In this document: positions 1 through 64,000 of the stretch, piece by piece
Numbering within the stretch: position 1 is the first letter of the stretch
How the letters are laid out: each line of letters opens with the position of its first letter
Source: Endocalyx cinctus
Taxonomy: Eukaryota; Ascomycota; Sordariomycetes; Amphisphaeriales; Apiosporaceae
Direction of reading: 5' to 3'
Assembly (NCBI GenBank): GCA_001600455.1
Contig: BCKC01000006.1
Location: 372,001 to 436,000, forward strand
Length of the DNA: 64,000 bases
The notes under the pieces: generated by a model
The model's input: the letters and a program-made list of their open reading frames with translations, nothing else
Databases searched by the model: none
Told to the model about the DNA's origin: nothing
Translations under genes and position numbers: made by a program

Positions 1-400
1 CATGCTACATACGAGAAGTAAGCTGCAGATTATCAGAAATAAGTTGTGAACCACTTGGAAGTATCTTCAAAAGTTTCGGATTGAAACAGGTGCGAAATAT
101 GAGAAAGGGGTAGTAAAATGATAATTTGTCTGGCTAATGGTGACGTGGTGTCACGTTACGAATCTGATCGAAAGCTTTCTCATAACAACATTTCCTCCGT
201 ACTGTCTGCGACTTCTCCTTTGATGACCCCTGAGGGATATTTCGCTTGTCTAGAATAATGAAAGCAACTTGAAATCCTACAGAGCCATCTCCATACAACT
301 AATTCACTTTCGACATGTTAAAAAACTTTCCTGTAAAGAAATGAAAAAAGGGGGGTCAAGATTTGTTTAGGTCCAATCCATAGATCAAAAAAATGGTATT
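1..400. other. Non-coding left edge
   Basis: I see no supported gene here. The stretch lies downstream of the 3' end of the minus-strand VHS/GAT gene and is moderately A/T-rich, so it may hold that gene's 3' UTR. Nothing else was recognised. Confidence 0.5.
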
Positions 401-2045
401 TCACCACTTAGGCTCTCCACGCTCGACTCCCGGGGTGGCAACGGCGTTTCTGTCGGCGAACGGATCATTTTCATCTTCATCCGCATAATCGTCATCATCG
501 TCATCGTCTGAAACTGGTTGAGGAGCCCGACGTGGAGCCATCCCTGGTTTGCTCTGGGCGGACGGCCGCGGGGGAGGGGCCGGACGCGGTGGAAGAGTTG
601 GGCTAAGATTGAGGCTTGACATATCAGGTACGGGACTCGTTGGACTGCCCGGAGCGGACATGGCCTGCTTATGTTTCTCCGTAGCCACTGTGATTTATTA
701 GTATAAGCAAGTATACAACTAAGAATAACGGGGCAGCGAGTAGTACTTCTGTATAGGTGGGCTTGTTCTGCCATCTCATCTTCCGAGTCGCTGTCTGCGT
801 CAATAGAGCGATCTAGTTGCTCGAAAGTCATCAAGGCCGTTACAAGCTCGTCGTTAGCATGGAGGAGACCACCAAGCCATTGTTCATCCTCGACATGATG
901 GATCTAGGTTTCTGTTAGCATACTTCCTGAGTGACTATAGCAAAGAAGACTGCCATACATAACGCAGGATTTTTCTTCTCAACTTTTTGCAGCTCTCGAA
1001 CCGCTGAACCGCCATAGCATTCTCCGAGATCCTCTCTTTCTCTCGGTTAATGGTCTGTAAAGCGTTGGCCAAGTTGGTTGCCGCGATGGAAGACTCAGCA
1101 ATAGCAACTTTCATATTGTCCTTCTCAGCCTCTAGATTGAACGGCTTGGATTTTCCCTTGTGCTTATCTTTCTTCTTCTTGTCTTTAGATGAGCTAGAAA
1201 AGAACGAACCCGAGCCAGAGGGTGATTTGACATGGCTAAACGACTGGATGGTTTGAGTTGGCTGGGGCAATGCGACAGGCTGCCGCGATGATGAGGCTTG
1301 GGATGGCGACGAGGCCTGAGCTTTTGCCGCTCGTTCTGCTTCTTCGTCTTCAGAATCGCGGAAAGGGTCTTGCTCTGTTTCTCGCAGAACTTTGGACTTA
1401 TCCTGCGTAACAACTTGTTTGCGGCGCGGGAGTTCCTGATACAGTGTTATTCATTGTTGTTACAACAGTAATCTATGGGAACAAGTTTTACCTTATATAG
1501 CACAGCAACCCGCTCAAGGCCAGGGGTATTTTTATATTCAGCTGCCCAGCCTCGGAACAGCTCAGAGCACTTCTTCTTGACATCGGGATCCGTCAAGTTT
1601 GAAGTACCACAGACGCGAAGACGTTCAAGAAGAGGTTCATCAACAAAAGTACGTTGGAAACGTGGTCCGGCGTTTTGAAGCAAGCCATCTAGCAAGACAA
1701 GGGCTCTAATCTGTCGATGTGCACTCCCATACTTCAATTTCTTTCTTAGAGCGCGTGCGGCTTCGGCAGGGCCCGAAGCCTGTAACTTGATGACCTCAAC
1801 GAGGTCTGGAATACCACTAAGATCATCTTCTTCATAATGCTCGCTGGTAAGTCGTTCAACTGTTACTGTAACAGCCGAATATGGCTTCTTCTGTTGAATC
1901 GTTAATAACACTCAGGTTGACCCTCAAGAGATTTTTAATAAAATATTGCCGATAAGCCAGAGGAAAAGAAATCAAGCGGATCTGAGACAATGAATTTCTT
2001 TTTTTTTTTTTTTCTAAGAGACTGGAAGCCTACCTGGGAGAACAT
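401..2045 (-). CDS. VHS/GAT-domain protein, Lsb5-like
   Basis: Five coding exons join in phase: 2045-2034 (only MFSQ), 1890-1492, 1435-959, 903-747 and 687-401, giving 443 residues. Residues about 5-135 read as a VHS domain (AVTVTVERLTSEHYEED, LVEVIKLQASG, LVLLDGLLQNAG). Residues about 230-335 form the helical GAT-like region (ANALQTINREKERI, HVEDEQWLGGLLHANDELV). The tail is proline-rich (LPPRPAPPPRPS), suited to SH3 binding, and ends in an acidic stretch with DPFADR. Yeast Lsb5 has this architecture and binds ubiquitin, Arf3 and the actin regulator Las17 during endocytosis; that role is inferred from the family. The 12-base first coding exon is easy to miss; I chose its ATG because it alone gives an open frame with a good donor (CAG/GTAGG). 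Intron 1 contains a 15-base homopolymer. Confidence 0.85.
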
Positions 2046-2861
2046 GGTGGACGAAGGCAGATGATATCGGTCTTGGCAGCTGTATCAAATCTCGAAATTT
2101 CCTTTTGGAAAAAAACCGGGGAGGCCGCGTCCATATAGGACCGAAAACAAAACCCGTTATTCTCGCGATATTTATTTGGAAAGTATGAATAGAAGAGACA
2201 CAGGATGGCGATGCCTTCAATAAGTCGGAATAAACAAAATGGGCTTTGTGGTAGTGATGATGACGACGATGAAGCTATAGCGAGCGATAAGACGATTCGC
2301 GGGGTTATTTACTGGAGACTCAAGACACCCCGCGGACCCGTGTGACTCTTGGAAATGAGAGATAACCTCTTCACGTGTCACAAAGAGCCCTTGATACTGG
2401 GTAAACTTGAGAATCAATATAATGGAATTATTATTCAGAAATCTTTAGTTTTATTTAAAAGGTGAAAATAATAAATCTGGACTTAATTCATAAACATGGA
2501 ATATCACACGGGTACCTACATGTGTGTTTTTTCGGGTGCTTTCATATGGTAATGATGAACGTGGCAGGTGGCAGATGGTGGGTAGTAATTACCATTTCAA
2601 GTACGTAAGAGCCTAAAACTTTATGTATATATAGTAAGATATGTATATATACGGTATATGGTATTTGTTAACCTGTTAGGCAGTTAGGTAGCTTGTACTT
2701 TATATTCTCACTTCGTAGTCTCTACATCTTAACTGACTTCTCAATCCAATTTATATGCTAGATTTAATATATAAAAGCATTGTATGACTCTTTCAGATTA
2801 GAATTGAAGCTTTCCCACCCCTCTTTACAACCCCCACTCTGAAATCTAGCTGGTTGTTTCC
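2046..2861. other. Divergent intergenic region
   Basis: Shared upstream region of the minus-strand VHS/GAT gene and the plus-strand gene starting at 2862. It is A/T-rich with TATATA-type runs near 2620-2660. No RNA gene or supported ORF was found. Confidence 0.5.
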
Positions 2862-4532
2862 ATGGATTCTTTGCCATCTTCGATTTTACCATTTGCCCCT
2901 ATCGACCCCAATGGGAAAGTCAACCTCGAGTCTAATGCATTACCTTTGAGCCAGTCAGTGTCTTCGAAATCCAGAAAGGGTGAGGATGACACTACCAGTT
3001 TGACTCTCTCGATACCTCCTTCTCGCAAGCATCTCAAACGTAGTAGATTAGATAGTGAGAGTGACGATGGATACCGATCAAAAAGACGACGAGTCTCATC
3101 AAGCCCGCCTGCTTCCGATCATTTTAAAACCCTTAAAGTTACCAGGTCAAAGAGTTTGCACGGAGGACCATCATGTTCTAACATCTTTAATAGAGAAGCC
3201 CCTGTACCTTTGAACCGTCGTCCCATTCAGTTAAACGCTTCCCCATACATGCTACCGTTGACCACAATGCAGCAATTAACTCCGTATCCTACCGTTAAGT
3301 CTAAACGAGATCGTAATCTTCAAGGCAATGACTCATTCGAGAATAACCCGGGGTTGAAACCTGCAATGAACATGCCTTTGCTCCCTGTCGGATCGAAAGG
3401 GTTAACCACCTCCACGGATATTATCCGAGGTAGCCAACTTCATCAGAACATCTCTAATCCTAGTTATAAATCTGTGACTACTTTTCTCCTGGATGATCAC
3501 GCATCCCCTCAACCAGCGTCTTATTGTAAAATATCTCCTGACGAGACGCCATTGCCCCGTGTCACGCACATGAACCAAGCATCTCGAATTGAGGAGGACG
3601 ATTTCCTAGATGGGCTAGATGATTTAGATGAAGCATATATGAACGCATTTATTGAAAATGTCCAGAGCCTCGAGGAGAAGAAAATACCGCCCGCAAGTGT
3701 TCTTGAGGCGTGGAATGACCATGACTCCCGTTCGGCAGCGGAATATGATCCGAACTTACAATACTCGTCACCAATCTCGAACAAAGCGAGTAAAGCGGAA
3801 AGACCGATATCGAGTACATCAGATACTAGGATTAGTAGCAATGATCAAGCAGATCTTCTTGACGATGAAATTGATTGGAACGTCGTACTGAACATGCCCA
3901 TAACAAGAAGTACGCCTAAGAATACATCGGCAGCTGCTTCTTCCGAAGAAGTCCCTCGACCAGGAGAAATAGGTAAAAACCTATCTATTCAACCCGGAGA
4001 ATCACAGGTTCAACCAGATACTTCAATTCATGTGAAGTCATTTGTCCGACCGAGATTTCCTCAGAAAGTTCGTAATCGGTCATCAATTTTAGGAGTATCA
4101 CCGAAATCTATCTTGCGAACTTGCTTTAGAATAGGCGAGATGATTCATCAAACATTTATCTGCGCTGACGCATATCAGAATGTCGTATTCGAGATTTTCG
4201 CGAGAGTGACATATTCGAACAGAGAATCTCTTTCAAAGAAACAGCATTTCCAGTTTGTCGATTTATTCAAAGACAGCGGTCCTTATCCCACCGGTCTTCT
4301 TACCAACTGGAAAACCGGAAGCCATCTGGACAGGGACAGTTCAGTATTCCTCGATGCGAAGTCGGCCCCCAAGCTGTGTTGGTGTATTTGCACACCTAAG
4401 CGCGCAATAGATGGGAGAGGTGCGAAACGTTGGACATACACGATCCTAGCAATACGGGAGACAGACGAGTCACATATCGAATGGGCAAAAGCTTTGATCT
4501 GTGGCAATGCCGAGACCATGCCAAAACTATGA
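2862..4532 (+). CDS. Unrecognised probable nuclear protein, 556 aa
   Basis: A single uninterrupted exon of 556 residues, rare among its intron-rich neighbours. I do not recognise the family. The N-terminal half is serine-rich and low in complexity with bipartite basic clusters (KRSRLDSESDDGYRSKRRR at about 66-84), which look like a nuclear localisation signal. The middle has acidic patches (EEDDFLDGLDDLDEAY; DDEIDWNVVLNMP). The C-terminal ~170 residues look folded, with alternating hydrophobic stretches (ILRTCFRIGEMIHQTFI, VVFEIFARVTYSN, FVDLFKDSGPYPTGLLTNW, RWTYTILAIRETD). That pattern could be an OB-like beta barrel as in DNA-repair accessory proteins, but this is only an impression. Codon usage and length make it very likely a real gene. 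Confidence 0.75.
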   Translation: MDSLPSSILPFAPIDPNGKVNLESNALPLSQSVSSKSRKGEDDTTSLTLSIPPSRKHLKRSRLDSESDDGYRSKRRRVSSSPPASDHFKTLKVTRSKSLHGGPSCSNIFNREAPVPLNRRPIQLNASPYMLPLTTMQQLTPYPTVKSKRDRNLQGNDSFENNPGLKPAMNMPLLPVGSKGLTTSTDIIRGSQLHQNISNPSYKSVTTFLLDDHASPQPASYCKISPDETPLPRVTHMNQASRIEEDDFLDGLDDLDEAYMNAFIENVQSLEEKKIPPASVLEAWNDHDSRSAAEYDPNLQYSSPISNKASKAERPISSTSDTRISSNDQADLLDDEIDWNVVLNMPITRSTPKNTSAAASSEEVPRPGEIGKNLSIQPGESQVQPDTSIHVKSFVRPRFPQKVRNRSSILGVSPKSILRTCFRIGEMIHQTFICADAYQNVVFEIFARVTYSNRESLSKKQHFQFVDLFKDSGPYPTGLLTNWKTGSHLDRDSSVFLDAKSAPKLCWCICTPKRAIDGRGAKRWTYTILAIRETDESHIEWAKALICGNAETMPKL

Positions 4533-5477
4533 ACTGCGACCTTGTGTTATGGAAGAATTTGACATGTAACATCAAAGTCTTGAGGTGATTGCTTAAAGCT
4601 TCAATTAACAGTCGGGCTCATGATTGGTTGACCAATGTGCTTTGTTTCTCAAAAAAACAATGTAGTAAATAATCTATGCTACACATGTTGACCTACCTAA
4701 TTAAATCTTTATGCAAGCCACTTAGCCATCTTCTTCTTGTATCATACCAAGACCTAGATTAGGACAGTCAGCTTCAGCAGGCCAGCAGGCTTGGACTGGA
4801 GCCTTTTCTTCTAAAGCATAGTCACGTGAGACGTGATGTATATCCGTGGACACGGCCCCTCACCTGTACTTGAACAATACAGTGATACCCTAGGAATTTA
4901 TAGTGCTAATATGCCTAATCTAGGTACTGATTAGGTACTGAGTGCCCCACCTTTGCACACATCTTCAGCTTTTAAGCCTTTTCTCTCATGTATAAAATAT
5001 AATATTTCCATACCTTACTTTGTTCGGTCAACACATTTTACGTCGTGGGAAAATCGTCGTTAGTAGCTTTGTGTCTTTTTCCACAATTCAAGTCAATTCG
5101 TCTTCTTTTATGCTTAAAATAATTTCTTTTAATTCTATTATCAATTAGTCTTTAAGCCAACGAGATAGCCGATTACTCTCTTAGTGCCCAAGCACTAAAG
5201 ATACCACCACACCTTGAGGTACTACCTAATCAATTCATTCACCACAAGGCAAAGGCTTCATTTAGTATTTGATAATTGAGCAAGGCTTGTACTTCGCTCA
5301 CGAATACCATCAGTCGTGTCCTCAATCAAATTAGGAAAAAAAACAAAAACAAAAAAAAAGAAACTATTTAAATAAAACCTTTTTTCCCTCGGTTTTCTCT
5401 TCCACCCTTCGTCATTGACAGATTGAAGCATATTTCTATCTTGTTGTAAAATCTACTGTGCTCGTCAAAGAAAGACG
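4533..5477. other. Intergenic region with long A-rich and pyrimidine-rich 5' flank
   Basis: Lies between two plus-strand genes. It holds a CACGTG E-box-type palindrome near 4822-4827, several AGGTACTG/CTAGGTAC-like words near 4890-4940, and an A-rich run (about 5333-5368) followed by a CT-rich stretch just upstream of the zinc-finger gene start. No gene was recognised. Confidence 0.45.
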
Positions 5478-7540
5478 ATGAGTATATCCAATATGGCCAT
5501 AATCAATGGGCAAGACCCCGCCGATAGCCTTCCAACGGAGGCTAGAGAGCGTCTTAATCATTATTATCATGTTGATGCTGAAAGGCATAGATTTATTCTG
5601 GTAATTTTAATACCTAATAATTCCTTTGTCCCTTGTTCCGATTCCCCGATCGATTACTGACAGGGCCCAAAAGAGCGTAATGCAACAACTCGAACTTAAT
5701 GCTAAGAAAATATCAGACCTGGAGCTTGATTTAGAAGACCAGAAGAAATCTCGAGCTCATTATCAGCAGGAGTCTATTAAACTTCATGCCGATGCAGAAA
5801 GGTTATCACAGAGACAAGTATGTCTGTCTTCTGACCTCATACCGGTTTCTCTTTTTCTATAAGATATTCTAACCTCCAACAGAACAGAGATGCGTTTGTT
5901 GTCGTACTAATTGACGGTGACGGAGCTAAATTCTCGGACGACTTTTTGCGCGATAGAGTTTCTGGCGCCGAGAGAGCCGCTATTAGTCTAAAGCAAGCTG
6001 TCCGAGATTGCCTTCAGCAGGCCAGCACATCCCGCTTTGAAGATCTACCTATTCTTGTCCGCGTTTATGCCAATCTTAGCGACCTATCTAAATCACTTCG
6101 CATGTCTTATGTTATTGACCATGATGATGATATGCAATTATTTGCCGAGAATTTCACCAATACTCGCGCTGATTTTGACTTCGTCAACGTCGGCAAAGGC
6201 AAAGAGAATGCTGACTCTAAGATAAGACGTAAATACTTACCTGCTCCCATCTACCCCTCTTCCCCAACACCGTCGGGAAAAAATCCACAATTAAGCTTGA
6301 ACACGCTAACATATCTTTTTTAGGTATGCTTAGCCATTATCATAGAATCTTTCAATGCAAGAAGATATTCCTTGCTGGGTGCTGTCATGATAACGGATAT
6401 CTCCACGACCTTCGCGATTATTCGGGTACTGGTGAAGATAAGCTCACCCTGATCGAAACGACCCCGGCAGAACCAGGTTTTAAAGCATTGGGTTTCCCTA
6501 TCCGACGTTTTCGAAGTGTATTCCGATCAGAGCCCTTGAATAACGAGACGAAGAGGGTAATGTCCACTATGCCTCTTAGTCACCAATCGCCTGCTCAAGT
6601 TAGGCCAGAACCGATTGCTCGTCCTGGCCAGGGCGCTGTCCGACCACCGCCGGGAATTACTCCCTTGCCGGATCCGAGAGGCGTGGCGCTTGCAGCGGAC
6701 GCTAGATCGATTTCTACGGCCTCCGTATCCACTACGGCTAATGCACCCTCATCCCCGGCCCAGTCTAAACCCCCATCCCAGGCAGCTCAAGAGCCTCCTA
6801 CCGAGAAGATTCCAAAGGGGCCAGCTAAGCAAACTTCTTCGCAACCTCAGACTCCAACTCAGACTCCGTCGCAAACATCGTCTCGAAGCGCGACCGTGGT
6901 GAACTCGGGCAATGGTGGCACCTCAATCAATTATGCCACGGCAGGAGGAAACGCAGAGCATCAGAATATAACCGTCAAGGCCCCTAGGTCTAAGAAGCAA
7001 CCCCGGGTTATTTTTTACAACGACGATCACTTCCGTATCGACGCCCCTATTCAGCACCCGCCCCGAACCCCGGCGCAGGCATCGTATCAGGCCAAATTTC
7101 AGTCTATCAAGCCGTCCGTCTTCTGCAACGACTTTTATCTTAAGGGACGCTGCAAGTGGGGCGTGGGCTGCGATAAAACGCACGACGCGGAACTTACGGC
7201 CCCCGAGCTGGCTATCCACCGTTACAAGGCGCGCACGAGTCTCTGTCCCTTTGGACCTTACTGCGTCGACTACGATTGTTATCTTTCTCACCACTGTCCC
7301 CGAATCCCTTGTAATCGTCCCGACACGTGCGCATTTTCCTATACCGATAAGTGGGGCAATTTACACTTGACCAAAAGTCAAATGCAGCCAGCGTATGTTT
7401 TTTTTTTTTTTTTTTCCCTCTTAACTCTTTGCCTCCTTATATATATAAATTGGCTTGGCATATCATATACTGACGCTGGATTTCAAATAAACAGAACGAA
7501 GTGGACAGAAGGTTCCGACCTTCCCGAACACCTGTCTTAA
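5478..7540 (+). CDS. CCCH zinc-finger protein with DUF7923-like region
   Basis: Exons 5478-5600, 5674-5817, 5883-6228, 6324-7392 and 7495-7540 give 575 residues. The N-terminus is a short coiled coil (ELNAKKISDLELDLEDQKK). Residues about 90-270 (FVVVLIDGDGAKFSDDFL, LPILVRVYANLSDLS, CKKIFLAGCCHDNGYL) match the DUF7923 fold that precedes CCCH fingers in fungal proteins and resembles a NYN/PIN-like nuclease, starting with a conserved DGDGA. A proline/serine/glutamine-rich linker follows. Finger 1 is C-x8-C-x5-C-x3-H (CNDFYLKGRCKWGVGCDKTH, from about residue 474); finger 2 is C-x5-C-x4-C-x3-H (CPFGPYCVDYDCYLSH). This suggests RNA binding, possibly RNA turnover (inference). The acceptor of intron 1 is unusual: the canonical CAG at 5661-5663 breaks the frame, and an AAAG ten bases further restores it. 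Intron 4 carries 18 consecutive T. Confidence 0.82.
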
Positions 7541-8385
7541 AAGGATTGTCTCGCTTAGTATACCATGACAACACACTCGGTATACGTGCAAGATAAAAAT
7601 CATATGAAAAAGCTTCAAACTCATAACTCATAACTCAGAATTATCTGACGAGTTTGAAGGACCCTCTATATATATATACACAAATCTATCTTTCTTTTTA
7701 GCCGCTATCCTCTCTCAACCTTAAGGACGGCAAACTATTTAAGGGGTATAGTCGGGGGCGTTGATGCTGATTTAAAAAGAAAACAAAAAGAAAAGAGAGA
7801 AAAATATATTATTTCTTTTTTATTTTTATTTTTTTAAAAGGGGAGAGAAGGAATAAGAAAAAGGAGTAAAGAAAGCGCAAAAGTAGTGGTAGAATGTTCT
7901 AAAAAAGCGTACTTATATGTGTAAAGGCTATCTATCTATCTATTATTATACTAACTGATCTGATCATATCATATCCCATTGATGGCGTCGGACAAGAAAA
8001 AAAAAAGAAGTCGACGATCATCATGGGTTTGGTTTATCATCATGAAGAATGAAAAAAATAAGATAGCAAGCAATAAATTTCTTTACTTATTTTCTTCTTT
8101 GGAGGTATCTAATGGGAGAATGTTCTTTTATTTTTAATATTTTGTTTGAAAGTTGTGTATGTGTATATGTTGATCTCATCATTCGACAGACGGATAGTTA
8201 CGCACCCTTTCTCTCATTTACTTATTTGATAAATAGTCTGCTAAAATTTCAAAACGACTCGGAACCAAGAACCAGTAAAGATAAACCATTCGCGCTTTTA
8301 TTTTATTTCTTTAAAATCATACTTTCATACTTTTTAAAATAACATCAATATAAGAAGAAGAAAAGGGTTCGTCGTTAAAAATTCT
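7541..8385. other. Convergent intergenic region
   Basis: The 3' flanks of the zinc-finger gene (+) and the K+ channel gene (-) meet here. The DNA is very A/T-rich, with a TATC/CTAT microsatellite near 7930-7945 and several A or T runs. The 76-codon plus-strand frame at 8112-8342 has biased A/T composition and no recognisable similarity, so I do not call it. Confidence 0.5.
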
Positions 8386-10984
8386 TCAAAACGGCATACG
8401 CGGCTTCTTATTCCTCTGCTCGTTCTGCTCCTCCTCGCTCGAGACCGGACCCAACCCGGACGAGCCCTCCGTCTCCCTAACGACGCGTTCGAGCTCCTCC
8501 CTCAACCTCGCCTCCAGCTTATCGAGGATCCATTCGGCCTCCTCGCGCGTGTCCATCAGCGGACTTCTGTGCCCTAACCAAGACCATTTGGACGTATCGT
8601 CTACCTGCCCTCGCTGACCTTGTTCATCCGACTCGTCGGGGTTGGTGGTGGGTGTGGCGGGGACTTGGTCGGGTGTCGCGAGGTCTGATTGTTGTGGTGA
8701 TGATGATGATGGTTGTTGAGGCGGTTGATTGCCTTTTTTGTTCTTCACTTTCTTAAGGGGTTTTCGATGCGTTTCGGCGCTGCTTTCGTCTTCGCCTATG
8801 AGGCGGAGATACCAAGCCCTGTAGTATATATATATATATAATTAGCCACCAAGTATACAAAAAAAGGGGGAATAGTAGCATTGTATTAAAAAAAAAGTAG
8901 ACTAACCACTCCTTAAACGTATATTTCCGCGGCGGCGAATGCTGCAGATGCCTGGTAACGCGAGCGATCTCGTCGATGAGCACCAGGTGATACTGCGCGC
9001 GAGTTTTCGGCAGCTCGCTGGGCACGTCGGTCCGCGTAGGCGAGATCTCGCGCCCCGACGTCCGCTTCGGGCCGAGCGAGGTCTCGCCCCGGTCGCTCGA
9101 TCTCGGGTCCGACTCGATACTACCTTTCTCCGGATCCCCGTCCCCGTTCTTCTCGGTCGTATCGCGGCTGAGGTGGTGTCCGGCCGCGCTGCTAGCCTCG
9201 GACGGGCTTCGTTCCTCCTTTTCCGTCCCGGCTTCTTCTTCTTCTTCTTTTTCGTTCTCGTTCTCGTCCTCGTCATCTTCTTCATCGCGACGTCGACGAG
9301 CGGCGCCGAGGAAACCCGGCGGTAATTCCTCGATGTTATCCTCGGAGAACAAGACGCCGAAGGATAAGCGCGACAGGATCCGCTTCACCTCGCTCTTGAA
9401 GCCGCGCTCTCCCGGCAGGATGGTGAGGTTTCCGAGCAGGATGGTCCCGTCCCGGATCCCCCGGACGATGGTGTCGCCGGCGTTCGAGATCAGCACCGTC
9501 TGCGTCGGGAGCGCCAGCAGGGACCAGAACACGAAGAAGGCCTTTCCCGCGTTGGACACGGGCGTGAAGTCGCCGTACCCGATCGTCGTGAGGGCCTCGA
9601 ACGAGAAGTAGACGCCGTTGAAGTACGTCCAGTGCTGGTACGGCTCCTCGGAGACCTGAAAAATCTTGGCCCCGACCAGCCACAGGACCAGCCAGCTGCT
9701 CGTGGACACGCCCATGGCCGTCCACCGGCGCTTCGAGTCGGCCTTGTTTTGGATCTTGCGCATTAAATGAAACTCCTTCTGACGGCGCTCGAACTCGGTG
9801 CGCGGGCGCTTGATCCCGACCTCTTCCGGGTAGTAGTCGTAATCTTCCTCCATGATGGGTTCTAATATCCCCTGCTTGCCCCTCGAGGTCAACCGCCGGA
9901 TATACTGTCGTCGGCTCTTCTCCAGCATCCTCGCGTCCAGCCTGCGCTTCCCGCGGTCTAAGATCATGCTCCGGATGGACCCGATCACGAGACCGAAGCT
10001 GATGATACCGACGAGAGCGTACGGCAGCAGGAGGGCCTGGCCGAGGGTCGTCGTCGGGGAAATGTCGCCGTAGCCGACGGTGAAGAGCGTGACGTCGGCC
10101 CAGTACACGGCATCCAGATAATTCCAACCCTCGACGTTGGAGAAGACGAGGGCACCTCCTAGAAGGTAGCCTAAAAACATGATGGTTTGAAGCATGAGCG
10201 TGCGTTGACTCGTAGTCAATTCGAAATCCTTCGCGTAGTGGCCCTTCTCGGCGCCCCAGACGGTCACGACCATGAGCGAGGCGACGATAAAGTAGAGCAC
10301 GGCGGCGAACAAGCCGTAGTAAAACGCCTGGGACCAGACGTACTCGATCTCCGGTTTCAGCAGGAGGGGTCCGCTCGTCGTCGCGCATAAGGCGATGAGC
10401 AGGACGGACGAGATGTACCAGCCCGCGATGGTGACGGGCTGGGCGACCGAGAACCGGATCCGCTTCGTCATGTTCAGCAGCAGGAAGACGTTCGCGATGA
10501 TGGCGATGACGAGCTGCACGCCGTTGACGGCGTACAGCCAGGCCGGGTCGTCGACGTAGAGGGCGTGGGTGATGTCCGAGCCCGGCGGGATTCGCTGTCT
10601 CCAATTTTTCACTAGCGCACAGATGCTGAAGGCCGACGCGACGGGGCCGAGGGTACCGGCTGTAGCAGGATTTAAAAAAGGAACATGAGCTTAATTTGAA
10701 GACCTCATGCCGTGTTAAGGTTTACTACTAACCTATCATAGGAAAAGCGGATGAGGCAAACCACCATCGGCTTTATAAATTTAAGGTGTCAGAATCGGTG
10801 AGTCTTCCCCGAGATTTGTGCGATAAACCAAAAGGGGCGAAGGTAAATCATAGGTATTCACATACCTGGGATCTAGGTGAACCTGATCCGAGTCGAATAT
10901 ATTTCTATGTACATTGTCACGGTTGGCACCATCAACTGCTTTGGTATGATCACCGATATTGTTGTTTAGGTCTGCGTCATTCAT
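8386..10984 (-). CDS. TOK-type two-pore outward-rectifier K+ channel
   Basis: Exons 10984-10866, 10770-10733, 10659-8907 and 8818-8386 give 780 residues. The second exon is a 38-base micro-exon encoding RWWFASSAFPMI, which joins to AGTLGPVASAFSICALV, a strongly TOK-like start of the first membrane segment. Two pore loops carry the K+ selectivity signature: TLFTVGYGDISP and ALTTIGYGDFTP. Hydrophobic segments before and around them fit the eight-TM TOK topology, with four segments before the first pore loop. The family passes outward K+ current across the fungal plasma membrane, sensing voltage and external K+. The cytoplasmic tail has a Glu/Asp run (DEEDDEDENENEKEEEEEAG), is Arg/Ser-rich, and ends in a Pro/Gln/Ser-rich stretch. 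The coding DNA is very GC-rich, so long antisense frames here are shadows. The third intron contains a TA repeat. Confidence 0.95.
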
Positions 10985-11911
10985 GATTTATCGCTATTAA
11001 AATAATATATATTTCTAAAAAAATATATGTATGTATATGTAGATATTCGAAATGCCGTCAACTAGGTAGTGACGTCGACTCGGCCTACGCCAATAGAGGC
11101 GAGAGAATTAACAGGACCCTTAAGGTGAGAGTTGAAATACATGAATATAACGCTCTCGTTGATAAAAAAAATCGATAATTTTCGTAATTCTGTATTTAGG
11201 GGTGGTGAATTAGGATAGGGAGAGAAGGAGGAGAAGGAGGAGAAGGTTAGATTTCAAAACAAGAAACACATAAATAGAGGAAAAGGAGTAGAAGATAACA
11301 GGTATATAAATGATACGAGATCGGATCGACAAATATACTAGGATCGCATATCTTTCTTTTGCCTGCAAGTAGATATCTAAAAAAGGACGATAATCAGGTT
11401 TAGTTAGTTAGGCTTTTCGAATAGGATAGGAGAGAGTCAGAAGACGACGCAACGAGGGTTTAAATAACGGGAATGACGTCGCGAGTTGAAGAATGACAGG
11501 GATTAACCTACATTTTTTAATCTGGTATATCTGCGTATGTAGATACTTAATTATGTATTTATATGTATTTATGTACGGAGAACAGCGCGCCAATAGTATA
11601 GGTATACGTACGAGATATGAAAATACGGTAAATACATATCGAAATGGATCTTGCATGATCCAATCAGGCGGTCTGATAATTTGAAACAACCGCTATAGAT
11701 AAAGCGGGTTTTCCCTTTTACTTTAATCGCTACACGCGTCAGTCAATTTGCGTATACAAACCCTACTAAGTACTTACTTATTTAGTAATTACATGCGCAA
11801 TGCTCGCTTTTTTTTGTTTTCTTTAATTACATAAACACTCCTTTATATTCCTTTGTGTATCGATATTAACGAGAAAGGGAGGAAGGAGAAAGCAGAAGAA
11901 GAAAAAAAAAG
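10985..11911. promoter_or_regulatory. Divergent promoter region, K+ channel / hydrolase-like gene
   Basis: About 0.9 kb separates the start of the channel gene (-) from the start of the alpha/beta-hydrolase-like gene (+), so both promoters must lie here. A purine repeat sits at 11222-11248 and a GA-rich leader (11866-11911) directly precedes the plus-strand ATG. No TATA box is clear. Confidence 0.4.
11222..11248. repeat. 9-bp purine tandem repeat (x3)
   Basis: Three near-perfect copies of GAGAAGGAG in the divergent promoter region; the last copy is degenerate. Such purine tracts are common in fungal promoters; no function is shown. Confidence 0.7.
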
Positions 11912-13436
11912 ATGAGAAGATGGATATCATTTCGAACCTCAAGATGGTATAGCAATAATACCAATACTATTACTATTAAACCTAGGGTACTATTTGGAGT
12001 CAGATGTTTAAGTACAGCCAGACCCGGAATCCATAATGTAGAGCGCGCTGCGGTTCAATGTGGATCGTCCGGTAGCATAAGCGTTGAGTACGTTTTCGTC
12101 ACGCCACATACACACTAACTATCTCGTATCCAAATCTTTGGTTTTAATGACGAACGAGGGACAAAAAAAACATATTAATCGCTAATCTGTATCGAATAGC
12201 TTGCATAATATAGACAGGGTGTCTTCCGAAGAACCATTGCTGATATATCTACCACCCTTCTCCACCGCTTCTTCCTCGTCATCATCGTCGCCTAGTAAAT
12301 TGGTTCCAATTCCGGAATTTTGCCGGAGACACCCAACCGCCGTGATCAACTATCGCTGGGCCGGATCATCCATCTTCGACGCTTATAGTAGCGATAAGGT
12401 GGATAACCAAGAATTCCCTTCAATCCGGCATCACGACGAAGAGGAAGCAGGAGCAGAAGCAGAAGCAGGAGGAAGTCCCGATGCCGCGAACGCCGCCGAT
12501 CGCGGCGACGAGGACGAGGCGCGCCACCTCAACTGGCCGCGTCCCGTCCACGACGCCCTGACGGCCTACAGCTGGATCGTAGCGAACCTGAGCCCGCCGG
12601 GATCCAAGCGACGGGACGTGTACGTGTGCGGGTCGTTCCTGGGCGGTACCTTAGCGACCTCGCTAGCGCTCACGGAAACGCACCCGCACGAACGCGTCGC
12701 CGTCCGCGGCTGCGTCTCCCTCAACGGCGTTTACGACTGGACCACCTTCTTACCCGATCATCCCATCCACCGCGCCCCGTCGCGGGCGACCCAATCGTCT
12801 CTTAACTTGTTACGAGAAATCTTGTCGTCGCCGGGTGAACCCGCGTTTCGGGACGCGAAGCGCAACGCGCCCGAACTGTTCGCCGAGAAGACGGATAACC
12901 TGTTCGACCCCTTCGCGAGCCCTTGCCTGTTCTTTCGCACCCCCGGGTTATACGTGCCCCGAAGCTTCGACGAGCCGGCGACGCCGTCTATCCCCTTACT
13001 CGACATGACGGCCGAAGAGGCGTCCAACGCGGCCGCGTCGGCGGCGCTCAAGCCGCCCCGGAGGAGCGCGTTGGTCTTCCCGCCGCGGACGTCGACCCTC
13101 AAGATCCCGGAAACGCTGCTCCTGCACACGCCGCCGCCGGCTCTGCCGCCCTCGTTCGAGCGCAGGCGGCAGAGGCGGAGGAAGGACTACAGCGTGGGGA
13201 ACCACTTCAAGTTTCAGGCGGACGAGCTGGCCGGGCTGATGCGCAGGAGCATGGAGAAGCTGGAGCTGAAGGAGAGGTTGAAATGGGACGAGGATTTCGA
13301 GGGGGTGGGGGAGGAGGTGTATAGGCGGGTGCAGGTGCGGAACGTGGGGGAGTTCCACTTGGATGACTATCTAGAGTTTGGTCCTGAGGCGAATGAGATA
13401 GTGGAGATGTGGTTGGAGGATCGTCTTGGAAGATGA
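11912..13436 (+). CDS. Alpha/beta-hydrolase-like protein lacking the nucleophile serine
   Basis: Exons 11912-12087 and 12218-13436 give 464 residues; the join reads SISVE/VSSEEPLLIYLPPF. The N-terminus is basic and low in acidic residues (MRRWISFRTSRWYSNN), compatible with a mitochondrial targeting peptide. The core has the first strand with PLLIYLPPF (oxyanion-hole region), a TAVINYRWAG strand, WPRPVHDALTAYSWI, and the nucleophile-elbow position VYVCGSFLGGTLATSLAL, where the expected G-x-S-x-G reads G-S-F-L-G. The catalytic serine is therefore replaced by phenylalanine. The family fold is clear, but enzymatic activity is doubtful; a scaffold or binding role is possible. An Asp/Glu/Ala-rich insert and an Arg-rich segment (RRRQRRRKD) are additional. 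The gene is GC-rich in its 3' two thirds. Confidence 0.8.
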
Positions 13437-13782
13437 ATTTGATTAATCCAAGGTCTATCTATCTACCTACTAGTTATACATCTTACTTAATATACCATTT
13501 TACATTGAATTCTATTAAATCTTGGAAGCATCTTTCCGTCCGAATTTCTATCATAATTGATTACATAAGTTCAATGTTTGCATAAAAGAAACTTTACTTT
13601 TAGTTACATAAGCTAATAAATACCACCTTCCTTTTATTTCTTTTTTTCATAAATCATTACTACAACGTTAACACTTTTTTTTTATACTATATATAATAAT
13701 ATGTCGACGGCAAAAAGAAAAAAAAAACAAAATAACAAAACGAAACCCAAGCAAAATACTATAAAAACAAAGCAAAAAGTTG
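13437..13782. other. 3' flank of hydrolase-like gene and tRNA trailer
   Basis: A/T-rich sequence without a gene. The tRNA-Pro terminator lies at its right end; the rest shows nothing recognisable. Confidence 0.45.
13774..13778 (-). terminator. Pol III terminator of tRNA-Pro
   Basis: On the minus strand five consecutive T occur five to nine bases after the tRNA 3' end, the normal RNA polymerase III stop signal. Confidence 0.75.
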
Positions 13783-13887
13783 GGGCTTGACCGGGGCTCG
13801 AACCCGGGGCCTCTTGCAACTTTGCACATTCTATGCATGTTACTGCATTTGCCCAAAGCAAGAATCATACCACTAGACCATCAAGCC
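13783..13887 (-). tRNA. tRNA-Pro (anticodon UGG) with canonical intron
   Basis: Read on the minus strand the sequence gives a complete cloverleaf: acceptor stem GGCTTGA/TCAAGCC, anticodon stem CTTGC/GCAAG, and T-arm CCGGG-TTCGAGC-CCCGG with perfect pairing. The anticodon TGG lies at 13855-13853. A 33-base intron (about 13851-13819) starts just 3' of the nucleotide after the anticodon, the canonical 37/38 position cut by tRNA splicing endonuclease. The mature tRNA is 72 bases without CCA. A and B boxes are intact and a T5 terminator follows. It stands between the conserved left block of genes and the accessory region. Confidence 0.95.
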
Positions 13888-14601
13888 TCGTTGGAATCTG
13901 ACCGTCTTATCTTCCCTTATATAATAGGATGACGTTGTGGTCCCTCTTTTCTTTAGTCTGGCGGATTTGGTAATGGCGAGGGGCAGAGGGGCTGTTACTT
14001 AAAACCCCGGTAAAAGAATAGGGTTTGGCTGGTTAGTTGCATATGTTGAGAAGGGTAAATGAATGAGTAATAAATACCGAGTTAGGTAATGTGAGACTTT
14101 TCTTGTCTCTTCTTCATTTTTTTTTTCTTTCCTTAAGGCTATGAAGAGTAAATGAATATACCCGTCAAGACCTATACTTGGGGAATCTCGGTATGTACTA
14201 CTTAGACAGATACCCAGAGACAGGTAAGTGAGTTGGTTGTCAACTCGGAAATGAACTATGAGATTTGTATCCAAGTACTTATGCGAGTATATAACTAAGT
14301 AAAGGTGTAAGTAAGTGTAAGTGTCTGTATAAATAATTGTATTCTTTCAAACAACTATTATTCCAAAACATAAATAACATGAACAGTATCATTAATCATT
14401 AATTACAAGCCAATCTCAACCAAGCTCAAACTTAGTCCGTTCAATCCAGCTTATGGTTATGAAGCCCCGATGCGCATAATGCAATTACCTTGAAAAAACT
14501 TCAAAGAACGTCATTTCGTCTATATACTAAGAGGAGGAGGAGAAGTGGAAATATGAACCCCGTTCTTTATCGTCGTAATATCTTTTATCGGACAAGCCAA
14601 T
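13888..14601. other. Intergenic region, tRNA-Pro to P450
   Basis: A/T-rich sequence between the tRNA-Pro 5' flank and the 3' end of the P450 gene. The 91-codon antisense frame at 13999-14274 has no recognisable features. No other signal was found. Confidence 0.45.
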
Positions 14602-16646
14602 TCACGCCTTCTCCGAGGGCATGACGAGATCTCTCACCTCGAACATGGCATCGAAGTTTTGCTGCTTTACGAACCAAGCGTTCACGAGCTTCCATTCGCG
14701 GTTCGGGTATTTGAATCGGATCTAGATGCCAGATTAATATTAAAAACAAAAAGTTTTAAATGGTGGTGGTTTTTTTTATCTTTATTTAGTTTTACATTTT
14801 TCCGATTGATTTAAACAGATGAAAACGGCCCGAAGACGTGGTGGAGGGGGGGTTAAGGTAATAAAAGGAGAGAGGGAGGGGGGGGGGGNGAGAAAACACT
14901 TACGTCGAATCGCCTCAATAGACTAGGTACGACCTTGTATATTTCCAATAAACTTATATTCTTACCGATGCACGTACGGGGACCCATTCCGAACTGGAAC
15001 AGCATCCCGTTCATCTCGCGCACGCGCTGCGCCTGGGCGTCCTTGCCCTCCTTCTTTCCGTCGTCGTCTTGGTCGGCGGCACCGCTATTTACGTCCTCGC
15101 CCACGAGCCATCGCTCGGGCCTGTAAACGTCTACGTCGTCGCCCCAGATCTCGGGCCGCCTGTGTATGATCCAAGCCGAGCACCCGACGATGGTCCCGCC
15201 CTCGACGCGATGCCCCGCGATCTCGACGCCCGGCTCCGGCACGATCCGCTCGAGCGGTAGCCCCGCCGCCGGGTGCATCCGGAAGGCCTCTTTAATGCAC
15301 GCGTCCAGGTAAGGCAGCCGCTGGCTCTCGGTCCAGGTGACCAAGCCCGTCTCGTAATCGCTGAACTCGCCTCTTCGGGCGGCCTCGTCGATCTCGGCGC
15401 GCAGCCGCGCGAGCGTCGCCGGGTTCTTGAGGAGGTAGTAGAACACGCTGGCGATCGAGATCGCCGTCGTCTCCGACCCGGCAAACGCCATCGAGACCGC
15501 CATCGTCTGCACGAGCGTGTCCGTCATGAAGTCCGGCCGCGCCTCCTGCGCCGCGAGGAACTTGGACAGCAGGTCGGGCGATTTTTTCACGGCCTCGGCC
15601 TCGGCTCCTCCCGCGACCGGCAGGAGCGGCTTCGACGGGTCGCCTTTGAGGTTCGGCCCCAGCCGCTCGGCCATGCGGTCCCGCGCGAACCGGGCTACCG
15701 GCATGGTCGCGTCGAAGAAGCCCCATTGGGAGAGCTTGAGATATATCGGGTTCTTCAGGAAGAGGAGATCAAGCCACGGGATTTGACCGATCTATTGAAG
15801 GGAAGAAAAAAGATATTCCGTTAGTGAAATGTAATTTTCGTAGTTAAATTATTCTTCTCTTGCTTTCCGTAATGTAAACGGAGTTTCTTTGGGGCCGCGC
15901 TTACCGGTGCAACGTAGAGAAAGAGATTCCCTAGATAGCTAATAATACCGTCGACGTCCTCGTTCTTCTCGATGAATCCGTGGCGCTTGCTGTAGGTGAT
16001 CTCTCCGATGACGTCAAAAGCGTAGAACTGTACCCATCGGGTGAAATCGCATCCGTCCGGATTCCCCGAGTAGAGGCGTTCGGTCTTCTCGAGGAATAGC
16101 TTGGTCGTGTTATCGACGAAAGGTTCGTATTGCACCAGGGCAGACATGGCGAAAGCCGAGTTGACGCATCGTCGAAATTGCGCGTGGAAATTGTTATCCG
16201 TCGTGCTGAACAGAGAGGCTAGGTTATGTCCTTTGACGGTAGATTGTTGGACGATGTAGAAGTCGGACTTGGGGAAATGCTAGATTAGCTATGATCTCCG
16301 GGGGAACATTTTGGTGAGCGAGAATATTCACCTTGACATAACCTTTGTTTAGTCCATATATCGCCTTGAGCGCCTTGGGATCCGCGAACGACAACGAGTT
16401 AGGCCCGAGTCTTACGACATCTCCGTATTTTGCGTGGAGTGCTCGGTGCGTCAGCTCAGGTCGTTGGCCGTACACGTCCCATAACCGCCACAAATCGGTC
16501 AACGAAGCAAGGAAAGGACCTGGGTACTTGTTCAAGCCATGGTAATATCTATTTCTGACGAGTAGTGCTACAACCCCTATGAGTGTAAGTGGAAGCCAGA
16601 ACTGAGCTAGGAAGCTCCTGATTACGGAGCTGCTGTTGTCTATCAT
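14602..16646 (-). CDS. Cytochrome P450, pisatin-demethylase-like (E-class group I)
   Basis: Exons 16646-16332, 16279-15905, 15791-14904 and 14721-14602 give 565 residues, all joins in phase. An N-terminal membrane anchor (FWLPLTLIGVVALLV) is followed by a proline-rich hinge (YPGPF), suiting an ER-bound enzyme. Helix I has AGSETT, helix K has KEAFRMHP (ExxR), PERW is present, and the haem loop reads FQFGMGPRTCIGK with the cysteine ligand. The overall style (GLNKYPGPFLASLTDLWRLWDV, KYGDVVRLGPNSLSFAD, SDFYIVQQSTVKGH) is that of fungal pisatin-demethylase-like P450s, which need NADPH-P450 reductase and oxidise small aromatic or terpenoid compounds. The substrate cannot be predicted. Intron 3 contains one ambiguous base (N at 14889) next to a G run. 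The neighbouring BBE oxidase on the same strand suggests a biosynthetic or detoxification context. Confidence 0.92.
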
Positions 16647-18806
16647 TATTATATATCCCGCCTTTGATAGCTTGTTATCGAGCAGTTAGGAGGAGGCAGC
16701 GGTTGAACGGTGAGCTGGCTTGGGAGGGTGAGGAGGAATCAAAGTCTCCGTTCTCACAGAATGAGAGGAATAACGATAAAAGGTTGTTGAAACCCGAACG
16801 GCTGGGTAAGTAACTAAAGGTTGGATAGATACTAGCCGGAATATAGAAAAAAAGATAAATAAATTGAGAGATCGGAACTTCTCACTTGAGGGTGTTCAAG
16901 ACATTAAAAAGAGAACAGGGTGAGCAAGCGAGGAGCCGTCGAGCCCAGGTCAAGTACGGGGGTCCTGGTCTGGAAACGCCGGAAGGGTACGTTGGTTCAG
17001 AGCCACATAAACATGGGCGAAATAGGTAAGTTTTTCCCCATGATCAGTTTTTGTTTTTTTCTTTCTTTTTCTACCGATAAAAAATTCATGTGATAGCAAG
17101 TAAAGGCGTCTTGGTAAAGTGAAAAAGGGGTCACCCATCCCACCGATGACAATTACCAGGGAACGGTTGATTGCGAGATGCCGTCTGGTCAGCAGCGACC
17201 TTGAATTATGGCCCCGGTCGGTTATAAGACCCGCTGGAAGGGAAACCCCCAGATAAGAGCCCTTCCCCCCCCCCCACCCCTGCCCCTAAAAGGCAGCAGC
17301 TCAAGACCTGGGGATGGGTTCCGGCCCATTGAGGGCACTAAAAATTTCTTTGCCAAGTTAGAGGGTGCGGGGGATAGAGAGTACACTGTAATACAATCAA
17401 TTTTAGTGTGCACTTTTTCTCGTCTTGAGATCTAGCGTTAATATGTCAAAGTCAACGATATGTTTACAGCAGATACAATAGATTAGAAGAGTGTAAGGAA
17501 TGCCAAGCGAGAGAGTATGAGTAATTATGCAAGGGTTGTTAGAACAGTAGATCTGGACGTGGAGAGCTGAAGCTGAGATGGCTGTAGCATCGGCAGATGT
17601 AAAGCCCAATAGTAGGCCGGATCGTTGAATAGAAAATCCGGATCTTGGGCGGTCAATGTGACATATCCCACCCAAGGTACAGCCGAGATTTAGGTATGGC
17701 GGGATGGGTTGCACAGTGAAACGTGCTGGCGCGGCTGTACTATTCCGCGAGCCGAAAAACTGGTAAACAGTCAAATCAAAGTATACAGATTATCAATTCG
17801 ATTGTCTCAATATGATATTTTGCCGAAGTCACAAGCGAACAGGATCATGCCTGTCGTTTGGGTATTTCTTCATTGTTTAAAGAACTAATAGCTGATAAAT
17901 AAAGATTCTGTCGGAATAGACGGAAATATGAAAAATAAAAATACGAGAAATATTAGAAGAAATTGAAAGCCGGCAAATAATAATGTCTACGTATTGGTCA
18001 ATTGATGTTCAGAAATATCCATAGTCTACTACTGTGTACAAAGTAGATAGATGCGTGCTCAGCTAGGTTTAAAAAAGATGAGGGTTATATGCATCTACCG
18101 AACTTTCATAATAAAAGATTTAATGATGACACAAGCCCAGTCCCCTGGTAAGGAACCATGTGGTTTGACACCGAATTAATTGAACATAACCAGGTTTCAT
18201 AAAAGTGATTTTTTAAGCTTTTGTTTGTATACTATGCAATGAATTGTAGCACGTAAAGAAAAACAGAGAAAAGAAAAAGAGAGTGAAAAAAAAGAAGTGC
18301 CGAAATTCAGGTGACGACACTCGAAACTGTGCCTTTCCATTCTTAGACGAAGATCCGATTTAGGTACTTCGGCAGATGTTAATCGGCGCTTCCCTGTCGC
18401 TTGTAGTGCCGGATCGTCTCGTAATTCTTGGTTTATCGATGGAAATAAATGATAGCGTCCACTATAACCCGCTCATAGTGTTAATTGATAAGCATATAAG
18501 AATACCTACGAAGCAGCGATATGATATTTTGGAATACTTAAGTTCTAAGCAATTTCCAAGAAAAAAAAAAAAAAAAAAAAAACATCGGTACATAGTAAAG
18601 TTAAGTCCATAGCTGTGGACCGAACTGAACAGTTCTCATATAATAGCTTGATATGTCCTGAAATACCGATGATAAAGTGTTCTAACCTAAGCTTGGGGGC
18701 TCTCTAAGCTTTGACAAGTTCCAATAAGTACATATCCATTATACCGTACTTGTTACATATATGCATAAAAATATAAAAATGCTCAGATAGATATCGTGCC
18801 TATACG
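16647..18806. other. Gene-poor 2.2 kb between P450 and FAD oxidase
   Basis: Holds the promoter of the P450 gene and the 3' flank of the FAD oxidase. A run of C occurs near 17268-17280 and an A run at 18561-18582. Small frames at 17208-17435 and 17403-17774 show no protein family I recognise. I see no gene here. Confidence 0.5.
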
Positions 18807-20469
18807 TCATAGGTTTGACTTAGATTCACTCTCCCAGTGGAATAGGTTTGGTAACCCATCAACACCGCTCTTATCTCCGGCATTGAGATAACCACATATC
18901 CTTCCCTTCGGATCCCATTTTCTTCTAATGTTCATCAACTTCTCCCCGTTCTCTTTAGTCCAGTATTTGTTTGGGCGTACTTGGAAGTCGGCGTCTCCCA
19001 TGTAACTTCCGACGCTATGTCGCTCCACTTTTTTCATCACGTCGTGCACCCATTTCTCGCAGCGCTCGTCGTCCTCACTCTTATCCCATACCGTGTATAA
19101 CGCGAGATAATGGTCCGAATGCATACTCATGGCCATATCGGGAAGCTGCCTTCGCGAGGTAGGGTTCATGGAGAAATATAGGGCAAATGTTTTCTTCGAC
19201 GGCGGGGTGGTGAAACACTCCTCCAATACCGCCGGAACGTCCGCGTCGTTAGCTATGTACGCGTTATCGCTGCAGTAGCGGTGTCCTTTTGGCTGAGCGT
19301 CAACTTGTCCACCGTATTCTTGAGAAAGATCTGTCGGGTCGCAGAAAAGTTCCATGACGGCGTTTGGCGGACGACTATCGTGGACTGATCGTAGACACTT
19401 CTCTGCCTCTTCTTTGTTGGCTTTAAATGTGGTAAACCCAGCAATAACCCGGACCTCATCCTTATCAGGGAGGCATCTCGAGACGCAAACTATCTCGGTA
19501 TCTTTATCCGCAGTCGGAGCAGTCTGTGTAGTACTGTGAGCTGTCTTTGTCATGAGTCAAGGTTTCGTGGTACTTACGTCAATGACCCACTGCAGAATTT
19601 TCCGATACTCTGATTGAGGATAGGCATAAATACAATTGTACATATTTAATTTAGGTCGAGTCAAGAGGTAGAATCTTGTGACAATCGCCGGAAACCCTAC
19701 CAAAAAAAAAAAAAAAAAAAAAGTCAGCCGTGTGTTCGTTACTGTCTCATTGCGTTTTTTTTTTTTTTTTTTTAAAAAAAAAAGGACTTACCAGGTCCAG
19801 AACCTCTGACGGCCCAGAAGAGATCCGAATTCTCGACAGCGCTGCAGTGAATCGTCTCTGCGTCTGCGGTCACCACATCGATACCGACAACGGATTCACA
19901 GGCCCAACCCCACGACTAAGGTGAAAAATTAGTAAGAGTGCTTTGACTTTTCTCGTAGCTGCAATACGAACCCTGCAAACCCATCCCATACCGCCTTGAA
20001 GCAGAAATCCTCCCAAGCCCACGTCGGGACAATGACCGCCCGCGAAGAGCCGACCCTCCTTGGAAAGGAACTTGTTCAGCGTCTCCCCGGTGGTGCTCGG
20101 CGAGCACGCGACGATCTTGGTCTTATCGTCGTAGACGATATCCGACATGCCGCCGAGGTCGATCAAGATGGCGTCCTGGCGAACGCTCCAGGCGGCCCAG
20201 CTGTGACCGCCGCTGCGCACCGAGACCCGGCACCCTTCGCGGTTGGCCAGCTCCACGGCCGCCTTCACGTGCTCGGGTTTCGTGGCTTTCACCACGGCTC
20301 GGGGGACGCGGCTGTGGTCTTGGACCTGGTTGAAGACGCGCCCCCACGTGGCGTCGCGGAAGACAGCTTCGTCGGCGCCGTCCCGCCTGACGATGGGCAG
20401 GCTTTTGATGTCGCCATTTCCGGCCTCTATCTCGAGTCCCTTGACTCCGTTTTCAACCTTCGCAGCCAT
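18807..20469 (-). CDS. FAD-linked oxidase, berberine-bridge-enzyme-like
   Basis: Exons 20469-19972, 19915-19792, 19696-19578 and 19523-18807 give 485 residues. Intron 3 has several CAG options; 19523 is the only one keeping phase at a normal intron length. The FAD-binding part shows the P-loop with the flavin-linking histidine (RVSVRSGGHSWAAWS) and GHCPDVGLGGFLLQGGMGW, where the Cys aligns with the second flavin attachment site of bicovalent BBE enzymes. The C-terminal substrate domain contains a long cap and ends with KYWTKENGEKLMNIRRKWDPKGRI, the usual BBE tail in which an Asn/Tyr near YLN finishes the fold. Such enzymes oxidise alkaloids, sugars or polyketide intermediates with O2. There is no obvious signal peptide, so it may act inside the cell. 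Intron 2 contains 21 A and 19 T that could pair. Confidence 0.88.
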
Positions 20470-23400
20470 CTGAGCAGCTGAGTAGTAATTTCTGGTTTCG
20501 ATTTGATCTTTTTTTTTTTCCTTTTATTTATATTTTCCCCAAATAAGTTTGTCGTTGTAATTCTATCAGATATGTATGTTATCGATGGTAGGTAGATACG
20601 TTGATTATGTACCCGTAGATCTTAGATCTTAAATAAAAATGAGGGGGAAATAGCGCGCCGGTTTAACTTAAGTATGGGGAAGCCATAAACCACCCCACAT
20701 CCCGCCACGCACAGAAGCTTACCTGCATTCCGGTAGCGCCAGGGACAACGTCACCTTTTCCAGACTCGCCGAAATGAATTTTACGGGGTAAACCAAGATA
20801 AAGGTTATCATATCATACCGTGTATGTATCATATTAGATATTGTTTCGGACAATTCGATTGGCGTTGGTCAGCTCAGCCAATCGGAGGAACTTAAGGCGC
20901 AAGATCCGGAGAAGCCTAGCTTTGTAATCCCCCGGTGAAGCACCGTTAGATGTTCCGAGGTCACATGGGTTCAGCTTTTATTAATTATCTCTTTCAAGGA
21001 TGAACGTTTTTATTTTTTTATTTTTTATTTCTTCTTCTGATGTTCGAAGATTGTACTATCCATATTGCAGGCAGTGAAATTTCATAACATCTCGAGAAAC
21101 ATCACGGTAAAGTGGGAGCTAGACGTATCTCCACTTAAGTTCTGCCACCATACTATCTCAAGAAGACCCCTTGCTTCCTCCATAGCCCGAATCCTCAATA
21201 CTTAGAATACCATTGGAGAAAATGGATTCAATGATGGCATTCTCTCTGGCAAAGGCTCATGAAGTCTCCATAGGTACGAAAAGAGGATATATGACCAATT
21301 ATGCTATAAGTACTATGCATCGCAGCGCCAAGACCAAAGCTTGCGATCACGGAACAAGCTTGGCTCGGTCATTATTTAGAGAACTCGCAATAATATACAT
21401 AGGACGTTATCCCATCCTGCCTGGCATCTGTCACGTTCGAGTCTAGATACTGAGTCGGGAGCGGATATGGTGGCTCTGGACTAGTGACTCTGTATTGGTG
21501 GCTTATGTCGATGATGGCACCAAAAATTGTCCGGGATGACAGCTTTTTTTTTCGTATAAAGTGTAGACATTTTCCGGCTCTGGTCCTTACGATCAAACCA
21601 TCGCCCCCATTATCAACTTAGAAATTTATTGTTTTTCCGAGAAAAGACAAAAAAAAAAAAAGGTACGATTAATATTGTGAAGTTTTCCCTTCGGTCGAAA
21701 GGCCGTTCCTACTATAAGACTTACATACGATATTCGGCCTTTATTCTAAGGATATGATTAATTTCAGTCTCAGAGACTTACCCCTTATACCTGACCTCCA
21801 CGCAGCTAGAAATACGCCGTTCCGTACCGCGGTGTTCTAGTCCTTGTTCAATACTCAGATAGTGCACTTGAGACCAGCGGGGATGACATCAACCCCTGCT
21901 ATAGCTTAAGTATACTGTATTACCATTTCTACAACTCCGAACTAGGAAGCAGTGAAGAAGAGGAATATTGATACAAATAGACGTACTGAGCCACGGATCC
22001 CTAATCCTATCAGATGCGCATTATTCCGCGCCCCGGTCGGAACATGTGGAATCAAAAATTCTTTCAATGTTAGAACTTTATACATCTAAATATATTATGT
22101 TCATAGAAGTCTCACATAATACACTGCTTTCATTTTGCCAGTATTACTATCGAAGCATTAGCCACTGGATTTCGCGATTGATCCATCTTCATCTTGCCGG
22201 AGGGAACTTGGAAGGAACTCGAGGATTAACGAGTAAATGTAAGAACATATCGTATTGTGAGGAACTTTATTTGATAGTATCTTGTATTCATGTATGCTTG
22301 TAAGAATAAATTGCGCTATTCTAGTCTCTCGAGGAGCTTGCGGCCGCTTTATCTCGACATCACGTCACTGTATCATGCTACTAAATTGATGATCATCCTC
22401 TCAGCCATACGACAGCTTAATCAGTGATAAAACGTTCATCCCTAATTCTAGTATAGCGAATGAGGATGGAATATGAACTATTTTTGTAAAGAAGAACGAC
22501 TGTCAGTCGGTTTGACTAGCGGGAAGAGCGTTTCGTTGGTAGAAATAGGAAAGCGTGATTACAAGTAAAACAGCCTGTCAGAACCATAAATCCTGAAGCG
22601 AGTCTTTATTTATTATCTTTCGTGTGGCGTAAATATTATTCATAGAAATATTCTAGTCTCGGGTATCTCTGCTTAGCTACGAAGGATGAAAACTAACAGA
22701 ACTATGGGTTGCTTAGAAGAATAAATAACACCACACTAAGTTCCGATAAATCGGGTCCGGGCTGTGATGTCTAAGCATATGTATGTAGCCTTCCGCGGGT
22801 TGAGAGCATGGCTTGAATAGCAATTAAGCGCTGGACTGCACAAGAAGAAGCTCTGTTGGTAAGTTTACATGACCGAAGTCCAAGTGTCAAAATAGACTTT
22901 TGGGGGTCTTGCAGGAATAGATCGCAAGTTATCTCTCTAAATGACTTACAGGAATAAACTAGGAGCTTACATGATTGGTCTGATTTGGTAAATATGCATC
23001 GTTAAGGCGTTTCTAAGTGGAACAGCCAAGTATCATAGCTTTCATCAATCGAAGGATTTTTCAACGCCTCTAAACAGCGGGTTCTTAAATTTCCGTGTTT
23101 CCAAGAAATCCCCGTAATGACAAGACAAGAAACTGCGAATTTCATTATTACGGTAAGGGGGATCGGGTAGGAATACAGGATCGTCGAATGTTGTTTAATA
23201 ACGTCAGACGTCCTCGAGGAATTTGGTAAGCACAAGAGTTATTTCTATTCAGAAAGACTAGAAAATAGGTAATATTCTAGTATTAAACAATATTAATTAG
23301 AAAGTTCGATTTAATTTTTTATATTCTAGAATAAGAAAGAATTTGCGATTTTGTTGTTTGGATGATACGAAGAATCTGGTATTATGGTAATACGAAATAT

Positions 23401-24072
23401 GCCTGTTGTGGGTGGCTTAGGGAGGGGATATTCAATCGGAGTTTCGACAGGCCAACCGATGTTCCGAAGGCGCTTTTTCTCAAACCCAGCCTTGTTTTAT
23501 CGGCGAAGTCGACGGGAAAGAACGTTTTCGCTTCTATATATGTGTGATAGAAATGGAAATTCTCGTTGGTTCGGTCAAGGCGTGCCTCTTTGGGGTATGT
23601 CTTAAAAATCGATGTGGCACTGCGGTAATCATGCGCCCGCATCTTTTTCGCCCTTCGCTTTGCTCCGCCACGCAAACGAAGCATTCCGTCACACACGCAC
23701 ACAACAGGCCATGGATCCCTCGTCTAAAAAACGTCAGCACTCAATTCGTCCAAATAGTTATATATATATATATATATCGAGAAAAAGGCCCACTGCCGGT
23801 TAGCTTGTTCATGTCAAAGTCAAATAGCATGACAAAATATAAAATACATATGCAAATAGGGTCCATAATCAAAATTTCTCATTTATGACCGCATGATAAA
23901 TATCAACTCTAATGCCCTCTCGCGATCAAGAACTTTCCATTACCATATTACCTTCAAAAGAACTATATAAGCCTTGGCTTCCGCTCACCAATTAAACCAT
24001 ACGCAACACGACCATCACACATAAACACATATACACATACGCATACATATAACTTAAAAAACTGCCAACAAC
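20470..24072. other. Gene-poor accessory spacer (3.6 kb)
   Basis: No frame longer than about 110 codons shows recognisable similarity or plausible splicing. Composition is mixed and not extremely A/T-rich. The last 100 bases hold the promoter of the small gene at 24073. The rest may contain decayed sequence beyond recognition. Confidence 0.45.
23963..23971 (+). promoter_or_regulatory. TATA box of the small GC-rich gene
   Basis: CTATATAAG lies about 100 bases upstream of the ATG at 24073 and is followed by a CA-rich, G-poor leader, a classic strong fungal promoter and 5' UTR arrangement. Confidence 0.55.
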
Positions 24073-24486
24073 ATGTCAGGCTGGGGAAGCAGCAGTTGGT
24101 GCCTCTACGGCCAAATGACCAAAGAAAACGACCCCGAATTCTACTACGAAGCCCGAGGCCGGAGAGACGCGGCCCTCGCCCGGGGGGACGACCCCTTCGA
24201 GGACTTCAAAGACCTGATCGGCGCCACCACGACCGGAAGCCACAACGACGCGCGGTTGGAGCGCGCGTGGCGGCGCATGATGGAGGAAGGAGATCGCGAG
24301 GAGGAGGAAGCGGCGCACAAGCACGAAGCAGCGCGCGCCGCGTCGCCGTCGTCGTCATCTTCCTTCTCGTCTTCGTCCTCGTCTTCCCGGGAGGAAACCG
24401 GCAAGCGAGGGATCTTGCAGAGATTGTTTTCGAGGAAAAAGAAGCCTTTGCATTCGGCTTTGGTGTGCGACGATTATCCGTATTAA
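24073..24486 (+). CDS. Small orphan protein, 137 aa
   Basis: Single exon of 137 residues; I do not recognise the family. It starts MSGWGSSSWCLYGQMT, continues with charged helical sequence (FYYEARGRRDAALARGDDPFEDFKDLIG; RLERAWRRMMEEGDREEEE), then a polyserine run (about residues 93-109) and a basic, Lys-rich tail. There is no signal peptide or membrane segment. Reasons to believe it: a well-placed TATA box and CA-rich leader, GC-rich codons against an A/T-rich background, and an intact ATG with an AACAACATG context. Its isolation among pseudogenes suggests a lineage-restricted accessory gene. The third-frame antisense ORFs across it are shadows of high GC. Confidence 0.55.
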   Translation: MSGWGSSSWCLYGQMTKENDPEFYYEARGRRDAALARGDDPFEDFKDLIGATTTGSHNDARLERAWRRMMEEGDREEEEAAHKHEAARAASPSSSSSFSSSSSSSREETGKRGILQRLFSRKKKPLHSALVCDDYPY

Positions 24487-26741
24487 AAAAAGACAGGGGC
24501 AAAAGGTCCAGGAGGGCATTCGGAGACTCATCTTTCTTTTTTTCGGCTCTTACATTAATATTGTTACTACTACGGGAATATGGGCGGCATGGCGGTGTGG
24601 TAGCATAGTGGTATGGGTGCATAGCGGTTCTGTTTTGATATTACCTCGACTCTTTCGTTCAATCTTGATACCCTCTACATTTACAATTTAATTAATAATA
24701 ATTTTAACTATCTCATTATAAATTTCACCACGACTTAATTGGTATCTATCCAAGTGTATTAAGAAATAAGATGAAATCTGACCTGGAAAGAATATGATTC
24801 TAGGAGCTCATGATCGTGACTGCGGAAACATCCTTCTCGTTTCGAACTGCCTCATTTCCTAAGTCATAGTACGTATGATTATAGGGATTAAGAATTTTCA
24901 TGAGATCTTCAAAACATAATGTTAATAGTTTTCACTGGTGACGTCTTCGTCTCCTAGTCTAATTATGCCAACGCCTCAAGAAGGATCCCGGTATCGAGGC
25001 TTTAATGAGGACAGGTCCTACTTCTTGAATGAGGGCCATTCTATTCTATTGTTCTCTACTAATCCTTTTTTAAGGCGGACTAGAATGCTAGCGCATCGGG
25101 AATAAAAATAAATAAGAGGATCGTATAGCATGTCAAATAGGACCTGTCAGTCTTGACCCACAGTAAAATTGTAATCGTCGTTACGACGAACCCAGAACCA
25201 GTAAATCCCCAACATTCATACGTGTATAATTTTCGCCTTAAATCACCGAGAGTGTTTAGATCGATATCAATAGAGAACGAAGGACTGGAAATACTTCTTT
25301 TTTTCGTAAAATGCAAGTGGATGTAATATTCGTATGGGCACCTCTCAATAAGAAAAGTTTCGGGCAGATCGGCAAGGTGACGGTACCATCGAGACGTTCG
25401 AGCTGATCTTTGAGGCTGAGTCGATTACGAGGGACCCCGCCAACCCGCTTACAGTTTACTTACGAGGAATTGACAGATTGACAAGCGGCCGTTTATATCC
25501 GGTAGTGAGAGCCTCTATTTGTTTAATTAAGTAATTGTGTATATAGAGTTATTACCGCTTGGCGAGTCTTGAAAATCGGTGTTGATCCTTCACTTATTTA
25601 ACTCTAGGTTAAGATGCTAAGCTCCTACGTCATTGATACGTATTTGTATTTGTTGTTCGTCGGTATATCTTCATGCTAGCTAGCGCTATGATTTAATTAG
25701 AATTAATATGGCTAGAATGGTACGCATGGCAATTCTTATGGACCTGACTGAGTGCTACAGTGGTGTAGCATAATCAATCTAACGTTAGAGGAATCGTGGG
25801 GGTATCTCAGACATAGTGAATCCAACGAACTAGGTCTAAGTAACTTATGCCGAAACTATGATGTCAAAAGAACTTAAGAACAATTATAGAATAATTGAAA
25901 CAAAATAGCCAGTTACGGAAAAGAACATATATTTCAAAGCGAGTAAGAGTTCATGGCACGGGCTAGCCTTGAACTAGTGTACTCAGGCATCTTCTGTGTT
26001 GACCGGTAGTTATTTTCTCGTATCGCTGGATATCGAAGAATAAGTTTTCGTTTTAGGCTTGCTGATATTGTAAAACCCATTCTATCCAAGTAGCCCCCCG
26101 AGAAGAAATCAAGTTGAGCGTGACCAGCAAGAAGCCGGCGAGCGGTGGAAGAACAGGATACATGCTGTCGAGGACATATCTCTATACACCGCCACAACTG
26201 TTCAGATTCTCGAAAAGGTTTCGTGGCCATTACATATAAATGCGCAAAGCCTTCCTCCGTTAGTAGAGAGTGGGCTATTTATGCCAATAATGGAGCATTA
26301 ATCTATTCACATAATACTTGAATGGCTAAGTACATCCCTGGGTACGGTTGTCCGGAAGGACTACTGGGGAATGTTGGATATATATAATTTTGATTTATAC
26401 ATGATATAAAATTAGTTTTATTTATTAAATAAATGTTTTTATTTGTATATTACCGTGGCCGATCCCAACTGCCACGCGTTAACAACACATGAGCCACTAC
26501 TCCATATTACGGAAGAAACCTTAGGGTTAGAATTTGACCCATAAGCTCTAAGCGTTCCTATCTCATTCCTTGATGCCTTTACATTTTTCTTTCTTTTCTC
26601 AATGATCGATTTGGCCAACTCTACCTAGGCCTTCCCACTGAATGCTTTAGCAACTCCGCATCAAACAGCAAGATGTAAACCGTCAGTCACATTTCCCCAT
26701 CGCGCGTGAACCCAATCTAGCGGAACTCTAGTATTTAATCT
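24487..26741. other. Gene-poor accessory spacer (2.3 kb)
   Basis: No supported gene. The antisense frame at 25934-26230 (98 codons) has some coding-like composition but no recognisable motif and no splice partner. The sequence is moderately A/T-rich. Confidence 0.45.
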
Positions 26742-27691
26742 TCAGGGACCTTTCGTTCCGTATAAGGGTAGATCATCTCTCGTCCTGTAGAACTTCCCGT
26801 CGGGATTAAAGCACGTGCGCTGTTCCCACGCTTTATACCGCCGCTTGAACCGAGGGTTGTGCGGGACTCTAGAGAGTAGGTACTTGAATGCTTCCCGGCT
26901 CCCAATTTCTCTTGCGAGCCCGGGGCAGTAGACGAAAAGTAACACTAGGGAATGAGCCACCCATATGAAGTAGAGTCTCTCCAGCCTTCGAGCGACGGGG
27001 TGAGATATATATTTACGGACCCACGGCGGTGACTGGGTCACGTTCCCCCCGCTCCCCGTGACGGCCGTCGCGCCGCTGCCGATGACGGCGATTTTCTTGT
27101 TCTCGTAGTCATAGCCGACTGGCCGTAACTGTGGGTTGATCACATCCCCCTGAAAATTGCCGAGACCGGGAATCTCGGTTTGAAGAGGTGTTTTATAATC
27201 GTAATATCCCGTGAAAAAAAAAAAAAAAAACTAAGAAGCATGATATGAACGTTTTCGTATGACCATTTCGTAGGTTTATGAGCAAGTTCCATCGCTGATG
27301 CTCTGAAGACTAGTCGGCGGAGACGATTCGGTGACCTAGTTTGATGTACTCTTTAAGCCCGTGTCTTGAAACGGGGTCGGAGAGATGTGATAAAATCAGA
27401 CGACCCTCAGCGACGGGATGATCGTAAGGCCAAGGGTACCAGGCGAAGCCGAAAGTATGGAGGTCGGCATCGGGCCCCACACCGGGATATCGGAAGGGAT
27501 TGCAAGACCGCCCCCGATGGCGTCCCTGTTCTCGAGCACGCAAGGGTGGCACCGGGCACCTCCGTCTTCGGACGGTAGGCACAGTTGATACCAGAAATAC
27601 CGGCGCCTATCATGAAAATATCGAACGCCTCGGTAACTCCGTCAGCTCTATGCGAAGCAGGCTCATCCTGAGACAAACCTTCCCCAGACAA
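26742..27691 (-). pseudogene. Broken FAD monooxygenase (Baeyer-Villiger / FMO-like)
   Basis: The frame near 27620 has the FAD dinucleotide motif (DIFMIGAGISGINCAYR) followed by EVPGATLA. Near 27540-27500 the reading frame shifts twice, after which FRYPGVGPDADLHTFGFAWYPW and RLILSHLSDPVSRHGLKEY continue to a premature TAG at 27312-27314, where the family normally has Trp. Further on, VINPQLRPVGYDYENKKIAV and IGSGATAVT preserve the NADPH-binding motif, then the frame ends early without the C-terminal third. There is no in-frame ATG at the 5' end, and a 17-A run sits near 27214. The parts are in the right order for a CzcO-like flavin monooxygenase, which would convert ketones to esters or lactones. 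The gene cannot make a full product. Confidence 0.8.
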
Positions 27692-28287
27692 TTCCTCTAT
27701 TTTTCTTCATTTTTAATTGACAGGGATAAACTATTTTGATATTACATTAAGTGAGTTGGAAGTATCCACCACCAACAATTCCTGCATCTGCAGGCAGTTC
27801 GTAAACGATTGTTAAAGATTCTTCACACCTCCTGCACTTCACAAAAGAGCAGTGTCCGAAAAAGCGAAACATTGATTAAATCTGTGCTGATAATAATGCT
27901 TAAACATAACGTCCTCTTACCTTTACTGTGCGATTAATTGGATTTATAATCTTGGCCTGTTGGTATACGTCTTTTTGTCAACACAAAATACTGCAATTAT
28001 ACCCATGAAGTATTGAGTTACAGCCCCCTTTCCATTGAAAAGGACTCAATAATTACTTTAGAGAAAAGGAGGCCACTTATTCTAGTTGGGCTATTGTACT
28101 GCGAATTGTCGTATGTGACTTCGTGATGATGAACTACCTGGCCGCGCACACTAGGCGCCACTTAAAGTGCTACTACACATTCTTCTGGAGCAATTGCAAT
28201 ACCTAGCATATCTGGCAGACGTATGTACATAGTGAGTATGGCAACACTAGCCATACCTATGTTTAACAAAGGACCAGGGAGTGCTCT
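27692..28287. other. Spacer between broken genes
   Basis: About 600 bases of A/T-rich sequence with no recognisable gene or RNA. Confidence 0.45.
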
Positions 28288-28690
28288 TTAGTGGTAAATG
28301 TTAACTTTAACTAGAAGCCATATTTCCCCATAGCTATGATTGAATCGATGACTTGCTTCCGAAGGAAAATAAACTAGTTTAGACCCGCTAATATCTCCAT
28401 TTCTGGGTTCATTCAACCCCATAAACGTGCCCTCTAACCCACCCCCTGTCATGTTCACGATAGGTTTCAGCGGGGTAGTTACTCCGCGGACCAAACGGTC
28501 GGTGAATAAAGATAAAAACGCCGCGGCGAAATCGTATCCGCCTGGCCTCGGGAGAACCGTTTGATCAATCTAGACATACTCGTGACCAAAAGCGTCGTAT
28601 GCGAGCAGGGAATAGGGACCGTCTATCTTAAGATTCGCTTTCTGGGGTAAGATCTCGTCCAGGAGTTTCAGCTGACATAGATGCTTGGCT
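28288..28690 (-). pseudogene. Decayed coding frame of unknown family
   Basis: On the minus strand one frame stays coding-like for about 130 codons: LKLLDEILPQKANLKIDGPY, SLLAYDAFGHEYV, a TAG, then PRPGGYDFAAAFLSLF, VNMTGGGLEGTFMGLNEP and FPSEASHRFNHSYGEIWLL. A single in-frame TAG (28574-28572) interrupts it, one transition away from Trp or Gln. No start codon is visible and upstream codons hit another stop. I do not recognise the family. It lies between the broken monooxygenase and the broken dehydrogenase and probably belonged to the same cluster. It could also be one exon of a larger gene. Confidence 0.45.
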
Positions 28691-28802
28691 TAACGTCGCT
28701 GAGAGAGGCTCCGCAGAGCTCTACCCCGGTACCTACCCATGCGGTCCCATGCGGTCCCATGCGTATCGTGGCGTGTTGTTAGTATAGGAATGTTTTATTG
28801 AC

Positions 28803-29531
28803 ATGCGCGCAAGCCGGCTACTTGTAGTCGAGCACCGCGTCTGCACCTACTATGCGGACATGGTCGAAGCTGCAAGGGAACGAAGGAGAAACGACCTTCA
28901 GTCCCGCGGCCTCGGTGAGCTGGACTCGGAGGAGGGCAGCTTCTTATCGAGAACCTCTCTGGCGGTAGATCTTGCCTACCGATGTTTGTCCGTGAAACTC
29001 AATATCACGGATGCAAGCTCAGTTCAAGTTATGATAGATCTCGCCGTCAAGGAATTCGGTCGAGTTAATTACCTCGTAAATACCGTGGACGTAAGTTTTC
29101 ACTCATTAACAAGTGACTCAACTAGAGGCTAGTGAGATAACAATAGATAATAGGTAGACGTAGTGGCGTACATTCCGTTTAAAGAGATAGATGACGTGGA
29201 CTACGACCGTTTACTCAAAATAAATGGGAAAGGATCCTATATGATATCGAAAGCTATTATAAAAGTGATGCAGCCACAGGAATCGCTGAAAGTAGATCTA
29301 GACATCCTCGACGCCGGCCGCGGATCCATAGTTTATTTTTCCACTGGCCTGGCGCGTGGAGCCGGTCCGCTTGAGTCAAAACCCCAATGTATGAGGAAGG
29401 TTTTAGGGGGTTTCCCATAACACCCATGATCGTGGGTAAGTTGGCTGCGAGGAAGCGTCCGATGGAACCTTTCGAAGTTGCCTTGAATCGTGTATATCTA
29501 TGCAGTCCCGGCGCTGTGGCAATTACCGGTA
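28803..29531 (+). pseudogene. Broken short-chain dehydrogenase/reductase
   Basis: LNITDASSVQVMIDLAVKEF and GRVNYLVNT match the central SDR core (the NAG-type strand reads NTVD). An intron-like stretch with GTAAGT follows (about 29091-29158), and then YIPFKEIDDVDYDRLLKING, MISKAIIKVMQ and RGSIVYFSTGLARGAGPLES. The Rossmann N-terminus (TGxxxGxG) is absent, the expected YxxxK active site is not readable after LESKP, and the frame runs out near 29420. A downstream piece in another frame (KLAARKRPMEPFEVA ... LCSPGAVAITG) is the normal C-terminal end, so a frameshift separates them. The intact family reduces or oxidises carbonyl/alcohol groups with NAD(P). This copy cannot be functional. Confidence 0.72.
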
Positions 29532-30395
29532 CATAATGATGACTTGCGGCCTGACAACATTCGGCCGCTGCTCGGGCAATAAGCCGTCGAATTCAGACGA
29601 TCCGGCCCCGTTAAGAGCCGCCTGTATATCGCTTAGAGACTGGTCGGGAAGGAGACGCGCAATGTCATTCATCGAGATATTTAGAAACACAGACGTGGCG
29701 ATCCCGAGAGAGAGCACAAGCCCTCCCATCTGCGCTTAGTTCAGAAATCCAGCTACCGTGCGGGCCTCGGACCGCGATACTTTAGCTTGACTGACCGTGT
29801 ATGGTAGCTGCACCGCGGGTCCGCGGCCCAACCCCTGAATGATAGTATATCCGGTGCACACGGCTGCGTACAAAGCCGAGTCGTCAAAGGTGGACTAGAA
29901 GAGGAGCGGTAGGGTGTAGATGGTAACGACGTTGCTGGCGATGGCGAGCGTAGACTAGCAGAACAGGATTGCCATCTGCAGGTTACCGGTTAGGTGTAGT
30001 GGAAATATCCTATCGACCGTGAATAAGCTGAAGCGCTGCTGGATGTAGAACGCGATACAAATAATACCTGCTGCCATATACAGTCCGATGAACTGGCCGC
30101 TGGTCCACGAATAAATGGCACCACCGGCCCCCAAAATCATCACCAGTATGAGAACGCCACCGAGAAAGAGTATCTCGCCTATATAGTCGACCTGTTTGAC
30201 CCTGCTCCAAATCGTCCTTGACGTGGACCCGGCTGGATGCACGGCTGGAACTAAGAAAATACAGGCGGGACCGCCGAGCGCGGCGATGACGACGAAGGGG
30301 TGTCACTCGGCTGCGGCTCGTTCGGATCCATTATCTCGCTGGCCACGTTTTCCGGGATGATCGCGTTGGGCTTCACAGACATAATAACTGATATC
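29523..30395 (-). pseudogene. Broken MFS drug/metabolite transporter
   Basis: The minus strand carries the C-terminal half of a 14-TM-type MFS permease: HPFVVIAALGGPACIFL, QVDYIGEILFLGGVLILVMI, SGQFIGLYMAAGIICIAFYI, then SVFLNISMNDIARLLPDQSL and SDIQAALNGAGSS. It is interrupted by three in-frame stops: TAG at about 29957, TAG at about 29897 and TAA at about 29739. All are single transitions from Gln (or Trp) codons at CpA. A frameshift at about 30300 separates a short acidic start (IIPENVASEIMDPNEPQPS). The N-terminal membrane helices are missing. It shares the strand of the broken monooxygenase. Function is lost; the intact MFS gene at 33213-35027 is of another subfamily. Confidence 0.8.
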
Positions 30396-31543
30396 CTCTT
30401 TCATAAGCAGTAATTCAGTCTCAAGGGGTTACACTTATTGGAGTCTGGATGTTTATTACAGAATGCTGGCGCTGGCGGATGGCGATATTTAAGTGCCTGG
30501 CTTATACCTACGTGACAGGAGACAGGAGACAGGAGTGTTAATTTTGGTTACAAGCCTAGAAGATGAAAAGAATAAATTACAAGAAAAAGAATACCTAAAA
30601 AGATGATATGATTCTCTTTCAAGGGGTTATAATCGGCTACCAAGGATAATTGACGCGAATCCATCACTCATTTTGCTTCGAAGGTCATCATTTCAAATTC
30701 TTAACAGAGTCTCTACATCTACGAAATTAAGACACTCGGCAACACGTAACTTACGTCTGTTTCTATATTTATTCATCACCAGAGGATATAAAAAAGATAA
30801 GAAATAAACTGATACATACCAAATAAATCTTATTTTAGTATACGATCTGGCAAGTATTAATGGTGTTGGTTGGTACCAATTTCGAGCTCTACTTTTTGAA
30901 TTGGCCGGGCCAATTATCATGTCATAGCATACATGCAACAAGAACCAACCAACAGCTCCTGCAATCTCTGTATCTTCAACAATTTCTATCGTTATATTCC
31001 AGAATCATACCTTACAAGACAAGATGGTTTGGTTGTTCCACCAATATCGGGTGTTACTCTTCTTTCCCTTGACACATATCCCTTTAACACAACTATTCTG
31101 ACACGCATTCTCGACGGAGTCAGTGGGTTAATGTCGTACATGGGAGTTGGGGAAGCGAATAATGCAGATAAACCTTCATCTGCATGATATATATACACGT
31201 ATAAAAAAACTGTCCTTCCGTGAATTTGGATTGCTGCATATCGGTGTTACAATACTACGTAATAGGTAATACTTTACCGTGAATTCATGGATACACCTGC
31301 AATATGAGGGAAAAAAAAGTTTAATGCCAAGGGGTTATACAGATTGTATGGCAGTTGTAGATCATATTACTTTGATGCTATTCTTCCGGAAGAAAGAGCT
31401 GGATAAAGTTGCGTGTTCATTTACGCTCAACGTGAAATTTCAATTTATTGTCAAAAGTGACAAGTTAACCGTCTCGTTGATTTCCTCTGTTCTTTGGAAT
31501 TATTCTATTTAAATACCCATTAAGATATACCAAAATTTTGACT
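30396..31543. other. Spacer upstream of the esterase gene
   Basis: A/T-rich. It contains three copies of GACAGGA at about 30514-30535. The frame at 30933-31187 is not recognisable. The promoter of the esterase gene must lie in the right part. Confidence 0.45.
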
Positions 31544-32713
31544 ATGATTGCATCTAAATCTCGACCACTCGTGGCATACGCCCCATTCAGGACGGTCTAC
31601 AAGCTGATATTTTACCTGTTGATTTTATGTCGCCTGCCTTTTTGGTTCGTTCAATACGTATTCGTTCGATCTTACCGACCACACCCCCGATGGACACCAC
31701 GACAGGCGATCCTAAACCGGCTCGCGCGAGAATACATAGATGTGACGAGCCACGTCCAGTCGCCTTGCCAGCTATCCCTAGAGCCTAAGAACGAGAAGGA
31801 TAGGTTCGTCGTTCTGGAGCCGGCGCATCGGGACTTATACCGAGGCCCTTTACGTGACGCAAGAGTGCTACCCGCTGCTATCGGCGGGACTTGGTACTTG
31901 AGGCCGTTCGTGAAATTATCCAACCTGAGGAAAATAAGGTCGCTTTCGACGTCGACGACCGTGATCCTTCATTTGCACGGGGGCGCCTTTATTGCGGGCG
32001 ACGGCCGACAGGAGAATGCGGGGTTTCTGAGTGCCATGCTACTCAAGCACACCAAGGCCACGGCGATCTTCGCTCCCCAGTACCGGCTATCCTCGCGACC
32101 GTCGTCGCAGCCGTTCCCGGCCGCTCTGCAGGACGCGCTGAGCAGCTACATGTACCTCGTTGACGTCATCGGGATCGCGCCGAAAAACATAACTCTGTCG
32201 GGAGACAGTGCGGGAGGTAATCTCGCGATCGGCCTGCTGCGATACTTGACAACCTACGCCGAGGAGCTGAACATCGGTATCCCGCCAACCGTCCTACTCA
32301 TATCTCCATGGGTGGCACCCAAGTCGGCTATGGGACCGAAATCGGTGATCACGAGCAATCCCCATGCTAAATCAGACTTCTTGACGCATTCCCATATGCG
32401 ATGGGGAGCGGTAGCATACACGGGGAGCGCAGACGTCACTGGCCCTTATATCTCGCCTCTGGGCCATCCTTTCCCGCTCCCTAACGGCATGCGCATATTC
32501 GTCAACGTCGGCGCGGTCGAGATAATGGACGTGGAAATCACACGATGGGTCAAGGAAATGCAGGCTATCAAGAGAAACGACGTGACGGTGAATTACGAGG
32601 CGGGCGCGCCGCACGACACGCTTTTGATGGGACCACTTATGGGATGGGAAGAGAGCGCCGAGAGGGTGGCGGCACGTATTGGGGACTTTTTACGGACGGC
32701 TGTTAAAAGATAA
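31544..32713 (+). CDS. Alpha/beta-hydrolase, HSL-family esterase/lipase
   Basis: Single exon of 389 residues from the first ATG. A hydrophobic N-terminal segment (LIFYLLILCRLPFWFVQYVFV) is a likely membrane anchor. The catalytic core is complete: the oxyanion-hole motif HLHGGAFIAGDG, the nucleophile elbow LSGDSAGGNLAI (Ser about residue 221), an acidic residue in the VGAVEIMDVEI region, and the histidine in GAPHDTLLMG. These are hallmarks of hormone-sensitive-lipase-type esterases that cleave short esters or lactones. It is the intact neighbour of a broken Baeyer-Villiger-type monooxygenase and dehydrogenase, a pairing usual in ketone degradation (inference). Substrate unknown. I used ATG 31544 because the earlier in-frame codon is TTG. 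Confidence 0.88.
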   Translation: MIASKSRPLVAYAPFRTVYKLIFYLLILCRLPFWFVQYVFVRSYRPHPRWTPRQAILNRLAREYIDVTSHVQSPCQLSLEPKNEKDRFVVLEPAHRDLYRGPLRDARVLPAAIGGTWYLRPFVKLSNLRKIRSLSTSTTVILHLHGGAFIAGDGRQENAGFLSAMLLKHTKATAIFAPQYRLSSRPSSQPFPAALQDALSSYMYLVDVIGIAPKNITLSGDSAGGNLAIGLLRYLTTYAEELNIGIPPTVLLISPWVAPKSAMGPKSVITSNPHAKSDFLTHSHMRWGAVAYTGSADVTGPYISPLGHPFPLPNGMRIFVNVGAVEIMDVEITRWVKEMQAIKRNDVTVNYEAGAPHDTLLMGPLMGWEESAERVAARIGDFLRTAVKR

Positions 32714-33212
32714 TTCAAACCCCCGCATCATGACGTCTTTTCCTACTTACTTTTGCTGCATTGCTACTATTAAGATGGACAAGGTAAAAAAATTCACATA
32801 CAAGAGAAAGTGTATTATTCTATGAGGCCTACAGAGGGTTTATACATTTTAAACGCTGATTACTTGTTACTCAGTCAGTCAAATATGAATATTCACACTA
32901 GCAGTGTTTTACCTCCCTACATTACCCTCAATTAGGACTGAGGGAATATACCGAGGAACCCGGGATGTTCAAAATGGCCATCCGTACGAGAGAAGTGACA
33001 CCTCGAATATGAGAATGATGGGCTCCTTACAGAGAGCCGGGGAAGGGGTAAGGGGTTATGGATGCAGTCTAGTTGGCCCGTTTTCACTTCATGTTGTGTC
33101 CAATGACCCCATTTTATCCGTAGATATTGTCTCATGTTCTTGTTAAATTAGGACTCAATATTCGTGAAAATTATCCTGGACATTTCGTCAAACTCAGTGC
33201 AGGTAATCATAA
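32714..33212. other. Convergent spacer, esterase / MFS transporter
   Basis: About 500 bases between the 3' ends of the esterase (+) and the MFS gene (-). No gene seen. Confidence 0.5.
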
Positions 33213-35027
33213 TCAACTCGCATCACCGTTATCATCATTGCTAGCGGAGCTTTGGCTATCATCCCCCAAATATCGCTGCTCTTCAAATTCCCTCTCATTT
33301 GCCCCTCTTTTAAAAACAACTAGAAGACCAAGATCATATAATGCCTTGAGGGACCCGGACCCCACGAACGAGAGCCAGAAAAGGTCATGGTCGACTAGAA
33401 ATCCCGTAAGGATGGGTCCAAGGCTCTGCGCCGTAGTCTTCACCACGTTGACGGTGCCCATGACGGCCGTGCGCTCGCCAGGTCGGATTATAGCGGCCAA
33501 GAAAGCGGATCGGGGGCCCGTATCCATGGACTGGGTCGAGGCGTTTAATACGCAGAAAAGAAGGGCTAGACGCACGTCATTCGGTACACCGATGAGGGCC
33601 CTGAATATTTGTGATGGTAGGTGGGTAAATACCATCGTCTAGTGAAGTGCAAACTTTAGTAAGTCGTAATTATTCAAGATAGCAGAGTGTGAACCCATAT
33701 CTTGAAGTCATAAAGAAAGGGAAGATGAAACCCTTACATTGATATTCCCAAATCGTTTGGCAAGAGAAGAAGCTACGATCATTGAGACACCCGCCAGTAT
33801 CTGCGTCACGAAAAAGAATGTGCCTAATTTCCCTTCTTCGATGTCGAACTTGTACTTGAAATAATAAGTAATCCATGATCTAAAGTTCGTTAGTGAAGAC
33901 CCTGAGCTAGTCAAGAGAGGTGGAGGGGGTTAGATGATTATTGCCTTTTACTTACAGTGGCGCAAGCCCTGTTCCAAATGCGTCCAAGCCAAATAATAGA
34001 CATAGATTGATAAAAGTCGGGACGCTTTCTCTCCTGATATTCGGTAACAGGGTTCTGAGGCTTGTTTTAGGTTCCGTTGGAGGCCGTTGCTCATCATCTG
34101 TCCGTGTATGTTCTGGAGGGCCGTTCAAAAGCGGCGTGGTCTCATCTTCGCGAACAAAACGACCCTGAACTCTCTGCTGTTCGTCTTCTTGCTGAAGTTT
34201 TTCCAATTCGACCGACCGACTCAGAAGGAGCGTCAATACTAGTTTCAAAACGCCCACAGCAGCGTACGCTAAGTAGATGGCTCGATAGGAATAGATGAAC
34301 TCCCAGTCAAGCTCGTCGGTCAGGTATTGAAGCACCCATCCACAAGCAACAAGACCAAAAGCGGCACCTGCAAGCCCGAATAGGCTATACCACGCGTAAA
34401 CATCGCTTCGGTGTCCAGGTTCGACAAGTTGTGCCACAATACTTTCCTCGATAGCGCGGAAAGGCCCGATCTCGTTACCACTATAATTTATTCTTATGCG
34501 TCAGCTAGAGACCCAAGTTATTGGAATTACTCCTGACTCTACTAGATCTAAAATTAAAGATTTTACCTCGGACTGATAACCCCAATGATTGCAGCGAGTA
34601 GCAAAACCCAATATGTTCCGGACATAGCGAATACTACACCACTCACGATCATCAACACAGCCCCGAGCGCGAGAATCAGCTTGCGACCGAGACCGTCCGC
34701 GAACAGTGTCAAGAAAAAGCTAATGATTATATCGCCTACGAGGGTCAACGTCATGAAAAGACCGATTCTAATCTTGTCTACACCCAGAGCGTCTAGGTAT
34801 GAGACCAGAATCAAGGTGGAAAGGCCGTACGCAAACATACGGACGAACCGCTGCGCGCATAAGAGCTTCACATCTAGAGTCGAAACGTGCAGTGATAGGA
34901 GACCCAGTTCCTCAAGTACTCGCTTTAGGAAAATGCCTAGTTTCTTTTTCTTCTGATGGCCATCGTGGGTATTTTCAGTCGCCGATTCCGTCGCTGTATC
35001 GGGTGGAAGTTCTTCGGAAGAGGACAT
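33213..35027 (-). CDS. MFS transporter, intact
   Basis: Exons 35027-34567, 34480-33956, 33879-33738 and 33638-33213 join in phase to 517 residues. A cytoplasmic N-terminus with a Lys run is followed by twelve hydrophobic segments; the loop 2-3 signature reads LFADGLGRKLILALGAVLM (MFS D-x-x-GR-K form). A conserved NEIGPFRAIEESIVAQL follows helix 4, and a long charged central loop (SVELEKLQQEDEQQRVQGRF) contains a PLLNGP motif. The third-intron branch sequence CACTAAC is typical. The GPFRAIEE signature resembles a family of uncharacterised fungal/bacterial MFS permeases, so the substrate is unknown. It sits in a decaying cluster next to an esterase and may export or import the same compound (inference). 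Start chosen at the first ATG (MSSSEELPP). Confidence 0.88.
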
Positions 35028-36570
35028 GTCCTCATACGAGGCAATAATTTGATAAAGCAAGAGTACTTCTTCCCATTTCTTCAGCTAAGTACGGTGTCTA
35101 TACTCTATATCTTTCTCTCGAGATGCATGTATTGCAGGTATTAAGATCTTCGGGGTTTATTTCATAAGTTATAAATTGGTAAATGTAAATAAAGAAAATC
35201 AAGAACTTCGTTCAAGAGTTACTCAATCAAGTCTACATGTGCATAATTGAGGGTTAGACATCACCGATCTTCTAGGCAACAGAATAAAATCATGTAGCTT
35301 GCCGCGGCCTATGATTGGGCAATCTCTTTTTGAAGGAGTTTGCAATCTGACCGTTTGTCCTACTCTTTTGTAGTACCTATCTTTCATGTCTTATGTCAGT
35401 GGCTTAAAAAACATGGGGTTTTGTAAATGTTCGGTTTAACTAGCTATAACAAAATTAAATATCGTGATACTGCTCAGGATCTTCTTCGCATTTAAGTTGA
35501 TGGCGCTAAAGCCGGCTTCGGTTATACAGTAACAATATTAATTAAACCGATACGGTTCTTCGGTAACATTGAAGAAGATAGCCGGGAGAGTTGACAGATC
35601 ATTTCTTCGATTACTTATACTTCCTCCCTATACACTCAGATACATATGTAGGTATCTAAGGAAATATTTAGCGACTCTCATAACAGCGGGAAAGCCTACG
35701 TAATATGTAGGCTACAGGTCACCAGGTCATTAAATAAGGCGAACGAGGAAACGAATCGCCGAAGACTTTACTGTTATCGGTTGTTTCCTCGCCAATAGGT
35801 TTTCCGATTGGGGGATTTGGTTTGGGGGGTGGTAACCCGTTCCGATGCACCTACATTAAATATGACCCTATTTCCCCATCAAGCTGATGCTCAGGGGAAT
35901 TACATCTCTTAAATACAACCCAAACCTTCGGTTACTTACCTTTCTTCGCAAATGTCTTACAGCTTCATTTCACCCATTATAACTTGTAGGTAGAGATGAA
36001 GTCTTGATGCGATGTTTGCCGTCTCTAATGGCGTTATCTTGTATTCAAACGTGAAGGGGGAAGAAAGAGTAAAGAAGCAACATGTTGATGATTGGCCTTG
36101 AAAATCGTTAAAAAAAATCTTCATGTGAGTGACTCGCAGTTCAATTCGACCTGGGAAACTGGGGTAGGATAACTCTCCTCATGCAGAACGGGATCGTTTA
36201 TACTTAATTACTGTAATATTAGTCGATATACATGTATAGCCATAGACACGTGGCTCGAGAATAACAGAATGAAGGATTTAATATCCTTTTTAATTCGTGA
36301 CGGACGTCATGTTATGTCATGCATGCAAATATTTAACATTGATATTCAGATGCACTTTTTCCTCTCTTCATCCTTTGAAATTACGGTTACAAATACCACC
36401 GGCTTTCTTCTTCTTCTTCTTCTTCTTCTTCTTCTTCTTCTTCTTCTTCTTCTTCCTCCTCCTCTTCCATATACACGTAGAATATAACAATTGCTCTTTG
36501 AATTATTTCAATATACAATATATAGATTTACCTAATCCTATCATACCGTCTTTCTTTCCCTTTACATAAC
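35028..36570. promoter_or_regulatory. Upstream region between MFS transporter and phosphoglycerate dehydrogenase
   Basis: Divergent spacer of 1.5 kb. It contains TGAGTGACTCG (36126-36136), with the TGACTC core of Gcn4/CPC1-type cross-pathway sites, a CACGTG near 36246-36251, and a (TTC)n tract close to the dehydrogenase start. The regulatory reading is inference from motif and gene type. No gene is seen in the left part. Confidence 0.35.
36405..36468 (+). repeat. (TTC)n / (TCC)n pyrimidine microsatellite
   Basis: About 17 tandem TTC units followed by TCC units, 100-165 bases upstream of the dehydrogenase ATG. Polypyrimidine tracts are common in strong fungal promoters and 5' UTRs, and length variation could tune expression. 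Confidence 0.9.
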
Positions 36571-38391
36571 ATGGCATCTGCCAACGAAGTCAACGGAAAA
36601 GGGGCACTAACCGACGGTAACCCTCCAAGCAAGATCCACCAACACTACCGGCCCCGGATCCTCGTCACAGAAGAAATATCCCCCTCTGGGCTCGCGCTCC
36701 TCAGCTCCTCGGAAGGATTCGACGTAGACATCCGCCGGCTCGAACCCGCAACCTCGCGGGACCTTCAGCTCCTCGAGCTAATCCCTTCGTACGACGGGCT
36801 CATCGTGCGATCCGCCACCAAAGTAACCGCCTCCGTGCTCTCGGCGGGCCAAAACCTCCGCGTCGTAGCCCGCGCGGGCGTCGGCGTCGACAACGTCGAC
36901 GTCGAAGCCGCCACCTCTCGAGGCGTCGTCGTAATCAACTCGCCCGCCGGCAACGTCCAAGCCGCCGCCGAGCACACGGTCGCCCTCCTGCTCGCGACGG
37001 CGAGAAATCTGGGTCGCGCCGACGCCGGGGTCAAGCGCGGCGCTTGGGAGAGGAGCCGGCTCGTCGGCGTCGAGGTCGCGGGTAAGACCCTCGGCGTCGT
37101 CGGTCTCGGCCAGGTCGGTCGGAGGGTCGCGCGCGCGTGCGCCGCCGGTCTGGGTATGAAGGTCCTGGCCCTCGACCCGTACGCGAGCGTCGACGCGGCG
37201 CGCGATTCGGGCGCCGAGCTCCTCGTCGGGGCCGGGTTGGACGACCTACTCCCGCGGGTGGATTTCCTGACCGTGCACACGCCGCTCACGGCGTCGACGC
37301 TCGACCTCCTGGGGGAGCGAGAGTTTCAGTTGATGAAGAAGTCGGCTCGGGTCCTCAACGTCTCGAGGGGTGGAGTATATAACGAGGGAGCGCTGCTGCG
37401 GGCCCTCGACGAAGGGTGGATCGCGGGAGCCGGTATCGACGTCTTCACCCGCGAGCCGCCCGACCCGGAGGATTCGCCGGCGGGGAAGCTCGCGAGACAT
37501 CCGAAGGTAGTGGCGACGCCGCATCTCGGGGCTAGCACGGCCGAGGCGCAGGAAAACGTCAGTCTGGACGTGTGCGCCCAGATGAGGACGATACTGCGGG
37601 GTGAGATGCCGACGGCGGCCGTCAACGCGCCTCCCGTCCGTCCGGAGGAGTACAGGAAGATGCGACCGTTCGCGAAGCTCGTGGAGCGCATGGGAGCGCT
37701 GTACGCGCAGTTTGACGTCTTTCGCCACCGAGCGGGAAGTGATCACGACGTTCTGCAAGGTAAGACGTTCGAGCTTGTGTATCACGGTGGAGACCTGGCC
37801 TCGGTCTCTAGCACGAGACCATTATTCACAGCGCTTGTGAAGGGGCTTGTGTCACCTATACATGAAGCCGGCGATCGAGTCGTTAATATCGTCAACGCGC
37901 CGATGATCGCGCGCGAGAAGGGAATCGTGGTCAAGGAGGTATATGAGCAAGGAGTTGACGGGGAGCTGGTGACGTTGCGATCTACGAGACCTTCCGCCTC
38001 TGCAGCAGGCAACGAGGAAAATAGTAACGAGGGCCGGATTATTGAAGGTCGTATCTCCGGAACCAGCATCTTCATCTTGAGGATAGGCCGGTTCACCTGC
38101 AACTTCGCGCCCGAAGGAACCATCCTCATCTTGCAAAACTACGACAGCCCTGGGAAAATTGGCGAGGTGGGGACGGTACTAGGGAAATACGGCATCAACA
38201 TCACGTTTATGCAGGTCGCGAGACCCCAACAGAAGACGGCAGCGAAGGCGCACAGCGACTTTATAGATCATAGCAGCCGTAACGAGGTCCTCATGATTCT
38301 AGGCATCGCCGGCGGTGACGTCACGGAGTGTGTACTTCAGGAAGTCGTGCAGATAGAGGGTATTTTGCGTGGGAGTCTCGTTAGCATGTAA
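36571..38391 (+). CDS. D-3-phosphoglycerate dehydrogenase (serine biosynthesis)
   Basis: Single exon, 606 residues. It oxidises 3-phosphoglycerate to 3-phosphohydroxypyruvate with NAD+, the first step of serine synthesis. Seen in order: substrate-domain RPRILVTEEIS and IVRSATKV; cofactor helix VVARAGVGVDNVDV; NAD-binding loop GVVGLGQVGRRVA; the acidic residue after beta-2 (ALDPYA); catalytic Arg in LNVSRGG; catalytic Glu in FTREPPDPEDS; and catalytic His in ATPHLGASTAEA. A serine-binding/intervening domain (about 330-480) and an ACT domain (ILILQNYDSPGKIGEVGTVL ... GILRGSLVSM, about 535-606) follow, as in long bacterial-type enzymes. The ACT domain suggests allosteric control by serine. Codons are very GC-rich, so antisense frames are shadows. 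The short N-terminal extension lacks a clear targeting signal. Confidence 0.95.
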   Translation: MASANEVNGKGALTDGNPPSKIHQHYRPRILVTEEISPSGLALLSSSEGFDVDIRRLEPATSRDLQLLELIPSYDGLIVRSATKVTASVLSAGQNLRVVARAGVGVDNVDVEAATSRGVVVINSPAGNVQAAAEHTVALLLATARNLGRADAGVKRGAWERSRLVGVEVAGKTLGVVGLGQVGRRVARACAAGLGMKVLALDPYASVDAARDSGAELLVGAGLDDLLPRVDFLTVHTPLTASTLDLLGEREFQLMKKSARVLNVSRGGVYNEGALLRALDEGWIAGAGIDVFTREPPDPEDSPAGKLARHPKVVATPHLGASTAEAQENVSLDVCAQMRTILRGEMPTAAVNAPPVRPEEYRKMRPFAKLVERMGALYAQFDVFRHRAGSDHDVLQGKTFELVYHGGDLASVSSTRPLFTALVKGLVSPIHEAGDRVVNIVNAPMIAREKGIVVKEVYEQGVDGELVTLRSTRPSASAAGNEENSNEGRIIEGRISGTSIFILRIGRFTCNFAPEGTILILQNYDSPGKIGEVGTVLGKYGINITFMQVARPQQKTAAKAHSDFIDHSSRNEVLMILGIAGGDVTECVLQEVVQIEGILRGSLVSM

Positions 38392-38606
38392 GAAAGTTGA
38401 TAGATCTGCATCACCTGTGGAGGTTCCGGAACATTTGTTTCTAGAAGTCCGTAGGGAGACTAAATAATCTTTCACTAGAGATCACTTGCCCCCCCAAAAA
38501 GTGAGGTATACATATTTTTTCACGTGTTGAATTATACAGATTCTTTTGCAATTATTTCTTTACTTACAGTTATTTACTCCCTCGTCCTCCCCATCCAAGC
38601 CGTTTT

Positions 38607-39940
38607 TTAAAAGTTTTCTTTCCCGGCAAACCTCTCATTCTGAACCAGCTCAACCCAGTATCCATCAGGGTCGAGCAGGAAAGCGACGTTCTTCATGCGG
38701 CCATCCGTGAGCCTCTTCTTCCAGTTACACTCCATTCCCTCGAACCTAGCGCACGCGGCGTCGATATTGTCGACCGAGACACCTATATTACGTATTGGCG
38801 TATTTTAATCAGTCATACGTATTTTTTTGAAGAGCGAAGGTTTTTTTTTTTTTTTTAATGCAACTCACAAATATGTCCGAAACCTTGAGGCTCGGAGTTT
38901 CCGTCGTGGTACTTGAAATTCTCGTCCTTCTCGGTACCGTAGTTCCACGTCAGCTCCAGCAGACCCTCGTAGTTGGCCGTGAACCCGCTTTCGGGCATGC
39001 CTTTCGTGCCCGGGTACCCGAGGAAGTAGAGGTTAAACTTCGCCGCCGACTGCTCGACCGTGCGGAACAAGGTCATGCCCAGAACTTCCTGGTAGAACTT
39101 AAGGGACTTCTCGGCGTCCTTGACTCGGATCATCGTGTGGTTCTAATAGATTCAAATGCGCCTCCTTGTTAGTTGCGATATGGTACAAAATGTATAGATA
39201 GAATAAGAGAGGGAGAAGAAAAAAACGTACCATGCGATACGTGCCGGGATCCGTAACCGCGCCCTCCTCCTCGGGGTCGTCCGCGCCCTTACTTCCGGCC
39301 TTCAGACTCACGATCTCGACCCAGTACCCGTCGGGGTCGAGCGCGAACGCGATATGCTTCATACGGCCGTCTGTGAGCTTTTTCTGAAACTTGTACCCCG
39401 CATCCTCGATCCGCTTGCAGGCGGAGACGATGTGATCGACCGAGATGCAGACGTGGCCGAAGCCGCGGTGGGGCTCGGCGTTGCCCGTGTTCACCTTGTA
39501 GTTCGGGTCGTCCTCGGTGCCGTAGTTGTGCGTCAGCTCGATCAGCCCTTCCCGGTCGAAGGTGCTGTTGCCCTTGGACAGCGCCGACGGGCCGTCGTAT
39601 CCGAGGAAGTATAGGTCGAACTTGGCCTCGGGGAAGGATAGCTTCTTCACTAAGGACATGCCCAGGAATTCGTAAAACTTGACTTAAGCCCGGCAGTTCC
39701 CATGGTCAGCTAAGGGGTCCTTCCTTCTTCTCTCTTCCTATTCTGATCTAGGTAAAGAAGCGGCGAGGGGTAAGATATTTTTGTTTCGCGTACCAGAAGC
39801 TTTCGGATCCTTCACTCGCAACCTGCAAAACAATGGTTAATTCACCCTAAAGTTTTTACTAACAGTCACTACCAAGTTTCTATTTGAACTTACATCGAGT
39901 GGTTGAACTTGTAGGATTTGGTATCCGTGGTAGTCGCCAT
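38607..39940 (-). CDS. Glyoxalase I (lactoylglutathione lyase), double-domain
   Basis: Exons 39940-39894, 39822-39794 (29 bases), 39682-39231, 39142-38869 and 38782-38607 give 325 residues. Two tandem VOC domains are present: MLRVKDPKASVKFYEFLGM ... GFGHVCISVDHI ... LDPDGYWVEIV, and again MIRVKDAEKSLKFYQEVLGM ... GFGHICVSVDNI ... LDPDGYWVELV. The metal-binding positions (His near the start NHSM/NHTM, Glu in LIELTHNYG/LLELTWNYG, His in GFGH, Glu in YWVE) are all present in both halves. This is the fungal arrangement, in which one chain forms two active sites. It isomerises the glutathione hemithioacetal of methylglyoxal in the cytosol. A 29-base micro-exon encodes LRVKDPKAS. Intron 4 holds a 16-base homopolymer. 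Confidence 0.95.
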
Positions 39941-40876
39941 GGTCGCAAAGCTTCGATTGGTACCTGCACGGTCTTATCATATATATAGAAGTTAAAAATC
40001 CCAATCGTAAAGGAGCGACAAAACATTACAACATCGAAAATAAAGGTAAACGTACTTGTGGAAAGGAGTGATGTCGGACTAAAATGCGATAGCTGTAGCC
40101 TTATTCTTTGAAAGGCGCGTTGAGTCGACATGTAAGTATGATTTGCGACAGTATATAATTTGGAGAGATAAACGAGCTGTAGATATAATGTAAATATATG
40201 ACGTTGCGAATGTTGATGATTGGTAATTATTTACTCCCCCACCCTTCAATCCCACTCGTGGAGGGGTACAGAATAATACGTAAAGACCCTCCTGTAGTGG
40301 GGAGCTATTACTCGAGTCCTATTCATTACAATTAGAAATTACCAGGCCTCATCAATAGAATAGGATGGATCGCTTCATTCTGTTGAAATAATAGGCAGCA
40401 GTTTTATTATACAATCCGTATTATCATATCTAGACAAGTCTTCAGTGGTAAAAGGTTACTTGAAAAAGTATATAATTGATTGTATAATACATATGAAATT
40501 CTCTTCCTACTTGAAAAAGCAACGATCGCAAGCACATCTTCCTCTCGCTCTTTTTCTTCTTGTTTTCACGCATAGGGTATACTAGATCATGTACCTTGCT
40601 TGTTTTTTTCCCACGTTGTAAACTCCCTTTGAACCCCAATTTGACCTTTACCCAACAACTCAAGTAATACAATGCGAAATCTGTTGCCAGACCGAGTAAT
40701 GTACAAGTAAAAAGCAAATAGGAAAAACAATAAAAGGAAATGGCATTTTAAAGACTGATGGAGAGTTATATATATGAGATGTGTTTCTCCGGAACGTATC
40801 TCACAGCGTCAATAGATAGAACTTGTTTTTAAGAGAAACCAAATACCACAATTAAGAGCAGACGACGAGAATAAAA
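39941..40876. other. Intergenic region, glyoxalase promoter side
   Basis: Upstream flank of the glyoxalase gene and downstream flank of the exchanger gene, both minus strand. A/T-rich, with no supported gene. Confidence 0.5.
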
Positions 40877-42814
40877 TCATAATTTGCTGATCATGCTAGT
40901 GAAATTCTCGACCAAGTTATCGGTGTCGAAATATTGACTCGGAGTGAGGAAGAATGCGAGGGCGATGATGATGTAAAGGGCCATTAACTAAAATTATCAT
41001 CAGCATGAGTTGATTTAAAAGAGGGAGACGAGAAGGGTGAGTCCTACCATTGCGCCTTCGAGGTAGTTCGATTTACCATCTATGACTGTATAGATGACGA
41101 CCAGTACGGACAGTGCAAAAGAGACCGTTTCGACTATTAATTCGTGTCAGTGGTACCAAGTCGGCTAAGTCGGCACAGAGGTTGGCAGTATATATAAACT
41201 CACAAGTCTCGAAGTGCAGATCCATATTTCTGTCCATAATCCAACCTAGAACAACGAGAAAAGGCGTCACGAACAAAGCGATTTGAATACTTGAGCCAAT
41301 AGCTACCCCCATTGCCTAAATAACAAGTTATTAGTGCCCGCTCACCATGGGTTGAATTTCGAATAAATAGTTGGTTCTTACCAGATCCATTTTGTTCTTC
41401 ACCGCTACCACGACGGCCGTAACGTGTTCGGCCGCGTTGCCTACGATGGGAATGAGAATAAGACCGATGAAGCTGCGACTGATGTGGGCGCGCTGAACAA
41501 TCGCATCGATACTGGCGACCAAATGGTCGGCGCAGAAAGCGACGAGAACAGTTGCGACGACCAAAACCACGGCGGCGGCCCAGGGGTTCAGGTGTTCTTC
41601 CTCCTCTTCTTTGGCAGACTCCTCATTTTCCATCTCCTCATCCGTAACGGTCTGCTGGGATTCGATCTGCGACGGTTTAGCGTCCGAGTTTTCGCTGTTT
41701 CCGAACAGGTTGTGATGCGTCTTCAGCTGGAAAATTAGGTAGAGGAGATAAAGGACTAGGAGCAAGACGGCGGTGCCACGCGAGAGCGAGAGAATAGTTC
41801 GGTTGCGTTCCTCGATATCTTGTTTCGTGTTCATCCGGATTACCATGAATAGCTGCGAAAGGTCAGTTCGGCGCCTCGGAGAATAATGGATTAATTACTA
41901 AAGAAAAAAAAAAAAAAAAAAAAGCCAATCGCTTACCGTTCCCGGAAGAATCATAGAAGCCGCGGAAAGTGTCAAAAGGGAAGAAGTCGTCTGCGCGGTG
42001 ATGGATGCAAATGTCTGCTCGGTACCTCCATTTGCGTCGCTCATATTCGCGAGACCGCCGAAGAAAAAGCACATGCCCAAAACCAGCAAGATGTTGGACA
42101 GAATTGAACCAATCATAGACGACTTGACCACTTCGATCTGCCCATCTTTCAAAGCTATGATGCTAACCTGTAGGGGAGGGTATATTCTATTAGCAGGGGA
42201 GAACCGGGGGACGGAAGCAGGGTGGGGGCCGTCAGTCATACAATCAGCTCTACCGCGTTGCCGAAAGTGGCATTTAACAAGCCTCCTAAAGCCTCTCCCA
42301 ATTTCACGGATATCTCCTCGGTGGCGAACGAAAGTACGGCAGCTAAGGGGATGATGGCGAAAAAATTGATGACGAAAACCGCAATCGGATCCCATTCAGC
42401 AGCTCCGGCTACGAGACCAATTGGAACGGCGAATAAGAGGATATTGACGGGGCCTATAATCATACAGCATCAGTTATCAGATCCCAGAGGAGGGGATTTT
42501 TAAAAAAGCCAGTCTTATCGAAAAGAATAGTACGTACTGCTTAGGAGAGTAGCCTTTGCGATATGCCACGCCCGTGCAGAGTACTTGACGATCGGCTTCG
42601 AACTCTGGGTTCCGGGGGTATACTTGGAATTGAAGAAGAACTCAAAGGTATCGCCATGTTTACGGTCGTTATGGGCGCCGGATCCGCTACCACTTCCTAT
42701 GAGAGGGGTGTTCTCGTGCGCTTCGCCATTCTCGTGGTGATGCTCATAGCCGACGAAGCCGGTGGCCTTTCGGAGCTGGCCTTGAAAACTAGGTAAAGCT
42801 GTATCACGATCCAT
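40877..42814 (-). CDS. Vacuolar Ca2+/H+ exchanger (CAX/VCX1-like)
   Basis: Seven exons (42814-42538, 42453-42242, 42167-41937, 41852-41382, 41315-41204, 41133-41048, 40987-40877) join in phase to 499 residues. The two CAX alpha repeats are clear: [20 protein letters not shown] and [20 protein letters not shown]; then [20 protein letters not shown] and [20 protein letters not shown]. They carry the Glu residues (E in GNAVE and GNAAE) that bind Ca2+. About eleven membrane helices are separated by an acidic loop ([17 protein letters not shown]), the 'acidic motif' typical of the family. The exchanger uses the vacuolar proton gradient to sequester cytosolic Ca2+. The hydrophilic N-terminus may be autoinhibitory. 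Intron 3 has a 20-base homopolymer. Confidence 0.95.
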
Positions 42815-45800
42815 CGCGTACCATTGTTAGCTTACGAGGGACGTTCTATATACGTATTTGACCGAGAAAGACAAGGTCGACAGTGTTTCGGGACGAGGTG
42901 GTCTTTGTGTGGTATACGAGTATGCGTAGAGTAAATATGTTTATGTCATATATAGGACAAGATGAATAGACCCCAATAGCCAATACCCCCAATACACGGG
43001 GGGGGGGTACTCTGAGTCGGTGAATGGTGGTAGGTTGTGACCAAGATAATTGACACAAATAAATATTAAGCTGATCGTATCTTGTACTTACACACCATTG
43101 GGAATGATCTACCGTTTTGTACGTAGTCCCCGGAAAATAGAAGTACTTCAGTACCTAAGGAATTTGTGAATAAAAAAAAAAAAAGATACACTATGTAATC
43201 AATGCCTCTTCTGCGTAGTCTCTCGGGTATGCAAAAATCTAAGCCAGCCAGATTAAGCCTATCCTTGGAATTTCTATGAGAAGGGATAATTGATGTAGAG
43301 TTTCGAATGGGTCAATAACAATCGAGATGAGGATTTGACCAGCTGCGGATGAATTTAATGACTATCTTTCACAAGTTCGACTTGGCGGGGGTACCAATAC
43401 TCTTGGTCTTAAGTTGGATTAGGTCTTCTTTAATATCTTTCAAAGAGCGAGAATAAAGTTGCTAGATAAGTCTTGGCAACGAGAAAAAAAAATAATAAAT
43501 ATCAAGTTATTTTGTCGATGTATCATTCACACCAACCTTCTTCCAAGTCAGATAGGCGTAGGCGTCATGGGAATTGAATACGTATAAAGAACAATAGCTC
43601 TAAATAGGTATAAGCAAAGTACTTGTATACGATATTAAACAAACAAAACAAAAAGTCTAGTAAATCCACATACGCAAGTCCACTTGGCATCCTGTAACAA
43701 AAGCCCTCCCTTTCTCCGTAAAATACCGGGATTTAGTTTGACACTAGCTAAAATAAATAATCCACTTGCCCACATATTTTATCATATCGGAGTAACGCTC
43801 AGTACGCTGTTCTGGCTGTATTCATCTTTAAACCTGTCCTTAAACTGATAAATGACGCCCATCTTTTTTGGTTTCAAGAAACATTCTCTCCCTTCCTCCT
43901 GTAAGATTCAATGCCAAGAGTGGCTGTGTAAAAATATATGTACTTACGTATATAATATACTACTATGTACATACATATATGTACATATAAATTGAGAGGC
44001 CTCCAAATAATCCAACAAAATGATTGGTCAACTTTCAAAATACCTACGATTTTAAGTAACTCGAAGAGTTTCGATCCCTTCTTATCGATAAAAGCTACAC
44101 CAAAATATCCGAATCACGCTTGAAACATCGACCCGTCGACCTTTCAGGCACAACGAATGTAACGTCATTATCCCGATAGATATTTTAGCTTAACGCCGCT
44201 TTACCTTTTCTAGGGTAACCAACATTCGATCGTCTCTTCATCACGAACGGTATCGTTCAACCGATTACATATAACACGCCGTTTTTCTAAAACCAACAGC
44301 GGCACTGTTAATTACTTACAATATGAGATGTAAGACAGAGAACAAAAGAAGCAATGCTTAGACGATAATTGCGCAGTAAGGGTAAGTCGTAACACACAAA
44401 CAACAACTGTAGGATTTTAATCTCCGGCTGACTAGCAACATCCCTTTTTACTGTATTTTCCTTAAATAACTCTGTCCTACGCTCCTTGCTTCGTAGCTTG
44501 ATGTCAATTACACGTAAAGCTCTCTTTTTGTGAGATCAGATTAAGGGTCCAAAGTCACCCTGTTGAAAGGAATGCGATGTTGTATCTACTCCGTATACAT
44601 GGATACCTCGGTATCGGAATTTATGACAACCGAAGGTCTACGTATCACACCTGTTACAATTAGCAATATTTAGAGAGGCACTATATAAAAATGACAAAAA
44701 GGCAGAGAGTTACGGCATTCCAAATTTTACCCTTTCACAGCCCATCTATTCCATAATTCATAAAAGTGAATTCGTCATCCCAAATTTCAAAGAAAGCAGG
44801 CTATACACTCAAATTCATCAGGAGACTTATCCGGCCTAAAAAAAAACGGACTTTTTTTTTTTTTTTTTTTTTTTTACCACTATCATTATCTTCCACGCCC
44901 TCGGGATTCGCTTTTCTAACCGCTATACTAGACAATAGACATAGCCCATCTCACCGTTCGTCCTGCTCAATCCTCGAGAACACCGCTGATCCAAGACCTA
45001 CTAAGCATATCCAAGCCACCCGTGTCAAAAGCCGGGTCATTTCGACCACCGCCTGAGGCCAAGAATATTCATTTTCAGTCAACCATGTCCGTTTAAAGTA
45101 ACTTACCACCGTTTTAAGAAATCTCCAAGAAATCTCCAAGAAATCTCCAAGAAATTCCCAAGACATCAGGGCGCAGCCTGGTGTAACCCACGTGTACTTC
45201 TTTCTATATTACATAGTAGCACTTCTACTATTAGCAAGAGTGCATTTCAAGAAATATAGAAGAAGGGAAAAGCGGCCGTCACGCTATACCCAATTCTTCC
45301 CGAGAAGGGCTTAGAATGATGCTCGTCCAGTGGACTCTTATGCGGTGCCATCAGTCAGGAACTTGCATATGCAGGTAGGCGCATCTGCTTCTTTTTTTTT
45401 TGTTTTTTTTGTTTTCTTCAGCGAAGGGCACCCGTCCACTCCCTGGTTCCCCTACCAGAGCACCGCGTATAGGGAGAGAGACAGAACAAAAAAAAAATCA
45501 AGGAAAATATTGAATCGAGTGAAGAAAAATAAGCATTTGCTTTCTATTCTATGCAGGTAGGTAAAAAGTAACGATGCTATCTAAAAGGGTCTATTATGCG
45601 TGATTCCAATTCCTATTGCTTTATCCATTTCAAAAATTTCCCCGAGCCGCGGTCGTGTGTGTGTGTAAAGGCATCTCGAACCCATTCATATTCCCTGAAA
45701 TCTCGTCCCGTCTATTTCATGTCTATTGTTGTTCGTGTTTCACGTTTTCGTATATCGTATTATCTCATTTTTCTCGTCAATTATCGAAATTGGCAATTTC

Positions 45801-45974
45801 AAAAAATGCAGAAGGACCAAAGAAAAAAAAAGAGAAGGGAGAAGGGAGAAGGTTCGTTACATTTCGCCGACGGGATCGTCGAATCACATGAACGCTACAC
45901 GAGGCGCGAAGTACGCCCAGACTAGAGTCAGAAACACATTTTTTCCTATCATGCTCCAAAAAAAGGGAATAAAA
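42815..45974. other. Long gene-poor A/T-rich region (3.2 kb)
   Basis: I see no supported gene. Features are homopolymers (24 T at 44852-44875), TATATA/ACATAT palindromes near 43940-44000 and an 11-bp tandem repeat at 45116-45159. The small plus-strand frames at 45330-46028 are low-complexity. The region includes the upstream side of the exchanger gene. Confidence 0.5.
45116..45159. repeat. 11-bp tandem repeat (x4)
   Basis: Four consecutive copies of AAGAAATCTCC; the last copy has a substitution. It lies in the gene-poor region downstream of the glucanase gene. Confidence 0.9.
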
Positions 45975-48908
45975 TCAAAAACCAAGAAAGGGGGCTGTGA
46001 ACGGGGTAATATAAATATATATATATAAGTTGAAATACCACTTACCTGCGGTATAAGCTAGATACCACGCCAACGAGGCTCCGCCGTCCAGCCACGAGGG
46101 GTCGAAGCCCTTAGCGGCGAAGAAGTTCCAAGCCGACTGGGGGTCGACGGTCGCCAGGTTCGCGTAGAGGATGCCCTTCCAGCCGCCCACGACCTTGTCC
46201 GCGCGGCCCTTGTCGAAGTACGTGGCCCACTCCTGCTTCACGAAGCCCGACGGCCGCGTGAGCTTGGTGCTGGGCAGCAGCGGCAGCATGTGGATGCCCT
46301 GCACGTACTCGATGTTGGCCCCGAAGTACGTCGTGTGGTCGATCTTGTTCTCGAACAGGATGCCCGCCACCCGGTTCCCGATAAAATTCGGAGGCTGCAC
46401 CTTATTCGCCTCCGTGTAGAGGTAGTACTCGTTGAGCGACCGCGCGCTAATCGACAGCATCAAGTTACCCCTTTATCGTCATTCGTCGTACGACACATTT
46501 CAATCGTCAGCTGGTTCCGCTCCTTAAAGCATGTGAGGGAGTCGTGTGAACGAGTAAACGTCCTATCACGTCTGTCACTTACCGTGCTTCCATATTTGCG
46601 TCCTTGCTCGTCTTTCCCCACATCTTGATGGCATACGACGCCATCGCATCTTCCGAGCTCGACTCTTGATCCTGTCATGACGCGTTAATACCAGAAACAA
46701 TGGACTTTATCTTCGTTTGTAACCCACCTTTCCATCTAGAGTTTCGTACAGACCGTGAGCCCAGCTGTGGCCGTGGTACCAGTCGAAGTTGCGAGAGACC
46801 GGGAAATACTTGTCTTTAGACGAAGGATTCGCGACGTCTCGAACCATAGCGTTGACAAAGTCAACATTCGCTTTCGTGAGCCACGTAGGGTCAAGATACC
46901 CGATCACGGCGGCAGCGTAGATGAAATAACCGTAGTGGAAATGGTGATCATTGTAAAACGTGTTCCCGAAGTCAGCACCGTTGTTACCTGATACGTACGT
47001 CGCCGATGAGACGAGACCTCCCCAAGCGCCTAATAGGGCACGTTAGCTTCACCAAGTTTGTTCCCCGATTTCGATTTTAACTCACTTTCATAGTAGAGCG
47101 GGAACTGCTGCTTATTCTGAGAAAATCGAGTAAAGGCAGCCTTCAAGTTCGCCAATCCGCTCTGAGCCAACTTAGGGTTCTTTAGCAAATCATTCACCGT
47201 ATAGCACAAGCCTGCAAACTTCGCGAGCGCCTGTTTCCTTTGTTAATGACTTGAAAATAACACCATGTCAAGATTATAGATTCCAACATACCTTTCCACT
47301 AAAATACATCGAGTTCTGGTTTGATTGCTGGTCGACGCTCTGCGAGAGTTCCTTCAACGCGATGGGATTGATCGTGTTGATCAACGAATCCTTCAGCGTC
47401 TTCTTGGGGCCGGCGGCCGGGTCCCAGGGGGCGAAATCCATCGAGACGGGCAGGTTCGGCTCGACCATGGTCCACGCCTCCGCCACTACGCCGACCCCTA
47501 TGCCCTTCGTAGTCGTCTGCAGCTTCGCCGAGCTTACGGCCTTCGCCGTCGCCGCGTCGAAGCTGTCGACGTGGTGCGGCAGCGCGTACATGAGGAGCTT
47601 GACGTTGGAGAAGCCCGCCTTCTGGTACGTCATGGTGTAGGACCCCTTCGAGCCCGAGACCGTGCCCGAGAGCGTGACGCCGATCGGGTACGCCCCGGCC
47701 GCCGCGTCGATGATCTTTTCGGCCGTGCCGGGGTCTTTGGCCACTTGGACGATGCCGTCGAACGGCTTCGCGGCCGTCGCGAGGCCGTTGTTGACTACGG
47801 TCAGGTCAAACGTGTCTCCTTTCGCCGAATACGCGTACACGTGCCACACCTTCCCGTCTTCCAAGTACAGCGAGTATTTGGTGACGCCGGCCTGAGGTCC
47901 CTTGGTGGATTTCGTAACGGTCTTGAAAAATACACCCGTGTTGATGATGGGGGTGGCGCCTTTGTAGACGGCCGTGACGAAGCCCATACCCTGGATTAGC
48001 GGGAAGGTAATCAAAGGGTTGGATTTCGAATCCTTGTGGAGGTTCACGTTGATCGATTGCGACGACAGGTTGTCCGTGGTCAAGGCGGTCTTACTTCCGA
48101 GTTCAGCCGCGGAGAGGCAAAGCGATTGAATCCCAACAGGGTTCAAAAAGTACTGCGCCGCACCCGTTCCGGATTGCACCTGCCCGAATACTCTCTGGGT
48201 CGCCTCGACGTGCGAAATCGCCATTCCCCAGCTGGACGTGGTTCCCTGGCCCTTCGACCAGGCCAGCGAATACGGGTGCACGTAGGACGGTGCGTTCTGG
48301 CTGCCGAGAAAGAAGTTGGCGTAAAACTTGTTCGTGCTGAAGGGCCCGGAACCGGCTATCCCAAGTCTGGGTACCGGATGATCTTTGCGCACCTCAAAAA
48401 CGGAAGGGGGTGCCGTTGTTGCGATGGGTGCGCCAAAGATGTTGGACGAAGCACTACTGGATGAAAACATGGTGCCGAGAGTATCTGTTTTGGATATAGT
48501 GGCAACTGGGGCGAGAAGCGATTTTGGGCTAGCAATAGAGTTGGTTATGATCGGCGCTGTCGTCGGTCTACCACCGGCTTCTAAGCTCGTGATGACGCTA
48601 CCGGTTGTGTCTGGTTTGGTACCGCTGAGTTGAGGTGGGACTTGGGAGACTACCCCTAAGCTAGTGATGGTAAGTACGGACTGATAGCCCTCGCGATACG
48701 GACTTTTGTTGGTTAGTACTGGAGAATATCCTTCTGTGTAAGGATTATTCGTTATAACTGGTAATGGCGAAAATCCTTCTCGATATGGATTCGATCCGGC
48801 GGTTGCGTCGTTACAGCTTCGTAGGTGTTGGTGAGCTTGATAGGTTTCAACAGGAACTGCTGAGATAGGATTTACCTGGAGACATGTTAGTATTAAATAC
48901 AGCAACAT
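45975..48908 (-). CDS. GH81 endo-1,3-beta-glucanase
   Basis: Six exons (48908-47292, 47230-47086, 47029-46728, 46671-46583, 46470-46046, 45994-45975) join in phase to 865 residues, the normal GH81 length. An N-terminal hydrophobic signal ([10 protein letters not shown]) suggests secretion. Three repeats of an NPYxEGxSPVLT-type unit (about residues 38-80) and a Thr/Ser-rich linker follow. The catalytic domain begins near [20 protein letters not shown] and includes [18 protein letters not shown] and [20 protein letters not shown], where the acidic residues act in hydrolysis of 1,3-beta-glucan. The likely role is wall remodelling (septum, spore) or glucan digestion. The last exon is only 20 bases (encoding the last residues and stop) and is easily missed; the acceptor is TTCACAG. 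Confidence 0.93.
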
Positions 48909-50125
48909 AACTACTATAAGAAAATCAGGAAAGGGGAAGAATAAGGGGGGGTATGGATGATCCTGGGGCCTCGATCTGTCTATGTCTCTCGGGACTGGCC
49001 CAGAGCTACCGGAGCTCGACTCGGCTTGGTCGTGTGACGTTCCCGTCTATCTAATGCGGCTGAAAAAAAGAATATCATAAAATCGTCAAATGCAAAGAGA
49101 ATAGAAGAAATTGTTGTCGTGAGTTGACTAGTATCATGGAAAAACAAGATTCAAGATCCAAGCGAAGGAGTCCGAGTAGGACAAGGTCCTAAATACTGCA
49201 TGGACGGCCCCTGATCAATGGCCACGAGGAATGAAATCGGTCTACTAGGCGACAAGCACATGGCTCATTCTGACAGCTGTGTGGCGTTCTCACGAGGTTT
49301 TTGATATAGGAAAAATGATATGTCTCAGGTTAAGGGCTTATGGTGATCAACCTACCTTCTCAACACGAGATGAAATAAAACAAACTACGCGGACTTCGTT
49401 GGAATGTGACGAAGATGGCGACCCGAAGCAAATTTAGGAATATAATAAGCAGACAAGAATATGTATTGATGTTATCAAATAAAGCTACCAAAATGTTATC
49501 TTAGGGAGAAATATAGGTATGTAGATATATGTACGTAGGGCCAAGCAACGTCGTTGTCAAATTGGCGGTATTAAGTATGAATATATTATATACTAAGTAG
49601 ATAGATGATAGAAACACAAAGAGAAGAAGATCAAACTGTTCAGATGGGAAATTTATTTTAACGTTTGAGAGACTGCCTATTAATTATATATAAGGTCCAA
49701 GTGTATTCGTCATTTTAGATTTTCTTTACAGCCTATGCAAGTGTGAGACAGCCGCTACCCCAATCTACTTGATGAACTCGATGATGAAGAAAGAACTATA
49801 CGACGCTATGAGATGGAGATACCAGCCACCTAGAAAGTTGATATATCAGGCTCAAAGGCGAACCTGAGCTTTGCGATTGACCCACTGAAACGAGTACTCG
49901 CATACTTGGCAAGCACGTAGAGCTTTAGAGAATATTCCATGTTTCCTTAACCTTTCTTATTGGAGACAGTCCTGATATGCTCATAAATAATGAAAAATAT
50001 AGATTTTTAGGGTTAGAGCTGCAGCGAAATCTCGTTGATATTATATTTAAAATGTTGGTGACAGAGCAAGGGGTGTCGTTATTGTAGCTACCAGGCGCCA
50101 AATGTAAGAGATATAGTATATACAA
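48909..50125. other. Intergenic region, glucanase promoter / STN1 3' side
   Basis: 1.2 kb with no supported gene. Upstream of the glucanase ATG there is a G-rich run near 48946. The minus-strand frame at 49925-50125 is not credible. Confidence 0.45.
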
Positions 50126-51082
50126 TCATAGGCCCAATGCACTATATTGACCAGAAACGTAAGTCTTTTTCGTAATAGCTTTCGCCTTCCCCTTGGAAAG
50201 CTCAGTGGAATGAGTCTCTTCAGATCCGAGGCCGTAACGGCCTTGACCTCGCCGTGACATAACGGAAGATGACGAATGGTGGCTACCAGACTTATAACCT
50301 GCGCCGGAAGAAGATCCTTCGTGATTCTGACCGTTCTGCATTCTCATCAACTTTTTCTTCTGTTTCCTCTTCCTTTCCTCTTCAGCGTCTACGTCAAGCT
50401 GTTGCATCTTCTTGCAGCGACGGACCTCCTTCTGATCCAGCGTCCAGGCTTGAGCTAGAACCTGCTTACGGAAGTCCGCAATCTTGGCCCAGAACTGAAC
50501 TTCCTGGGTCGTCGACTTGATTTCCAACATCTTGTGGATTTGGATCTGCTTGTTGTCCCGAAAGAGCTTCAGACTTCCTTTAACGTCGACTACGGTGCCG
50601 ATATCAATATCCGTAGGTATGTCTGAAGTAGTGGTACCGGCGGTCTCTTTCTTGTTAGAGGCCCCGCCGGTGACTTGGACCTTTAGGTCTTTTTCTGAAT
50701 CCTTTTTGTTTTTGTCAGGCTTTGGAATCATCACGCTGCATTCGATGCATTGTCCCGTGCTGTCGTCGATGGTGTATACGCGACGAGCAAAATACTCGTC
50801 GATCGCCACCACGACTCCCACAATGCGCACCCATCGCATAGGATGGTTTATGTGAAAAAATACATCTTGACCTAATCTTCTTCGTTAATTTGAGCTCAAT
50901 GTGCGGTTCATTTCAAAAAAAAAAAAAAAAAAAAAAAAAGTATTCATGCCTTCAAACCCCGGTCGACATTCCAAAGAAGCAATGTCTCTGACGCGTAACG
51001 GGCACCACTTGTTGATTGTAGGAGATAGGTGGAAACAGTATGAGGGATAGTATACAGGTGACGGCGATTCGGCGCTTGTCAT
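50126..51082 (-). CDS. Stn1-like telomere-capping OB-fold protein
   Basis: Exons 51082-50950 and 50871-50126 give 292 residues. The opening YYPSYCFHLSPTINKWCPLR followed by RPGFEGQDVFFHINHPMRWV and RIVGVVVAIDEYFARRVYTI reads as the N-terminal OB fold of fungal Stn1, with strands continuing in DDSTGQCIECSV and IGTVVDVKGSLKLFRDNKQI. Stn1 joins Ten1 (and Cdc13/Ctc1 where present) to protect chromosome ends and to recruit polymerase alpha (family knowledge). The remainder is a basic, coiled, Lys/Arg-rich tail ending in a Ser/His region; the C-terminal winged-helix domains of yeast Stn1 are not evident. The intron only keeps the conserved frame if it begins with GC (AAG/GCATGA) and ends TTAG, so it is probably a GC-AG intron; it contains a 25-base homopolymer. 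Confidence 0.82.
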
Positions 51083-51632
51083 GGCATTTTTGTAGATGAT
51101 ATTATTGAGTTTGAGGACGAAAGTTAGGTATTTACTGACGAGAAGAAGTCATGAATGATAACGTGCTATGACACGGGTGAACGTTAACTCAATTAAATAT
51201 GAAATTCACAGATGTTTCCGATACTGGTCTTTTTTTAGGAAGTACAGGGGTTAACACTAGGCTGCCTGGCTGCTAAACTACTTAAGTAAGTAGGGAGCAG
51301 GGGAGTTGGCTGCTCCGCAACCAAGCGTTTGCCATTTACTATGTACACCAATCGGTTGCTTATCTGCTATATTTTATACTTATTGGATATGCTTCATTCG
51401 GTCACGTCCAGTATTTAGGTTTTTGAAAGCCGTCATCATGATATTCTTGTATGATTTTATCTCAACTACATATTAAGACAATAAGTGAATACAAACGCGT
51501 GCTCTTGCTACCCATAATCCGAATATGGTACAATAAACCGACCCCATACCTCATAAATTGAGTGCCTGTGAATTCAACGCAACCGGAGACGCCCCATAAG
51601 AAAATTAGTGATTCATGAAGTTACTGATTTCT
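51083..51632. other. Intergenic region between STN1-like and J-protein genes
   Basis: 550 bases with the STN1 promoter and the 3' flank of the J-protein gene (both minus). No gene seen. Confidence 0.5.
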
Positions 51633-52616
51633 TTATTTCTTGCTCTTTTTATTTAACCGCGACGCCGCAGCCTGGAATTCTGCCTCTGAAGGTTCTTCCT
51701 CGACAGGCATGCGCTTCTTGCCTTTCTTAGCACTGCCTGCACTTGACGACGCATCCGCTCCGTACCTGGCTGCGAGGTCATCCAAGAAGCCAGCGCGACT
51801 GCGCTGCCTATTTCTGATGAGGGCGGCTAGATCGTTTTCCGAGGAAGCCTTGTGACCACCCCTCTTGTCTTTCTTCTTAGTGAATAGCTTGTCGTGCACG
51901 CCCAATTCTTTGGCGTACTCTTCTGCTTCGGTGGTCTCCCGTCTCGCCGCCTTGATCCTATTTTCTTTGGATTTCTTGGTTTCTTTCGTATACGCTTTGA
52001 ATGCTCTGACATCGCCGCTCGCGATCGCATCGTCTATGATTTGGCGGAATCTCTCGTCATCCTCGAGCACGTCGCTTAGGATCACGGTTTCGTAGACCTT
52101 GTCCATATCGCCCTTGTGCTCCTCGAATGCTGCCAGTAAGTCGTCTTTCTCCTCGTCGGATCCCTTGTACTGCTTGGCAAATTTCTCGATCGCATCGCCT
52201 GAAATGGCGTCTTGAAACTGTGAACGGTAGAAATCTGTCCAGCTGAATCCGTCGGAATCAACGATGGATTCCGAAGTAGATCCGGTCTCGTCGTAGCGCT
52301 TGCGTCGCGCGGGATCTGACAGCACCGCGTAGGCCAATGCGATCGACTGGAAGGCTTCATGGGCTTTGGTCTTCTGATCGTCGGGGACCTTGTCTGTTCG
52401 TCGCATAAATTTATTAACATATTTTTTTTTTCCTTCGTTAATTTTGTCAGAGGTTGTGAAAGTATAAATCGATCACTCACCCGGATGATTCTTGAGCGCG
52501 GCCTTCCGATATGCAGACTTGACTTGATCCGCTGTTGCCGTTCTCTCGAGGCCAAGGATCTCATATGGGTCGATGACGGGTGGTTCGCCCTCCATTAGAT
52601 CATCGGATGAATCCAT
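51633..52616 (-). CDS. J-domain co-chaperone, DNAJC9-like
   Basis: Exons 52616-52481 and 52393-51633 give 298 residues. The J domain spans about residues 16-80: [32 protein letters not shown] (the intron splits the essential HPD between Pro and Asp), and [20 protein letters not shown]. Behind it, [40 protein letters not shown] and [17 protein letters not shown] match the extended helical region of DNAJC9/YNL227C-type proteins, which bind histones H3-H4 in animals. A Lys-rich C-terminus suggests nuclear location. It would stimulate an Hsp70 ATPase. The neighbouring deaminase gene is divergent, sharing a 381-base promoter. Confidence 0.9.
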
Positions 52617-52997
52617 GCTGATTTTTGATGTCTTCTTGACGAAGTCGGGCTAATCGCGGATTTGAATATCAGGTGCTGGAACTGAGTGGTTGTGATCTGA
52701 AAATTATGATGTAAAGTTCTCGCGCGACACGCTTTTGCTAATGATGAGTGCTAAATCACTGTAGGTACAATAGCTAAGGTTGGAGACGCGTTTTAATTGA
52801 TAAGAGGGCCTAAGCGTCTTATCGCGTTTACAAAGCTTTAATTGAATTGAAAACGCGGGGCAGTCGCGGGGTTGTAGCTAGCCATACCACCTGAACGTAG
52901 CTGCTGTACTTTACACTGCTTCATAAGAAGGTCAAATACCTTAAAAGAAGATATGAACTTTATCAAAGTAGTAATATAAACTTATAAAATTTTTCCA
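52617..52997. promoter_or_regulatory. Shared divergent promoter, J protein / deaminase
   Basis: Only 381 bases separate the two divergent starts, so both promoters overlap here. Sequence is moderately A/T-rich; no specific site was recognised. Confidence 0.4.
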
Positions 52998-53519
52998 ATG
53001 GCCGAAACATCGCCACAAAACAATGAGGTCCAAGTCAAGCCAGGCGACCACGAAAGCTACATGTGCCTAGCTCTTTCGCTAGCTACAAAATCACCGCCCA
53101 AGCCAACCAATTACCGGGTCGGCGCTGTCTTAGTCGACGTTTCCCAGAACAAAATCCTCTCTACTGGGTATACCTTAGAACTACCAGGGAACACGCACGC
53201 AGAACAATGTTGTTTTGAGAAAATTTATTCTTCTCCTTCTTCTAACTCGTTAAACGCGGAAGAAATAGCGCTGTACACCACGGTAGAGCCGTGCTCCCAC
53301 CGCCTGAGCGGTAACCTGCCTTGTGTGGAGCGGATCTTGCGCATAGTTGATGGTAAACAAAAGTGGTCGGTCTACGTGGGCGTCAGAGAGCCGGATACCT
53401 TCGTCTCGGGCAATTCGAGCTGGAAACGGCTAGAGGAGGCCGGTATCAACGTCGTTCACGTACCCGGAATGGAGAAGGAGATCTTGGAGGTTGCGACGGC
53501 AGGCCATGAGAAAAAGTAA
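52998..53519 (+). CDS. RibD/cytidine-deaminase-like protein
   Basis: Single exon, 173 residues. The zinc site of the CDA fold is intact: His-Ala-Glu in GNTHAEQCCFEKIY (Glu is the proton shuttle) and the second pair in TVEPCSHRLSGNLPCVERIL, with nine residues between the Cys ligands, as in the RibD/DRAP-deaminase group rather than cytosine deaminase. A plausible role is deamination of the riboflavin precursor, but it lacks the reductase half of bacterial RibD and the pseudouridine-synthase half of yeast Rib2, so the substrate is uncertain. The lone ATG at 52998 follows a TTTTTCCA leader. Confidence 0.78.
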   Translation: MAETSPQNNEVQVKPGDHESYMCLALSLATKSPPKPTNYRVGAVLVDVSQNKILSTGYTLELPGNTHAEQCCFEKIYSSPSSNSLNAEEIALYTTVEPCSHRLSGNLPCVERILRIVDGKQKWSVYVGVREPDTFVSGNSSWKRLEEAGINVVHVPGMEKEILEVATAGHEKK

Positions 53520-53865
53520 TAAAAATACCATTACAACTTTGAAGATATGATCACCACATGTCTGACTGGCCCCTTTGACTAGAGAACGTTGATGAAAAGA
53601 AGGAAAAGAAGACTAATGCATTTTGTATATGTAATATGTATCTGGTTATTATTTACCCTTGGATGACGATGGAAAAAGGCAGGAAAACACTCGAATCCTC
53701 CCATGAACACAAACTCAGCACGTCTTCTCTTAATCAGGTCGTTACCAAGGAACCTGTCAATTGTTTGCCATCCAATCAGCTATCATCCACGCACATTTCA
53801 AAGACCAACCAGAGAGCTATCCACTAAAATGTCTTAGAGTAAAATAAGCCACAACTTTTCAACAA
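53520..53865. other. Spacer between deaminase gene and tRNA-Lys
   Basis: 346 bases. The 63-codon frame (53636-53827) has no features. It includes the deaminase 3' UTR and the upstream flank of the tRNA. Confidence 0.5.
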
Positions 53866-53996
53866 GCCCGGTTAGCTCAATCGGTAGAGGTTAGTAAAAT
53901 TCGCCTAATCTTTCACACATATTCCAATGCTAACTCGGTATCTTCAGCGTGAGACTCTTAATCTCAAGGTTGCGGGTTCGACCCCCGCATCGGGCT
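53866..53996 (+). tRNA. tRNA-Lys (anticodon CUU) with a spliceosomal-type intron in the D-stem
   Basis: Without bases 53890-53947 the rest (73 bases) folds into a perfect tRNA: acceptor GCCCGGT/ATCGGGC, D-stem GCTC/GAGC, anticodon stem TGAGA/TCTCA with loop CTCTTAA (anticodon CTT), T-arm GCGGG-TTCGACC-CCCGC, discriminator T. The 58-base insert lies between nucleotides 24 and 25, splitting the D-stem GAG/C. It begins GTTAGT, has TGCTAAC 14 bases before its end (branch A 53933) and ends TCTTCAG, exactly like the mRNA introns of this window. It is not at the 37/38 site used by tRNA splicing endonuclease. A and B boxes are complete and a T8 terminator follows. It is either removed by the spliceosome (unprecedented to my knowledge for a nuclear tRNA) or the gene is inactivated. 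Confidence 0.9.
53890..53947 (+). other. 58-base GT-AG intron inside tRNA-Lys
   Basis: Five-prime GTTAGT (also the donor of two introns of the K+ channel gene), CTAAC branch element, short pyrimidine-rich TCTTCAG end. Length is typical of the protein introns in this window. Removal restores an uninterrupted tRNA. Confidence 0.85.
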
Positions 53997-54009
53997 CAAT
54001 TCCCGATGC

Positions 54010-54027
54010 CTCATTGAATACAATGAG
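54010..54027 (+). other. Hairpin in the tRNA-Lys trailer
   Basis: CTCATTG-AATA-CAATGAG is a perfect 7-bp stem with a 4-base loop, 13 bases after the tRNA 3' end and 18 bases before the T8 run. It would form in the primary transcript; role unknown. Confidence 0.75.
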
Positions 54028-54045
54028 ATGTCAATCCAAACATAA

Positions 54046-54053
54046 TTTTTTTT
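54046..54053 (+). terminator. Pol III terminator of tRNA-Lys
   Basis: Eight consecutive T on the plus strand, 50 bases downstream of the tRNA, a strong RNA polymerase III stop. It is rather distant, so the trailer would be about 50 bases. Confidence 0.65.
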
Positions 54054-55504
54054 GCCTCTCTTTTCTATTATCGTGATTTTTTTTTTTTAAGTCAGGGCAG
54101 AGAGACGAGAAAGACAAGATGTATCAAGATAGGCCCAACACCAGCAGCGGGATGATTACTTCTATCCTCCTACTCATCATTCAACACAATCTGGATTCCA
54201 CCGCTCGAACAGTATAAAGGTACGTCTCGGCTTAAAAATAATTATCCCTTAATCAATGCAAAGAGGGAGTAGGTGTGTGATTTAACATGTTATATATACG
54301 TATAATATCTAGCCAACCAGGTGTGTTATAATGTCTGGATGAGGCAGTTCTTGGTATCTGCAGCAGCAGTCTTTACGATGAGTTCTGCTACCTGCACCTT
54401 GATTTTATTTTACTTAAAATATATTATCTTGAGGTAGCAAGTATCATTGTCTTGTAAGTATACGTACCTAGAGGGCTTTTCCAGCTCGTTGAATATTAAT
54501 ACTGTCTAGATGATCTTCCTAATTGAGGGGTTTGCCAGGCCTCCTCACCGACCACCTCGTCAAACCCGGTCGTAAGAGAAGTGAACCAGGGCGGAGCAGA
54601 TATTTCTGTTCTTGTATGAACACGGGGTGAGGATATCCTCTCATTATACATATCTGATGCTCTCACGGGTAGAAGACCTTGCTTGGTTTATGAGTATCTC
54701 TGAAACAATAATATCAAGAACATAATGTATGTACGGAGTATAAATTAGCAAAATACTTGTCGACTCAATTGGCTTACTTAGATGTGACAAGGCTACAATT
54801 ATGCATTGGAGAAAAAAAAAAAAATCAACAATATAAGGTGACAATTTGCTTCCATATTCCATTGAGAATATTCCATTGAGAACAGAGGTGACGAGGCAGT
54901 ACATGATTAGAAACTCACCACTCCAAGTTCGTCTTGTAGCTTTTTTTTTTTCTTTGTTTCTCTTCTAGTGTACATACCTAGGCTATTTTTAATTTAGCAA
55001 TACATTTGCCGTAGCCCCAAGCTAACACTTACTGTTAACTATTATTTATTTTAGGGGTTTGAAAATTGTGAATGAAGCAGTGAATTTGTTATAAACAGTA
55101 AAAATACCCTCATGCGCCTGGAATAATACAATTAACTTGAGAATATCTGACTTGTTTTAATTTAATGAGGTGGTTTGCTTCCAATGTAGGTATTACCTAG
55201 CTGCCTAGCACCCTAGCCTAGCAGCACCTGCCTAGGTATTTAAGTATTCCGTACCTGCACTAGGTTACGATAGTACTTCTACCCCACTTTTCTGGTTAAG
55301 CTCTTCCTTGTACCTTGTAAATATTACTGCGCTTAATATCGACTTTGTTACTTACCTTTCTTCACCCCACAAACCCTCCATTATGTACCTGGCTAGGTAA
55401 CATATTTCTGAAACATACATAGTAATTTCCTCTGATTTACTTGTTACATCATATTGCTTTTTCGCCCACTTAATATCGAGCTTTATGTTGTGCATTTTGC
55501 TATT
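54054..55504. other. Intergenic region with CTAG-rich patch
   Basis: About 1.45 kb without a supported gene. At 55190-55250 there is a CCTAG/CTAGG-rich stretch (GCCTAGCACCCTAGCCTAG...), of the kind often seen in filamentous ascomycete promoters. The minus-strand frame at 54644-54904 is low-complexity. Confidence 0.45.
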
Positions 55505-57115
55505 ATGCCGGTAGTGACCAGGCATCGAGCTCAGGCTCGGGCTCAAGCTCAGGCCCAGGTTAATGCTAGTCGCGCATCTTCAGCGACAGGACGCGGTCAA
55601 TCTGAGGAAGAGAATAGCAGTGATGAGGACGACGAGGGTATTCCAGCGAGAGCCTCTGCGCCGCTCGGAAAACCCGGTTCTGTATCAAGTCTACGAGACG
55701 CTCCTACGCCAGAAAGACGGAAGATGCATGAATCTGCTCGCCCCGTTCAGAAGCGCCGCAAGCCTTCAATTTCGGCGTCGGCAACCTCTACTCAGACGTC
55801 GGGAGATCATTCCGACGACGTTTCACCGATTCCTGGTCTAATGAAGAAGGTGAACAACTCGCTCCGCAGACCAGCCGTCTTAGCGTCCGAGAATGCCCCA
55901 CAAGATATCGATGCACTCGACGCTCCGGATTCGCCAGGTGATCAATTACGCGAGGATATGACACGGCACACGCAGCAACGCGGATCGAATGAAGATCAAC
56001 GTGAGATCTCTTGGGTGTCCTCGTCGCCTAGCGGAGATGAAGATGGCGAAGCTGGCGAAGAAGACGAATCTAGCGACGAAGATGACGATGACAGCTCGGA
56101 TCTCGACTCGATTTTCGGTGAACTCGATTCAAGGGTGGGTGATACATTATCTCCACCCTCCCCCGTCGATTACCTTATCACGGTGCACTTAAATGGGGAC
56201 GTGATCAAAGATGTTTTTAAGCAGATGACGCTCAAAGCTTGGGGTGCGAAGAGAAGCATAAACTGGTGCAAGACACCATTTGATGCAAGCTCAGTCAAAC
56301 TCTCTAAAAAGGTATCTAAAAGTATCTTCCAACGTCTCGAGAAATTCGAACAACTCCTTGGTGATATTCCACGCACTAGTGAGAATGAAGGCTCCATCAG
56401 TGAGCAAAATGAGTTTCTCACGTCTCGACGCATTACTTTCGGCAGGTTCTATTCAAGTATAAAGAAAGATATCAAGAAGATTATTTCGTGTCTCAAACAT
56501 GGAGAACCTGAAAATCGCCAAGAACTTGAAAATGACGAAAGAGCTGCTCGAAGAAAAAAAACCCGCAAAGAAGTGGCAAAAGATCTTGTCGGTTGTATCA
56601 TACCAATGATGATCCATGTTCTTGTGACAGCATGGCGCCGGTGTGCAAGAAGCTGGGACGAGACATGGTTCACTTTACGTATGGTGCGCATACTAGGAAA
56701 AATAACAACTTGGATCCAGGATTTACTGGGCGCGCTCTTTGCAGTAATACAAGTCCATCCACTCGAGGGTAAACCGGACGGGTACTATGAAAGACATGAG
56801 TGGAACAAGAGTTGGAAAGCTAATTTGGATATGAGGATGCGGCTCGAATCAATTATAGACGATCTCAAAATAATCATTGATAACGTCCCAGAAGAAATCT
56901 CCCGAGAACGGCAACGGCGGGATAGAGAACTTGAAGAAATCGAAAAGCGACGGCGGCGACTGCAGAGAATACAAGACGAGGAGGATCGAGAAAGGGAGAG
57001 AGACGAACGAAGACGGGAAGAGGCAATGGCGAGATTTGAACGGTCAAAGATTACCGCTCAGCGAAGGCGCCAAGAGCGAATTCGTGAAACAAAAGAGAGA
57101 CTCCAGAATGACTAA
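55505..57115 (+). CDS. Unrecognised acidic/coiled-coil protein, 536 aa
   Basis: Single uninterrupted exon. I prefer the ATG at 55505 (MPVVTRHRAQARAQAQAQ) over the in-frame ATG at 55454, whose extension is hydrophobic and unlike the rest. I do not recognise the family. The N-terminus is a Gln/Ala repeat, then acidic Ser-rich patches (EEENSSDEDDEG; EDESSDEDDDDSSDLDSI). The middle part (about 225-420) looks folded and helical (VIKDVFKQMTLKAWGAKRSI, FGRFYSSIKKDIKKIISCL, LVGCIIPMMIHVLVTAW, TWIQDLLGALFAVIQV). The C-terminal 100 residues are a charged single-helix/coiled-coil of Arg/Glu repeats. It is probably nuclear. The long frame and clean codons make it real. Confidence 0.75.
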   Translation: MPVVTRHRAQARAQAQAQVNASRASSATGRGQSEEENSSDEDDEGIPARASAPLGKPGSVSSLRDAPTPERRKMHESARPVQKRRKPSISASATSTQTSGDHSDDVSPIPGLMKKVNNSLRRPAVLASENAPQDIDALDAPDSPGDQLREDMTRHTQQRGSNEDQREISWVSSSPSGDEDGEAGEEDESSDEDDDDSSDLDSIFGELDSRVGDTLSPPSPVDYLITVHLNGDVIKDVFKQMTLKAWGAKRSINWCKTPFDASSVKLSKKVSKSIFQRLEKFEQLLGDIPRTSENEGSISEQNEFLTSRRITFGRFYSSIKKDIKKIISCLKHGEPENRQELENDERAARRKKTRKEVAKDLVGCIIPMMIHVLVTAWRRCARSWDETWFTLRMVRILGKITTWIQDLLGALFAVIQVHPLEGKPDGYYERHEWNKSWKANLDMRMRLESIIDDLKIIIDNVPEEISRERQRRDRELEEIEKRRRRLQRIQDEEDRERERDERRREEAMARFERSKITAQRRRQERIRETKERLQND

Positions 57116-59636
57116 TAAATGGAAAGAGGCCTTGGTCGTGAAAACGGCGAACACTCTAGGAAGGACGCGCTGATTCATGTCGAGATTTGACGGCCATATT
57201 TACTTGCCTACTCAGCTTTCTACAAAATTACCCTTCTTATTGTCCATACTTTGAAAATAACCTAGACCACGGAAAGGTGGCTACAGAAAGAAAAGAAAAG
57301 CACGATCTCTGATATTAATGTTATATTAGCAGAGGGGAAACGAAGCTGACGGAGTTACGAATGGATGAAGTCGTAGGGTATGGCGAAACGATATAAATAC
57401 ATAGTGGAACCACTCTGGACCTATGTTGTGGATAGCTTCAGCACTTTGTATAATATGAAAGCTATTAAAACGTACATACACATACGTTCATAAATAATAC
57501 ACTAATCTGCAATTTTTCATGTTCTTTTGAGTGCCCCATAGATCTCGAGGTGAAAATAAGCTCCAAGATTCTGGGGTTGCGTCGATATCCGATCTGGTAT
57601 GTAAGTTCACACGATAAATCGACCCAACTGAGAGCTGCCACATCAGTAGCACGTCCCACAACGAGTTCGCGGCACATGCAGGTATGCTGGGTATCATTAC
57701 CTTCCGTGCCTACCTAGCCGTTAATGATTATGCGTGATAGTAGTTGGGTACAACTAACCATTGCGACTGTTGCTGCATATGGTTGGAGCTCCCGAAAAAA
57801 ATAGTCCAAAAAATACATAAAAACTAGACAAGTCAGGATGCCTGTTTTCTTGCCACGAATGCTTAGTGTAGATCATAGCTTGCCATCCCGCCTCCTTGAA
57901 TTGTTTTTTTTTTTTTTTTTTTTAAACTAACTGATCTAAGTGATCCTTGACCTCCCGTAGTTTAGAAGAGAGAGGTATCCGTACTTCTTCTACGGTGTAC
58001 GATAGTCCAAAGAAAAACGCCAGGAAGATCACTTAGCGCCGCGAGGAATCGAACTTAACACCCTCTATTAATCGGCAATCGATATGTACCCATCTCTAGT
58101 AGCATAATGGTAGGTAGCACTAAGGTTTAAAGATTGGCTGGAAATGGACGAACGTTATTCACATGCTTCTCGATAAGGTGGTTGGGTGTAACTAAATTAA
58201 AGAGGAGGCGGTAAAAGAAATTCTCAAGCGCTTAACACGGAGTTTTCCTGAAAGCGCACTTCGCCTTGCTTTGGGCTGACTTGACCAGACGCGACATTAT
58301 GGAAGATTTTATAGGTGATAGACAGCCTTTTTCTTTTAGACTTCCAGACAGGGGTATCTTTCTAAGACGTACAGATAAGATGTTTCAATAGTATTAAAAT
58401 GTATATGTATGATCTACAGTAATACTGTACAAAGTAATTCCGATCTTAGCGATACGGAATATCTATGATACACCGGCTATCTGGGTCACCGAGAAGGTGC
58501 AAAGAAGGATATCATGAGTTTGAATTATGGATTGTTTTAACCAAGTAACTATCATGAATGGATTATTTTCTTCGATTATCAGACTAGGTATGTAATGGTA
58601 GAATTCTAGAAAGGAGGTTGGGTTATTTGTGGTGTATTCTACGGAGTGTTCTAAAAGTATTATGGTAATGGTAATGGTACCGAGTACTGTATTCGAGCTA
58701 CAAGCTACCTTAGCTGCTTAGCTGCTTAGCTGCTTAGCTGCTTAGGTACTACACTAGTAATGCTACACTAGTGTAGCCACTGAAAAAGATAATCACGTAC
58801 CTAATAGGTAAGGGTATACGGAGTAATCCAGGTAATCTCTGGAAAAGTCGTTAAACCCCCGTTAATGTCAAAGCTACAGGCCAGGATAGGTCAGAATAAG
58901 CCCTGTAAAATTCATCCCATCATTCTATTATCCCTGCATAAGCTATAATATTTTCTCCATCTTGCCCCATAATTCTCCCATCTCGGTATCTCTCATATTA
59001 TTTTTTTCTCTCTTTCTCCTGAGGTCCATGGCCATCTTTTTTTATTTTTTTTTTTTATTAAAGTCTTTTATATGTCCCTCAATTGACCACGATTCTTATA
59101 GAGGAAGTTCGTGAAGGTCATATTTGACTTTCTTTTCTTGTTGTCTAAATCAAAGCCTCAGCTTCTGCGACTGACTTTGCTTTATTTCTGTTGAATCAGT
59201 ATCAAGATATACAGGAGAATAGAGAGAAGAAAAGGAGACAGGTCAGTAGCAAATCCCATTCCCTATTTAATTTATAACCCGCCACCATGATGGTCAACCC
59301 CCCCTTTTGTGACGTGTCGCATCGCGGATCATAGCTGTACTTCATTATGATAATCAGCTTTCTATTATCAGCTCCTTCATCAATGCGCTGACTACATGTT
59401 CTTTACCCCTCTAACAACTTGTCCTCTTCTTCTTACCTTTACTGTTTCTTCATCCCACCATCAATTCGACTAGGTGTTTGTTTCACAAGCTGGTTTCTTA
59501 GTGCTAACATCATTAAAATTTAACAAGAACTCTTCTCTAGCTCTACTCCTTGATTTTCTTCGTTATTGATCGAACGAGACGAGACAAACCCGACAAAATC
59601 ATATTACGTATTAAATCCGCTGGATCAACCGTGAAC
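57116..59636. other. Intergenic region with A/T-rich spacer and repeats
   Basis: About 2.5 kb without a supported gene. Minus-strand frames at 57465-57697 overlap and look random. It contains a 21-base T run (57903-57923), an 8-bp tandem repeat (58710-58744), a CT-rich stretch (58981-59060) and the long leader of the coiled-coil gene, which may hold a 5'-UTR intron (a good donor at 59241, GACAG/GTCAGT, is visible). Confidence 0.45.
58710..58744. repeat. 8-bp tandem repeat (x4)
   Basis: Four consecutive copies of TTAGCTGC followed by TTAG, in intergenic DNA. Confidence 0.9.
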
Positions 59637-62600
59637 ATGTCTGATGCCGAGGGATTCGAGGTAGTTCAACATGAAGAGTCTATCCTCTCGGGGGAAGAGA
59701 CCACAGGAACCGGTGCCACCGATGCATCTCCCAAGTCGTCTGTAAAGTCTCCCAAGGCTGAAGGCGCAGCTGCTGCGAAGCGACCTGGTGCCACGACAAC
59801 CACCGCTCGTCGACCTGTGACCGCTGCCACCGCGTCCAAGAGCGCCACGGGTACTGCTCGTACTAGCACCGGCCTCAGCAAGCCTCCCACCCGACCACCC
59901 GCTGGGACGACGGTTAAGAAGCCCGCAGGTACCACCACCACTACTGCCCATAGGGCTCAACCTTCTGTTTCGGAAGATGAGAAGAAGAGAACTGGCATAA
60001 CCTCCGCAGCTCGACGAACCTCAATTGCACCGGGGGGCTCACCCTCCAAGACTGGTACGAGACCAACTGCTACATCTTCAATCGCAGCTGCTCGAAAACC
60101 CGCTAGCTCGGTTAGTGGCACGGCGCCCCGAACTAGCACCACTACGAGCAGGACTTCTTCCACGATCGGTGCTTCCGGCACAACACGTTCTATTCCGAGC
60201 GCACGAACAGGCGCCCCCTCGTCCGCTGCTACCGACGCGAAGAAGCGCGTTTCCGCTGTAGGAACTGCTTCATCTATTGCCCCTAAGCACGTTTCTCGTC
60301 CTTCGGTTTCGTCTCTTTCCGCCGCATCGTCCAAGGATGTCGAAGACCTAAAGACGAAGCTTGCCGAGAAGGAGTCTGAGGTTGAATCGTTGAAGGAGCA
60401 GGTTGCCGCGTCCCAAGAAAAGGTCACCGAGTTGGAGGAAAAGATCAAATCGACGACGGATGGTGTCACAGATGCTGAAGAGGCTGTTCGCAAGGGCCAC
60501 GAAGAACTCTTGGAAACGCTAAAGTCTACTCACGCATCAGAAAAGGAGGCTCTGGGAACACAGGTTTCTGAAGCGCTCGAGAAGTTGCGAGTTGCCGAGG
60601 AGCAACTTGAAAGTCAGAAGGCTCAGCTTGCTGACTTGACTAGCTCCGAGGATTCGAAGGACATCGCAATTACGGATCTACAGAGCAAGCTGGAATCTTT
60701 GCAGTTAGACAAAGACTCTGGTGCTAAAGATAGCGAGGCCGCTATCGCAAAGGCCGCAGAAGAACATGCTGCCAAGATAGAAGAGCTCCAGGCATCCTTG
60801 GAGGAGCAACATCAAGCTGCCATTGAAGCCCTTAAGGCTTCACACGCCGGCGAAATTGACGAGGGTAGCGCGAAGACAGGAGAACTCGAGAAAGCGTTGG
60901 AAGAGCTTAAGAGCGTAAACGAATCGCTCCAATCTAAAGTAGACGAGCTGAACTCGTCTACCGAGAGCGCAGGTGCTGCCAACGCCACTAAGATATCTGA
61001 ACTTGAGGCTGAGCTTGAGGCACTAAAGGCCGCTGCCGAACAAGACAAGGCTGCTCTCGCCGCGGCGCAATCAGAGCTTGAAGAAGTCAAGACGAAACTC
61101 GCCGAAGCTCTCGCTACCGTAGAAGCTACGACAAACGAGTTGACTCAATTCAAGTCCGATTTTGCTACTATGGAGGAGGAGCTTGCGGCAGTTAAGGCTG
61201 ACCTTGCTTCTAGCTCGGGTCTCTCTGCTGACCAAATTAAAGAGTGGGAAGATAAGTACGAAAAGTTGCAGGAGGACCACAAGGTCTCTATGGATACACA
61301 TACGAAGCAGCTCGAGCAGATTTCTCAGGATTACGAGACGGAGATCGAGAGCCTAAAAGGCGATGCTTTCTTTAAACGGAAGTTCCAAGTTCTTGAAGAG
61401 GAGCACACTGCATTGCAATCCAAGATGGAAGAATTAAATGGCACTCATGCCGAGTCGAACAAAACTTACGAGGAAAAGCTGCTAGCTGCTAAGGCTGAGC
61501 ATGATGCTGCTGTGCAGTCCCTCGCGGCCAAGGAGGAGGAGCATCAAAAGGCTCTGGATGCTCTACAAGCTAACCACGCTATGGAGTTGGAAGGCGCAAA
61601 GAGCGGTGCTTCCTCCGAGAAGGAAACGTATCTTGCCGAACTCGAGGCCCTGAAAGAGAGCCATGCTCAGCAGATCAAGCTTACCAAGTCCGAGAGCGAA
61701 ACTACTTATGCTAAGCAACTCGAAGCGTTGAATGCCAGCCATGCACACAACATCGAGCTTGCTAAGTCCGAAAGCGAGGCCACTTGGACTAAGGAGATGG
61801 AGTCTTTGAAAGCAGCCCATGCTGAAACACTAGATCTCCAAAGCCAGGACTTCAACTCCCGAATTGAAGAGCTGAAATCTAGTCACGCTCAGGAACTTTC
61901 GGCCAAGGATGCCGACGGCAGCGCTCATGCTACCGAGCTGGAAGCTATTAAGGCTGCATTAGAAACGGCACAGGAAGATCTCAAGAAGGCTACGGAAACC
62001 TACGCAGCAGACCTGGAGAAGATCAGGAAAGACAGCGAAGACAGCCATGCTGCCGAGATCGAGAAATTGATCACCATGCAGTCCGAAGCTGTGGAAGCTG
62101 CCAAGAATTCCGCCTCTGGCTTCCACAAGAGCGCGATTGAGGCCCTTGAAACACAGCATGCTCAAGTTCTTGAACAGCTGAAGCAGGAAGCTGAAAGCAA
62201 ACACTCTGCCGAAATTGAGCAACTTCTCACTTCGCAAGCGCAGGCTATCGAAGCTGCTAAGAACGAGGCCACTGCTTCCCAGAAGGCTGTTATTGAGGCG
62301 CTTGAGGCCAAGCATGCTCAGTTGGTCGAGGAGTTGACCAAAGACCACGAGAGCAAGGTAGCCGAAGCTGCTGCGGAGCTTACTAAACACCAGTCCTCAG
62401 CTTCAGAGCACGAGGCTATGCTGGTGAGCACGAAGGAGGCCCTAGCCAATGCGCAAGAACAAGCGGAGCGTCTCGAAAGCGAACTAACTGAGGCAAAGGC
62501 AAAGGGTGAACTCCTTGCCAAGAGCCAGGATGACGCCGAGCAATTGCACCAACAGCTCGCCGAAGCCAAGATGAGCAACGTACAACTCATGGCCGAGCTT

Positions 62601-63201
62601 GACGCTCTGAAGAACCAGAAGCCGGATACCTCCGTCGCGGATGCCCTTAAGGCAGAGCTGGAAGAGCTCAAGAAGACCCACGAAGAGGCGGTTTCGAGTG
62701 CACAAGAAGCCTCGACCAAATCCGTCGGCGACGTGGAAGCGTTGCAAAAGGCCATGGAGGCTAAGGCGGCCGAGTTCGAGGCGCTCAAGGAACAGCTTGA
62801 TTCGGCCAAGGAGGACGCTCTCATCGCGCAAAAAGACTTGGAGGCGCACAAGAATGACACCGACGCCAAGTTCAAGAACACCGAGGCGGACTACAAGGAT
62901 ATGTACGATAACTTGACGTCCATGGTCGAGGAAGAGCAGAAGAAGCGCGCGGCGATCGAGAAGGAAGCCGACGATATCAAGTCGAGATTCGCCGAGATGG
63001 AAGCGCAGATAAAGGTCAAGGATGCAGAGATCGTCGAAGCGAAGGTTTGTTTTCCCCCAGTCTATTTATATATTCTCCTTGTTATACCGTGACTAACGGA
63101 ATCTCCTGAAATAGGCTAAAGCAGAAGAAGCTGCCCCAGTAAAGAAAGGTCTGGCGGCCAGTCGATACGCCGATGATGATGACAACGAAGCTGACATGTG
63201 A
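59637..63201 (+). CDS. Long coiled-coil protein (tropomyosin/myosin-tail-like), 1,164 aa
   Basis: Exons 59637-63044 and 63115-63201 give 1,164 residues. The ATG at 59637 (MSDAEGFEVVQHEES) is preferred to the in-frame ATG at 59550 because its context and the acidic start fit better. Residues 1-230 are disordered, Ala/Thr/Ser/Pro-rich (TTTTARRPVTAATASKSATG). From about 235 to the end there is an almost continuous heptad coiled coil with Glu/Lys/Ala/Leu repeats (ELEEKIKSTTDG; ASLEEQHQAAIEALKASHAGEI) in 20-25-residue units of the form LKxxHAxEIE, suggesting internal duplication. It lacks any enzymatic domain. Plausible roles are a cytoskeletal, spindle-pole or membrane tether. The apparent C-terminus (ASRYADDDDNEADM, then TGA) is questioned below, because spliceable, in-phase exons follow. 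Confidence 0.82.
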
Positions 63202-63663
63202 AAAGATGACGCTGCCGAGTTAGACGCTCCCGCGGCCGCAGGTGAGGAGCCAGATCATTCATCAGCAGCGATGAGCGCGGTGCGCCAGCCCCCCTTACCT
63301 TGATGTCTTTTGCCAGTCGCAAATTAAACCGCCCGTGATTTATGAAAAAAAAAAAAAAAAAAAAAAAAAAAACACTTACACATCTTTTCATCTCTTCTTC
63401 ATGTTTTACGTTTTCGTCCTCGCATATGATGAACGGTTCACTAACAGTTTTTGATTCTTTAGCTAGCACAAGTTAATTTATCCCTTAAAGGCCTACAGGC
63501 TATTGACGACGAGATGAGGGATAGGAATTTACGGTAAGTAACGGGCTGATAACTCGCTCAAGAAATCGATGTTTTCGCTGTTTCAAAAGTTTTAACATGA
63601 TGAAATAACAGAATGCTTAAGTCGATGACCAACCAGACTAAGAACCAGCGCCAGATGAATTAA
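63202..63663 (+). other. In-phase exon-like segments downstream of the coiled-coil gene
   Basis: After the TGA at 63199-63201 the same frame stays open for 33 codons to 63303. It carries a good donor (CAG/GTGAGG at 63242). A strong acceptor follows (CTAAC branch, TTCTTTAG/CTAG at 63462/63466), an exon to 63533 with donor GTAAGT, and a final exon 63612-63663 ending TAA. The three pieces read in one phase: KDDAAELDAPAAA, then QVNLSLKGLQAIDDEMRDRN, then MLKSMTNQTKNQRQMN. They may be a spliced 3' UTR, an alternative C-terminus (in-phase donor GTAAAG at 63139 inside exon 2 would skip the TGA), or a separate small gene. Confidence 0.4.
63345..63372. repeat. 28-base poly(A) tract
   Basis: Uninterrupted run of A between the two exon-like segments, possibly inside an intron. 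Confidence 0.95.
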
Positions 63664-64000
63664 GCTTCACGATGAGCGATTGCCTTTCGAACATAAATAA
63701 CGACCGTACATATTCTTGGCGCTCAAACCGCCACTCGACAAATTCTTTTTTTTCTTTGGGACCTCCAAAGCTTTGCATTTGCTCACCATCATGACCACTC
63801 GGTCCTTGCTGCATAATATGTTGTTTACCTCTTGTTCTGGTCTTCCTCCGGCCCACTTCCAACTCGAGATGATGAATGGATATGGTCTCTTCTTTTTACA
63901 TACAGTATTTTTTTTTAATCATAAAATCGATGTTGTCGAGGTGGTTTTGTGTGGTTGGTGTATCTGGGGATTTTTAGTTCTATTCCAGTCATACCCGGGA
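63664..64000. other. Right edge
   Basis: No supported gene; probably the 3' flank of the preceding transcript. The minus-strand frame at 63638-63862 has no features. Confidence 0.4.

What the first reader, a model, noticed from the sequence alone, without database searches (positions are those of the whole stretch)
53866..53996. Nuclear tRNA-Lys(CUU) interrupted by an mRNA-type intron in the D-stem
Removing 53890-53947 gives a 73-base tRNA with every stem perfectly paired; keeping it destroys the D-arm. The insert sits between nucleotides 24 and 25, not at 37/38. It has GTTAGT, CTAAC 14 bases from the end, and TCTTCAG, the exact grammar of spliceosomal introns in this window (the same donor occurs at 10732 and 8906 in the K+ channel gene). 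The A box, B box and T8 terminator are intact, so the locus looks active. A Pol III transcript spliced by the spliceosome, or by an unknown pathway, would be remarkable; I know of mRNA-type introns in fungal U6 snRNA genes but not of one in a nuclear tRNA. Standard tRNA finders that only model anticodon-loop introns would miss this gene, making the genome seem short of tRNA-Lys(CUU).
Basis: partly seen in the sequence, partly recalled or inferred. Interest (0 to 1): 0.92.

Follow-up and report, generated by a model that had tools for sequence, protein, structure and literature searches.

The report
Messenger-type introns inside fungal tRNA genes
In a fungus, two copies of one transfer-RNA gene are cut in the same odd place by short inserts that look like the introns of protein genes, which suggests, but does not yet show, that the messenger-RNA splicing machine also matures some transfer RNAs.

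Summary
At 53866-53996 a nuclear tRNA-Lys(CUU) gene is split after nucleotide 24 by 58 nt (GTTAGT...GCTAAC...CAG); joined, the 73-nt exons fold as a cloverleaf. Five tRNA-Lys(CUU) genes were found in this genome (44.8 Mb; Xylariales by protein relatives), with identical mature sequence: two uninterrupted, one with 14 nt at the usual 37/38, this one, and a second split at the same place by 56 nt of other sequence, again GTCAGT...ACTAAT...CAG. Both inserts meet a published fungal spliceosomal-intron grammar; shuffled inserts do so 13 and 18 times per million. The insert bodies are no more alike than shuffled ones, while exons, splice signals and a 3' trailer are kept. Most likely these are real mRNA-type introns in Pol III tRNA genes, removed by the spliceosome; the tRNA endonuclease's BHB motif is absent. 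No RNA data or related species could be examined. Ten literature searches listed no nuclear tRNA gene with a spliceosomal intron.

The parts
53866..53889 (+). Exon 1 of tRNA-Lys(CUU), nucleotides 1-24, ending in GAG; holds the A box (53873-53884)
   Evidence: Identical to nt 1-24 of the uninterrupted copies L001 and L002; coordinates
53890..53947 (+). 58-nt insert with mRNA-type intron grammar: donor GTTAGT 53890-53895, acceptor CAG 53945-53947
   Evidence: Meets the published fungal grammar GTRWGT (one mismatch), RCTRAY, YAG; 13 of 1,000,000 shuffles do
53929..53934 (+). Branch-site-like GCTAAC; 14 nt follow the branch A before exon 2
   Evidence: the fungal range is 6-36 nt (PMC5832005, passage)
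53948..53996 (+). Exon 2 of tRNA-Lys(CUU), nucleotides 25-73, anticodon CTT, B box at 53975
   Evidence: Identical to the uninterrupted copies
53997..54045 (+). 3' trailer; its first part (to about 54034) is shared with the four other tRNA-Lys(CUU) copies; predicted to form two hairpins, the first with the acceptor 3' strand
54046..54053 (+). T8 run, likely Pol III terminator
   Evidence: function inferred

Best explanation
Two of the five tRNA-Lys(CUU) genes found in this xylarialean fungus carry a true U2-type spliceosomal intron between nucleotides 24 and 25. Pol III makes one precursor through exon 1 (A box), intron, exon 2 (B box) and trailer to the T run. The spliceosome recognises AG|GTNAGT, the branch site GCTAAC or ACTAAT and CAG, and removes 58 or 56 nt. 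Only then can the D arm form, and the tRNA is matured like that of the intronless copies. Shown here: anatomy, splice grammar, recurrence at the same site in a second gene, intact exons. Inferred: Pol III transcription, excision by the spliceosome, order of steps.
For: Two inserts at the identical site in two genes on different contigs, both meeting a grammar published for other RNAs (GTRWGT with one mismatch, RCTRAY 14 and 12 nt before the end, CAG): 13 and 18 per 1,000,000 shuffles. Insert bodies are unalike (30% of 5000 shuffled pairs score as well) while the exons agree at 73 of 73 nt and the trailers are clearly related. GTTAGT is the donor of 2 of the 5 introns that all six aligned homologues place in three protein genes of this window. 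The BHB pattern is not met in 3 of 3 registers of either copy. Precedent for spliceosomal introns in fungal small structured RNAs (U6, U3: PMC5832005, passages).
Against: No RNA evidence. Uninterrupted and 37/38-intron copies exist. Identical exons could be kept by gene conversion rather than by use. The one U6 gene found has no intron, so no other spliced Pol III RNA is known here. A search for further AG|GT inserts in other D arms gave 39 places, the two split genes included, against 42 for the reversed control pattern. Both donors have a pyrimidine at +3, off the consensus, and in the predicted precursor folds the donor is partly paired. The grammar is published, but I chose to allow one donor mismatch after seeing the inserts. 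No related species could be checked.
Confidence: 0.75

Rival explanations
1. Disrupted, unused copies: the split genes are relics covered by the three other tRNA-Lys(CUU) genes, and the inserts are never removed.
For: Three other copies encode the same tRNA; no expression data; a review holds insert-bearing copies among synonymous eukaryotic tRNA genes to be supposed pseudogenes (PMC4090602, passage).
Against: Both split copies keep all 73 tRNA bases, the A and B boxes, the trailer and a T run although the upstream flanks are largely unlike; both inserts keep splice grammar at the same site.
Confidence: 0.14
2. Ectopic tRNA intron cut by the tRNA splicing endonuclease (or a variant of it), as in Cyanidioschyzon merolae and perhaps in nucleomorphs.
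For: D-arm introns outside 37/38 exist in red alga and nucleomorph tRNAs (PMC3978253, PMC4090602, passages); two endonuclease-domain matches are present and copy C has a 37/38 insert.
Against: No bulge-helix-bulge in any of 3 registers of either insert: central helix at most 3 of 4 pairs, which 11,169 of 20,000 shuffles of insert A reach too. It would not explain GT-AG ends, branch site and donor in both. Many nucleomorph introns lack a defined BHB too (PMC3978253, passage), so its absence is not proof.
Confidence: 0.05
3. The split tRNA sequences are exons of longer Pol II noncoding transcripts and not used as tRNA genes; the intron is an ordinary Pol II intron.
For: Would explain the spliceosomal grammar without a spliced Pol III RNA; not tested here.
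Against: A and B boxes, trailer and T runs as in the uninterrupted copies; the splice junction would have to restore the cloverleaf exactly in both genes.
Confidence: 0.05

Closest known systems
mRNA-type introns in fungal U6 snRNA and U3 snoRNA genes
   Same: Short GT-AG introns with fungal donor and branch consensus inside small structured RNA genes; paralogues with and without the intron in one genome; intron sequences diverged beyond recognition between clades (U3: PMC5832005, passages).
   Different: Here the host is a nuclear tRNA gene whose internal promoter the intron splits (A box in exon 1, B box in exon 2), and one tRNA family seems to use two splicing systems. PMC5832005 (2017) says that U3 and U6 are so far the only small structured RNAs known to be often interrupted by an intron (passage).
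Canonical nuclear tRNA introns (37/38, tRNA splicing endonuclease)
   Same: Nuclear tRNA gene with one intron; copy C of the same family has such an insert (14 nt).
   Different: Position 24/25 and spliceosomal end and branch signals.
Ectopic D-arm tRNA introns of Cyanidioschyzon merolae and of cryptomonad nucleomorphs
   Same: Eukaryotic tRNA genes interrupted in the D arm (PMC3978253, PMC4090602, passages).
   Different: C. merolae introns are described as BHB introns and those of Guillardia theta as 3-24 nt long (same passages); here 58 and 56 nt, GT-AG, branch site, no BHB.

Membership tests
U2-type spliceosomal intron | GT-AG ends in the register that restores the exons | tested here: met
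   Both inserts, 1 of 3 possible registers each
U2-type spliceosomal intron | Fungal donor GTRWGT with at most one mismatch | tested here: met
   GTTAGT and GTCAGT, one mismatch each, at +3 (consensus from PMC5832005). GTTAGT is used twice in the K+ channel gene
U2-type spliceosomal intron | Branch site RCTRAY 6-36 nt before a YAG acceptor | tested here: met
   GCTAAC, 14 nt; ACTAAT, 12 nt; CAG in both
U2-type spliceosomal intron | Excision through a lariat by the spliceosome | not testable with these tools
Nuclear tRNA-Lys(CUU) gene | Cloverleaf with CUU anticodon, A and B boxes, terminator | tested here: met
   After joining the exons; identical to uninterrupted genes scoring 70.3 bits
Nuclear tRNA-Lys(CUU) gene | Transcription by Pol III into a tRNA that is used | not testable with these tools
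Canonical tRNA intron (endonuclease, 37/38) | Intron one base 3' of the anticodon | tested here: not met
   The insert lies after nucleotide 24 in both split copies
BHB (archaeal-type, C. merolae) tRNA intron | Two 3-nt bulges around a 4-bp helix at the splice sites | tested here: not met
   Central helix 3, 1, 2 of 4 pairs in the three registers of each copy; exon helix 0-1 of 3, intron helix 0-2 of 3
tRNA pseudogene | Degenerate tRNA sequence or lost promoter or terminator | tested here: not met
   73 of 73 exon bases identical to the intact copies; A and B boxes and T run kept. That the insert stays in the RNA, which would also make it a pseudogene, was not testable

The most novel reading that the evidence does not exclude
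A second route of tRNA maturation exists in fungi: some Pol III pre-tRNAs are spliced by the spliceosome, side by side with endonuclease-spliced and intronless copies of the same tRNA, so that output of these genes depends on mRNA-splicing capacity, and the arrangement is old enough for two intron bodies to have diverged completely.
Probability: 0.58. Interest if true: 0.92.

Novelty: new variant of a known kind. Interest (0 to 1): 0.85.

Why it matters
tRNA splicing and mRNA splicing are taught as separate systems with separate machines. A nuclear tRNA whose insert has the full spliceosomal grammar, found twice at one site beside intronless and endonuclease-type paralogues, offers a natural test of whether the spliceosome can act on a Pol III tRNA precursor, of how introns enter structured RNA genes, and of how many such genes are overlooked or written off as pseudogenes.

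Tried and rejected
Considered and rejected: the only tRNA-Lys(CUU) of the genome (four others); a decayed pseudogene (exons intact); a BHB intron; chance; a general habit of this genome's tRNAs (pattern for AG|GT inserts in other D arms: 39 places, the two split genes included, against 42 for the reversed control; among the 58 RF00005 matches only the two split Lys genes score below 45 bits; only 63 of 1473 candidates were scored there, and Rfam finds a tRNA in L062 that the list lacks; of 30 B-box loci read, L054-L083, 4 hold a tRNA over Rfam's cut-off and none a second interrupted one that reaches it); an intron in U6 (one full-length match, uninterrupted).

Led nowhere: sister relation of copies A and B from upstream flanks (60 nt: 1.2% of shuffles score as well, but D-E is 0.4%, and two of the three Thr control pairs are at 1-2% over 100 nt); trailer covariation (2 pairs with both sides changed, yet 78 of 500 shuffles reach that); pattern scans of viral contigs (2) and genome contigs (1), 0 hits (these collections are not of fungi); species comparison (no relatives held).

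Papers: search listings. Passages seen: PMC13130702, PMC3978253, PMC5832005, PMC11408192, PMC12707824, PMC4090602. Canzler et al. 2016 on U6 introns is not held: known from the reference list of PMC5832005 and from recall only.

Full report
What is there. The window is C6:372001-436000 of a 44.76-Mb genome in 15 contigs. The best named protein relatives of three of its genes are from Annulohypoxylon (P450), Anthostomella (K+ channel) and Daldinia (DnaJ), all of the order Xylariales. At 53866-53996 the sequence reads exon 1 (24 nt), a 58-nt insert, exon 2 (49 nt). Joined, the exons give a 73-nt tRNA-Lys(CUU) with all four stems in the predicted fold; unjoined, the D arm is lost.

The gene family. 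A search of the whole genome with the joined 73-mer finds five genes (a lower bound by the tool's own note), read in full. D and E (C10:1538822 and C10:1580992) are uninterrupted. C (C10:593856) has 14 nt at 37/38, the canonical place. B (C10:21841-21969, minus strand) is split after nucleotide 24, as is the window copy A, by 56 nt of other sequence. Without inserts 5 of 5 equal the same 73-mer. So one tRNA family has three architectures: none, endonuclease-type and mRNA-type.

Splice grammar. A paper on fungal U3 introns gives donor GTRWGT (nearly two thirds; nearly all others with one mismatch), branch RCTRAY, distance to the acceptor 6-36 nt, YAG (PMC5832005, passages). A: GTTAGT, GCTAAC, 14 nt, CAG. 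B: GTCAGT, ACTAAT, 12 nt, CAG. With one mismatch allowed anywhere in donor positions 3-6 and any junction register, 13 of 1,000,000 shuffles of A and 18 of 1,000,000 of B pass; of window stretches of the same length 2 of 127,884 (58 nt, A being one of the two) and 1 of 127,888 (56 nt) pass. An earlier test with a stricter donor of my own choice (GTNAGT, also after seeing them) gave 0 and 1 of 400,000, with a looser one 22 and 7 of 400,000. Spliced alignment with six homologues for each of three genes (of 120 listed for each) places five introns with 6 of 6: donors GTTAGT twice (K+ channel, 10732-10660 and 8906-8819), GTAAGC, GTATGT and GTGAGT; placements with less support in that call are not used.

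Selection. Insert bodies of A and B, without first six and last three bases, are as alike as shuffled ones (30% of 5000 reach the score). Upstream flanks are mostly unlike. Over 100 nt A-B is at 1% and D-E at 3% of 400 shuffles, the other 8 of 10 pairs at about 22% or more. Over 60 nt D-E is at 0.4%, A-B 1.2%, C-E 2.3%, A-C 4.5%; over 150 nt B-E 1.5%, A-B 3.9%, the other 8 above 6%. Among the controls two of three Thr pairs are at 1-2% over 100 nt, so such values may reflect shared promoter make-up. In contrast the 45 nt after the gene are alike in 10 of 10 pairs (0 of 400 shuffles each); the next 100 nt are under 5% in 3 of 10 pairs. So the flanks have had time to diverge while exons, trailer and splice signals stayed. 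Gene conversion could explain the exons, not the splice signals within diverged inserts. Whether the two inserts descend from one intron or came in twice cannot be told.

The trailer. All five copies share CAATTCCCGRTGCCTC, a hairpin and a GATRTCA block before the T run. Trailers of three tRNA-Thr(AGU) genes and two tRNA-Gly(UCC) genes (these two not identical to each other) of the same genome show no such likeness (4 of 4 pairs at 30% or more of shuffles). The first hairpin uses the acceptor 3' strand (GCATCGGG with CCCGRTGC) and so would compete with the acceptor stem. Covariation is not above the shuffled control. The trailer is common to split and unsplit copies; it shows only that the split genes are complete units.

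Which machine. A bulge-helix-bulge is absent in all three registers of both copies. Passages say that yeast Sen54 probably touches the D arm (PMC3978253, PMC4090602), which the insert destroys. Two endonuclease-domain matches are present, as expected for 37/38 introns. The spliceosome is thus the likely machine; precedents are U6 and U3 (PMC5832005). The one full-length U6 found here is uninterrupted.

How finders see it. ARAGORN as set finds no tRNA in the window. With introns allowed it calls copy A tRNA-Pro(CGG), copy B tRNA-Gly(CCC), and also the ordinary 37/38 copy C tRNA-Trp(CCA), so its misreading is not special to the split copies. Rfam's tRNA model gives A 29.6 and B 29.2 bits against a cut-off of 29, A by borrowing intron bases as a D arm; C scores 58.7 over its full length. 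tRNAscan-SE was not available.

Known or new. A 2024 review states that eukaryotic tRNA introns are consistently at 37/38 (PMC11408192, passage). A 2014 review says that insertions in D or T arms of eukaryotic tRNA genes mostly occur in one of many synonymous genes and are supposed to mark pseudogenes, and names nucleomorph and red-alga exceptions (PMC4090602, passages); the word stem spliceosom occurs 0 times in it. That view speaks against my reading in general; here two genes, not one, have the insert at one site with splice grammar. The listings show no nuclear tRNA gene with a spliceosomal intron; most subscription papers and preprints are not covered. I call it a new variant of a known kind: spliceosomal introns in small structured RNA genes, in a new class of host RNA.

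Limits.

Noticed in passing
53997-54045, and after each of the four other tRNA-Lys(CUU) genes (L001, L002, L009, L010): A conserved, probably structured 3' trailer of about 40 nt before the T run, shared by the five tRNA-Lys(CUU) genes but not seen in Thr(AGU) or Gly(UCC) controls; its first hairpin would compete with the acceptor stem. Perhaps a small RNA or a processing signal.
   Followed up: partly
   Followed up: partly
L009:1501-1587 (G000:C10:593856-593942): tRNA-Lys(CUU) copy with a 14-nt insert at the ordinary place 37/38, so that one tRNA family shows three gene architectures.
   Followed up: yes
L062:1490-1602 (C1): A tRNA gene (ARAGORN: Met(CAT) with a 41-nt intron; Rfam 49.9 bits) that the genome-wide RF00005 list lacks, so that the list is incomplete.
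   Followed up: partly
L074:2115-2269: Match to snoRNA snR80 (43.4 bits, cut-off 40) in the same 3-kb stretch as a tRNA that ARAGORN calls Lys(TTT).
   Followed up: no
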